Below are positions 1-38,976 of a DNA stretch of 38,976 nucleotides, in pieces. The translations under genes were made by a program, and so were the position numbers. A model generated the notes under the pieces. It was not told where the DNA came from. It saw nothing but the letters and a program-made list of their open reading frames with translations, and searched no databases. The DNA is from a virus. The DNA lies in IMG/VR virus record IMGVR_UViG_3300009370_000071, positions 1 to 38,976 of that record. One strand, written 5' to 3'. Positions within the stretch are counted from its first letter, which is position 1. Every line of letters begins with the position of its first letter.

Positions 1-2
1 TA

Positions 3-320
3 CATACAGAAGACGACGATGAAGCAAAGAAGATCGTTAATGCGTTTAACGATGAGAAGCTGGCAATCGAAGAAGGTCGTGAAACGGCTGAATTTGATGT
101 TGATCCAGATGTTGTGGCCCGCATTGCATGCAGAGTGCTTTTCGCTCGTAAGTCTTTTTTCAGAGACCTGCTAAAGCTAATTCCCTTTGTTAGAATACCG
201 CACTCAGGTAACACCGTTAAATCAGCCACTGCAAAAGATGGGTCATACACTATGACCGTTCCTGGGTTTAAGGACATTCGCATTGATGCAGACGAAAGAA
301 CAAAAAAACATTTAAGCTAA
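3..320 (+). CDS. Partial tail-region protein, 5' end missing
   Basis: An open frame enters from the left edge and stops at 320, giving at least 105 residues. The visible part begins with an acidic stretch rich in D and E, followed by a basic/hydrophobic middle and a charged C-terminus. I do not recognise the family. It ends one base before the next gene and lies four genes upstream of the tape measure, so a small tail-assembly or tail-completion role is likely by position only. An internal GTG at 114 could be mistaken for its start, but the frame stays open upstream of it, so a longer gene is more likely. Confidence 0.6.
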   Translation, partial: HTEDDDEAKKIVNAFNDEKLAIEEGRETAEFDVDPDVVARIACRVLFARKSFFRDLLKLIPFVRIPHSGNTVKSATAKDGSYTMTVPGFKDIRIDADERTKKHLS

Positions 321-321
321 C

Positions 322-786
322 ATGAACGACATCGAATTACTTGGTGATCCGGAAGAAGAGGTGGACGCCAAAACGCCTACTACTGAAAGCACATATGTAT
401 CAGCCGGACCACGAGAATGGAACGGTAAAAAATTACATGGGTGGAGCGGTAGGCGTAGAGCAGCAACATTCGAAATAGGTTTCCAGATGTCAGGTTCTTA
501 CCTTGATCCTGTTAGAGTTTTGTATTGTTGCGTTGCTAATGCCATTGCCATTACTCGTATTTTTCAAAATCCCGCTGCTGGTACAGAGATGTTTATTCAG
601 TGGGCTGAGGAAAATAAAGTAATGGGCCCCGATACACCGAATTGGCAATCAGCTTTTGAAGTTGCTCAGCAGATTATTACTGAAGTTGAAAAAGCTGAAT
701 TCGATTCTGGAGAAACAGCGCCTGTAGGTAATGAAATGGGAAATGCGACTGGCCATCATGGCTCGCCTCTTACGAGCGAGGAGTGA
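322..786 (+). CDS. Probable tail assembly chaperone-like protein
   Basis: A 154-residue protein with an acidic N-terminus, a Trp-rich segment near residues 32-43 and a mostly helical middle. The stop overlaps the next start (TGATG at 784-788). In many siphophages one or two small chaperone genes sit between the major tail protein and the tape measure, and this gene has the position and size expected for that. I saw no clear slippery heptanucleotide, so a lambda G/GT-type programmed frameshift is not claimed. The function rests on position; the gene itself is well supported by packing and codon structure. Confidence 0.55.
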   Translation: MNDIELLGDPEEEVDAKTPTTESTYVSAGPREWNGKKLHGWSGRRRAATFEIGFQMSGSYLDPVRVLYCCVANAIAITRIFQNPAAGTEMFIQWAEENKVMGPDTPNWQSAFEVAQQIITEVEKAEFDSGETAPVGNEMGNATGHHGSPLTSEE

Positions 787-953
787 TGGCCGCAACTGAA
801 GGTGCAATAGGTTTCCATGAAGTGGCATTTGAACTTCCATACTCTACAGGAATGCAATTGCTGTGGTCGTATAAAGTGGCGAATGGAGAAAATGTTAGAG
901 CCGTTTCGGCAGATCATGATAGACTACACAATGTAGACGAATTAATAGGGTGA
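786..953 (+). CDS. Small protein downstream of tail chaperone-like gene (55 aa)
   Basis: A 55-codon frame starts at the ATG overlapping the preceding stop (TGATG) and ends in a TGA that overlaps the GTG of the next gene. Overlaps at both ends argue strongly that it is a translated gene. The product is mildly acidic with an aromatic core (residues 26-30 include LLWSY). Small proteins in this slot between chaperone and tape measure are common in siphophages, sometimes as the second chaperone reading frame. Nothing more specific can be said. Confidence 0.6.
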   Translation: MAATEGAIGFHEVAFELPYSTGMQLLWSYKVANGENVRAVSADHDRLHNVDELIG

Positions 954-1537
954 AAACCAGACTTAAAGTAAACAGTAAGAATTTTAACAGGGCTGCGACG
1001 GCGTTTGCGTCTACAATGAAACGTAAAACCATTCCTGATATTCTAAATGAACGCACCCCGTTCGTGTTGTTTGCTGCGATGAAGAATACCCCAAAGGTTG
1101 CAGGGGCGAGAATCACAGCCGAATTAGGAACACCCGCCAATCCTAAAGGTATCGCCCTTGCAATCATCTACAAAAGGGCCAAAGACATGGGTAAAAGATT
1201 AACTGGGAGCCAAGCTAAAAAGAAGGCGGGCGCCATGATAAAGGCCAGACGTGCTGCTGTGCGGTATGTTAGTCTCGGTTGGTTGAAAGCATTGGCCAAA
1301 TGGAAGTCTGTTAGAAAGCCACTAAAACCTACGTCCATAGCGGCCAAGGAAGGGTGGGGTAAACGAGCAACTTCATTTGCACATAGAACTAAATTCAGAA
1401 ATGCTGCACCCGGAGTTAAGCACGGAGTCGATGCTTTAGAAGGTGCTATGGAAGCAGAGTCAAGGAAGCTGCAAGAATGGACGGCAAAAAGAATGCAGCG
1501 CCTTGCGAATAAATATAAAGGCAGAAAGAGAATATAG
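950..1537 (+). CDS. Basic tail-region protein of unknown function
   Basis: A 195-residue, very basic protein rich in Lys, Arg and Ala. The start is a GTG overlapping the previous stop (GTGA at 950-953). It ends 3 bases before the tape measure gene. The segment around residues 45-75 (small residues, Pro-Lys-Gly) may be a compact domain, and the C-terminal third is a long charged helix. I do not recognise a family; location suggests a minor tail or tail-assembly protein. The opposite strand is also open here, which is explained by Ala/Lys-rich codons. Confidence 0.6.
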   Translation: MKTRLKVNSKNFNRAATAFASTMKRKTIPDILNERTPFVLFAAMKNTPKVAGARITAELGTPANPKGIALAIIYKRAKDMGKRLTGSQAKKKAGAMIKARRAAVRYVSLGWLKALAKWKSVRKPLKPTSIAAKEGWGKRATSFAHRTKFRNAAPGVKHGVDALEGAMEAESRKLQEWTAKRMQRLANKYKGRKRI

Positions 1538-1540
1538 CAT

Positions 1541-3724
1541 ATGGCAAAATCCTTTACACTAGACGGCACGCTTCGATTAGATTCACGATCATTTAATCGT
1601 AAGCTGAAAATGGCTACCCGTGGGGCTACTGCATTTGGCAAAAAGTTAGCAAGCATTGGTTTCAGAAGTTTAGCTGTCGGGGCGGCTGCTGCTACTGCAG
1701 CTGCTGTAGGTTTTGGAATAAGCGCAGCTCGTTCCATTGCAGAATTCGGCATGGAGATGTCCAAAGTCAAAGCCCTAACAGGAGCCACAGGTGAGGCATT
1801 CGATAGGTTAACCAGGAAAGCTCGTGAGCTCGGGGCCACGACAGCGTTCTCGGCGTCAGAGGCGGCAGCAGGCATGGCTTTCCTAGCTCAGGCAGGTTTT
1901 AAGACAAACGACATCCTAGCAGCATCTGAGGAGCTTCTTAACCTAGCTGCCGCAGGTGGATTAGAACTAGCAGAAGCAATGGATATCGCTTCAAACATAA
2001 TGACTCCATTTGGCATGGCTGCTGCCGAAGCCGGTCGTGTGGCGGATGTACTGGCTCTAACAGCGGGTAGCGCAAACACTAACGTGGCTCAACTTGGGGA
2101 AGCGTTCAAAAAGGTTGCGCCCATATCAAACCAATTGGGGATTAGTTTTGAAGAAACAGCTGCAGCCATTGGAGTGTTAGGAAATTCAGGCATTCAAGCT
2201 AGTGACGCTGGCACTGCACTGAAAAACATTATGGCTCGTCTTGTAAAACCAACAGGTGAAGTCCGACAAGGATTGAAACTGCTTGGGATAACTGCTGATG
2301 AGGTGAATCCAGCCACGCATAGCTTGGTGGAAATCTTTGAGACGTTTAATAAAGCTGCTACAGTAACTAACGACCGTGCTAAACTTGCGGCAGCTGGAGT
2401 AGGCATCTTTGGATTACGAGCTAATGCCGCAGGTGGAGTTCTTATTCAAACAGTGGGTGGGGTGAAGGGGCTTAATGCCGAGCTTTTGAAAGCAAATGGA
2501 TCAGCAAAGAAAATGGCTGACACCATGTTAGATAATCTAGGTGGTGATTTGAAAATTGTTAAGTCTGCGTTCGAAGAATTAAAGTTGGCTATAGGTGAAG
2601 GCGGCTTAACCAGTGTTCTTCGAGAAGCAACAAAATGGGCCACCGACTTAATGAGAAGTTTTGTAGAATCGGGGAAGGCACTGAAAGTGGGGAAAGCAAT
2701 ACGTGAAGCAGCAGATGCATTCAGAGGCGCATTTGATAATTCAGACCAAGCAATAACTACATTGAAAGCTGGGTTAGAGTATGCAGTCACAGCCATGATC
2801 TATCATATGCACAAAGGATTCTCCGGTGCGATTGGTCTTCTTGCTGAGGGAACAGCAACTTGGTGGGGTGGGATGAAAACACAAGCGCTTGGGTGGGCCA
2901 GGCTTATTGGGAGCGCCCTTGGTCATGCTGCGATGTCGGTAGTTGGGATGCTACAGGTTGGTTTTGCTGGAATCATAACTACATTCAGCGCTGGGTTGCA
3001 CTTTGTGGTTCAGGAAATTCTCATCGGGATCAGTCAGATTCCTGGGCTAGGGAAGCTCATCATGGGAGATGACTTTGAATCCAAAACAAAAAGTTTTGAG
3101 GAGATGGCTCAATCCCACTTTAAAACAATCAGTGGTGCAATTGGGCTTGAAGGAAATAAGAAACTGGTGAATGCACTGGAAGAGCAGATGACTGAAGCTG
3201 CATTGGAAGTGCAAGACGGCGCGCATGCAGTTGCGAATTGGATGAAAGGTCTTGCAGATGGATCCACTAAAGAAGCGGCGCGGAAGAAGTTTCTTACAGA
3301 ATGGCAGAAACTAGTTGATGCAGGGCTGAAAGCCAGAATTGGGCCAGAAGGTAAAGTTGGAGACGCACCAGCAGTGGAACCGGGGAAGGACGTGGAAATG
3401 AATGCTAAGGGCCAGCTCATATTGAAAGGCCAAAAGGATGAAAGAGGAAAGCACTGGCAGGACAACTGGAAATCTCGGCTGCAAGGTTCTGGCGGTTTGC
3501 AAAACTCGGGCGGGCTTGATATTAGTCAAGGACTTGAAAAAACAACTCCAGGAGCTGGTAGAGGGTACAACCAAGTCAGACGTGGAGATGCTAAACGAAA
3601 GAAGGCTGCTGCGGCCGCTGCAAAGAAAAAGGCTGAAGAAGAGAAATTGGACCGTGAACGTAATGGTCTTTTACAAGAGCAGAATAGGATTCTCAAAGAC
3701 GCGTTAGGAGGCGCACCTGCATAA
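1541..3724 (+). CDS. Phage tail tape measure protein
   Basis: A 727-residue protein that sets tail length and is threaded through the tail tube. After a short N-terminal region it has an Ala-rich hydrophobic stretch (about residues 47-66). It then shows the conserved tape-measure core (PhageMin_Tail/TIGR01760 type) at about residues 75-300, with recognisable pieces such as LGATTAFSASEAAAGM, AQAGF and AFKKVAP. A hydrophobic region follows at about residues 405-510, and the C-terminus is a Lys/Ala/Glu coiled coil. Using the usual rule of about 1.5 angstrom per residue, the tail would be near 100 nm. It starts 3 bases after the previous stop with no strong Shine-Dalgarno. An Ala/Lys-rich sequence creates long spurious frames on the other strand. 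Confidence 0.93.
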   Translation: MAKSFTLDGTLRLDSRSFNRKLKMATRGATAFGKKLASIGFRSLAVGAAAATAAAVGFGISAARSIAEFGMEMSKVKALTGATGEAFDRLTRKARELGATTAFSASEAAAGMAFLAQAGFKTNDILAASEELLNLAAAGGLELAEAMDIASNIMTPFGMAAAEAGRVADVLALTAGSANTNVAQLGEAFKKVAPISNQLGISFEETAAAIGVLGNSGIQASDAGTALKNIMARLVKPTGEVRQGLKLLGITADEVNPATHSLVEIFETFNKAATVTNDRAKLAAAGVGIFGLRANAAGGVLIQTVGGVKGLNAELLKANGSAKKMADTMLDNLGGDLKIVKSAFEELKLAIGEGGLTSVLREATKWATDLMRSFVESGKALKVGKAIREAADAFRGAFDNSDQAITTLKAGLEYAVTAMIYHMHKGFSGAIGLLAEGTATWWGGMKTQALGWARLIGSALGHAAMSVVGMLQVGFAGIITTFSAGLHFVVQEILIGISQIPGLGKLIMGDDFESKTKSFEEMAQSHFKTISGAIGLEGNKKLVNALEEQMTEAALEVQDGAHAVANWMKGLADGSTKEAARKKFLTEWQKLVDAGLKARIGPEGKVGDAPAVEPGKDVEMNAKGQLILKGQKDERGKHWQDNWKSRLQGSGGLQNSGGLDISQGLEKTTPGAGRGYNQVRRGDAKRKKAAAAAAKKKAEEEKLDRERNGLLQEQNRILKDALGGAPA

Positions 3725-3728
3725 ACAA

Positions 3729-4388
3729 ATGTCAATCGAATATCTTGGTAGTTTAAAATCAAAAGCCACGCTTCATCTTCAAGCAGGTGCAGAATGGAAT
3801 AGTACAGGGGAAGGGCTGGACGTTCTAACAGAGAAGTATATGGGGCCACTCGCGGCGAAATATTCATTTCTTATAACAAGAAAACTTGGTGCTAGGCATA
3901 CCAAATATCCTTCTCTGTACCTTACAGAAATCACAGAAGAGGTGGGCAGAAGTTTTACCGCAATAACGTTAAGGTGGCTTGGTGACAAAAATCCTAATGA
4001 AGTTCCTCAACCTAAATTGCAACGACGCACAGCGGTTAAAACTGCCTCGGCAACTACGACTACCCCAAATGTTGCAGTTCGAGATGTAACATACGTGTCT
4101 CCAGAAATTGTATGGACGTATGCTACTGACAAAGAGATTCTCAGCGCGCAGCAATCTCCTGTAGGGACAGTTCCTGGTTTTGCCGAAGAGATTCTTCGTG
4201 ATGTTATTACGGTGGAATCCGATGGAGACAATATTAGATACCCTGGTTCAGCACCTGCAGGCTTAGTTAGTGCACTCACTATGTCTGCTGCTTGGAGGCT
4301 GGCTACGCTAACGTCTGATGCAATAAAATACACTCCATACTGGACCAACCAAGAAGTGTGGGCATGGGAATATCCGCAAGGTGCGTAA
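3729..4388 (+). CDS. Distal tail protein, unknown family
   Basis: A 219-residue protein directly after the tape measure, with an A-rich leader (ATAAACAA) and an ATGA-like overlap with the next gene. The N-terminal half is beta-rich, followed by a Thr/Ala linker near residues 104-112 and a second domain ending in a Trp-rich tail. Proteins in this slot are usually distal tail or tail-tip components. No motif allows a family name. Confidence 0.6.
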   Translation: MSIEYLGSLKSKATLHLQAGAEWNSTGEGLDVLTEKYMGPLAAKYSFLITRKLGARHTKYPSLYLTEITEEVGRSFTAITLRWLGDKNPNEVPQPKLQRRTAVKTASATTTTPNVAVRDVTYVSPEIVWTYATDKEILSAQQSPVGTVPGFAEEILRDVITVESDGDNIRYPGSAPAGLVSALTMSAAWRLATLTSDAIKYTPYWTNQEVWAWEYPQGA

Positions 4389-5035
4389 TGATTGAACTTC
4401 CAGATCCCCCGAAAATTAATTTCCTGCACAGGGCACTTGCCCCTTTGTGGGTGTATCTTAAACGTTCACGTCTTATCTTTGGTCCTGGTATTCGATTTTC
4501 AGAAGCAGGTGTTTGCGGAACTTTTATTGATGTTGACCCAACATACATTCCTGCTTTTCAATTCAAGGCTCAAAAAGTTGGAAGCAACAAAATAAAAATT
4601 TGCAGTGGATACGTTACTTTTCCAGAAGGGAACGAAGATCCATTGGTTTCCAAGAATTTAGAGATAGATGAAACCGATCCATTCACCATTACTGCAAACA
4701 GTTCCATCTGGTTAAAACTAACTTACACCCTTGCACAGCAGTCTCATACTTGGGTTGTCGATGAAGATTATACAGAACACCATTTGACAATGTGGCGACT
4801 GGATGAATGTACTTTTGATGAATACGAATTAAAGGGTGAACTAGATCCACCCACCCCAGGAACTGACGATCCCGTAACCCCTTTTACAACTGGTACGTTA
4901 TGGTATGAAATATGCAAGATCAATTGGAATGCTACGCTGGGTGAAGCGAGTGTTTTAAACCAAATAGTTCGTGGCCCAATTCAATTACCCGATCTAACAG
5001 AAGGGAAACTTGCTGCCACCTACACTCCCCCGTAA
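4388..5035 (+). CDS. Tail-tip region structural protein, unknown family
   Basis: A 215-residue protein; the ATG shares its A with the preceding TAA stop, which is preferred to an upstream in-frame ATG at 4358 lying inside the previous gene. The composition is aromatic and acidic with many Thr and Pro residues, and predicted mostly beta, as in tail-tip and receptor-side proteins. A Pro/Asp-rich loop lies near residues 157-165. The neighbour downstream is another beta-rich structural protein. Function is by position only. Confidence 0.6.
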   Translation: MIELPDPPKINFLHRALAPLWVYLKRSRLIFGPGIRFSEAGVCGTFIDVDPTYIPAFQFKAQKVGSNKIKICSGYVTFPEGNEDPLVSKNLEIDETDPFTITANSSIWLKLTYTLAQQSHTWVVDEDYTEHHLTMWRLDECTFDEYELKGELDPPTPGTDDPVTPFTTGTLWYEICKINWNATLGEASVLNQIVRGPIQLPDLTEGKLAATYTPP

Positions 5036-5078
5036 TTTCATTAACACAGAAATCACCCCTTTATCCAAACCACAAATC

Positions 5079-5107
5079 TGTTAGAATAAAACGAAAGGAA
5101 TTTTACT
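5079..5107 (+). promoter_or_regulatory. Leader with TGTTAGA heptamer and Shine-Dalgarno-like AAAGGA
   Basis: The 72-base gap before the 5108 gene contains one copy of the heptamer TGTTAGA (5079-5085) followed by AAAACGAAAGGAAT. AAAGGA lies about 10 bases before the ATG and is one of the few Shine-Dalgarno-like boxes in the window. No convincing -35/-10 pair was found. A similar heptamer plus A-rich leader precedes the genes at 17809 and 31647. Confidence 0.3.
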
Positions 5108-6145
5108 ATGGCAAACATACGTAAACTAATCATTGACATTACTGACTCCAGTAAGACTGGACTTGTTAGAACTGAAACGTCAACAGTAATAACAAAGTTG
5201 GCACCGATCATGGACGGTGATACTGAAACCGTTCAAATTTATCCGGTAGAACCGAGCGGCGTTACTAATTCACCGTGGCAATCGGTTGACTGGAGTTCCG
5301 ATGCAATCAAACTAGGTGTTGGGCTTCGTACAGCCGAGAAGCCAACGGGTGGAACATTTACGGTTACTGACGGAGCAGGGTATGCTACGTCAGCCCTTGC
5401 GTTTGATGTATCCACAGCAGATTTAGCGACTGCATTGAACGGTCTGTATCAGATTAACACTGAAGGCGGCGTTACTGTTACTGGCACAGTCGGTGACTAC
5501 TACATTATCACATATGTTACCGCTGGTGCAAAGACCGCAATAGGTAGTGCTGACGGCACCCTTTTAACTCCGTATGGAACAGCGTCTGTTAGCGAAATTG
5601 TTGCAGGCGCAAGCGGTGTAAAAGAAAAGTGGCTCTTGCTTATACGAGCTAATGAACTAGTGGAAGAGGGAACATGGGCTGCAGTAGCTGCAGTAGCAAA
5701 AAGTGTTACGGTCGTCTCTGCTGGCTCTGGATCTACTACAGGGGTTCAGACTTTTGATTTTAGTCGTCCTGCAGTTGGTGGAGTGTTCAACATCGAGTTT
5801 AACTCCGTAACAAAATGGTTTGATTGGAATGCTACTGTTGCTCAAGTTCAAGCTGCCTTTGGATCAGACTATGCAGTCACGGGCAACGACGGCGGTCCTT
5901 GGACCATTGAAAAAGTTGCTAACGGCGCAGTGGCTACGGGGGACATGGATGTTTCTAAACTCGATGCATTGGATGGTTGGCAAGCTACCGTTAAGATGAA
6001 CACTCCTGCAATGGTTCAGTATATGTTAGACCAAACAGAAACTGAAGTCATTCAATATCTTGAAGTTCAAGCGGGAACAGCAGCAGCTCCGCTCACTGTA
6101 TACCAAGACGAAGTAACGGTAACCAAGGATGTAATCAATCAATAG
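5108..6145 (+). CDS. Beta-rich tail structural protein with two internal pseudo-repeats
   Basis: A 345-residue protein rich in Thr, Val, Gly and Ala. Two weakly similar segments, about residues 78-155 and 205-275, each contain a Gly-x-Phe strand, an alternating A/L helix around D-x-x-T-A, then a V-T-G hairpin. This suggests a duplicated fold. The C-terminus is acidic and polar. It is the last gene before the lysis cassette, a position often held by tail fibre, baseplate or receptor-side proteins. It has the best Shine-Dalgarno in the tail region. A precise role cannot be assigned. Confidence 0.6.
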   Translation: MANIRKLIIDITDSSKTGLVRTETSTVITKLAPIMDGDTETVQIYPVEPSGVTNSPWQSVDWSSDAIKLGVGLRTAEKPTGGTFTVTDGAGYATSALAFDVSTADLATALNGLYQINTEGGVTVTGTVGDYYIITYVTAGAKTAIGSADGTLLTPYGTASVSEIVAGASGVKEKWLLLIRANELVEEGTWAAVAAVAKSVTVVSAGSGSTTGVQTFDFSRPAVGGVFNIEFNSVTKWFDWNATVAQVQAAFGSDYAVTGNDGGPWTIEKVANGAVATGDMDVSKLDALDGWQATVKMNTPAMVQYMLDQTETEVIQYLEVQAGTAAAPLTVYQDEVTVTKDVINQ

Positions 6146-6157
6146 TAATTTAAAACC

Positions 6158-6361
6158 ATGGACGAAAACGAAACCAAAAATGTATTAACGAGCAAGACTG
6201 CCGTCGGCAATCTTTTAATTGCAATCGTTGCGGCCTTTGTACCTAGTGCAAAGGATTTTATCACAGCCAACCCCGAGGCGTCAGTTGCATTTATTTCTGC
6301 ACTGAACATAGTTCTCCGGTTGCTCACCAAGAAAGGCGTGCACATAGTGAAGGATTTTTAA
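6158..6361 (+). CDS. Holin-like small membrane protein
   Basis: A 67-residue protein with a charged N-terminus, a hydrophobic segment at about residues 17-33, a short polar loop (KDFITANPEA) and a second hydrophobic segment at about residues 42-55, then a basic tail. Two short membrane helices and position immediately upstream of a lipoprotein and an endolysin fit a small class II-like holin, which would permeabilise the inner membrane to release the endolysin. Similar small phage proteins with an 'N-V-L-R-L-L-T' end are often annotated as holin or unknown. The leader is A-rich without Shine-Dalgarno. Confidence 0.5.
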   Translation: MDENETKNVLTSKTAVGNLLIAIVAAFVPSAKDFITANPEASVAFISALNIVLRLLTKKGVHIVKDF

Positions 6362-6362
6362 G

Positions 6363-6722
6363 ATGAAATCATTCGTATGTATTGCACTTCTTGCACTTCT
6401 TACTTCATGCAGTAGTTTTTCACCAGACATTAAAACCACCGCTGACGGGTGCATACTTGTCGGCAGTGAGTTTGGAGAAGGTGAGAACAAACAGAAAGCA
6501 TGGGTGGGAATATGCAATGATGATAGGCTTGTAGTTGAATGGGAATCTTTGCAACACCCCAGTATTGGCGATGCTTTGGTACGAGCTACGCGCTATGTGT
6601 CAGGCGAGTATTCCATTGAATACAATACTGGAAACGGTTGGGCTGGCTGGTCATCCAAGTCAGGTATTCATATTGGCCCAATGCCAGAACCTGCTGCAGA
6701 GTTTCTTCCATTCGAATACTAA
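6363..6722 (+). CDS. Lipoprotein in lysis cassette
   Basis: A 119-residue protein with a classic lipoprotein signal: MK, a hydrophobic core at residues 4-13, then a lipobox L-T-S-C with Cys16 followed by Ser-Ser. The mature domain is about 103 residues, mostly beta with several Trp. It sits between a holin-like gene and the endolysin, so it could be an outer-membrane spanin-type or superinfection/lysis lipoprotein. It is longer than most outer spanins and no coiled-coil partner is embedded in its frame. The signal implies a diderm host. Confidence 0.65.
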   Translation: MKSFVCIALLALLTSCSSFSPDIKTTADGCILVGSEFGEGENKQKAWVGICNDDRLVVEWESLQHPSIGDALVRATRYVSGEYSIEYNTGNGWAGWSSKSGIHIGPMPEPAAEFLPFEY

Positions 6723-6724
6723 CA

Positions 6725-7369
6725 GTGGCTGAGGATCTTTCCAAGTTGTCTCAGCCTCTCGCGCGGCTCGTACAAATCGGGCTGCGCGAACTGTCTTTTT
6801 ATAATGGTACAACAAAAGGTTTACCCGGGCCCAAGACTCAAGCTGCATACACCTCTTATCTTTCCTCACTACTTAAATCTTCATCCCTAGCTGATGTAGT
6901 TGCACTCACCGCCGAATCACAAGTGGGAGTTGAAGAAGAGGGTAACAATGGCGGGCCAGAAGTTAAGATGTATCAGCAAGCAACTTGGTACGCCCCCGGC
7001 CCTTGGCCTTGGTGTGCAGCTTTTGTATGCTGGTGTGTTAAGATTGCAACACAGAACTGGGCGCTTAACGAAGGCGGCAAATTCAGTAAGGCACTCCCCA
7101 CAACACCTGGAGCATTTAAATTTGAACGGTGGGCCAGCAAAGAAGGCATTACGCTTATCAAACCAATCAATGGTGCATTAGCTAAACGTGGTGACATAGT
7201 GGTGTTTAAGTTTTCTCACATAGGCATTGTGGTAAAAGATCAAACGACAACTGGTTCACCTATCAGTACAGTGGAAGGTAATACAAACCCTGCAGGTGGG
7301 AGGGAAGGAGACGGGGTGTATGCCAAAGACAGGAAACAAAAACACATACGAAGTTTAATACGAGTATGA
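6725..7369 (+). CDS. Endolysin: peptidoglycan-binding region plus CHAP domain
   Basis: The product is 214 residues if translation starts at the GTG at 6725, two bases after the lipoprotein stop. An upstream ATG in the same frame (6638) lies inside the lipoprotein gene and is less likely. Residues 10-45 resemble a PG_binding_1 repeat (V-Q-I-G-L-R-E-L, then G-L-P-G-P-K-T). Residues 90-190 form a CHAP-type cysteine amidase/peptidase: Cys97 in W-P-W-C-A-A-F, His165 in S-H-I-G-I-V, and Asn186 in E-G-N-T-N. It would cleave peptidoglycan cross-links after holin action. There is no signal peptide, so it depends on the holin. Confidence 0.88.
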   Translation: MAEDLSKLSQPLARLVQIGLRELSFYNGTTKGLPGPKTQAAYTSYLSSLLKSSSLADVVALTAESQVGVEEEGNNGGPEVKMYQQATWYAPGPWPWCAAFVCWCVKIATQNWALNEGGKFSKALPTTPGAFKFERWASKEGITLIKPINGALAKRGDIVVFKFSHIGIVVKDQTTTGSPISTVEGNTNPAGGREGDGVYAKDRKQKHIRSLIRV

Positions 7370-7403
7370 AAGCGGCGATCAAATAAACAAATGAACCACC
7401 CCC

Positions 7404-7700
7404 ATGCCCCTGCCCAAAACTATACACATAGCGGGCGTGCCCATAAAAATTGTTGTCGATGATTTAAGCGACGACGAGTGTTTCGGCTACTACAGTCATG
7501 ATCGGAAGATGATTGTCATCTCCCACGTGTTGGTAGGTAAGAAACTATTTGACACGGTCAGACACGAAATGATGGAAGCGGCGCTGTGCCTTTCCGGAGT
7601 TGGTTTCTGTGAGACCATGGAGCAAGAAGCAATTGTGAGGTGTATGGAAGAAGTATTCTTTCCTGCGTGGGATAGATTTCAAAAAAGAATGAACCGATAA
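7404..7700 (+). CDS. Small zincin-like protein with degenerate HExxH
   Basis: A 98-residue protein with the layout of small phage zinc-peptidase-like proteins: an N-terminal beta hairpin, a 'D-R-K-M-I-V-I-S' strand, then a helix containing R-H-E-M-M-E-A at about residues 53-59. In the active family this helix carries HExxH; here the second His is replaced by Glu, so metal-dependent catalysis is doubtful. The C-terminal helix is acidic and aromatic. It lies 34 bases after the endolysin and one base before the phosphoesterase gene. The family link is inferred from the pattern. Confidence 0.5.
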   Translation: MPLPKTIHIAGVPIKIVVDDLSDDECFGYYSHDRKMIVISHVLVGKKLFDTVRHEMMEAALCLSGVGFCETMEQEAIVRCMEEVFFPAWDRFQKRMNR

Positions 7701-7701
7701 T

Positions 7702-8613
7702 ATGGAAACCAAATTTATTGTTACTCACAGAGGGAAAGTCCCGGTAATAGAATGGCCAGATCCCATTGGGTTTAACGGGTCTGTTCGAATGCTTCTACAG
7801 TTTGATGAGCATTGGGACAACCCGCACTCTAATCAAATGTTGATTGCTAAACATATGCAAGATGCAGTTGATGAAGGAGCGCCGATCATTAAAGGCGGCG
7901 ATACCTTTTGTTGTATGCAAGGTCGCTATGATCCTCGGCGGGCAAGGAGGGGTGTAAGACCCGAACACGATTATCCTAATTATGTTGATCGGTTGGTTTC
8001 AGGCTACGCTGAGTTCGCTGAGTTCGCAGCCCCGAACATTGCTTTTATGGGAAGAGGTAATCATGAGCTGGCGATCCTTAAAAACCTGGAGACGGATCTC
8101 ATAGAAAGAACAGCTGAACGATTACGAGTTGTCGGTTCACCAGTACATACATCTGGAATTGGTGGGTGGATCCTCATAAGGCTAAACGTAACGGCAACCG
8201 TCAAACTCTGCGTACCCATATTCTTCCATCATGGTTATGGTGGGGGCGGACCAGTAACGAAAGGAGTAATCCAAACCAATCGTAGAGCAGTATACTTGCC
8301 AGATGCTCAGGTGGTGATCTCTGGACACGTTCATGAAGAGTGGTCAGTGGTGCAAGCCCGGGACCGCATAAATATAAAAACCGGTCGTGTTTACCAAGAT
8401 GAACAACTGCACGTATGTGTACCAACATACAAGGATGAATATGATCCTGAGAATTCATCTTGGCACAGTCTCAATGGTCGTCCCCCAAAACCTGTGGGCG
8501 GAACTTGGTTAGAGTTCACCGTGCAAAAAGGATTTGATGGAATACAGAAATCAGATAATCGTGGGCCGTTACCAAGATGGCATGCCGTAGCGAATGCAAA
8601 ACGATTAAAATAA
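7702..8613 (+). CDS. Calcineurin-like metallophosphoesterase
   Basis: A 303-residue protein with the ordered metal-binding motifs of the metallophosphoesterase superfamily: D35-x-H37, G-G-D67, G-R-G-N120-H121-E, H176-H177-G and G-H209-V-H211. These ligate two metals and hydrolyse phosphoester bonds. Phage members act on nucleotides, nucleic-acid ends or phosphoproteins, and the substrate cannot be told here. Residues 70-95 are an Arg-rich insertion between motifs. It starts one base after the previous stop, suggesting translational coupling. Confidence 0.88.
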   Translation: METKFIVTHRGKVPVIEWPDPIGFNGSVRMLLQFDEHWDNPHSNQMLIAKHMQDAVDEGAPIIKGGDTFCCMQGRYDPRRARRGVRPEHDYPNYVDRLVSGYAEFAEFAAPNIAFMGRGNHELAILKNLETDLIERTAERLRVVGSPVHTSGIGGWILIRLNVTATVKLCVPIFFHHGYGGGGPVTKGVIQTNRRAVYLPDAQVVISGHVHEEWSVVQARDRINIKTGRVYQDEQLHVCVPTYKDEYDPENSSWHSLNGRPPKPVGGTWLEFTVQKGFDGIQKSDNRGPLPRWHAVANAKRLK

Positions 8614-8649
8614 TCCAGTCGTTGATTTTAATGCTCCACTGCTTGTGCT

Positions 8650-8976
8650 ATGATAGAACCATCAATCAATATTTCGTTAATGGGTTTCATCGGGGCCGCA
8701 TTTAGTGGTGGAGTGTTTAAACTTGCATCTGCATCGTCCATACTTCCTGGGTGGGTAGAGCACTCTGCATTGGCTGCACTAGTTGGATGTCTTATTTTTG
8801 CGGTTCGTGTTCTGTGGAAACGAAATCGGGAAATAGCGGATGAAGCTCGAGAAGACCGAGAAAGGTTTCATAAAGAAATAGTGCAAGAAATGCAGGGTCA
8901 GATAGACGCCGAAAAAACAAGTAGAGACAAACTCACCGCTGTACTTGAGAAACTATCTGATCACATTGAGTTATGA
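8650..8976 (+). CDS. Membrane-anchored coiled-coil protein
   Basis: A 108-residue protein with two hydrophobic segments (about residues 6-30 and 36-54), then a basic W-K-R-N-R boundary and a long charged coiled coil to the C-terminus. This organisation resembles inner-membrane spanin-like or holin-like accessory proteins. It is not beside the lysis cassette but about 1.3 kb downstream of it. The stop overlaps the RuvC-like gene start (ATGA). A bare TGCTATGAT sequence covers the start codon and is not treated as a promoter. Confidence 0.55.
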   Translation: MIEPSINISLMGFIGAAFSGGVFKLASASSILPGWVEHSALAALVGCLIFAVRVLWKRNREIADEAREDRERFHKEIVQEMQGQIDAEKTSRDKLTAVLEKLSDHIEL

Positions 8977-9467
8977 AAGCATTGCGTGTTGGTATTGACC
9001 CGGGAAGAAACGGTGGCATTGCAGCACGCATGGAAGATGACTCTATTCAACTTATTTCCTTTGCACCATACTTTAAAAACTCTGTGCACCAAGGATCATG
9101 TCAACTGTACGCAGAACTTGGAGAGTTTGGAATCACCCCTGCAACACAAGTGTACATGGAATACATTGCAGGATACATTAACGGTGCACGCCCTTCCCCC
9201 AAGGGGATGTTCACCTTTGGTTGTATGTATGGTGCAGTGATAGGAATTATGGCAGGCTATGTTCCACTTGAAAACATAACCGTGCTTACACCACAACACT
9301 GGCAGCGTTTAGTTGGTGCACCTGAAAAAGCAAGTGTTCCTGAAGGGCGGTGGAAACGTGCACTCCAAGACTTGGCCAAAGATCGTTTCCCGAAAGTGCG
9401 GAATATCACTCAAGCTGTCTCGGACGCCTTGTTAATCCTAGACGCTGGGGAAAGGTTCTCCGCTTAG
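8973..9467 (+). CDS. RuvC-like Holliday junction resolvase
   Basis: A 164-residue protein with the RNase H-fold resolvase signature: D9 in G-I-D-P-G, E63 in Y-M-E-Y and D151 in Q-A-V-S-D-A-L-L. These correspond to the metal-binding acidic residues of RuvC-family nucleases. It would cut branched DNA during recombination or before packaging. Phage genomes commonly carry such small resolvases. It overlaps the preceding gene by four bases and is followed by a gap where the gene style changes. Confidence 0.85.
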   Translation: MKALRVGIDPGRNGGIAARMEDDSIQLISFAPYFKNSVHQGSCQLYAELGEFGITPATQVYMEYIAGYINGARPSPKGMFTFGCMYGAVIGIMAGYVPLENITVLTPQHWQRLVGAPEKASVPEGRWKRALQDLAKDRFPKVRNITQAVSDALLILDAGERFSA

Positions 9468-9470
9468 GCC

Positions 9471-9479
9471 TGCTATACT
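9471..9479 (+). promoter_or_regulatory. Candidate extended -10 promoter element
   Basis: TGCTATACT is an extended -10-like sequence (TG-n-TATACT) just after the RuvC-like gene, at the head of the block of small genes. No good -35 hexamer is found 16-18 bases upstream. It is offered as the most likely transcription entry for the 9.5-15.4 kb block, on sequence resemblance only. Confidence 0.3.
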
Positions 9480-9550
9480 AGGCTCAAAATAGTTGTGAAA
9501 TTCTTCAAATAGTTCTTTCCTTTCAGGCACTTTTATCGTAAATTTAATCC

Positions 9551-9670
9551 ATGACCAACAACAGACCAACCAAGACCAGCAAGCTCCAGCGCCTCCAGTA
9601 CATCATCACTGCACCACTTGCAGTGCAGTACATCACCGCGCTTCTTACGAATCTTGGCAGTGTCTGCTAG
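9551..9670 (+). CDS. Possible 39-aa basic peptide
   Basis: An ATG frame of 39 codons lies in the 238-base gap between the RuvC-like gene and the 9706 gene. The product has a basic N-terminus (residues 1-14) followed by a moderately hydrophobic stretch (QYIITAPLAVQYITALL). Codons resemble those of its downstream neighbours, and an A/T-rich leader precedes it. A small hairpin, CACTGCA / TGCAGTG with a 5-base loop, lies at 9607-9625 within it. It is as likely to be a leader RNA as a gene. Confidence 0.4.
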   Translation: MTNNRPTKTSKLQRLQYIITAPLAVQYITALLTNLGSVC

Positions 9671-9692
9671 TCACTCTCAAAACAACATCAAA

Positions 9693-9706
9693 CAGAAACA
9701 GACCAA
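9693..9706 (+). promoter_or_regulatory. Leader motif CAGAAACAGACCAA (copy 1)
   Basis: The motif runs directly into the ATG at 9706, the last A being the A of the start codon. It is exactly complementary, over 14 bases, to the loop of the stem-loop at 15390-15436. There is no Shine-Dalgarno sequence. Confidence 0.55.
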
Positions 9707-9957
9707 TGACCAATCCAACTAAACTAAACATCACCGCCCTCAGCAAGCAGCTCAATGTCGATCTTATTGAAAGGGGATACATCAATGCATACCGGTGTGA
9801 AGGCTGGATAATCCTTCAGGCATCAGTCAGAGTTGCATTCATGGATGGATGCCACGAGTTCATCGTAGCTTCTCCTCACGCTTGGAAGCAGGCCATTGTC
9901 GAAGACTACACAGAGCACAACAACTTGGAAGCTGCCGTAGCATGGTGCAATGCTTAA
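9706..9957 (+). CDS. Hypothetical early protein
   Basis: An 83-residue protein of mixed alpha/beta character with several aromatics and a C-terminal Trp-Cys. It is the first gene in the block carrying the full-length ACAGACCA leader. A 33-base gap separates it from the next gene, which carries the same leader. No family is recognised. Codon use (frequent C-ending codons) matches the neighbouring small genes rather than the structural genes. Confidence 0.65.
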   Translation: MTNPTKLNITALSKQLNVDLIERGYINAYRCEGWIILQASVRVAFMDGCHEFIVASPHAWKQAIVEDYTEHNNLEAAVAWCNA

Positions 9958-9980
9958 TCACTTTACGAAACACCAAACAT

Positions 9981-9991
9981 AAACAGACCAA
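9981..9991 (+). promoter_or_regulatory. Leader motif AAACAGACCAA (copy 2)
   Basis: An 11-base match to the shared leader directly precedes the ATG at 9991. The preceding base is T instead of G. Confidence 0.5.
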
Positions 9992-10920
9992 TGAAACAGA
10001 AAGTAGAACACTCCAAGGATCAGTTCCAAGATTGCGGTGACAACTGGTTCTCAATGAAACTTAACTTCCAAGAGTTCCACCACCTCGTTACTCAGTGTGA
10101 GCCTGCAAAGTCAACAGGTGAATGGGAACTCAGCAGTGTGAAGGGACAAGAGTCTTTCACCAAGACCAAAACCTGGGACCATGCAGTGCAGCTCTTCAAT
10201 GAAGGATGGGAAGAGGGTTTGGAGAAGGTTGCTGAAATCAGTGAGACCATTTCCAACACTGTGAAGCAGCAGCTTCCAGAGATGACCTTCCAGTATGACG
10301 TTACTGGTGGAATGGTAGATGTAGGGACTATGATGAGTGGAGTGCCTGAGTGCATGCTTAATTTCAATGAGCAGGAAACATCCGCAACCAAGTATGTGGA
10401 GCTGCACTTCAATGCTTCGGTGAGTGGGGGAGTTTCCACCAACGTTATAGAGAACAGAGGGGCCGCAATGATGGCTCTGATAGATGCTCTTGAAACAATG
10501 AACTACAGAACGAAGGTAGTGATGCATGATACCGCAGTTGGCGGGGTCAGCATGAATCACCAGTACACTCTGAAAGAATATGATGAGCCGCTCGAGAGGG
10601 ACCGGATGGCTTTCATGTGTCTCCACCCTTCTTCTCTTCGCCGCCTCGGCTTCAGGCTTATGGAGTTCGCCTGCACAGAGTTTCGTAAAGCAACCAATGT
10701 TAAGAGGAACGGTGGTTACGGTATGCCAGCCCATGAACTTCCAGCACGCATCTTCGATACCACTCCTGATCTCATAATTCACGGTATTAATCTTGCAGTG
10801 GTGGATGGCAAAGAAGTAGAGACAGCCTTCAATACCGCAGAGCAATCAATCAAGTGGGTGCTGGATATTCTCCAGGGGCTGGATGTCCCTCTGATGGAGC
10901 AGATTGAAATGAATGACTAA
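9991..10920 (+). CDS. DUF7192-like phage protein, probable partner of the MoxR ATPase
   Basis: A 309-residue acidic protein. An N-terminal region (1-80) is followed by a segment with V-T-G-G-M-V-D-V-G-T-M-M-S-G (about residues 104-117). A Rossmann-like stretch follows at about residues 160-185 with A-A-M-M-A-L-I-D-A-L-E then Y-R-T-K-V-V-M. This resembles phage proteins I know as DUF7192, which look VWA-like and often occur with a MoxR/CobS-type ATPase; a match from memory. The ATPase here is at 12794. MoxR-VWA pairs generally remodel or insert metals into protein complexes. The target in this phage is unknown. Confidence 0.5.
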   Translation: MKQKVEHSKDQFQDCGDNWFSMKLNFQEFHHLVTQCEPAKSTGEWELSSVKGQESFTKTKTWDHAVQLFNEGWEEGLEKVAEISETISNTVKQQLPEMTFQYDVTGGMVDVGTMMSGVPECMLNFNEQETSATKYVELHFNASVSGGVSTNVIENRGAAMMALIDALETMNYRTKVVMHDTAVGGVSMNHQYTLKEYDEPLERDRMAFMCLHPSSLRRLGFRLMEFACTEFRKATNVKRNGGYGMPAHELPARIFDTTPDLIIHGINLAVVDGKEVETAFNTAEQSIKWVLDILQGLDVPLMEQIEMND

Positions 10921-11168
10921 TCTCAGAAACAACCAAACCAAAGAAAGGAACAACAAGCAATGAAAAAAGCAATCTACCTAATCACCGCCCAGAGTGGGAT
11001 TCACCACGGTCTGTGCCTCGTCGCCTGTGAAGAGAACAAAGCTGACCTACCCCGGCTACAAAAGCAGCAGCGCCTGCAGCGATTCGATTCCAGAGAGGCT
11101 GCGGTAAAAGAGCACCCGAGCTGGGAAATGGAAATCATGTGCGCCTAATCTCAGAAACAACCAAACCA
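10918..11168 (+). repeat. Pair of identical 23-bp intergenic leader repeats
   Basis: The 23 bases starting at the stop codon at 10918 (to 10940) are repeated exactly at 11146-11168. Each begins with a TAA stop, continues CTCAGAAACAACCAAACC and feeds into the next gene's leader. Part of the repeat (AACCAAACCAAAG at 10931-10943) recurs at 15378-15390, just before the large stem-loop. The intergenic sequences in this block look modular rather than random. Confidence 0.7.
10960..11148 (+). CDS. Hypothetical small protein (62 aa)
   Basis: A 62-residue protein starting after AAGAAAGGAACAACAAGCA, which has a weak AAAGGA box about 11 bases upstream. The product is basic in the middle and ends with an acidic, Trp-containing segment. 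It sits between two copies of the 23-bp leader repeat. No family is recognised. Good spacing and codon use support it. Confidence 0.6.
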   Translation: MKKAIYLITAQSGIHHGLCLVACEENKADLPRLQKQQRLQRFDSREAAVKEHPSWEMEIMCA

Positions 11169-11171
11169 GAA

Positions 11172-11184
11172 AGAAACAGACCAA
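11172..11184 (+). promoter_or_regulatory. Leader motif AGAAACAGACCAA (copy 3)
   Basis: A 13-base match to the shared leader, ending on the A of the ATG at 11184. It supports choosing this start rather than the in-frame ATG at 11139, which overlaps the preceding gene. Confidence 0.5.
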
Positions 11185-11339
11185 TGAATCCTGACCTAAA
11201 GAAAGCAATTGAATCCTTAGAAGATCTGGGCGACCGCCTGAAGGAAGTTACCATCGCCCAACTTGATAATGACGAGTGCGAATCTATTCTCGACAAGACC
11301 GAAGAATTGGTAACATTCGTAATGCACTACACACTTTAA
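11184..11339 (+). CDS. Hypothetical small acidic protein (51 aa)
   Basis: A 51-residue acidic helical protein, with Leu spacing that suggests a short coiled coil. The start is set by the shared leader motif. It is followed after 13 bases by the next gene, which has an A-rich leader (AAATTAAAACC). No family is recognised. Confidence 0.6.
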   Translation: MNPDLKKAIESLEDLGDRLKEVTIAQLDNDECESILDKTEELVTFVMHYTL

Positions 11340-11352
11340 CCAAATTAAAACC

Positions 11353-11742
11353 ATGTCCAATTTACTAATGCCCTGGGTGGAAACTGAAATCGCTACCCAT
11401 CCTCAACTCGAAGCATCCATTATGGGGGATGAGCTTATGCTGAGCGTCCACTGTAAGGATTGGGAGAACTGGAAGTTCAACTCAACTGATCCAGATCACT
11501 CCTTCGTCATGCAGCGTTGTGTCAGAAGGGCCGATGATGTAATGTATGATGTCAAAACTACGAGGCACTCATCCTGTATTTTGGTTGGCCCAAAGGATGG
11601 ACTCTTCACCTACAAAGTTTTGGATGACGGCCTTGTTCTTGTATGGAAGAGGAGTGAAGCAGAAGTCTTCATCATCTTTCCAGAAAGTTCCAATCCGAAG
11701 CATCTTCTTCCCAAAGTGTCGAATACATACCTTGCTTTCTAA
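11353..11742 (+). CDS. Hypothetical early protein (129 aa)
   Basis: A 129-residue mixed alpha/beta protein with several Trp, Cys and His residues scattered rather than in a recognisable metal site. It lies in the series of small genes between the DUF7192-like gene and the MoxR ATPase. The leader is A-rich and lacks both a Shine-Dalgarno box and the ACAGACCA motif. No family is recognised. Confidence 0.6.
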   Translation: MSNLLMPWVETEIATHPQLEASIMGDELMLSVHCKDWENWKFNSTDPDHSFVMQRCVRRADDVMYDVKTTRHSSCILVGPKDGLFTYKVLDDGLVLVWKRSEAEVFIIFPESSNPKHLLPKVSNTYLAF

Positions 11743-11750
11743 CTATCAAA

Positions 11751-11764
11751 CAGAAACAGACCAA
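11751..11764 (+). promoter_or_regulatory. Leader motif CAGAAACAGACCAA (copy 4)
   Basis: A full 14-base copy of the leader, identical to that at 9693 and exactly complementary to the loop at 15411-15424. It ends on the A of the ATG at 11764. Confidence 0.55.
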
Positions 11765-12006
11765 TGGAAGGACATTATTATTACCGCTCACTTTGGAGTG
11801 AAGACCCGAGCGACCGGTTCTCTCCTCCCGGAAACCCGGAAGACATTACTACTCGTTGCAAGGCGTGCAGTTCAGAAATAGAAGTGTCGTCCCTTACTTG
11901 CCCGCTATGCGGAATCCTCGATCGTAACGAAACAGAAGAAGTTGCAAGCAGCCCCGCCGGTCAACTTTATCTTGATTGGTTCAAATCTTTAAACACCAGA
12001 AAATAA
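11764..12006 (+). CDS. Small zinc-ribbon protein
   Basis: An 80-residue protein with an N-terminal aromatic/acidic part and a zinc ribbon formed by C-K-A-C (residues 32-35) and C-P-L-C (residues 46-49), 10 residues apart. A charged helical tail follows. Such small ribbons in phages bind nucleic acid or partner proteins; the exact role is unknown. Its leader is a perfect copy of the shared motif. Confidence 0.6.
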   Translation: MEGHYYYRSLWSEDPSDRFSPPGNPEDITTRCKACSSEIEVSSLTCPLCGILDRNETEEVASSPAGQLYLDWFKSLNTRK

Positions 12007-12010
12007 TCTA

Positions 12011-12097
12011 ATGAACGACGTAATACAACTGATACCGATAATGATTATCCAAGTGATACTTTATTTCTGCTTTTGGATTCTCTTAAAAAGAAGATAA
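12011..12097 (+). CDS. Tiny membrane peptide (28 aa)
   Basis: ATG at 12011, four bases after the previous stop, opens 28 codons. Residues 4-24 are almost entirely Ile, Leu, Val, Phe, Trp and Cys, then the peptide ends K-R-R. This is a single transmembrane helix with a positive C-terminal end. It forms a tandem with the next tiny membrane peptide. Tight packing supports it but its size makes it uncertain. Confidence 0.45.
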   Translation: MNDVIQLIPIMIIQVILYFCFWILLKRR

Positions 12098-12101
12098 CAC
12101 C

Positions 12102-12175
12102 ATGACACTAACACTATTCATTACCATTACCATTTGCGCTGTGCTTATTGCTTTTCACCGTGAACGAACAGACTA
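12102..12175 (+). CDS. Tiny membrane peptide (24 aa)
   Basis: ATG at 12102 after AACACC opens 23-24 codons: a hydrophobic Thr/Ile/Leu helix at residues 2-17, then a charged tail (H-R-E-R-T-D). The same AACACC leader precedes the next gene at 12184. It is a possible single-span membrane protein. Small size limits confidence. Confidence 0.4.
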
Positions 12176-12183
12176 ACAACACC

Positions 12184-12513
12184 ATGAACTTAAACGACGA
12201 CAACAGAGATGAAGAGGTAGCCCGGCGACATGCATACCGTCGAGTCTTCCACATGATTGTTGAAGACACTCCGCAACCTACACTAACCACCATGACGCAA
12301 ACCCCACCTTCATTAGAAGAAGCGCAGCGCATAGTGGGTGGGTATGTTGAAATAATCAACCTGCACAAAGGAGATGAAGATGCCCAGCTGTTGGTTAACG
12401 AAGAAGGACGCATCAAGAACTTTGATCCAAACATTAACGTTAGTCGTATTTGCCAAGGAGTGATTGTGTTTGGAAACGCAGTGATGCTAAAGGGGAAAGC
12501 GATGTGGACGTAA
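12184..12513 (+). CDS. DUF3846-like protein
   Basis: The start at 12184 follows AACACC and avoids overlap with the preceding small frame; the product is 109 residues. Residues 1-40 are charged. From about residue 42 it resembles the DUF3846 family: E-E-A-Q-R-I-V-G-G-Y-V-E-I-I, then L-L-V-N-E-E-G, a short N-x-x-V segment, and V-I-V-F-G-N-A-V near the end. DUF3846 proteins are small phage and plasmid proteins of unknown function. The identification is from motif memory. Confidence 0.6.
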   Translation: MNLNDDNRDEEVARRHAYRRVFHMIVEDTPQPTLTTMTQTPPSLEEAQRIVGGYVEIINLHKGDEDAQLLVNEEGRIKNFDPNINVSRICQGVIVFGNAVMLKGKAMWT

Positions 12514-12781
12514 TGATTTGGTTGCTTAGGCATGGTGTGCAGGGAGAACCTGCAACGAGGATGGGTTCAGTCCTTTTGAAACACCTAGGCAGCCGCTCCT
12601 CCTCTTTCCTTATCCTAGCCACAATCTCAGCCCCCAAATCCCTACCTGCCCAGAAACAGCATTTTCGCACTGCTCCGCTAGGGTTAAAATAAAACACAAA
12701 AAGGTTTACCCTCTGCGTTATTTTTGAGAGAATTTCATCAAGCCCGGAAAGGGTGAAAAAGAAACAGAACCAAACCAAGAA
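12514..12781. other. Gap without a convincing gene before the AAA+ ATPase
   Basis: About 270 bases with pyrimidine-rich (12590-12650) and A-rich (12690-12710, 12755-12781) patches. A 59-codon frame from the ATG at 12513 is open here, but its Ser/Pro/Leu-rich product and codon use look accidental. AAACAGAACCAAACCAAG just before the ATPase leader repeats elements of the other early leaders. I see no clear -35/-10 pair and no strong hairpin. An untranslated leader or small RNA is possible. Confidence 0.4.
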
Positions 12782-12794
12782 AGAAACAGACCAA
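12782..12794 (+). promoter_or_regulatory. Leader motif AGAAACAGACCAA (copy 5)
   Basis: A 13-base match to the shared leader, ending on the A of the ATG at 12794 (MoxR-type ATPase). Confidence 0.5.
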
Positions 12795-13990
12795 TGAAAA
12801 ACACTAACTGGCTCAAAACAAGACTTCACAACGCAGTTGCAAAATACTTCATTCCTGCACACAACGGCCACGGTCGCAGGATGGTTAAGAGAAGGATTCA
12901 AACCTTCACCAGCCCCGAAGACATTCGCCAGGAACTTCGCATCAGAGAAGATTACTGGAACATCTTCTTCTCTCAGTTCGTCGCTGCAGAGATTAACGAA
13001 GGGCAAGGCAGTGGGCAGCTTAACTCTGCCAGCACTACTCCCGCTACTGACAACACCGCATCAGCTGCAGAGCTGGAGCAGGTGAAGAAGGAAAAGCAAG
13101 ACGCACTGACTGAAGTCATTGATCAAGCCGTCAAGCTTAAAGAGAACGAAGCTGAGATCGCTGAACTCAAGACCAAGACGGAAGGCATCCCCACAACGGT
13201 GGTCATCGACAACAAGATCACCAAAGAAAAGAAGGACATCGGGATGCAGCACTTCAAATACGAAGAGCTGTTCAGCAGGGTGCTGTGCGGGATCAATACT
13301 TTCCTCGTCGGCCCCGCTGGATCCGGTAAGACCACAGTTGCAGAGAAGTGCGCTGAGGCGCTCAAAGTTAAGTTCGGCATGATGAGTGTAGGACCGCAGA
13401 CCACCAAGTCGGACATCTTCGGTTACATGGATGCTAATGGAAATTACGTTTCCACTGAGTTTCGTAAGCGCTTCGAAGAGGGCGGCGTTTTCCTCCTTGA
13501 TGAGATTGATGCAGGACACGGTGGAGTTCTTACCGCAGTGAACGCAGCACTGGCCGGTAGCCTCTGCGCCTTCCCCGATGGAATGGTTCAGAAGCATAAA
13601 GACTTCGTCTGCATCGCAGCGGGTAACACCTACGGTTCTGGAGCAGACCGCCAGTATGTGGGACGCAACCAACTGGATGCAGCAACTCTGGATCGCTTCG
13701 ACTTCATCGACTTCCCCTACGACACCGCACTGGAGCAGGCCATCGTAGCTTCCTTTGAAGGTTCAGTAGAGTGGGTGCAGTTCGTACAGACGGTTCGCAC
13801 CGCAGTTGCAGAGCTTAAAGTTCGCCACGTTGTTTCCCCTCGGGCTTCGATCAATGGAGCCAAGCTGCTCGCCGCAGGACGGGATAAGGAAGAAGTCATC
13901 CGCACTCAGGTTTGGAAGTCACTGGATGTGGCAACCATCGAGAAGGTGCTCAACAAAGTCCGGGCGCTGGGGAATACTTTCCTCAGCTAA
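12794..13990 (+). CDS. MoxR/CobS-type AAA+ ATPase
   Basis: A 398-residue protein. The N-terminal 70 residues are basic/amphipathic, followed by a Ser/Thr linker and a charged coiled coil (about 92-132). The AAA+ core starts near residue 155: Walker A G-P-A-G-S-G-K-T (173-180), Walker B F-L-L-D-E-I-D (233-239), sensor-1 Asn278 in A-A-G-N-T, and Arg301 after L-D-A-A-T-L-D. This matches the AAA_5 (CbbQ/NorQ/CobS, MoxR) group, which remodels partner proteins, usually with a VWA protein. The DUF7192-like gene at 9991 is the likely partner. Both carry the shared leader. Confidence 0.88.
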   Translation: MKNTNWLKTRLHNAVAKYFIPAHNGHGRRMVKRRIQTFTSPEDIRQELRIREDYWNIFFSQFVAAEINEGQGSGQLNSASTTPATDNTASAAELEQVKKEKQDALTEVIDQAVKLKENEAEIAELKTKTEGIPTTVVIDNKITKEKKDIGMQHFKYEELFSRVLCGINTFLVGPAGSGKTTVAEKCAEALKVKFGMMSVGPQTTKSDIFGYMDANGNYVSTEFRKRFEEGGVFLLDEIDAGHGGVLTAVNAALAGSLCAFPDGMVQKHKDFVCIAAGNTYGSGADRQYVGRNQLDAATLDRFDFIDFPYDTALEQAIVASFEGSVEWVQFVQTVRTAVAELKVRHVVSPRASINGAKLLAAGRDKEEVIRTQVWKSLDVATIEKVLNKVRALGNTFLS

Positions 13991-14026
13991 CCCGGGCCAG
14001 GGACGAACCTGAACACCAGAAAGGAT

Positions 14027-14035
14027 ACAGACCAA
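14027..14035 (+). promoter_or_regulatory. Leader motif ACAGACCAA (copy 6)
   Basis: A 9-base match (GAT precedes instead of GAA), ending on the A of the ATG at 14035. It argues for this start rather than upstream in-frame codons that overlap the ATPase gene. Confidence 0.45.
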
Positions 14036-14565
14036 TGAGACTTACAACTAAACTCGACTCCGATACCATCCACTTGCTGGAGGCCGAACTCAGCCAGCCC
14101 GAAATCAAGATCAGCATCATGGTTGATCTCACAGATGAAGGGAAAGAGTTTTACGGAACGCTTGGCTGGATTTTTGAAATCACTCAGCTGGCCAATAAGA
14201 GCTGCACTTGGATTTCCTGCTCCAGATCCAGCGAAGTAGAGGGGTGCGATGAGAAGGGCATGCTGCATCCCGATACGCCACGCAAGCCTCGCTTTCTTGG
14301 GACTATCTTTGAGGAAGTAGAAGACCAGCCCACGTATGACGGGATTCGCACTTCAGCTAAAGCTGACAAGTCTGTAACAGGTGACCAAGATAGAGCAGTG
14401 TTTGAATTCATTTGGTTTAATATGATCCTCGGTCAAGATGTAGATATGTTTGACATAGATGCTAAAAACAATACGCGGTTCAAATATATCGAGTGGCACC
14501 AAGGAGTCACAGACAAATTCAAGCGTGGACCACGTAAACGCCCACAAGGAAGGAGAAGCAAATGA
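14035..14565 (+). CDS. Hypothetical early protein (176 aa)
   Basis: A 176-residue protein. The N-terminal part is mixed alpha/beta with Trp- and Cys-containing strands (residues 40-65), followed by an acidic central region, and the last 15 residues are strongly basic (R-G-P-R-K-R-P-Q-G-R-R-S-K). The basic tail suggests nucleic-acid contact. It overlaps the next small gene by four bases (ATGA). No family is recognised. Confidence 0.6.
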   Translation: MRLTTKLDSDTIHLLEAELSQPEIKISIMVDLTDEGKEFYGTLGWIFEITQLANKSCTWISCSRSSEVEGCDEKGMLHPDTPRKPRFLGTIFEEVEDQPTYDGIRTSAKADKSVTGDQDRAVFEFIWFNMILGQDVDMFDIDAKNNTRFKYIEWHQGVTDKFKRGPRKRPQGRRSK

Positions 14566-14690
14566 TCCGCAAAACTCTACTCTCATTCAGCATCATAGCA
14601 CTTATGATTTACGGTTCATCAGAACACTTCGCAGATAAGGTAATCACTCTCATCAACAAAGTAACAAAGACATACCCAATCCAACCATGA
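14562..14690 (+). CDS. Small secreted or membrane-anchored peptide (42 aa)
   Basis: A 42-codon frame whose ATG overlaps the preceding TGA, and whose TGA overlaps the next ATG. Coupling at both ends makes it credible. It has a basic start (M-I-R-K), a hydrophobic segment at residues 6-18 (LLSFSIIALMIYG), then a polar helical tail. It would be an inner-membrane or exported peptide. Function unknown. Confidence 0.55.
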   Translation: MIRKTLLSFSIIALMIYGSSEHFADKVITLINKVTKTYPIQP

Positions 14691-15352
14691 ACAAAGAACT
14701 AAAACAGCAACTGGCCGGAGCACTTGAAACAGAAGACGTTCCGAACACTAACCCAAATTGCAAAGCGTGCAACGACACTGGAAAAAATAGCCGAGGTAAT
14801 GTTTGCAAAGCTTGCGGTGGAGAAGGAGTCGAACTGCTAAAGGAAATGGAACGCGCAGACGATGACCGCCGTAGAGGGAAAAAGAAAATCTCCAAACCGA
14901 AACAACAAATCGTGAAAACCAAAACAAAGGTAGCAAAGAAGGTCGCTGTGAAGCGAGTAAAGGTTAAGACCGCAAAGGTCAAGTCCGTACAGGTTAAGAC
15001 TGCAAAGGTCAAAGCCACAAAGAAAATCGTTAACAAGAAACGTGCAGTAGTTAAGAAAGCTGCGGTGAAGGAAGTTAAGACTGCAAAGGAAGAACCGACT
15101 GGCTGCACTGCAGAGAAGGTTTCACCGCTTGGTGAGCCTCACTCCAACAACTGGATGCTCACTCGTCTGAAGAACTCAGCAGTGCTCGCGTTCACTCTCA
15201 AGACTGCATACCAATATCGTAGAGAGTTACGTGGCATGCTGGATAAGGCGGACACCCTTGAAAAAGTTGCAGAGGTGTTCTTTGCAGAGGGTGTTGAAAG
15301 TGATATGTGGAAGCTGTTTCTTTCGCACTTCTTCAACCTTCACAAGTTCTAG
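14687..15352 (+). CDS. Zinc-knuckle protein with histone H1-like Lys-rich linker
   Basis: A 221-residue protein in three parts. Residues 20-48 form a DnaJ-like zinc knuckle (C-K-A-C at 25-28, C-K-A-C-G-G at 40-45). Residues 64-135 are a Lys/Val/Ala/Thr tract with V-K-T-A-K-V-K repeats, like bacterial histone H1-like tails. At the DNA level, GGTTAAGAC-GCAAAGGTCAA units repeat around 14962-15011. Residues 150-221 are a folded, Leu/aromatic-rich C-terminal domain. It probably binds DNA through the basic tract. The strong stem-loop lies directly downstream. Confidence 0.6.
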   Translation: MNKELKQQLAGALETEDVPNTNPNCKACNDTGKNSRGNVCKACGGEGVELLKEMERADDDRRRGKKKISKPKQQIVKTKTKVAKKVAVKRVKVKTAKVKSVQVKTAKVKATKKIVNKKRAVVKKAAVKEVKTAKEEPTGCTAEKVSPLGEPHSNNWMLTRLKNSAVLAFTLKTAYQYRRELRGMLDKADTLEKVAEVFFAEGVESDMWKLFLSHFFNLHKF

Positions 15353-15377
15353 GATGGTGATATGATCCGTCCTGGTT

Positions 15378-15436
15378 AACCAAACCAAAGCGGCCGCTGA
15401 GTTGTTTACGTTGGTCTGTTTCTGCTCAGCGGCCGC
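15378..15436 (+). promoter_or_regulatory. Stem-loop with antisense copy of the early-gene leader
   Basis: A perfect 12-bp inverted repeat, GCGGCCGCTGAG (15390-15401) and CTCAGCGGCCGC (15425-15436), encloses a 23-base loop. Loop bases 15411-15424, TTGGTCTGTTTCTG, are the exact reverse complement of CAGAAACAGACCAA, the leader ending on the start codon of several early genes. Bases 15378-15390, AACCAAACCAAAG, are the other half of that leader in normal orientation (identical at 10931-10943). No T-run follows, so a standard terminator is unlikely. In a + strand transcript the loop would be free to pair in trans with early mRNAs. Alternatively the inverted repeats could bound an invertible segment. 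Confidence 0.6.
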
Positions 15437-15458
15437 CCCACCCTAAAGACCAAAAATA

Positions 15459-15899
15459 ATGAGTGCGCCAAATAAAGATGTGTTATTGAGAGGAGCACGG
15501 AGGAAGATGGAAAACGACGGAAGCATAATGGGAGATTGCTTTGAAGCATCTGCAAATTACCTACTTAATTTGTACTGGCTTAAAGATGAAGCAAACTGGC
15601 GCCTTGTGCACACTATGGTTCTTGCCCCAGAACATTCCCCCATTGCTGGAACAAGGTTTGCTCATGCATTCCTTTTAAACATTAAATACGGCGTTGCATT
15701 GGATGTTGCTAATGGTAAGAAAGTATGTCTGCCAAAAGAGAGATACTTCAACCTTGGAAACATCGATCCTGATTCATTCCCCTATGAAGAATACGATGTG
15801 CAACAATTACTGGATAAACTACAGTGCCACCAAACATATGGGCCGTGGACTGATAAAGATTGGAATGAAGCCCAAGAAGTAACACCGCTAATCAAATGA
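15459..15899 (+). CDS. Conserved-type phage protein with possible Cys-His-Asp site
   Basis: A 146-residue protein with G-D-C-F-E-A (Cys27), L-V-H (His50), G-T-R-F-A-H-A (His69) and A-L-D-V-A-N-G-K (Asp82), ending in a G-P-W motif. I recognise the pattern from uncharacterised phage and bacterial proteins of the type 'G-x-C-x-E-A ... G-H-A-W ... D-x-S-N-G'. The Cys, then His, then Asp order resembles papain-like or transglutaminase-like folds, which is inference. The leader is A-rich (CCAAAAATA). It overlaps the next start by four bases. Confidence 0.55.
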   Translation: MSAPNKDVLLRGARRKMENDGSIMGDCFEASANYLLNLYWLKDEANWRLVHTMVLAPEHSPIAGTRFAHAFLLNIKYGVALDVANGKKVCLPKERYFNLGNIDPDSFPYEEYDVQQLLDKLQCHQTYGPWTDKDWNEAQEVTPLIK

Positions 15900-16309
15900 A
15901 TAGTAACGTCAATATCGAAAACCTGTTAACCCCACCAGAGCCACTTAGATTGTTTCGTCTCACAGACCCAGATGAAAAGGCAAAGGCATTACACGTAACC
16001 CACTTGTGGGATGAAATTAAAGATACGCCAAAAGAGAACCCACTCATCTTGGTTAACTCTAACAAGAGTGCACCTTTCCTTATCATCTATTTGCGTGATG
16101 GATCAGGGAGGAAAGAGAATGAGTTTGTTTTAATCGTTTATGCAGGCACCCACCTTCAACGAGTTGAGTATGCAAAGCATTTTGTAAAACAGATTAAAGA
16201 GATGCTCAATAGAGATGGGATGACCTACTACGAAGTGGACTCAGACGGTAAGATTTCATGGAGTGGAATAGAGGATGCAGCTAGGGTAGCTCCAACGGAA
16301 CTAAACTGA
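15896..16309 (+). CDS. Hypothetical protein upstream of helicase
   Basis: A 137-residue protein of mixed alpha/beta composition. The central strands (P-L-I-L-V-N, P-F-L-I-I-Y, F-V-L-I-V-Y-A-G) suggest a small beta-sheet domain. It overlaps both neighbours (ATGA upstream, TGATG downstream), so it is translationally coupled to the helicase. No family is recognised. Confidence 0.6.
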   Translation: MNSNVNIENLLTPPEPLRLFRLTDPDEKAKALHVTHLWDEIKDTPKENPLILVNSNKSAPFLIIYLRDGSGRKENEFVLIVYAGTHLQRVEYAKHFVKQIKEMLNRDGMTYYEVDSDGKISWSGIEDAARVAPTELN

Positions 16310-17784
16310 TGGCACAGATAACGTTTGACGGTATGGGGCTGCTGGATCACCAGCGGTCCCATGCTGTTTCCCTTATGCGGGCTGTTAGAAATAACAACCG
16401 TGTTGTTGATACGTCAGACACAGGCACTGGTAAAACATATGTAGCTTGTTGGGTTGCAAGAGAACTTGATTTGGATCTCGTGGTGATATGTACAAAGTCA
16501 GGAATCTCTGCATGGAAGAAAGCGTCTGCGCTAATCGGCTGTAGGCTTCACACTGTTGTTAACTATGAAAAGGTTCGTACAGGTAAGCACCCGCTGTTTA
16601 CTCGTCACGGAAAGAAAGGAAGAAACATTTCATTCAGATATGAAATAGAAGAAGACGCACTTACCGTATTTGATGAAGCACATAGATGCAAGGGAAGTTC
16701 TACGCTCAATTCAAAGTTGATGGATGCAGTAACAAAGAGCAAAGGAAAAGGAATTGCATGCAGTGCAACACTTGCCATAGACCCAACTCAAATGCGCGCC
16801 ATAGGTTGGTTCATTGGTCTGTATGATAAGAAAGCGGACTTCTGGTGGTGGGCGCATAGTAACGGCTGTGCAAAAAATCCTGTGTGGGGGAACTTAGAAT
16901 TTACAACAAACGAAGAGAAGCAAGATCGGCATCTAACAAAACTGCATTCCATAATGTATCCTAAGCGCGGTGCACGTATGTTGGTTGACGAACTTAAAGG
17001 GTTTCCAAAGAACAACATTTTTGCAGATGCATATGACATACCAAAAGGGGCACAGCTGAAACGCATATACAAACAAATGCAGGAAGACATCGACGATCTT
17101 AACGAACACAAAAAAGAAGTTACAAAGAAAGCAATAGACCGTGATCGTGAAGCGCACAAACTTGAATGTTTCCAACAAGGCATTGCATACGATGAAGAGA
17201 GTTTTGAAGAAAGCTGGAAGCCATCACCACTTAGCGTTTTAAGCCATGCTAGAGAAAAAGCAGAGCTGCTAAAGGTTCCGGTGCTGCTAGAGCTGATTCA
17301 GAACGCAAGAGGAGAAGGAAAGTCAGCCGTTGTGTTTGTGCACTTTAGAGCCACTCTCGAGGCACTTAAAGAAAAGCTGCAAAAGGAGGCACCTTCAATG
17401 GTCTATGGTGGCCAGAGCGTGACAGTGCGTGATCTACAGGTGGCTCGGTTCCAAGCGAACGAGACGAGAGTGATACTGACTCAGATTAGGGCTGGAGGAG
17501 AATCTATTGACCTTGATGATCAAGATGGTCGTTTCCCTCGTGTGTCATTCATCAGCCCTGGATACAGTGCAATCGAACTAGTGCAAGCTGCAGGCCGCAT
17601 ATGCAGGTCTAACACAAAATCATATGTAGCACAATACTTGGTATTCGCAAAAGGTTGTGTAGAAGAAGAAGCTTGTGCAGCAGTGGAATCAAAACTAGCA
17701 AACCTTCGATTACTAAATGATGGCGATTTGACTAAAGGTATTCGCCTCGAGAAAAAGGACGAGCAAGGTTTGCTAGCCTTGTAG
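16309..17784 (+). CDS. SF2/SNF2-like DNA helicase
   Basis: A 491-residue protein with ordered SF2 motifs: D-T-G-T-G-K-T at 37-43, F-D-E-A-H (motif II, 121-125), C-S-A-T-L (motif III, 151-155) and Q-A-A-G-R-I-C-R (motif VI, 426-433). The ATPase would use ATP to translocate on or remodel DNA. Phages with this gene order (helicase, Cas4-like nuclease, PolA, primase-helicase) use it in replication or recombination. A charged helical insertion lies at about residues 245-320. It overlaps the previous stop. Confidence 0.92.
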   Translation: MAQITFDGMGLLDHQRSHAVSLMRAVRNNNRVVDTSDTGTGKTYVACWVARELDLDLVVICTKSGISAWKKASALIGCRLHTVVNYEKVRTGKHPLFTRHGKKGRNISFRYEIEEDALTVFDEAHRCKGSSTLNSKLMDAVTKSKGKGIACSATLAIDPTQMRAIGWFIGLYDKKADFWWWAHSNGCAKNPVWGNLEFTTNEEKQDRHLTKLHSIMYPKRGARMLVDELKGFPKNNIFADAYDIPKGAQLKRIYKQMQEDIDDLNEHKKEVTKKAIDRDREAHKLECFQQGIAYDEESFEESWKPSPLSVLSHAREKAELLKVPVLLELIQNARGEGKSAVVFVHFRATLEALKEKLQKEAPSMVYGGQSVTVRDLQVARFQANETRVILTQIRAGGESIDLDDQDGRFPRVSFISPGYSAIELVQAAGRICRSNTKSYVAQYLVFAKGCVEEEACAAVESKLANLRLLNDGDLTKGIRLEKKDEQGLLAL

Positions 17785-17808
17785 TGCAGTTTTGTTAGAT
17801 TAAAAATC

Positions 17809-18081
17809 ATGGCAAAAAAGAAAGCCGGTAAGAAAAAAGCAGCAACCAAAAAAGTTGCTACAGTTAAAGAGGAGAAGCAGACACCCTCTGAAGAGTCTGC
17901 ATCAACTGTTAAAGCAGTTAAGAAACCACAACACGACCCAAATGTTAGTCGCATTAAAGTCAACAGTGACACTCAACGAAATGAGATGTGCACTCGAAAT
18001 AATGATAAAGGCGGATGGGTTACGTCTACTGGTTCTGTTGTTCCGTTCACTGAAGATGAACGTGCAACGTTTGGGCTGTAA
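17809..18081 (+). CDS. Small protein with Lys/Ala-rich N-terminus
   Basis: A 90-residue protein. Residues 1-20 are an almost pure Lys/Ala tract like histone H1-like tails, followed by an acidic/Ser linker, and residues 45-90 form a short folded part with a Trp and Gly. The leader has a TGTTAGA heptamer (17793-17799) followed by TTAAAAATC, with no Shine-Dalgarno. It probably binds DNA non-specifically; inferred from composition. Confidence 0.6.
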   Translation: MAKKKAGKKKAATKKVATVKEEKQTPSEESASTVKAVKKPQHDPNVSRIKVNSDTQRNEMCTRNNDKGGWVTSTGSVVPFTEDERATFGL

Positions 18082-18105
18082 TAAAACAAAAACATTATTT
18101 CCATT

Positions 18106-18324
18106 ATGATACGTTATGCAATTCATACTCTTGGTAGAGGATGGTGGACAGGCTGCGGGTGGACAACGCACTCGGTGCATGCACAGTGGCTTCCCGGTTT
18201 AGGAGAAGCAATGCACAAAGAACAGCGTATGCACAGAGATGGGTTACCATCTAAAGTGTATGACAACTCAGATGGAATAGATAAACACCAAGAAAATTAT
18301 GAATTCAAAATCGCAGCCGACTGA
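18106..18324 (+). CDS. Hypothetical small protein (72 aa)
   Basis: A 72-residue protein rich in Trp, His and Gly near the N-terminus (G-R-G-W-W-T-G-C-G-W) and charged at the C-terminus. It overlaps the downstream nuclease gene by 26 bases. No metal-binding spacing is convincing. No family is recognised, and the overlap makes its C-terminal end slightly uncertain. Confidence 0.5.
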   Translation: MIRYAIHTLGRGWWTGCGWTTHSVHAQWLPGLGEAMHKEQRMHRDGLPSKVYDNSDGIDKHQENYEFKIAAD

Positions 18325-19519
18325 ACGGGAGCATTCTCGTTTTGGCCCATCCTCCTTAAACGCTCGCCAAATATGCAATGCATGGTCTGGTGAAGATGAA
18401 GACGAACGCAAAGAGCGTGGAAGGAGTGAGAACTATGCAGATGAAGGCACTGCACTTCATTTCAGAATGGAAACAGGGAAATACCCAAAGGGATTTAAAC
18501 TGAATGCTGAACGAGAGTTCTACATCAAGTGGTGCGAAGAATATCTTGATTCATTAGACATTCCACGTGCACCATCAAAACATAAAAAGGTGTTACGAGA
18601 AGTGCGTCTTGATTTTAAGTTCCTTGGCTTGCTAGGAATGGAAGTGGGAACGGCAGATGTGTTAGATTTACAAGGTGGCCATTTAGTAGATTGGAAGTTC
18701 GGTTTTGTTCCTGTGCTTGATGCAGAAATAAATTTACAAGGCATAGCGTATACCATTGCCGCGTTTTATCATAACCCAGACATAGATGAACTCACTGTAC
18801 ACTTCCCTCAACCAAAGCTAATGGAAGTTACCACTCATACATTTTATAGAAGAGACTATAAAGTGTTGATGGCTCGTTTAGTTGCACTACATGCAAGGTG
18901 CCACATGGCAGATGAAATACGCCCAAGGAATTATCATGCTGACAACTGTAGATTCTGTGCACGTAAGACTACCTGTCCCATAGTCCTTAAACCCATGGCA
19001 GATGTAGCAGCGGCGTTAGCAAATTACCAAGACGTTAACCCAGTGCTTCCCAACGACGGCAAACCACCGTCCTTTGCAGGTAAGGTTCCAAAGGAAATGA
19101 CTGCATTGGAACTCTCGGAAGCAATGCTGTTTAGAAAGGTGATGGAAGAGTGGAATGATGAAGTGAGATGGCGTGCTCTAACAAAAAGGAGGGATGATGG
19201 CGAAGACATTCCGTATTTTAAGCTGTGCGAGAAGAAAGGTGTGTCAGCAATTAAAGGACTTGAAAATGTTAAAGCTGTATGGGCCGGGATCATTGAAGAA
19301 GTTCCGATGCTTACACAAGAACAATTTTTAGAAGCCGTGGGTGACATATCTGTTGCGAAACTATTGAAGGCATATGCAAACGGAGTAAAAGGTCAGAAGG
19401 GAAAAACAATGAAAGGAGCGCGCCAAGAACTTATGGAAGCACTCCAGGATTTGGGTGTAGTTACCACATCAGACTCTTCACAGTATTTATTGAGAGACAG
19501 AAGCCAATCATTGGGGTAA
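18299..19519 (+). CDS. Cas4-like PD-(D/E)xK nuclease, DUF2800-type
   Basis: A 406-residue protein. The opening S-R-F-G-P-S-S is typical of DUF2800/Cas4-like phage nucleases. Catalytic residues are G-T-A-D120 and D131-W-K133, with His54 upstream. Four cysteines fit the Cas4/AddB iron-sulfur pattern: Cys26 at the N-terminus, then C217-x-x-C220-x5-C226. It would be a DNA exonuclease working with the helicase and the downstream ssDNA-binding candidate. The C-terminal third is helical and Lys/Glu-rich. The start lies inside the previous gene, but the conserved N-terminus requires it. Confidence 0.85.
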   Translation: MNSKSQPTEREHSRFGPSSLNARQICNAWSGEDEDERKERGRSENYADEGTALHFRMETGKYPKGFKLNAEREFYIKWCEEYLDSLDIPRAPSKHKKVLREVRLDFKFLGLLGMEVGTADVLDLQGGHLVDWKFGFVPVLDAEINLQGIAYTIAAFYHNPDIDELTVHFPQPKLMEVTTHTFYRRDYKVLMARLVALHARCHMADEIRPRNYHADNCRFCARKTTCPIVLKPMADVAAALANYQDVNPVLPNDGKPPSFAGKVPKEMTALELSEAMLFRKVMEEWNDEVRWRALTKRRDDGEDIPYFKLCEKKGVSAIKGLENVKAVWAGIIEEVPMLTQEQFLEAVGDISVAKLLKAYANGVKGQKGKTMKGARQELMEALQDLGVVTTSDSSQYLLRDRSQSLG

Positions 19520-19522
19520 ATA

Positions 19523-19549
19523 ATTGCACCCCATGAAATATAACTATAA
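19523..19549 (+). promoter_or_regulatory. Candidate sigma70-type promoter
   Basis: TTGCAC (19523-19528) and a perfect TATAAT (19544-19549) lie in the short gap before the 19568 gene. The spacer is 15 bases, shorter than the usual 17. Transcription would begin about 12 bases before the ATG. Confidence 0.35.
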
Positions 19550-19567
19550 TCCAACCAGATAAGAACA

Positions 19568-20419
19568 ATGGCAAGAGCAACATTCGGCGGTTCACGTCGT
19601 AAAACAACAAGCGCTACTGTAACAGCCCCAAAAAAGAAAGCTGCAGTAAAGCGCAAAACCGCAACTAAAGTTGCACCAGTGGAAATCATTTCCGAAGATG
19701 AAATCCAAACCACAGCAGTCACACCGTATGAAGAGGAAGAAACATTTGCACTTACCTCTCCAACCACAGATGACTTTGTAGGTGAAGAGGATGCATCTGA
19801 CTTTATCATACCTCGTTTGATACAAGTGTATGATGTTGGCGAACTTTCAGAAGAGTTCACCCCCGGTAGCCTTCTCCTCAATGGGGAATACCAAGTTGTG
19901 GAAGGCAATAAAGACAACCCCGTTCCTGTTAACATTACCTTTGTGGGCTTTCGTAAGTTCTATGAAGAACATGTTGAGTGGGGCGATGATTCAAAAACTC
20001 CACGGCGTTTTGCAACTCTACAAGAAGTGCATAATGCAGGTCTTTGGATTGAGTGGAGAGATAATGAGCGTCCTTCAGCATATCCAGTAGCACTTGCAAC
20101 TTGCGTGCTTGAAGCTCCAGAAGGAGCTGATGAAGCATACTTTCCTTATGTGTATGTCGATGGTGAAGGGAATACTATTCCCTATGCACTGTGCATTTGG
20201 AAATTAAAGGGGAGTGCATACACTTCATGTTTTAAACCAGTAAACACTTCTCGTAAGTTTGCTTGCAAGCCGGACAACGGTGGTTTAAAATCTCAGAGTT
20301 GGGACATTTCGTTCAAACGAGAGAAGAGGGGCGAGAACTTAACGTGGGTGCCTTCCACTCGTCCCAGTCAACGGAACGATGAAGGCTTTATGGAATTCAT
20401 TGATGAAATAACTTCATAG
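19568..20419 (+). CDS. Putative single-stranded DNA-binding-like replication protein
   Basis: A 283-residue protein. Residues 15-37 are a Lys/Ala/Thr basic tail, residues 40-80 are acidic, and a beta-rich domain starts at D-F-I-I-P-R-L (about 78). It continues through G-S-L-L-L-N-G-E-Y and V-x-F-V-G-F-R-K. Similar phage proteins between a Cas4-like nuclease and PolA are often thought to bind ssDNA. I do not see a definitive OB-fold signature, so this is by context. A candidate promoter precedes it and stem-loops follow it. Confidence 0.5.
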   Translation: MARATFGGSRRKTTSATVTAPKKKAAVKRKTATKVAPVEIISEDEIQTTAVTPYEEEETFALTSPTTDDFVGEEDASDFIIPRLIQVYDVGELSEEFTPGSLLLNGEYQVVEGNKDNPVPVNITFVGFRKFYEEHVEWGDDSKTPRRFATLQEVHNAGLWIEWRDNERPSAYPVALATCVLEAPEGADEAYFPYVYVDGEGNTIPYALCIWKLKGSAYTSCFKPVNTSRKFACKPDNGGLKSQSWDISFKREKRGENLTWVPSTRPSQRNDEGFMEFIDEITS

Positions 20420-20432
20420 GGTGAAGTGTGAT

Positions 20433-20505
20433 AGACAGAGGGGTGGGACATCCTTTCTGTCTGCATATTTGGCCCCCGTCGTTTAGCTCATTTACGGCGG
20501 GGGCC
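20433..20505 (+). terminator. Two stem-loops between ssDNA-binding candidate and DNA polymerase
   Basis: The first hairpin has AGACAGA (20433-20439) pairing with TCTGTCT (20456-20462). The second is stronger: GGCCCCCGTCG (20471-20481) pairs with CGGCGGGGGCC (20495-20505), 11 bp with one G-T pair and a 13-base loop. Only a weak T-rich run (ATTTCCATT) follows, so this could be a weak intrinsic terminator or an RNA-processing or attenuation structure before the polymerase gene. Confidence 0.5.
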
Positions 20506-20531
20506 ATTTCCATTAAAACGGACCGTAAGCG

Positions 20532-22385
20532 ATGGCCCTAGACTTAAATGCCTTGTACCCCTGCCTTATAGGGTTTGACACCCTAGAGGATGATCTCGTG
20601 ACCGTAGCCGGTGATCTGGATCCAGCTGATATCGTAGCAATAGACTTTGAGACCTATTACGATAACGAGGTATCCGTAAAACCCCTTGGTGGCTGGAACT
20701 ATGCTTTTCATCCGCAGGCAGAACCATATCTGTTAAGTGTAGTGTCTAACACATATGGATGGGTAGGTAGACCAGAGGATTTTGACTGGCCAAGTATAAA
20801 CGGAAAAGTATGGGCTGCACATAATGCAGGTTTTGATTTACGAGTGTGGCTTAGGCTTATCCACCATGGCATAACATCCTTTGATGAATCATATCCTTCT
20901 GTGTGGTGCGACACTGCTGCACTAGCTGCATACTTGGGATCAAAGCGATCTTTAGATGCAGCGATGGACGCACTGTTTGATATCCAACTGTCCAAGGGGA
21001 TGCGAAGCTGGATGAAAGGTAAGACGGTGGATGATGTAAGAGCTGCGGGAAGGTACAAAGAGTTAGAAGAGTATGCACTGCATGATTCTGAGGGGTGTTA
21101 TAAGATAGCATCTACATTTGCACCTCAGTGGCCACTTTCAGAATGGAAACTTGCAAATCATACCATATGGATTGGGCTGCGTGGTGCACCAGTAAACAAA
21201 AAGCTCATAGACGATTCAATTCGTAAACTGCATAAGGTAAGGTTTGACGCTGAGAACACACTTCCCTGGATGGAAAGTTCTATAGTGAAAAATCCAAAAC
21301 CGCTGTCACCCAAACTTCTGGCAGAGGAGTGTGCAAGGGAAGGCATACCTGCTCCATCATCTTTAGCTCAGACATCAGAGGAGTGCGCTGAGTGGGAGCG
21401 TGAGTATGGGGAGAAGTATCCGTGGGTTGGAGCAATGAGAGATTATAGACGATCTAATATGCTGCTCACAAAGGTAGAGAAGTTACGTGACTTCACAAGA
21501 GAAGACGGCAGGTTTGATTTCTCTATGAAGTATGGTGGTGCACACACTATGAGATGGGCTGGTGAAGCAGGGTGGAACATGCAGAACCAACACCGGGATG
21601 AATTATTTGGGGTAAACATTCGCCATATGTTTAAAGCATCAGACGGCAACGAACTTATCATCTGTGATCTCAGTCAGATTGAACCACGAGTGTTAGCTTG
21701 GTTTGCTGACATGCAAAACTTCCTTGACTTGGTGAGGGAGGGATTCTCTGTTTATGATGCACATGCTAGGCAAACCATGGGCTGGGAGGGTGGTCCACTA
21801 AAGGAAGAAGATCCAGCTTTGTATAAGTATGCAAAAGCAAGAGTGCTTGGACTCGGGTATCAATGCGGTCATGTTCGTTTTAAGGAAGTGGCCCGTATGA
21901 TGGCCGGATTAGAACTTGACCCGATTGAATCCAAAAAGACAGTTGCGAATTACAGATTGACCAATCGTAAGATAGTGAAGCTGTGGAAGTATTTAGATGC
22001 ATCATTTAAGAGTTCTGTAGGCGGCACCTTTGAGTTAGAACTACCGTCAGGCCGAATGATGACATACTTTAATGTTCAGAAGAAGGGCGATGGGTATGTA
22101 GCAAAGACAGAACGTGGATCATACTATAAACATTTCTATGGCGGGAAACTTACAGAGAACTTGGTGCAGGCCACAGCACGTGATGTTTTTGCACTCCATA
22201 TACTTATGTTAGAGGAGGCGGGGTATGAAGTATTGTTTCATACCCATGATGAGGCTGTTATAGAAGCACCTATGGGAACAGACCCATTAGAAGTCGAAAA
22301 GATTATGTCCCACTGCCCATCGTGGTTAGAGGGGTGTCCCATTGGTGCAGAGGCTGTTACCTCACAGCACTATTTGAAATCATGA
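20532..22385 (+). CDS. Family A DNA polymerase with 3'-5' exonuclease domain
   Basis: A 617-residue replicative polymerase. The exonuclease domain shows D38-F-E40 (Exo I), N98-A-G-F-D102 (Exo II) and Y181-A-L-H-D185 (Exo III). Polymerase motif A is C-D379-L-S-Q-I-E-P-R, motif B is K435-A-R-V-L-G-L-G-Y443, and motif C is H572-D573-E574. There is no 5'-3' exonuclease domain, as usual for phage PolA. In motif B, Leu439 falls where E. coli Pol I has Phe762. The gene is preceded by two stem-loops and overlaps the next gene. Confidence 0.96.
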   Translation: MALDLNALYPCLIGFDTLEDDLVTVAGDLDPADIVAIDFETYYDNEVSVKPLGGWNYAFHPQAEPYLLSVVSNTYGWVGRPEDFDWPSINGKVWAAHNAGFDLRVWLRLIHHGITSFDESYPSVWCDTAALAAYLGSKRSLDAAMDALFDIQLSKGMRSWMKGKTVDDVRAAGRYKELEEYALHDSEGCYKIASTFAPQWPLSEWKLANHTIWIGLRGAPVNKKLIDDSIRKLHKVRFDAENTLPWMESSIVKNPKPLSPKLLAEECAREGIPAPSSLAQTSEECAEWEREYGEKYPWVGAMRDYRRSNMLLTKVEKLRDFTREDGRFDFSMKYGGAHTMRWAGEAGWNMQNQHRDELFGVNIRHMFKASDGNELIICDLSQIEPRVLAWFADMQNFLDLVREGFSVYDAHARQTMGWEGGPLKEEDPALYKYAKARVLGLGYQCGHVRFKEVARMMAGLELDPIESKKTVANYRLTNRKIVKLWKYLDASFKSSVGGTFELELPSGRMMTYFNVQKKGDGYVAKTERGSYYKHFYGGKLTENLVQATARDVFALHILMLEEAGYEVLFHTHDEAVIEAPMGTDPLEVEKIMSHCPSWLEGCPIGAEAVTSQHYLKS

Positions 22386-22726
22386 ATAAAGTAGAACTAA
22401 AATGTAGCCTATGTGAAAACATGTGGTGGGTATTTGAACAAGATTGGTTAGACAGACAAGCTGATATGCTCACCATAGCATGCCCGCACTGTCTTCAAGT
22501 AGAAAAGATGACCGCTATTGGTTGCGGTGAAATTAAACGGGATGGAAACGGTGACATCGACCCAGATGCATTGAACGACATTCTATTTAAGATAAATAAC
22601 ATGGATAGGGAAGTGCAGAAGTGGGAAGCAACTTTTATCGAAGATGTAATCGGTAAAACAAAATTTACAGCAAAGCAAGCAAGAGCCATTATGAGGATGG
22701 CGGAGCGTTACGGAGTATCAGAATGA
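22382..22726 (+). CDS. Zinc-finger protein between polymerase and primase-helicase
   Basis: The start is the ATG overlapping the polymerase stop, giving 114 residues. C-S-L-C near residue 8 and C-P-H-C near residue 35 form a zinc ribbon, followed by an acidic helix and a C-terminal helical segment (F-T-A-K-Q-A-R-A-I-M-R-M-A-E-R-Y-G). Placement between polymerase and primase-helicase with overlaps on both sides suggests a replication accessory protein. The family is not recognised. Confidence 0.6.
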   Translation: MNKVELKCSLCENMWWVFEQDWLDRQADMLTIACPHCLQVEKMTAIGCGEIKRDGNGDIDPDALNDILFKINNMDREVQKWEATFIEDVIGKTKFTAKQARAIMRMAERYGVSE

Positions 22727-24849
22727 AGATTTACGGAATAAAGAATTTACGAGCAAACAAAATTGAAGAGTGCACTCCATGGAACACGAATAAAGACATC
22801 CCTGAGAAGGTTTTAAAGAGCGGTAAGAATGCATTCATAAAATGGTGCATGAACAACAGAACGGACTACCTGCACTTCAGCGGCTATGAAGGAGAAATTC
22901 CAGCAAAGAGGATAAACAAACAAAACCCACCAAGGAGGATGCACGCCATTGTGGTTGACTATGATGCAGAGGTGTCTGGCACTACAGTGGAAGAAATTAG
23001 AAGAAGGTGCAGTGCAGAAGCGGTGCCTATGTATATGTCTGAAACCTTTTCTGGTAATGCACGCCTTGTGTGGCTCTTTCAGGAACCGGTTTTAATGTAT
23101 AACGACAAAGCTACGAATGCGTTTCTTAAACTTTTGCAAAAAGAACTTCGTCTAACAAAAATCCTTCCAGGGTTTGATGAGAAGTTCTATGACGTATCAC
23201 AATATTATGCACTTGGGACCAAATGGAAAAAGATCAAAGGTGGGAGTCCGATTTCAACATCCTACATTACTTCACTCGTCTATCAGTCAACGAAAGACAT
23301 TAAGTGGGATGCAAGTTCTGAAGTCACCGTTCCGATTGAGGCAGTCGCTGCTGAAGTTGAAGCACAACATCCGGGACGCTGGAATGGTAACTTCGAGTTG
23401 GGTGCTAGAGGTGAACGCTTTTGGGATGACACGGCGGATAACGATACGGCGGCCATTGTCCGTGAAGGTGGTATGCAGTGCTTCACCGGCGATAAAGGTT
23501 TCGTTTCATGGAGAGAAATATTCGGAAACAAATTCATCAGTGAATACGAAACCGACAAAGTCAGTAAGGCAGTAGACGGTGTATGGTATGATGGAAAGGT
23601 ATATTGGATGCAGTCGTCTAACAAAAGATGGCAACACTGGAGTGGGCGGGATTTTATAACACATCTTGTTGCATCACAAAAACTGAGTAAGAAGGCTGGT
23701 GAAGGAGGAACAGCTTCAGAAGTTGATCGTGCTATGGACTTGGTACACAAGTTAAGACGGGTTGACAGAGCTGGTCCACTAGTCCATCAGAAGGGTGGTA
23801 TCATTCAGATTGGGTCTGACAGGATGTTAAATACTTCCAACACATCCCTAGTGGAACCTGATGCATCAGGAAGCTATGAAGACACTTGGTTGTACAGGTT
23901 CTTTGGAACTATCTTTACTGAAGAGCAGGAAGCATACTTTCTGAGTTGGTTAAAACGATTTTATGAGAGTGCAAGACGAAAGGAATTGACTATGGGGCAG
24001 GCTGTGTTTATTGCCGGTCACCCTCATACAGGTAAGTCACTACTGTCAAACGTAATAGTTTCAAAGCTAATGGGCGGCCATGCAGACTGTGTTCAATACC
24101 TTTTAAATTCATCTGACTTTAACTCCCACTTGTTAGATCAACCCATATGGACTGTCGATGATGCGTCTCCTAATTCTGATTCGAGACTGCATAGAAAATA
24201 CGAGCAGAATATTAAGCGTATGGTAGCCGGTAAAATGCATTCATACAACAAGAAGTATATGGATGGCGGTATGATACCGTGGAGTGGAAGAATAGTGGTG
24301 ACCTGTAACCTGGATGCAGAATCTATTCAGATGCTACCCGAAATGGATGTATCGATTGAAGATAAGGTGATGCTGTTTAAGGTAGAGAACCATAACATGA
24401 AATTCCCCGATAACATAGAAGGAATCATTGAATCCGAATTACCGATCTTTGCACAGTATTTACTAGACACAAAAATCCCTGAACAGATATTGGATAAGGG
24501 CAACCGATTCGGTATTAAATGTTTTCACCATCCTACCTTATTGGCGAATGCAAAGATGAGTTCGGCGTCTATTGCGTTTTACGAACTGCTTATGATTTTC
24601 TTAGATACGTATGGAGAAGACTTTAAGGGGACATCAGCAGAGTTACACACTGTTATGAATTCTGCAGAAGTAGATTTACCTGGTGCAAGAGACTATAAGC
24701 CGAGGCAGGTATCATTAGCACTGTCAAAATTGTCTACCATCTTTGCAGAATTAGTTTATCAAGAGAAGAGAAGGAAAGGCGACCCAACGAGAAGGTGGAT
24801 AGTGAAAAGAGACTTAATTGAAAGCACACTGAACGTTAGCGATGAATAA
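22723..24849 (+). CDS. Primase-helicase: AEP-like primase plus SF3/DUF5906 helicase
   Basis: A 708-residue protein with two parts. The N-terminal third resembles archaeo-eukaryotic primases: V-V-D79-Y-D81 followed by S-x-T-F-S-G-N-A-R-L-V-W. The C-terminal part is a superfamily 3 helicase of the DUF5906/VirE type: Walker A G-H-P-H-T-G-K438-S439, Walker B V-D479-D480, and V-V-T-C-N as sensor. It would unwind DNA and prime synthesis for the family A polymerase. A C-terminal winged-helix-like region ends in basic residues. It overlaps the zinc-finger gene by four bases. Confidence 0.88.
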   Translation: MKIYGIKNLRANKIEECTPWNTNKDIPEKVLKSGKNAFIKWCMNNRTDYLHFSGYEGEIPAKRINKQNPPRRMHAIVVDYDAEVSGTTVEEIRRRCSAEAVPMYMSETFSGNARLVWLFQEPVLMYNDKATNAFLKLLQKELRLTKILPGFDEKFYDVSQYYALGTKWKKIKGGSPISTSYITSLVYQSTKDIKWDASSEVTVPIEAVAAEVEAQHPGRWNGNFELGARGERFWDDTADNDTAAIVREGGMQCFTGDKGFVSWREIFGNKFISEYETDKVSKAVDGVWYDGKVYWMQSSNKRWQHWSGRDFITHLVASQKLSKKAGEGGTASEVDRAMDLVHKLRRVDRAGPLVHQKGGIIQIGSDRMLNTSNTSLVEPDASGSYEDTWLYRFFGTIFTEEQEAYFLSWLKRFYESARRKELTMGQAVFIAGHPHTGKSLLSNVIVSKLMGGHADCVQYLLNSSDFNSHLLDQPIWTVDDASPNSDSRLHRKYEQNIKRMVAGKMHSYNKKYMDGGMIPWSGRIVVTCNLDAESIQMLPEMDVSIEDKVMLFKVENHNMKFPDNIEGIIESELPIFAQYLLDTKIPEQILDKGNRFGIKCFHHPTLLANAKMSSASIAFYELLMIFLDTYGEDFKGTSAELHTVMNSAEVDLPGARDYKPRQVSLALSKLSTIFAELVYQEKRRKGDPTRRWIVKRDLIESTLNVSDE

Positions 24850-24855
24850 ACACAG

Positions 24856-24968
24856 AACCAGTAACCATATCTTTAACTTACCTTTGCAGGAGAAAAAGAA
24901 GAGAGAGGTAATATCGGGGGACGTATAGAGGTAAGAAAAGTTCAACTACAAAGAAGTGGTTACTGGTT
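24856..24968 (+). repeat. Long-spaced perfect inverted repeat after the primase-helicase
   Basis: AACCAGTAACCA (24856-24867) and TGGTTACTGGTT (24957-24968) are perfect 12-bp arms 89 bases apart. Nested inside are CTTACCT (24877-24883) and AGGTAAG (24929-24935). The middle is purine-rich. The right arm ends 11 bases before the ATG at 24980, so a folded RNA could hide that start. As DNA it could form a cruciform or an operator/origin element. It fills most of the 130-base gap. Confidence 0.55.
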
Positions 24969-24979
24969 ACGCAGTATTT

Positions 24980-25435
24980 ATGAAAACAGAAACAGAAGAA
25001 AAACTAATTGAAGATGTCCAATCTTTTCAAGATACGATGTTGCCAATTGGATTTCAAAATGAAACAGTCGGATTCCATACTGCAGAAAACATGGAATTTA
25101 GAGAAAACCACATGGCCGAAGAACTAACAGAACTTATTAGAGCAAGAGTTAAAGGTGACTTCGTTTCATATGTAGATGCCCATGTTGATCTTATCTATGT
25201 AGCACTTGGGTCTTTATTGGATATGAAAGTGCCTGTTGAGAAAGTATGGAAGTGTGTGCATGAAGCAAACATGGCAAAAGAAGCAGGGCCAAAAGAAGAT
25301 AGACCTGGTGGAACTGTTGAATGGGACATCTGTAAACCAGAAGGATGGGTTGGCCCTGAAACCAGTATTAGGGAAGTGCTAAAAGAACATGGGTATGAAG
25401 AAAAGCAAATGACATTTGACACAATTATATTATGA
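24980..25435 (+). CDS. MazG-like all-alpha nucleotide pyrophosphohydrolase
   Basis: A 151-residue product from the ATG at 24980; a GTG at 24956 in frame is possible but lies in the inverted repeat. E47-E48-x-x-E51-L and D66-x-x-x-D70-L-I-Y form the metal-binding helices of the MazG/HisE-like superfamily. The C-terminal block (V-H-E-A-N-M-A-K, then K-P-E-G-W) is typical of phage phosphoribosyl-ATP-pyrophosphatase-like proteins. Members hydrolyse (d)NTPs to monophosphates. T4's dCTPase gp56 belongs to the same broad all-alpha group, so dCTP removal is plausible beside the modification genes; inference. Confidence 0.8.
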   Translation: MKTETEEKLIEDVQSFQDTMLPIGFQNETVGFHTAENMEFRENHMAEELTELIRARVKGDFVSYVDAHVDLIYVALGSLLDMKVPVEKVWKCVHEANMAKEAGPKEDRPGGTVEWDICKPEGWVGPETSIREVLKEHGYEEKQMTFDTIIL

Positions 25436-25560
25436 TGGCAACCATATATGAAAATTGGGGGAACGTCCTTCGTTTCCTAGTAGTCTGTGTTCCGTTTTTA
25501 TTTACTGCACTATTCATTGCAGCAATGATAGTAAATACAATTCGTTTACGACGTAAATAA
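25432..25560 (+). CDS. Small single-span membrane protein (42 aa)
   Basis: ATG-ATG at 25432 overlaps the previous stop and the frame ends one base before the methyltransferase start region. A hydrophobic segment covers residues 13-34 (LRFLVVCVPFLFTALFIAAM) and the tail is basic (R-L-R-R-K). This is a clear transmembrane helix. Position links it translationally to the MazG-like gene. Function unknown. Confidence 0.6.
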   Translation: MMATIYENWGNVLRFLVVCVPFLFTALFIAAMIVNTIRLRRK

Positions 25561-25561
25561 T

Positions 25562-26731
25562 ATGAAGAAAAAACCAAGAGCACTAGGGGCTTACATTTAT
25601 GCTGGCGGCTTTGGTGTCGGCGTTAAGTCTGGAGGATTTGAATTGGCAGGTCATCTGGAGGATCCAAAACCATACGGTGAAGAAGTGATCCGTATGAATG
25701 ATAATTACTTTGGTGGTATGGAGATCGTTCCGTTCCCATGGTATGAAGAAGCTAATGACGCTGTGTATGTAGATCCTTGTATGCAGGACATTGATTTTAT
25801 TTATGCAAACCCACCCTGTGCACCGTTCTCCCAGAATAATCAAAACTCTCATAGGGAAGAGAATTGGAAATTGGATGAACGAGTAAGCTGCATTCATAAT
25901 GTCATGTCATTACTTGAGGTAGTGGACCCACATGTGTTAGCATTCGAAAGTGTGAGCCATATCTACAGTAAGGCAGGACCATTTCTGGAGGAGTTGGCTC
26001 AGTATGCACAAGAACGTGGGTATCAAGTAACCTTCTTCATTCATAACACTATGTATCATGGTTCACATCAAAGTCGTAAAAGGTTTTTCTTTATTGCATC
26101 AAAGACAAACTTCAAGCTTGCACCGTATGATAGTGAGCCAACTAAAACCGTTATGGATGCAGTGGCTGATGCTGCAGCATGGCACGGTGGTGTAAATAAT
26201 CACTTCAGGTTTAACCTTGCTCAAAAGAACAAGCATCTGTTTAAGGATGTAGAGCCGGGGAAGTCATTACGACATGCTTGGGAGAAAAATAATCCAGAAA
26301 GCACGTGGGAGTATAAAGAGAACGGTCACGTAAAAGGTAGGCCGTCGTATGCAGGTCATCGTAGACCAAAGAAAGACACAGTGACAAGTGCGATCGTTGG
26401 CTATCCTATGCTGCACCCTACACAGCATAGAGAACTTACCTCTGAAGAGTATTGCCGTATTGCAGACTTCCCGGTGGACTATAACTTCCCTACAGCTCGT
26501 AGCACACTCGGATATGCTGCTCGTGGTGTCTCCCCAATTATGGGGGAGTGGCTTGCTAAATCAGTCATCCTCACTATGAGAGCCGCCGAGGAAGTGGAAG
26601 AACTCTACGATGTTAGAGTCATCAGCGGTTATTTTGGAAAAGATCGAGAAACAACTGAAGTGTTTAACCTCGACCCAAACGAAGAAGAAGTATATGAAAC
26701 AGACCAACATGAATCCGTTCCACCACAATAA
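25562..26731 (+). CDS. C5-cytosine DNA methyltransferase
   Basis: A 389-residue protein with C5-methyltransferase motifs in order. Motif I is Y-A-G-G-F-G-V-G. Motif IV is N-P-P-C-A-P-F-S with the catalytic Cys near residue 85. Motif VI is F-E-S-V, motif VIII Q-S-R-K-R, motif IX R-E-L-T-S-E-E-Y-C-R-I-A-D-F-P, and motif X A-A-R-G-V-S-P. It would transfer a methyl group from AdoMet to cytosine C5 in a specific sequence that cannot be read from the protein. An acidic C-terminal tail of about 45 residues follows motif X. It opens the modification cluster and overlaps the HAD gene. Confidence 0.9.
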   Translation: MKKKPRALGAYIYAGGFGVGVKSGGFELAGHLEDPKPYGEEVIRMNDNYFGGMEIVPFPWYEEANDAVYVDPCMQDIDFIYANPPCAPFSQNNQNSHREENWKLDERVSCIHNVMSLLEVVDPHVLAFESVSHIYSKAGPFLEELAQYAQERGYQVTFFIHNTMYHGSHQSRKRFFFIASKTNFKLAPYDSEPTKTVMDAVADAAAWHGGVNNHFRFNLAQKNKHLFKDVEPGKSLRHAWEKNNPESTWEYKENGHVKGRPSYAGHRRPKKDTVTSAIVGYPMLHPTQHRELTSEEYCRIADFPVDYNFPTARSTLGYAARGVSPIMGEWLAKSVILTMRAAEEVEELYDVRVISGYFGKDRETTEVFNLDPNEEEVYETDQHESVPPQ

Positions 26732-27161
26732 ACCACTCCACCCTACATCAACATTCGTAATAGATGTTGACGGAGTTATTTGCGGCCCAAATAATTCAGA
26801 AGAAAGGATTGCATCATACGTTGACTGCACGCCAATAGATGTAGTCGTTAGTAGGATACGAATTTTATTTAGGCTAGGGCATCGTATCATACTACATACG
26901 TCTCGTAATGTTAACACATTCAACGATAATGAAGACAAACTTAATAGGATTACAAAACCCATCCTTGAAGCTTGGCTAAAACATTACGATGTTCCATATC
27001 ACAAATTGGTTATGGGCAAACCATGGGGAAGTGGTGGAGTGTATTATGTTGATGATCGTTCGCTTACGGTGAATCAGTTTTTAAACTCTTCTACAAAGAA
27101 AGATTGGGAGTGCCATCTGGAAATTAACAACAGGAAGGAGGATCATAATGGGGATGTCTGA
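26709..27161 (+). CDS. HAD-family phosphatase, capsule-locus type
   Basis: A 150-residue product if it starts at 26709, where GAAACAGACCAAC resembles the early leader; 26694 and 26610 are in-frame alternatives further inside the methyltransferase gene. Motifs are D19-x-D21-G (motif I), I-L-H-T-S-R (motif II), G-K-P-W-G (Lys, motif III) and Y-V-D-D (motif IV). This arrangement is that of small HAD proteins in capsule loci that act on phosphorylated sugars or alditols. Next to an APH-like kinase and a nucleotidyltransferase, it probably helps make an activated sugar. Confidence 0.75.
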   Translation: MNPFHHNKPLHPTSTFVIDVDGVICGPNNSEERIASYVDCTPIDVVVSRIRILFRLGHRIILHTSRNVNTFNDNEDKLNRITKPILEAWLKHYDVPYHKLVMGKPWGSGGVYYVDDRSLTVNQFLNSSTKKDWECHLEINNRKEDHNGDV

Positions 27162-27963
27162 TGTTGAGATGATTATTTCTGATGATACAGTTAGCAAAGT
27201 TGTATGTAATTCAAACGTGCATGAAGTCGCAAAACTGACTAATCAATATCATTGGCTCATTGCAGCTCATAAGAAAGATTGGTGGAGTGCACACAACATT
27301 GTAATACCAAAACCGCTATCGTTTCATAGAGCAAGCAGTACAGGAACAAGCCGCCTAACTATGGAGCGCATTTATATGAAAGGGAAAGACTCTACTCATA
27401 TGGATTTTAATACAAGGCATATGGAGGCGATTAGATGTTGTGCAAACTTATTTTTTGCTGAAAAATATAATACTCGTCAAGCATATCTATTCTTTTGTGA
27501 AACCATGATTCTAAGACGCGCAAATGATCTCAACGAATGGTTAGATAATTATGTGGACGTTATAAAACTAACATCCATGCTTGTTTATCCAGACACCATT
27601 AAGATGGCTATGCAACGTTCCGGGTCTTGTCATGGGGATTTTACCATTGACAATCTTGGTGAAACATACAGCGATGAATTAGTGCTTCTCGACCCAAACT
27701 TCTATCCCACTTATTGGCAGTCACCGCTATTAGACTATGCGTGGTTTAAATTTAATTCATATGTTAACGACATTCCAACAAGTAATGTATTCAGCTCTGC
27801 GTATTCACAAACAGGTGCAGGGTGGTTCATTGATCTTTTAAGCATAGGCTGCGCAGTGAGAGCAGCTCATTATGCACATCGTAAGTTGAAAACAGAATTT
27901 TGTTCTCGTGCTCAACGTTATATCACCACTCTCACACGTTCATTAACACCATTATTCCATTAA
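27148..27963 (+). CDS. APH/choline-kinase-like small-molecule kinase
   Basis: A 271-residue protein with the aminoglycoside-phosphotransferase-fold catalytic motif H162-G-D164-F-T-I-D-N169 and the metal-binding L-L-D182-P. The N-lobe is less conserved. Such kinases phosphorylate hydroxyls on sugars, choline and similar small molecules. It has one of the clearest Shine-Dalgarno boxes in the window (AAGGAGG, 8 bases before the ATG) and overlaps the HAD gene by 14 bases. With the nucleotidyltransferase it forms a LicA/LicC-like pair. The substrate is unknown. Confidence 0.75.
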   Translation: MGMSDVEMIISDDTVSKVVCNSNVHEVAKLTNQYHWLIAAHKKDWWSAHNIVIPKPLSFHRASSTGTSRLTMERIYMKGKDSTHMDFNTRHMEAIRCCANLFFAEKYNTRQAYLFFCETMILRRANDLNEWLDNYVDVIKLTSMLVYPDTIKMAMQRSGSCHGDFTIDNLGETYSDELVLLDPNFYPTYWQSPLLDYAWFKFNSYVNDIPTSNVFSSAYSQTGAGWFIDLLSIGCAVRAAHYAHRKLKTEFCSRAQRYITTLTRSLTPLFH

Positions 27964-27968
27964 GTAAT

Positions 27969-28754
27969 ATGCAAACACTACCAGGTAAAACAATCATCTT
28001 ATGTGGAGGGTCAGGCAATCGTTATAGTTCAACAGGCGGTCAAGGCGATAAGTTTATTGGGCGACTAAATAACCACCACCCAAAAGAAAAACCAGTCACC
28101 ACCCTAACAACTGCATTAGACTTAGCAGTGCAAGCGTTTAATACAAAACAGATTGGCTTAGCAGGGCACGACAGTGCACTGAGATTAGCTAGAGACCATG
28201 TTGACGGTGCAGTGTACTTGGAACAACGCTCTGATGATCCACAGTATAAAATAGGGCCAGCACGGGGTCTTATGTCATTCATTGATTGGATGAACGAAGA
28301 TAACATCCTCATATTATTAGGCGATAATCTTTATATGCACCCACAATCTTATGCAGGGCAAGAGTTTGATTTAGGAATTGATGAAGACGCAATAGTGACA
28401 TACATTCAGACATGTTCCCCGCATCTTGTTATGAGACTAGCTCACATATCATACATTCCTCAAATTGCATTTCGTCAACCACCGCATCATTATACAGGCG
28501 GTGCATACTATGCAGGTTTAGTGTTAGTAAAAGGCACAGTATTGAAGGAAGCATTAGAGTGGGCCCAAAACGAAGATGACAGACCAGAGTTTCAACTCAC
28601 TACTATACTCACTAGAATTGCACAAACAAATAATATGGTATTACGTCAGCTACCACATCAAAGGGATTGGTGGGATGTTGCAACAAATTATGATCTCGAA
28701 AAAGCACGTCAAATCTATGACCGGGTTATGGCATCACACAGAATAGGAAAATGA
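27969..28754 (+). CDS. Sugar-phosphate nucleotidyltransferase-like protein
   Basis: A 261-residue product from the ATG at 27969, 5 bases after the kinase; an upstream in-frame start overlaps that gene. The N-terminus has a nucleotide-binding loop, I-I-L-C-G-G-S-G-N-R-Y, followed by D-K at residues 23-24. L-G-D-N is the metal-binding Asp strand. The C-terminal W-W-D-V-A-T-N-Y-D-L-E-K-A-R matches the family ending. Enzymes of this type (RmlA, LicC) join NTP with sugar-1-phosphate or choline-phosphate. It probably activates the group made by the neighbouring kinase. Confidence 0.8.
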   Translation: MQTLPGKTIILCGGSGNRYSSTGGQGDKFIGRLNNHHPKEKPVTTLTTALDLAVQAFNTKQIGLAGHDSALRLARDHVDGAVYLEQRSDDPQYKIGPARGLMSFIDWMNEDNILILLGDNLYMHPQSYAGQEFDLGIDEDAIVTYIQTCSPHLVMRLAHISYIPQIAFRQPPHHYTGGAYYAGLVLVKGTVLKEALEWAQNEDDRPEFQLTTILTRIAQTNNMVLRQLPHQRDWWDVATNYDLEKARQIYDRVMASHRIGK

Positions 28755-30001
28755 ATATTGGAATTATGAATTTAGGCCGAGCATTTAAGTTCGGTGCTGA
28801 GAAAGGTAAAAGATGTCATGGTGACTTAGAGCGCCGCGGGTTAGTGTATGCACTTAGCAGAATGGAGAAAGCGAGAAACATAGTATTGCTTTCACGTTCT
28901 GACTGGGCTAAACTTAGTGACAGTGAAGCAGCATGGTTAGACCCAAACAATAAAGTATGCGACGTGTATATGGAAGTGGCAGAGGAGGAATGGAAAGCAA
29001 ACCACACCAAGCTTACACAAAGTGAGCAGTTAAAACACATTAAGTGGATGCATAACTTTATGAGTACACTTCCACGCTTAGATGTTGTGTTAGGTTTTAA
29101 GTCAACATCAGCACCGTTTTTGTTGCCTGATTATATGCCTGGAGTTCGAAAGGAAGGGATGGTCAAACTGTTAGGTATGATTTTCCAACACATAAGCCCA
29201 CAAGTGTGGTATCTAAATAAGTCAAACGTTCCTTGGTATACAATACTTACTGACCCACGTCTTATGAGAGGCGGTCATAGGGAGTCAATAGTAAACACTC
29301 CACGTAGAGTGCTTGCACAGTACAAAGATGACATGCTTTTAAAGCCATTAGAAACAGACAAACGTGGGTGCACTAAGCATAAGGAAGTATTTGTGCCTAT
29401 GGACTATGCAGCAGCTGAGACATTAGCTATGGCCGGCGATACTACATGTTTCGATCCGTCAACTGAAAGGAAGCATAGGATGACCATTGTAGCTATGCAG
29501 TCAACCATCGGCTCTGGTCCTAAAGACTACCGGCTTCAACAGCTAGAGGAGTGGATTCTGCCACATGCATGGGCTGCTAATGTTCACGTATATGGTGAGT
29601 GGCAGGATTGGAGAGTAGACAAGTGGCCGCAATTTAAAGGTTACATAAGCCAAGATGATCTAACAGATCGTATGCGGCAAAGTCGATATACATTCATCAT
29701 ACCAGTTAATCGTGATTGGGCAACAACAAAATACCTGGAGTCACTAAGAGAAGGCGTGCTTCCGTTTTTACATCCTGATTATGATACACAAGGTAACGTA
29801 TTTCCATTAGACCATCCATGCAGAGTAAGTGATTGGATTGATTTAAAGAATGCCATTAAATTCTATGAACAGTATCCCAATGATCGAATTAAATTAGTGA
29901 AAGAACTGCAGCATTGCCTAGTAAAACCAGAGCATCATGCTGATTCATTTATTCTTCATCTTTCCAAAGTGCTAAAGAGCGACTTAGGTTTAGAACTATG
30001 A
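28751..30001 (+). CDS. GT-B-like glycosyltransferase
   Basis: A 416-residue protein. The C-terminal half has the look of a GT-B donor-binding domain: F-K-G-Y-I-S-Q-D-D-L near residue 297, then a strand Y-T-F-I-I-P-V and T-K-Y-L-E-S-L-R-E-G-V-L-P, in which Glu-Ser-x-x-x-Gly-x-x-P matches the sugar-nucleotide-binding helix. The N-terminal half is unlike common families. It overlaps both neighbours by four bases. In this cluster the likely acceptor is hydroxymethylated cytosine in DNA, as with T4 glucosyltransferases; inference from context. Confidence 0.65.
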   Translation: MNIGIMNLGRAFKFGAEKGKRCHGDLERRGLVYALSRMEKARNIVLLSRSDWAKLSDSEAAWLDPNNKVCDVYMEVAEEEWKANHTKLTQSEQLKHIKWMHNFMSTLPRLDVVLGFKSTSAPFLLPDYMPGVRKEGMVKLLGMIFQHISPQVWYLNKSNVPWYTILTDPRLMRGGHRESIVNTPRRVLAQYKDDMLLKPLETDKRGCTKHKEVFVPMDYAAAETLAMAGDTTCFDPSTERKHRMTIVAMQSTIGSGPKDYRLQQLEEWILPHAWAANVHVYGEWQDWRVDKWPQFKGYISQDDLTDRMRQSRYTFIIPVNRDWATTKYLESLREGVLPFLHPDYDTQGNVFPLDHPCRVSDWIDLKNAIKFYEQYPNDRIKLVKELQHCLVKPEHHADSFILHLSKVLKSDLGLEL

Positions 30002-30639
30002 ACCGGGGAAGAATTATAGTCATTGAAGGGGCTGACGCATCTGGCAAGACATCGTTAGGTGACCGCATACATAGGGTGTTAGGTAGTGCACATAGAATTC
30101 ATCTCCGAGTTCATAAACGATTACCAACTTGGCAATACGCCGCTATTCGCAGAGCCGCTAGGTTTAGTTGTAAAGGCGAACATACCATATTAGATCGTCA
30201 CTTTATTAGTGAGCAAATCTATGCAGCTGTGTTTAGAGGCGGAGTAACAGAGGAGATGGACTCATTTAACCGAGATCAGCATAAACTGTTAGAAAGGGCC
30301 GGGGCAGTGTATGTTTTATGCACAAGTAAAGACACTGATGCATCGTACAATCGTTACATAGAACACGCAAAAAAGCGTAGTGAGTGGTTTGGTGAAGACC
30401 CAAGGATGTGGTTTGTTATAAAACGCTATGAGCAGCTATGGTATGGTGCGCATAGAGATGACATCATATCTCCAACAATGAAGGCAAAGGGATTTCATAG
30501 CTTTATAGATGAACTAACAATGCACGGTGGTGTAAAGCATAATTCTATGTGGGTCAAAAACATTCATGGAAGCACGTCAACAATGAAAGACATTTTATAT
30601 GCATCAAATCATGCTAGCAAATTAACACATAACATATGA
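29998..30639 (+). CDS. Thymidylate-kinase-like (d)NMP kinase
   Basis: A 213-residue P-loop protein: E10-G-A-D-A-S-G-K-T18 at the N-terminus and L-D-R-H-F near residue 64, the Asp-Arg pair of thymidylate-kinase-like enzymes. A C-terminal extension of about 40 residues follows the core. T4 gp1 performs the equivalent step by phosphorylating hydroxymethyl-dCMP. A DNA-directed kinase acting on hydroxymethyl bases is the alternative. It overlaps the hydroxymethylase gene by four bases, which supports the nucleotide route. Confidence 0.78.
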   Translation: MNRGRIIVIEGADASGKTSLGDRIHRVLGSAHRIHLRVHKRLPTWQYAAIRRAARFSCKGEHTILDRHFISEQIYAAVFRGGVTEEMDSFNRDQHKLLERAGAVYVLCTSKDTDASYNRYIEHAKKRSEWFGEDPRMWFVIKRYEQLWYGAHRDDIISPTMKAKGFHSFIDELTMHGGVKHNSMWVKNIHGSTSTMKDILYASNHASKLTHNI

Positions 30640-31472
30640 TGAATACGGCAAATGAAAGATGGCTGCAAACTATTGAATCAGTTCTTACGTATGGTCGTGA
30701 GTGCACAAGTAGAGCGGGGAATTCGTTAGAACTATTGAATCACACTAGTTGCATTCAGATGACTAAACCGATTGTGACTGTGTTAGAGCGCAAGTTGCTT
30801 TACAAGTTTTTAGCAGGCGAAGCATGGTGGCTTATTTCAGGTTCTAACAGTGTGTGTGACATTGCACCATATAACAAGCACATTTCGCAGTTTTCCGATA
30901 ATGGCATTACGTTCTTTGGCGCGTATGGGCCTAAGTGGATTACACAGCGTAAGTACATAGTGAAATCACTCATGGACGATAACAGTAGGCAAGCAGTATT
31001 TACCATATGGAGAGAATCACCACCGCCAAGCAAGGACATACCATGCACCATATCTATTCAATTCCTATTACGTGATAACGTATTGCACTGCATTGATAAC
31101 ATGCGTAGCAGCGATATATTCCTCGGCTATCCGTATGACGTGTTTAATTTCTCTATGCTAGCTGCGTGCGTTGCACTTGATCTCCGGGTATCAAACCCAA
31201 GGGAGTATGGCGACATTCAATTGGGTAGCCTATTCTTTAACGCCGGGAGTCGACATGCGTACCACTCTAACATAGAGCAATTGGAGCAGTGTATAAACAA
31301 AACAGAGTCGTTCGAGTATAGCGCGTTGCAACTGGATGAGTTCGCAGACTCCTCCTCCCTGTTATCTCATCTCAAACTTACTGCAGATCTCTGCGCAAAG
31401 CGCATGCCACCAGATGGCGTTACTGATCGTCAGTTCTTGCGAGAGATAACTGCACATGTCGCGCAAGCGTAG
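30636..31472 (+). CDS. Thymidylate-synthase homologue, probable dCMP hydroxymethylase
   Basis: A 278-residue member of the thymidylate synthase superfamily: G-A-Y-G-P-K-W (95-101), S118-R-Q (phosphate Arg), the nucleophile P-C137, Q-F (142-143), R157-S-S-D-I-F-L-G and R206-H-A-Y-H-S-N-I-E-Q. Asp168, in G-Y-P-Y-D-V, replaces the Asn that binds the uracil ring in thymidylate synthases (E. coli Asn177). T4 dCMP hydroxymethylase has Asp at this site, which recognises cytosine. It would make 5-hydroxymethyl-dCMP using methylene-tetrahydrofolate. The Cys is followed by Thr instead of the usual His. It ends the modification operon. Confidence 0.85.
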   Translation: MMNTANERWLQTIESVLTYGRECTSRAGNSLELLNHTSCIQMTKPIVTVLERKLLYKFLAGEAWWLISGSNSVCDIAPYNKHISQFSDNGITFFGAYGPKWITQRKYIVKSLMDDNSRQAVFTIWRESPPPSKDIPCTISIQFLLRDNVLHCIDNMRSSDIFLGYPYDVFNFSMLAACVALDLRVSNPREYGDIQLGSLFFNAGSRHAYHSNIEQLEQCINKTESFEYSALQLDEFADSSSLLSHLKLTADLCAKRMPPDGVTDRQFLREITAHVAQA

Positions 31473-31646
31473 GGGGGTCGATGGGCATCAGGTCACCTCT
31501 TTGGCCCCCAATAAGGGATCTCTTTGGACGGTGGGGCGCTCCAGATGTTTCCCTCCCTCAATCTCACCCCCACATGTGAAAAACCACAATGGTATTTTTG
31601 TGTTAGTCAGGAGAGACTGTTAGAGACTGTTAGAAATAATTAAATC
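31473..31646 (+). promoter_or_regulatory. Structured gap upstream of terminase; possible packaging or control site
   Basis: A 174-base gene-free stretch between the hydroxymethylase and small terminase. It contains GGGGGTC (31473-31479) pairing with GGCCCCC (31503-31509), and GTGGGG (31531-31536) pairing with CCCCAC (31568-31573). A tandem AGAGACTGTT repeat (31612-31631) gives two TGTTAGA heptamers at 31618 and 31628. In lambda-like phages the cos site lies just upstream of the small terminase gene, so this is the natural place for a packaging site. No cohesive-end signature can be proven here. Confidence 0.35.
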
Positions 31647-32240
31647 ATGGCAAGTAAAAAGACTGCGTACGCAAAAAACAAAAGTTTATTAGCTGATGCA
31701 TTAGGTATTTCGTATGGCGCACTTGACCGATATTTAAAAATGCGTGGTGCACCGCAACGTCATAACTCAAAAGGATATCCGGTTGATACCATTAGACAGT
31801 TTGTGGAGTTGAACACAAACGATTCACGTGTTGCTCAAAAGTTAGAAGACAGTCGTGCGTCAAAAGTGAACGGCGCTATAGCAAAAGATGAAGTGTTACC
31901 GACGAATTGGAAACAGCGGAAAGAACGTGCACTGGCTTTGAAAGCAGAACATGAATTAAAAGTGAATGCAGGTTCGTTTTTGTTGTGGGAAGATTTTCAA
32001 AAGTTTGCAGGTGAAGCCATAGTGACGGTCACTAAAGAGTTACGTCGTTCATTTGAATCTACATTACCACCTCAGTGCGAAGGCCTGAAAGGCACCCAAA
32101 TAAGGCAGAAAAACGCGCATGCATTGGATCGCATCCTAGAAAGTTTCAGTCGTAAAATGTTAGAAGATGCAAAAAACTACAAAGGAAGAAAACCAAAAGG
32201 CGGCCGTCCCTCCGGATCTGCAAGAAGTAGCAGAAAGTAA
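31647..32240 (+). CDS. Terminase small subunit (Nu1-like)
   Basis: A 197-residue protein located immediately before the large terminase. Residues 14-50 look like a helix-turn-helix/winged-helix unit (L-L-A-D-A-L-G-I-S-Y-G-A-L-D-R-Y), the DNA-binding part that recognises the packaging site. A charged helical middle is probably for oligomerisation, and the C-terminus is Arg/Lys/Ser-rich. The leader carries two TGTTAGA copies and an A-rich stretch. Confidence 0.7.
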   Translation: MASKKTAYAKNKSLLADALGISYGALDRYLKMRGAPQRHNSKGYPVDTIRQFVELNTNDSRVAQKLEDSRASKVNGAIAKDEVLPTNWKQRKERALALKAEHELKVNAGSFLLWEDFQKFAGEAIVTVTKELRRSFESTLPPQCEGLKGTQIRQKNAHALDRILESFSRKMLEDAKNYKGRKPKGGRPSGSARSSRK

Positions 32241-32250
32241 TAATCTGCAA

Positions 32251-34047
32251 ATGCAGGAATCCTTTTGGAATGCATTCGTTGTTCCAGATCGTAGCCCGCT
32301 ATGGGAGTGGGCAGAGAACAATCATGTAGTTCTTCCGCATTCTGTTAGGTCTCAAGATTTTGACATTGGCATCGCACCGTGGTTACGAGACCCAGCCACT
32401 GCGATAACAGACGGCATCACAGAAGAAGTCACAATCATTGGTGCAGTGCAAGGGGCGAAATCAACCATTGGAGAAGTCGCGTTAAATTACTGGGCTTCCA
32501 ACGATCCTGGCCCAACAATGTATAACTGCCAAACGAATGAAGATGCTTGGGAAGCAGCTGAAGATAGAATTTTGCCTATGATGCGAGCGTCCGATACGAC
32601 TAAAGCGTTGTGTGATTCGTGGGATCTCAGTAAGAAAAAACTAACAGCACCGGGATGGTACATTTTATTTCAAGGAGCGCACGCACGATCAAACCTGCAG
32701 TCCAAATCTATACGATACCTCGTTAATGAAGAACCGTGGATGTACCCTCCCGGCAATCTAACAGAGGCGTACAAACGAGTTACCGCTACTTGGAATTCGT
32801 TTGTTTTAAATCTTAGCACTGGCAGCATTCAAGGAGACGAATTATCGGGGAGGATTGGTGATGCAACAAAATGGTCGTACAATTGCTGTTGCCCCAAGTG
32901 CAAAAAACTCTTTACTCCCAAGTGGTCGACCAGTCCTGATCCTAAAATTCCTGGTGGCATTCGTTATGACAAGTCTTTGATTAAAGAAGACGGCACTTGG
33001 GATCCACAAGCAATGAGGAAATCTATTTACTATGAATGCCCCAATAAAAAATGCAAAGCAAAAATAAAGGACACTCCTTCTAACAGAAGGTTTATGTCGG
33101 ATAACGGGCAGTATGTTAGAACAAAGAAGGGCATTCCTGAAAAACATTTCTATACGTATAACGGTATAGCCGTGACGTGGGTGCGGTTTTACGACATGGT
33201 GGAGGAATGGTTAAAGGCATTACGTGCAGTAAGATTAGGAGATGAGACTTTGCTGAAAGAGTTTGTGATGAAACGTTTAGCAGAGTTTTGGGATCCAGAT
33301 GTTCATCGTCCTGTTGTGTCTTCAGTAAGAGTTAAAACTCAATTACGACTGAACACCCGCCTTAAAAATGCTGATTACAGAGCAATGACGGTGGATACTC
33401 AACACGATCACTTTTGGGTTGTAATACGAGATTGGAAAAGAGATGAGTGCAGTCGTCTTATTCATTATGAACGTGCAGAAACAAAGGAAGAAGTAGAGAA
33501 CCTTCGGATTGCATACGCAGTAGAGCCGCAGTTTGTTTTAATTGACGCAGCACACTTTACTGCCCGAGTGTATCGTATGTGTTCCGAGTTTAATTACACC
33601 GCTGTTAGAGGGTCTGATAAAAGAATGTTCCTGCATTTCATTGATCATGGAACTTACAAAGAAAAGATTCACCGCATCTATTCACCTATGCAGGAAGTTG
33701 ACCCGTGGATAGGAACAAAAGATGCAGGAACAAAAACAGCTATGCTCATTCATTTCTCAAAGTTTGAAGCACGTGAAAGGTTATTCGCATTGAGGCGTGG
33801 CGAGGTAGAAGGTTTTGAGTATGAGGTGCCTCATGATGTCGGGCAAGACTATCATACACAGATGGACTCAGAAGAGAAAAGACTCAGGCAGCACCCAAGA
33901 ACAGGGGAGCAATTAGAAGAGTATGTTCAGATCCGTAGGCATAACCATATCCTTGACTGCGAGGTGTTCCAGGTAGTGCTTGCAAGCATTACTGGGTTAG
34001 TGGGGGCTGAAGCCATGGAAGTGGAGCAGGAGATGTCATCTTCGTGA
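32251..34047 (+). CDS. Terminase large subunit, GpA family
   Basis: A 598-residue product from the ATG at 32251, ten bases after the small subunit; an in-frame ATG at 32167 would overlap it by 74 bases. The N-terminal ATPase has a Walker A-like G-A-V-Q-G-A-K-S and a Walker B-like L-V-N-E-E-P-W. A zinc-ribbon insertion follows (C-C-C-P-K-C, later C-P-N-K-K-C). The C-terminal nuclease has V-D-T-Q-H-D, L-I-D-A-A-H and L-D-C as RNase H-like acidic sites. It pumps DNA into the procapsid and cuts it. The family layout matches lambda gpA homologues. Confidence 0.92.
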   Translation: MQESFWNAFVVPDRSPLWEWAENNHVVLPHSVRSQDFDIGIAPWLRDPATAITDGITEEVTIIGAVQGAKSTIGEVALNYWASNDPGPTMYNCQTNEDAWEAAEDRILPMMRASDTTKALCDSWDLSKKKLTAPGWYILFQGAHARSNLQSKSIRYLVNEEPWMYPPGNLTEAYKRVTATWNSFVLNLSTGSIQGDELSGRIGDATKWSYNCCCPKCKKLFTPKWSTSPDPKIPGGIRYDKSLIKEDGTWDPQAMRKSIYYECPNKKCKAKIKDTPSNRRFMSDNGQYVRTKKGIPEKHFYTYNGIAVTWVRFYDMVEEWLKALRAVRLGDETLLKEFVMKRLAEFWDPDVHRPVVSSVRVKTQLRLNTRLKNADYRAMTVDTQHDHFWVVIRDWKRDECSRLIHYERAETKEEVENLRIAYAVEPQFVLIDAAHFTARVYRMCSEFNYTAVRGSDKRMFLHFIDHGTYKEKIHRIYSPMQEVDPWIGTKDAGTKTAMLIHFSKFEARERLFALRRGEVEGFEYEVPHDVGQDYHTQMDSEEKRLRQHPRTGEQLEEYVQIRRHNHILDCEVFQVVLASITGLVGAEAMEVEQEMSSS

Positions 34048-34101
34048 TGTTATTGTGTTCTTGTTATTCTTGTCACAAGAACACACAATAATACAATAAC
34101 A
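34048..34101 (+). repeat. Compound stem-loop after the large terminase
   Basis: TGTTATTGT (34048-34056) pairs with ACAATAACA (34093-34101), and inside it GTTCTTG (34057-34063) pairs with CAAGAAC (34076-34082) around a 12-base loop, with a bulge on the right arm. It begins right after the terminase stop. There is no following T-run, so it may be an RNA stability or attenuation element rather than a classical terminator. Confidence 0.5.
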
Positions 34102-34144
34102 TACCATGTGTCTAACGGATCTACACGTCTATCGTATGTGTACA

Positions 34145-34176
34145 CTCTAACATATCCCGCAAAAGATATGTTAGAG
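34145..34176 (+). promoter_or_regulatory. Operator-like inverted repeat built from two heptamers
   Basis: CTCTAACATAT (34145-34155) and ATATGTTAGAG (34166-34176) form a perfect 11-bp inverted repeat around a 10-base spacer. Each arm contains one copy of the TGTTAGA/TCTAACA heptamer, and a third copy follows at 34194-34200. It lies in the gene-free stretch before the connector gene. It looks like a dimeric protein-binding site or RNA hairpin. Confidence 0.5.
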
Positions 34177-34220
34177 GATCGCTTTCCAAGTTCTGTTAGA
34201 TGGGATAGAATTTCATCAAG

Positions 34221-34508
34221 ATGGCGGGTGAATCATATGATCCACAAGGACTCTTCATTGATGTCTTTACTCAAGTGGAAATCGAGTCGTTACTCACTGA
34301 AGCCAAAAAAGTGTTCACTGATGCAGACGGCGCGCAGCTAGTAACGTGGTCGTCTACCGGTCTAACAGTTACGAAGCGTTTTAATTTAGATGCGCTTCAA
34401 ATGGTTAAAGAATGTATGTACGCGCTTCGTATGATTGACCCCACTACGTATCCGAATTCTCCATACAATGCGGATCAAGCAACAGTTAAGGTAGTGCACA
34501 ACAGTTAA
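34221..34508 (+). CDS. gpW-like head-tail connector protein
   Basis: A 95-residue protein between the large terminase and the portal, the place of lambda gpW. It contains the family layout: an acidic helix (V-E-I-E-S-L-L-T-E-A-K-K-V-F), a beta hairpin (L-V-T-W-S-S-T-G-L-T-V-T-K-R-F), and a C-terminal helix ending in D-P-T-T-Y-P. gpW-type proteins plug or bind the portal after packaging. A different frame starting at 34108 overlaps it but has poor codon structure. Confidence 0.7.
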   Translation: MAGESYDPQGLFIDVFTQVEIESLLTEAKKVFTDADGAQLVTWSSTGLTVTKRFNLDALQMVKECMYALRMIDPTTYPNSPYNADQATVKVVHNS

Positions 34509-34511
34509 GGT

Positions 34512-36035
34512 ATGATCGACCTGCTTAAAAACATCGGCGCAGAAGTGGGTGCCGCTCTAGGGCTGTATGAAGCATCACGCACAGACCAATACCATACCAC
34601 TCCTCCTGATCTCCAATTTAATTACGATGAGCTAATAGATTTAGCGGAGTGGGACACCCTTAGAAATTGCGGCCGTGAAGTTTATTCAAACTTCAGCCCT
34701 GTTGCAGGAGCGGTTCATGAGAAAGCGGATAACGCTATCGGCCAACATTGGATTCCAATTTATTACGGCGACGACAGAGAATGGGGGAAGCGAGCGACAC
34801 AGTTTTTAAAGGAAGCGTACAAAGTGTTAGATGTTCGCGGGCAGCCGTTTGACTTCACTAACAATCTATGGCTTGGATCAAAGAGTTTAGATGTTGATGG
34901 AGATTATTTCATTCGGCCGCTTTTAACCAAAACCGGCTTCCCGCAATTTCAATTCCTTGAAGCTCATAACATCGGTGATCGTTATGGACTTGATGAATCT
35001 CTGTTAGAGAAAGTTCCTGGCGCAACTCGTTTTAGCAATGGAGTGTTTTTCGATTCTGCAAATAGGCCCATTGCGTATTATTTTATGACGGGTCGTATTA
35101 ATGATCCCGTTTATACAGATAAGATTATTCCAGCCAGTGATATGATTCATGTTTTTGATCCCGTAGCATACTCTCAAGGAAGAGGTGTTCCGGGGTTGGT
35201 GTATGGGTTGTTAGATTGGAAAGACGTAAAGAAGTTCAGAGAAAACGAAGCAACTGCTCAGGTAGCATTTAGTGCTCTAACAGTTTTAGAGAAAAATGCT
35301 GGTGGCAAACCAGACTTGATGCAAGAACGTTTCAGTAATACAGCCACCACCAAGGATGACGACAGCACTGCGTCCTTGGTGGTGGAGAAGTATTTAAGAG
35401 GGGCAGTGCGTTACATCAAAGCCAATGGTAAGAATGAGCTCGAAGCATTTCACCATCAGCGCCCGCCAAAAGAAGCAGTCACTTTCATGGAGCACATAAT
35501 GAGAGGTGCTTTTGTTGGGATTGGTTGGCCGTATGAACAAGCATATGACATAAAAGGATTAGGCACTGCCGCTGTTAGATCGATCACCAATAAATGCCAG
35601 CGTTCAATTAACAGACGACAAAAGGTTCTTCACTACCCCGCCGCCAAGATTATTACATTTGCTATTGCCGCAGCATCAAATGCAAAGATGTTAGGGCGAA
35701 CAACTCCGCCTGATTGGTTTAAATGGAAGTTCGCGCTGCCACCTCATATGACTGCGGATCAGCATCGGGAAGCCGCACAGGACAGGGATGATTACCGCCT
35801 TGGCTTTATAACACTCGAAGAAATATATGCAAAGCGCGGTGAGTGGTGGGTTGATAACGTAGATCAAAGGTTCGCTGAAGAGATGTACTACAATGAAAAG
35901 GTTCTCTCCACTGGCATACCGATTGAACGAGTTCGTATGCTAACACCTAATGGTAACCCGGTGCAAGGCACTGAGGAAGATGAAGATGAAAAAGAGGTAA
36001 CGAAGAAAAATGAAAAGCAATCCCGTGACAGCTGA
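34512..36035 (+). CDS. Portal protein, lambda family
   Basis: A 507-residue protein that forms the dodecameric channel at the head vertex. The N-terminal part carries the family hallmarks: a T-L-R-N-C-G-R-E-V-Y-S-N-F block and N-A-I-G in the clip region. A central block has D-V-D-G-D-Y-F-I and later H-V-F-D-P, and a helical C-terminal part ends in a Lys/Glu tail. It starts three bases after the connector gene and its end overlaps the protease gene by 26 bases. Acidic/basic runs at the C-terminus are typical for this family. Confidence 0.9.
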   Translation: MIDLLKNIGAEVGAALGLYEASRTDQYHTTPPDLQFNYDELIDLAEWDTLRNCGREVYSNFSPVAGAVHEKADNAIGQHWIPIYYGDDREWGKRATQFLKEAYKVLDVRGQPFDFTNNLWLGSKSLDVDGDYFIRPLLTKTGFPQFQFLEAHNIGDRYGLDESLLEKVPGATRFSNGVFFDSANRPIAYYFMTGRINDPVYTDKIIPASDMIHVFDPVAYSQGRGVPGLVYGLLDWKDVKKFRENEATAQVAFSALTVLEKNAGGKPDLMQERFSNTATTKDDDSTASLVVEKYLRGAVRYIKANGKNELEAFHHQRPPKEAVTFMEHIMRGAFVGIGWPYEQAYDIKGLGTAAVRSITNKCQRSINRRQKVLHYPAAKIITFAIAAASNAKMLGRTTPPDWFKWKFALPPHMTADQHREAAQDRDDYRLGFITLEEIYAKRGEWWVDNVDQRFAEEMYYNEKVLSTGIPIERVRMLTPNGNPVQGTEEDEDEKEVTKKNEKQSRDS

Positions 36036-36939
36036 CGAATTATTAAAAGAAGGAACACGGTTGCAGTTTAGCTTTATACACAAGCTTGCAACCGAACCTA
36101 TGGCTATCACTATTGATGGGGGCATTACTGCTGCGTTAAATTTAGTGTGTGGCGATCCGTCTTCATATGTAAATGCTATACGTAATGTAGCAGGTCAACC
36201 TCCTCCCGAAAAAAGAAATGACGTTAGCATAGTGGATAATGGTTTTCAACTTACTGCAGACATGTTTGGTAACGCTATCCCAAAAGCTACCGTTGAGGAT
36301 GGTGTAGCAACTATTCCCCTAAAAGGGACAGTAGTGAAGGGCGGTGGGAACCTTGCTCGTTATCTCGGTATGGCAGAACTTAATCAGTTCACGGCCGAAC
36401 TAAGTGCAGCTGTTAGATCAGATAAAGTCGATTCAATTTTTCTTAACATAGATTCTCCAGGTGGCTTCACTACTGGAGTAGCAGAAGCGGCCAACGCCGT
36501 GAGCAAGGCAGCCACTACTAAACAGGTGGTCTCATTTACTGACAGCATGATGGGATCTGCGGCGTATTGGATAGGCGCCGGCGCTACTAAACTATTTGCC
36601 ACGCCATCAAGTGTCGTGGGTAGCGTCGGTGCTTTTCTGCAAATTGCAGATGTAAGTGAACTCATGGAACGAATGGGGGTGAAGATGGTAATGATCAAGT
36701 CTGGTAAGTATAAAGGCACAGGTGCTCCTGGTCTGCCGGTTACTGAAAAACAAATTGCATTCTTGCAAGAACGCATAGATAAAACCGGTGCATCATTTAG
36801 AGATTTTGTAAGTGCGCGCAGAACTTCTATCAAAGAAGAAGATATGGAAGGGCAAGTGTTCAACGGAGATGAAGCGGCAGCTAAGGGTTTTGTTGGTGGA
36901 ACGGTACAGAACTTGCAGGAAGCTCGCGAAAAACTTTAA
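36010..36939 (+). CDS. S49-family head maturation protease
   Basis: A 309-residue protein with the SppA/ClpP-like fold of lambda gpC-type proteases. The oxyanion segment is I-D-S-P-G-G (about residues 155-160), the nucleophile Ser lies in M-M-G-S-A-A-Y (about 184), and the catalytic Lys is in I-K-S-G-K-Y-K-G-T (about 233-241). It would process scaffold and portal proteins in the prohead. An internal scaffold gene nested at its 3' end was not seen. It begins inside the portal gene. Confidence 0.9.
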   Translation: MKSNPVTADELLKEGTRLQFSFIHKLATEPMAITIDGGITAALNLVCGDPSSYVNAIRNVAGQPPPEKRNDVSIVDNGFQLTADMFGNAIPKATVEDGVATIPLKGTVVKGGGNLARYLGMAELNQFTAELSAAVRSDKVDSIFLNIDSPGGFTTGVAEAANAVSKAATTKQVVSFTDSMMGSAAYWIGAGATKLFATPSSVVGSVGAFLQIADVSELMERMGVKMVMIKSGKYKGTGAPGLPVTEKQIAFLQERIDKTGASFRDFVSARRTSIKEEDMEGQVFNGDEAAAKGFVGGTVQNLQEAREKL

Positions 36940-36948
36940 TCAGTTTAT

Positions 36949-37332
36949 ATGGCTAACATAAACTTACAGCGGGGTTTGAATCAAACAGTTGATGTGACTT
37001 ACATTTTAGCTGGGCAGACCGATCCTGTGAACCTTGGTGAAGCCGGAGTCTATAGTGCTTCGATGGTTATAAGGCTATCGTATGCAGACGGAGGCGTGCA
37101 AGGGCCGATGATAGATGAGCTTACTACGACAAACAGCCGCATCGTGCTAATAGATGATCCCCCGAGTGAAGGGCCAAACATTCAATTGAAATGGGACACC
37201 GATGAAAGTGATGCACTCCCAAATGAAACGACTACGGTGAATGGGGATTTAAAGATTACGCGCGTTGCAACAAGCGAAGTGGAACACCTCTTCCGACTAA
37301 CATTTTCACTTGAGGAGGAGATTATCGCATGA
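36949..37332 (+). CDS. Small beta-rich protein beside the fibre gene
   Basis: A 127-residue acidic beta-rich protein with the pattern of a fibre-associated or decoration domain (Y-S-A-S-M-V-I-R-L, then I-V-L-I-D and L-F-R-L-T-F-S). It ends with a TGA overlapping the fibre start. Similar short proteins next to fibre genes attach fibres or encode a capsid decoration. The first lambda-type decoration gene would also fall here. Neither role is proven. Confidence 0.5.
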   Translation: MANINLQRGLNQTVDVTYILAGQTDPVNLGEAGVYSASMVIRLSYADGGVQGPMIDELTTTNSRIVLIDDPPSEGPNIQLKWDTDESDALPNETTTVNGDLKITRVATSEVEHLFRLTFSLEEEIIA

Positions 37333-38976
37333 GTAACGAGAGTGTAGTTGTTCATCAGTCAATTAACGAAGTTACCGTTACGGCCACTGGATCTGTTGGG
37401 CTTAATGCTGGCGGTCTTATCCAAGGGAATTTAGAAGTTGATGGAACTGTTATCATCGGTGCCGATACCGATGGCAAGGATGTCCGCTTCTGGGGAGAGA
37501 CCGCAAGCAAGTACACGTTGTGGGATGCAAGCCAGGACACGCTCATCATCACCGGTGATCTGCAGGTTGATGGTACAACGACCACGATCAACTCGACAGT
37601 CGTCACCATTGAAGATCCCGTGTTCACCCTGGGCGGGGAATCCCCACCAGTAGGAAGTGACAGCAAGGATCGCGGCATCGAGTTCCATTACTATGACACC
37701 GACGCCAGCGCCGGAAAGAAGGGCTTTTTCGGATGGGGCAACTCTGAGAACGCGATCAAGTTTTTACTGAACTGTGCAGACCCAAGTGGGAGCGAGATCT
37801 TCACGGGTGATCTGGCCGAGGTTCATACGGGGAAGCTTGTGGCTGGCGGGGGCGTGTCGGATACATACGCCGAACTTGGCCCCTATTGGGATTTCACTGG
37901 CGACAGGATGTCGAGCAGCGGGGCTTTGAAGATCAACGCCGGATCAGGTGAAGATCTACACCTACAAGAAAACGGAACCGATCGGCTTGTGGTCAAGCGC
38001 ACAACGGGAAACGTCGGCATCGGAACTGACTCACCGAGCGAGAAGCTCGAAATTGACGGCGGGGATCTGAAGGTGACAGCAGGGGACGTGTGGGTTGCTG
38101 ATAGCTCAAAGAAGGTTACAGTTGGATCTACCAATTACAAACACGGGGCAATCGAGGGGAATGGCAACGACATCAGGATCGCCCCCGGCGGCACTAAGTC
38201 TCTCATTTTGCACGGTGGCGATGAGCTGGGTATCCAGATTTTAGACGGAGGAAACGTCGGCATCGGAACGGCGAGTCCTGCCTATCCCTTGGACGTTGTG
38301 GGGAACGTAATGCTGCGACCGGGGACAGGTGAACTTCTCATCCAGCAGGACAGCACCTATATCAACGTCAGATCTACCGGGACGAACGGGGGATTCAAGT
38401 TCTCCGACGTTGGCAATAAGGACGAATACATCATCGATCGTCTCGGGAACTACCACGCATGGAAGAACAACATGGCGGAAACCATGCGCCTCACCACAAC
38501 GGGACTGGGCATCGGAACGGCGAGTCCGGCCTACAAGCTCGATTGCCGGACGACCGGCGACGACGATCTTGTCTATTTCGCACAGAACGGGACGAGCAAT
38601 CCGCGTTTCAAGATCGATTCCTCGGGCAGCACCACGATCACGTCTCATACAACGATCAACGGAGCAAAGAACCTTTATATTGAAAGCGGAAAATTAGGTA
38701 TCGGAACGGCGAGTCCGAGTGCTTTGCTCGAAATTTATGACGGGTCTAGCACGGACGGCTTGATCGTCTCAGGGACCGAGGGCCGAGAGATAACTATGCT
38801 GACCAATGCCGGTGCCGGGGGTCCGGGGATAGTTGTCGATGCCAGTCATAACCTCGACCTGAGCCCCGGAGGTGGAGACATACTGATGAACCGCGTGCAA
38901 GGCAACGTCGGCATCGGCACGGCGAGTGCTGCAAGAAAACTTCATGTCGACGCAGGTTCCTTGGATGTTGGTATTC
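37329..38976 (+). CDS. Long fibre protein, 3' end outside window
   Basis: An open frame of 549 codons with no stop reaches the right edge. The N-terminal ~80 residues are beta-rich with V-D-G-T-x-x-I units. From about residue 225 the sequence repeats N-V-G-I-G-T-x-S-P-x-x-x-L every 60-83 residues, the layout of phage fibres that usually end in an intramolecular chaperone (peptidase S74) domain; that end is not visible. It would form a trimeric fibre for host recognition. Base composition shifts to clearly GC-rich at about 37430, suggesting acquisition by exchange. The gene lies after the head protease, so a head fibre is possible. Confidence 0.8.
   Translation, partial: MSNESVVVHQSINEVTVTATGSVGLNAGGLIQGNLEVDGTVIIGADTDGKDVRFWGETASKYTLWDASQDTLIITGDLQVDGTTTTINSTVVTIEDPVFTLGGESPPVGSDSKDRGIEFHYYDTDASAGKKGFFGWGNSENAIKFLLNCADPSGSEIFTGDLAEVHTGKLVAGGGVSDTYAELGPYWDFTGDRMSSSGALKINAGSGEDLHLQENGTDRLVVKRTTGNVGIGTDSPSEKLEIDGGDLKVTAGDVWVADSSKKVTVGSTNYKHGAIEGNGNDIRIAPGGTKSLILHGGDELGIQILDGGNVGIGTASPAYPLDVVGNVMLRPGTGELLIQQDSTYINVRSTGTNGGFKFSDVGNKDEYIIDRLGNYHAWKNNMAETMRLTTTGLGIGTASPAYKLDCRTTGDDDLVYFAQNGTSNPRFKIDSSGSTTITSHTTINGAKNLYIESGKLGIGTASPSALLEIYDGSSTDGLIVSGTEGREITMLTNAGAGGPGIVVDASHNLDLSPGGGDILMNRVQGNVGIGTASAARKLHVDAGSLDVGI
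38016..38929 (+). repeat. Five direct repeats inside the fibre gene
   Basis: GGCATCGGAACGGCGAGTCC and close variants occur at 38016, 38259, 38508, 38697 and 38910. Each encodes the G-I-G-T-(A/D)-S-(P/A) hinge of the fibre. Three of the copies (38259, 38508, 38697) are nearly identical at DNA level, so they could recombine and change fibre length. Confidence 0.8.

Follow-up and report, generated by a model that had tools for sequence, protein, structure and literature searches.

A phage hairpin with a loop antisense to the phage's own repeated start-codon leader, and its counterparts in Cluster K mycobacteriophages

The DNA analysed here, referred to as the window, is the whole of IMG/VR record IMGVR_UViG_3300009370_000071 (38,976 bases, one genome), and it carries between genes 14687 and 15459 a strong hairpin whose loop is antisense to a leader repeated at the starts of the phage's own genes. 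Judging from sequence comparison and predicted folding, we consider it probable that this hairpin acts as an RNA whose loop base-pairs in trans, at start codons, with many leaders. Among the explanations considered this one has the best support, chiefly from phages with a different leader, in which the same architecture recurs and has been maintained.

The presence of tape measure, terminase, portal, PolA and helicase genes identifies the window as a tailed phage, and all of its major open reading frames lie on the + strand. Near-copies of CAGAAACAGACCA abut the ATG of six genes (9706, 9991, 11184, 11764, 12794 and 14035), and the leader core CAGAAACAGACCAA ends at the ATG in all six of these co-oriented genes (Table 1). 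Allowing at most one mismatch, the whole record holds 6 copies of the core against 0.03 expected. The six leaders form a short asymmetric repeat in a single orientation, placed at gene starts in the manner of the start-associated sequences discussed below; most of them lack a Shine-Dalgarno core, and they are predicted to be mostly unpaired (0.61-0.88). Two of the leader genes encode a DUF7192 protein (9991-10920) and a MoxR-like AAA ATPase (12794-13990), which co-occur in many otherwise unrelated environmental phages, a pattern that suggests a functional pair. Elsewhere in the window, gene 14687 contains at 14938-15090 a tandem 15-bp repeat encoding a K-V-K-T-A-K-like, lysine-rich and histone-like stretch, and the gap after the terminase gene harbors AT-rich inverted repeats, two or three in number, that are nested or lie next to each other (34047-34102 and 34145-34176).

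Table 1. Positions of the leaders, the hairpin and related features; coordinates are those of the window unless a phage is named.
Feature	Position	Strand	Remarks
Leader CAGAAACAGACCAA	9693..9706	+	ends on A of ATG 9706; duplex with loop -26.0 kcal/mol
Leader CATAAACAGACCAA	9978..9991	+	gene 9991 (DUF7192); duplex -24.1 kcal/mol
AACCAAACCAAAG in leader of gene 10960	10931..10943	+	sequence read
Leader AAGAAACAGACCAA	11171..11184	+	gene 11184; duplex -24.0 kcal/mol
Leader CAGAAACAGACCAA	11751..11764	+	gene 11764; duplex -28.3 kcal/mol
Leader AAGAAACAGACCAA	12781..12794	+	gene 12794 (MoxR-like AAA ATPase); duplex -26.2 kcal/mol
Leader AGGATACAGACCAA	14022..14035	+	gene 14035; duplex -22.9 kcal/mol
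Promoter-like TTCACA-16-TATGAT, TGn before -10	15339..15366	+	consensus match only; predicted start ~15373
Sense leader piece AACCAAACCAAAG	15378..15390	+	directly 5' of stem, last G shared with stem; identical to 10931-10943
Stem left arm GCGGCCGCTGAG	15390..15401	+	sequence and RNA fold
Loop TTGTTTACGTTGGTCTGTTTCTG, 23 nt	15402..15424	+	sequence and RNA fold
Antisense leader core, exact reverse complement of CAGAAACAGACCAA	15411..15424	+	sequence match
Stem right arm CTCAGCGGCCGC	15425..15436	+	sequence
Degenerate leader AAAGACCAAAAATA	15445..15458	+	precedes ATG at 15459; read directly
Second antisense match CATTGGTCTGTAT	16812..16824	+	inside helicase gene, no clear hairpin
K1 anti-SAS hairpin	Adephagia 58,659-58,715 (L213:33660-33716)	sense strand	reverse SAS in loop
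K4 anti-SAS hairpin	Fionnbharth L230:7266-7330	strand of the genes	reverse SAS in loop
K5 anti-SAS hairpin	Kratio L326:797-844	sense strand	reverse SAS in loop

The hairpin at 15390-15436 consists of a perfect 12-bp GC-rich stem closing a 23-nt loop. The RNA fold of 15353-15460 reaches -37.4 kcal/mol (z = -4.9), and none of 200 shuffled sequences folded as well. A first-pass annotation of the sequence had described this hairpin and its antisense loop, and every number it gave, for the stem, the loop bases 15411-15424 and the match lengths, proved correct; the leader piece AACCAAACCAAAG that it placed 5' of the stem is likewise present. To these features we add AAAGACCAAAAATAATG at 15445-15461, absent from that annotation, which resembles a degenerate leader of gene 15459. 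Since sense leader pieces flank the hairpin on both sides, the hairpin sits inside a leader copy. Directly 3' of the stem lies CCCACCCTAAAG, without the U-tract of an intrinsic terminator.

The loop exactly complements the leader core at genes 9706 and 11764, while the match extends over 13 nt at 11184 and 12794, 11 nt at 9991 and 9 nt at 14035, and positions 15411-15424 hold the only reverse copy of the core in the record. At 9706 and 11764, a loop G opposite the U of the AUG forms a G-U wobble, giving 16 contiguous RNA pairs that include the start codon, a longer duplex than the first-pass annotation had given. Duplex energies between the loop and the six starts are -22 kcal/mol or below (-22.9 to -28.3), against a median of -11.8. 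By comparison, none of 600 random 23-mers from the window brought more than three starts to -22 kcal/mol, and none of 600 shuffled loops brought more than four. Nested co-folding was left out of these calculations, as a complex between a loop and a linear RNA is beyond its model. Among the 26 perfect hairpins of at least 8 pairs in the window, only the one at 15390-15436 contains 14 nt antisense to a gene start, the next best having 11. The second antisense match in Table 1, CATTGGTCTGTAT, is complementary to 11 nt of all six leaders and to 13 nt of the leader at 14035; it may be a chance occurrence, and it indicates that shorter antisense matches can arise elsewhere.

A promoter-like site is found at 15339-15366, from which an RNA would start approximately 17 nt before the stem. 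No other site in the window combines an extended -10 with 10 or more of the 12 consensus matches; 0.45 such sites are expected per strand in Markov sequences. The scan used the sigma-70 consensus, which may not apply in the host of this phage. We propose that RNA is probably made from this site, in the form of a short RNA or of the first part of a transcript running from gene 15459 onwards. Since no U-tract follows the stem, a discrete short RNA would need processing or another terminator, and for the same reason the hairpin may open the longer transcript at its 5' end instead of forming a separate RNA. The strong stem would display the loop, in which the repeated leader of the phage stands in reverse complement, and the loop would then pair in trans over the start codons of 9706, 9991, 11184, 11764, 12794 and 14035, so that translation of the six genes might be blocked or retuned as a group. 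The first-pass annotation had suggested that the hairpin would be a switch that shuts down or times a block of early genes. Its trans pairing at start codons stands as the best-supported reading, backed by the Cluster K cases and the upstream promoter-like site, whereas the early status of the leader genes is an assumption; we infer that the hairpin is transcribed, that it pairs inside the cell, that its effect is repression and not activation, and that it acts in timing.

In Cluster K mycobacteriophages, 13-bp start-associated sequences (SAS; consensus GGGATAGGAGCCC, with an AGGAG core) stand at 11-19 gene starts (PMC3203893). SAS mark many non-structural genes, and a single reverse copy in K1 phages was noted without explanation; their role has been unassigned since 2011, when the authors raised the question of whether their reader is a protein or an RNA, encoded by host or phage (PMC3203893). 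We found that the reverse-oriented SAS forms the loop of a strong hairpin in K1, K4 and K5 phages, at three different places in the genome. K1 phages have one reverse SAS per genome, and it occupies the loop of a hairpin whose energy is about -26 to -34 kcal/mol; this hairpin is found in Anaya, Adephagia, Angelica and further K1 phages with differing stems. Their loop, CCTCCTATCCC, is constant though the stems differ, and 97.5% of the cells of the stem remain paired. Covariation in the K1 stem is modest only; what carries the argument is the constant loop, its relocation and its pairing. The K1 hairpin comes second among several hairpins of an intergenic stretch that is conserved and structured (L213:33560-33800 and homologues); the stretch begins with a conserved CTTTTAGACT, ends with TGGCTGGTCACC and may be a larger non-coding RNA.

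In Fionnbharth and its K4 relatives a different hairpin (-50 kcal/mol), located before the primase gene, presents the same loop as K1. The K5 phages Kratio, OkiRoe and Rando14 have a hairpin of some 16 bp in the interval that separates tRNA-Trp from the terminase small subunit, with an invariant loop and one stem pair compensated in Rando14; a loop that is kept while the stem varies is thus seen in both K1 and K5. Amginevirus and Unicornvirus have altered loops, yet the pairing with SAS persists: it is clearly better than that of shuffled loops for three of the four (p <= 0.016) and borderline for the Amohnition loop (p = 0.052). A 17-nt stretch covering loop and inner stem is common to K1 and K5, and K4 shares the loop only; on this sequence identity the K1 and K5 hairpins may be one element that moved, not two inventions. 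Three metagenomic contigs that contain the K1/K5 17-mer and lack SAS, taken as a negative control, have no such hairpin. K8 phages, which have no SAS, lack the reverse copy, and the hairpin is absent from K2 and K3. The reverse SAS of ZoeJ was set aside, as it can also be read as a leftward gene start and has no strong hairpin. We found no description of anti-SAS hairpins in the literature covered, which does not include the ZoeJ paper.

A motif-blind scan of 16 phage records was performed for hairpin loops with 9 nt antisense to a word common to at least four gene starts. Among approximately 3,000 hairpins it matched only three, each located on the sense strand: those of the window, Adephagia and Kratio. 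The antisense hairpin is absent from Mordin, contig G002, G004, L009, ZoeJ and Pixie despite their repeated leaders; the element is therefore optional, as Mordin, G002, ZoeJ and Pixie illustrate. A further candidate, contig G001 (L253, 3300010362_000060), carries six leaders of the form GGAAAGG(A/G)AACAGACCAATG together with a single reverse copy at 9330-9480, in a weak hairpin beside a T-arm-like stem GCGGGGTTCGATTCCCCGC within a tRNA-like three-way fold for which ARAGORN and Rfam gave no match. We dropped it as support, because the reverse copy comes with AGGAGG and an ATG that shares the frame of an open reading frame on the opposite strand, and may itself be a gene start.

The flanks of the window hairpin also fit another history, one that the first-pass annotation had not considered and that we regard as an unlikely account of the element: a hairpin grew in a leader copy, by template switching or otherwise, its loop was flipped, and the antisense match is a functionless by-product. 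In agreement with this, the stem is immediately flanked by the sense piece AACCAAACCAAAG on its 5' side and by AAAGACCAA on its 3' side, and un-inverting the loop gives AACCAAACCAAAG-arm-CAGAAACAGACCAACG, with both leader halves in order. Template switching and hairpin mutation are known to yield perfect stems and small inversions of loops (PMC8794818, PMC12371153), and small inversions occur in the hairpins of chloroplast DNA. Such a relic, however, would leave unexplained both the promoter-like site and the recurrence in Cluster K, with its conserved loops and changing stems, and it would be expected to drift, yet the stem is perfect and the sole deviation at the start codon still forms a pair, G-U, once in RNA. 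The hairpin may have arisen by inversion of a leader copy; such an origin is compatible with present function, and neither shows nor excludes it.

Its position between genes 14687 and 15459 raises the alternative of an element that acts in cis on the transcript of one of these genes only, as a 5'-UTR stabiliser, processing site, terminator or pseudoknot, and the loop can indeed pair with its own downstream AAAGACCAA. We consider this improbable. The cis pairing is far weaker than that in trans (-10.5 vs -23 to -28 kcal/mol), and the K1, K4 and K5 hairpins have no SAS directly downstream. A terminator has no need of a 14-nt antisense loop, the U-tract is absent and the terminator scan gave no match at the hairpin, although that scan accepts only loops of 3-8 nt and would miss one of 23 nt anyway. 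Least probable is a DNA-level role, in which leaders and inverted copy alike bind a DNA-binding regulator, as the repressor reads the asymmetric 13-bp stoperators of Cluster A (cited as a contrast to SAS in PMC3203893), since all six leaders end exactly at the ATG, which fits translation, and the strong stem would have no role.

Protein and DNA searches found no close relative of the window and no relative with the hairpin locus, so conservation within its own lineage cannot inform on function. Queries with the MoxR, helicase, PolA and gene-15459 sequences returned only distant phages (best 31-52% identity), without leader or hairpin. The most similar phages share the order of PolA, helicase and exonuclease at 23-42% identity and likewise have neither element. 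The exact stem arms do not occur in the viral contigs searched, and matches to GAAACAGACCAATGA in 115 viral-contig stretches were rejected as relatives, being mostly single chance copies.

Returning to trans pairing, we see an even chance that it is general, that is, that phages with a common start-site leader, unrelated ones included, repeatedly evolve one antisense hairpin as a one-to-many translation switch for a gene block. If true, the anti-SAS hairpin would be the missing partner of the start-associated sequences. The Cluster K hairpins are concrete candidates for the SAS reader, open to deletion in laboratory phages that have been studied in depth, Adephagia among them. That an unrelated phage follows the same logic suggests that phages have a general means of controlling many genes through one short RNA.

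Among known systems, the c4 antisense RNA of phages P1 and P7 is structured, carries its antisense segments in loops and acts in trans near a ribosome binding site (PMC12197685). The window hairpin resembles it in presenting on a stem a loop segment antisense to the start regions of phage mRNA, but its loop fits six leaders of separate genes where c4 has a single target mRNA, ant. At gathering scores Rfam gave no match and we assign the hairpin to no known RNA family, the likeness to c4 being one of architecture. The OOP and sar RNAs of lambdoid phages are antisense RNAs that lower expression of phage genes (PMC12197685), and like the RNA proposed here they are phage-coded and directed against phage genes; they are transcribed opposite a single target, whereas the window element shares the strand of its targets and is located kilobases away from them. 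Citrobacter phage Mordin has an SAS-like 26-bp repeat at gene starts (PMC4611695), comparable to the window leader, but its whole genome contains no antisense copy. As with SAS, the window leader is a short asymmetric repeat at many starts with one reverse copy; it differs in its sequence (CAGAAACAGACCAA), in abutting the ATG and in serving six genes instead of 11-19. As it does not match the Cluster K consensus with its AGGAG core, it would be SAS-like in its working and outside that sequence family. We propose a class of anti-SAS hairpins, defined by a loop antisense to the phage's own repeated leader and located on the strand of the genes, to which the window, K1, K4 and K5 hairpins belong.
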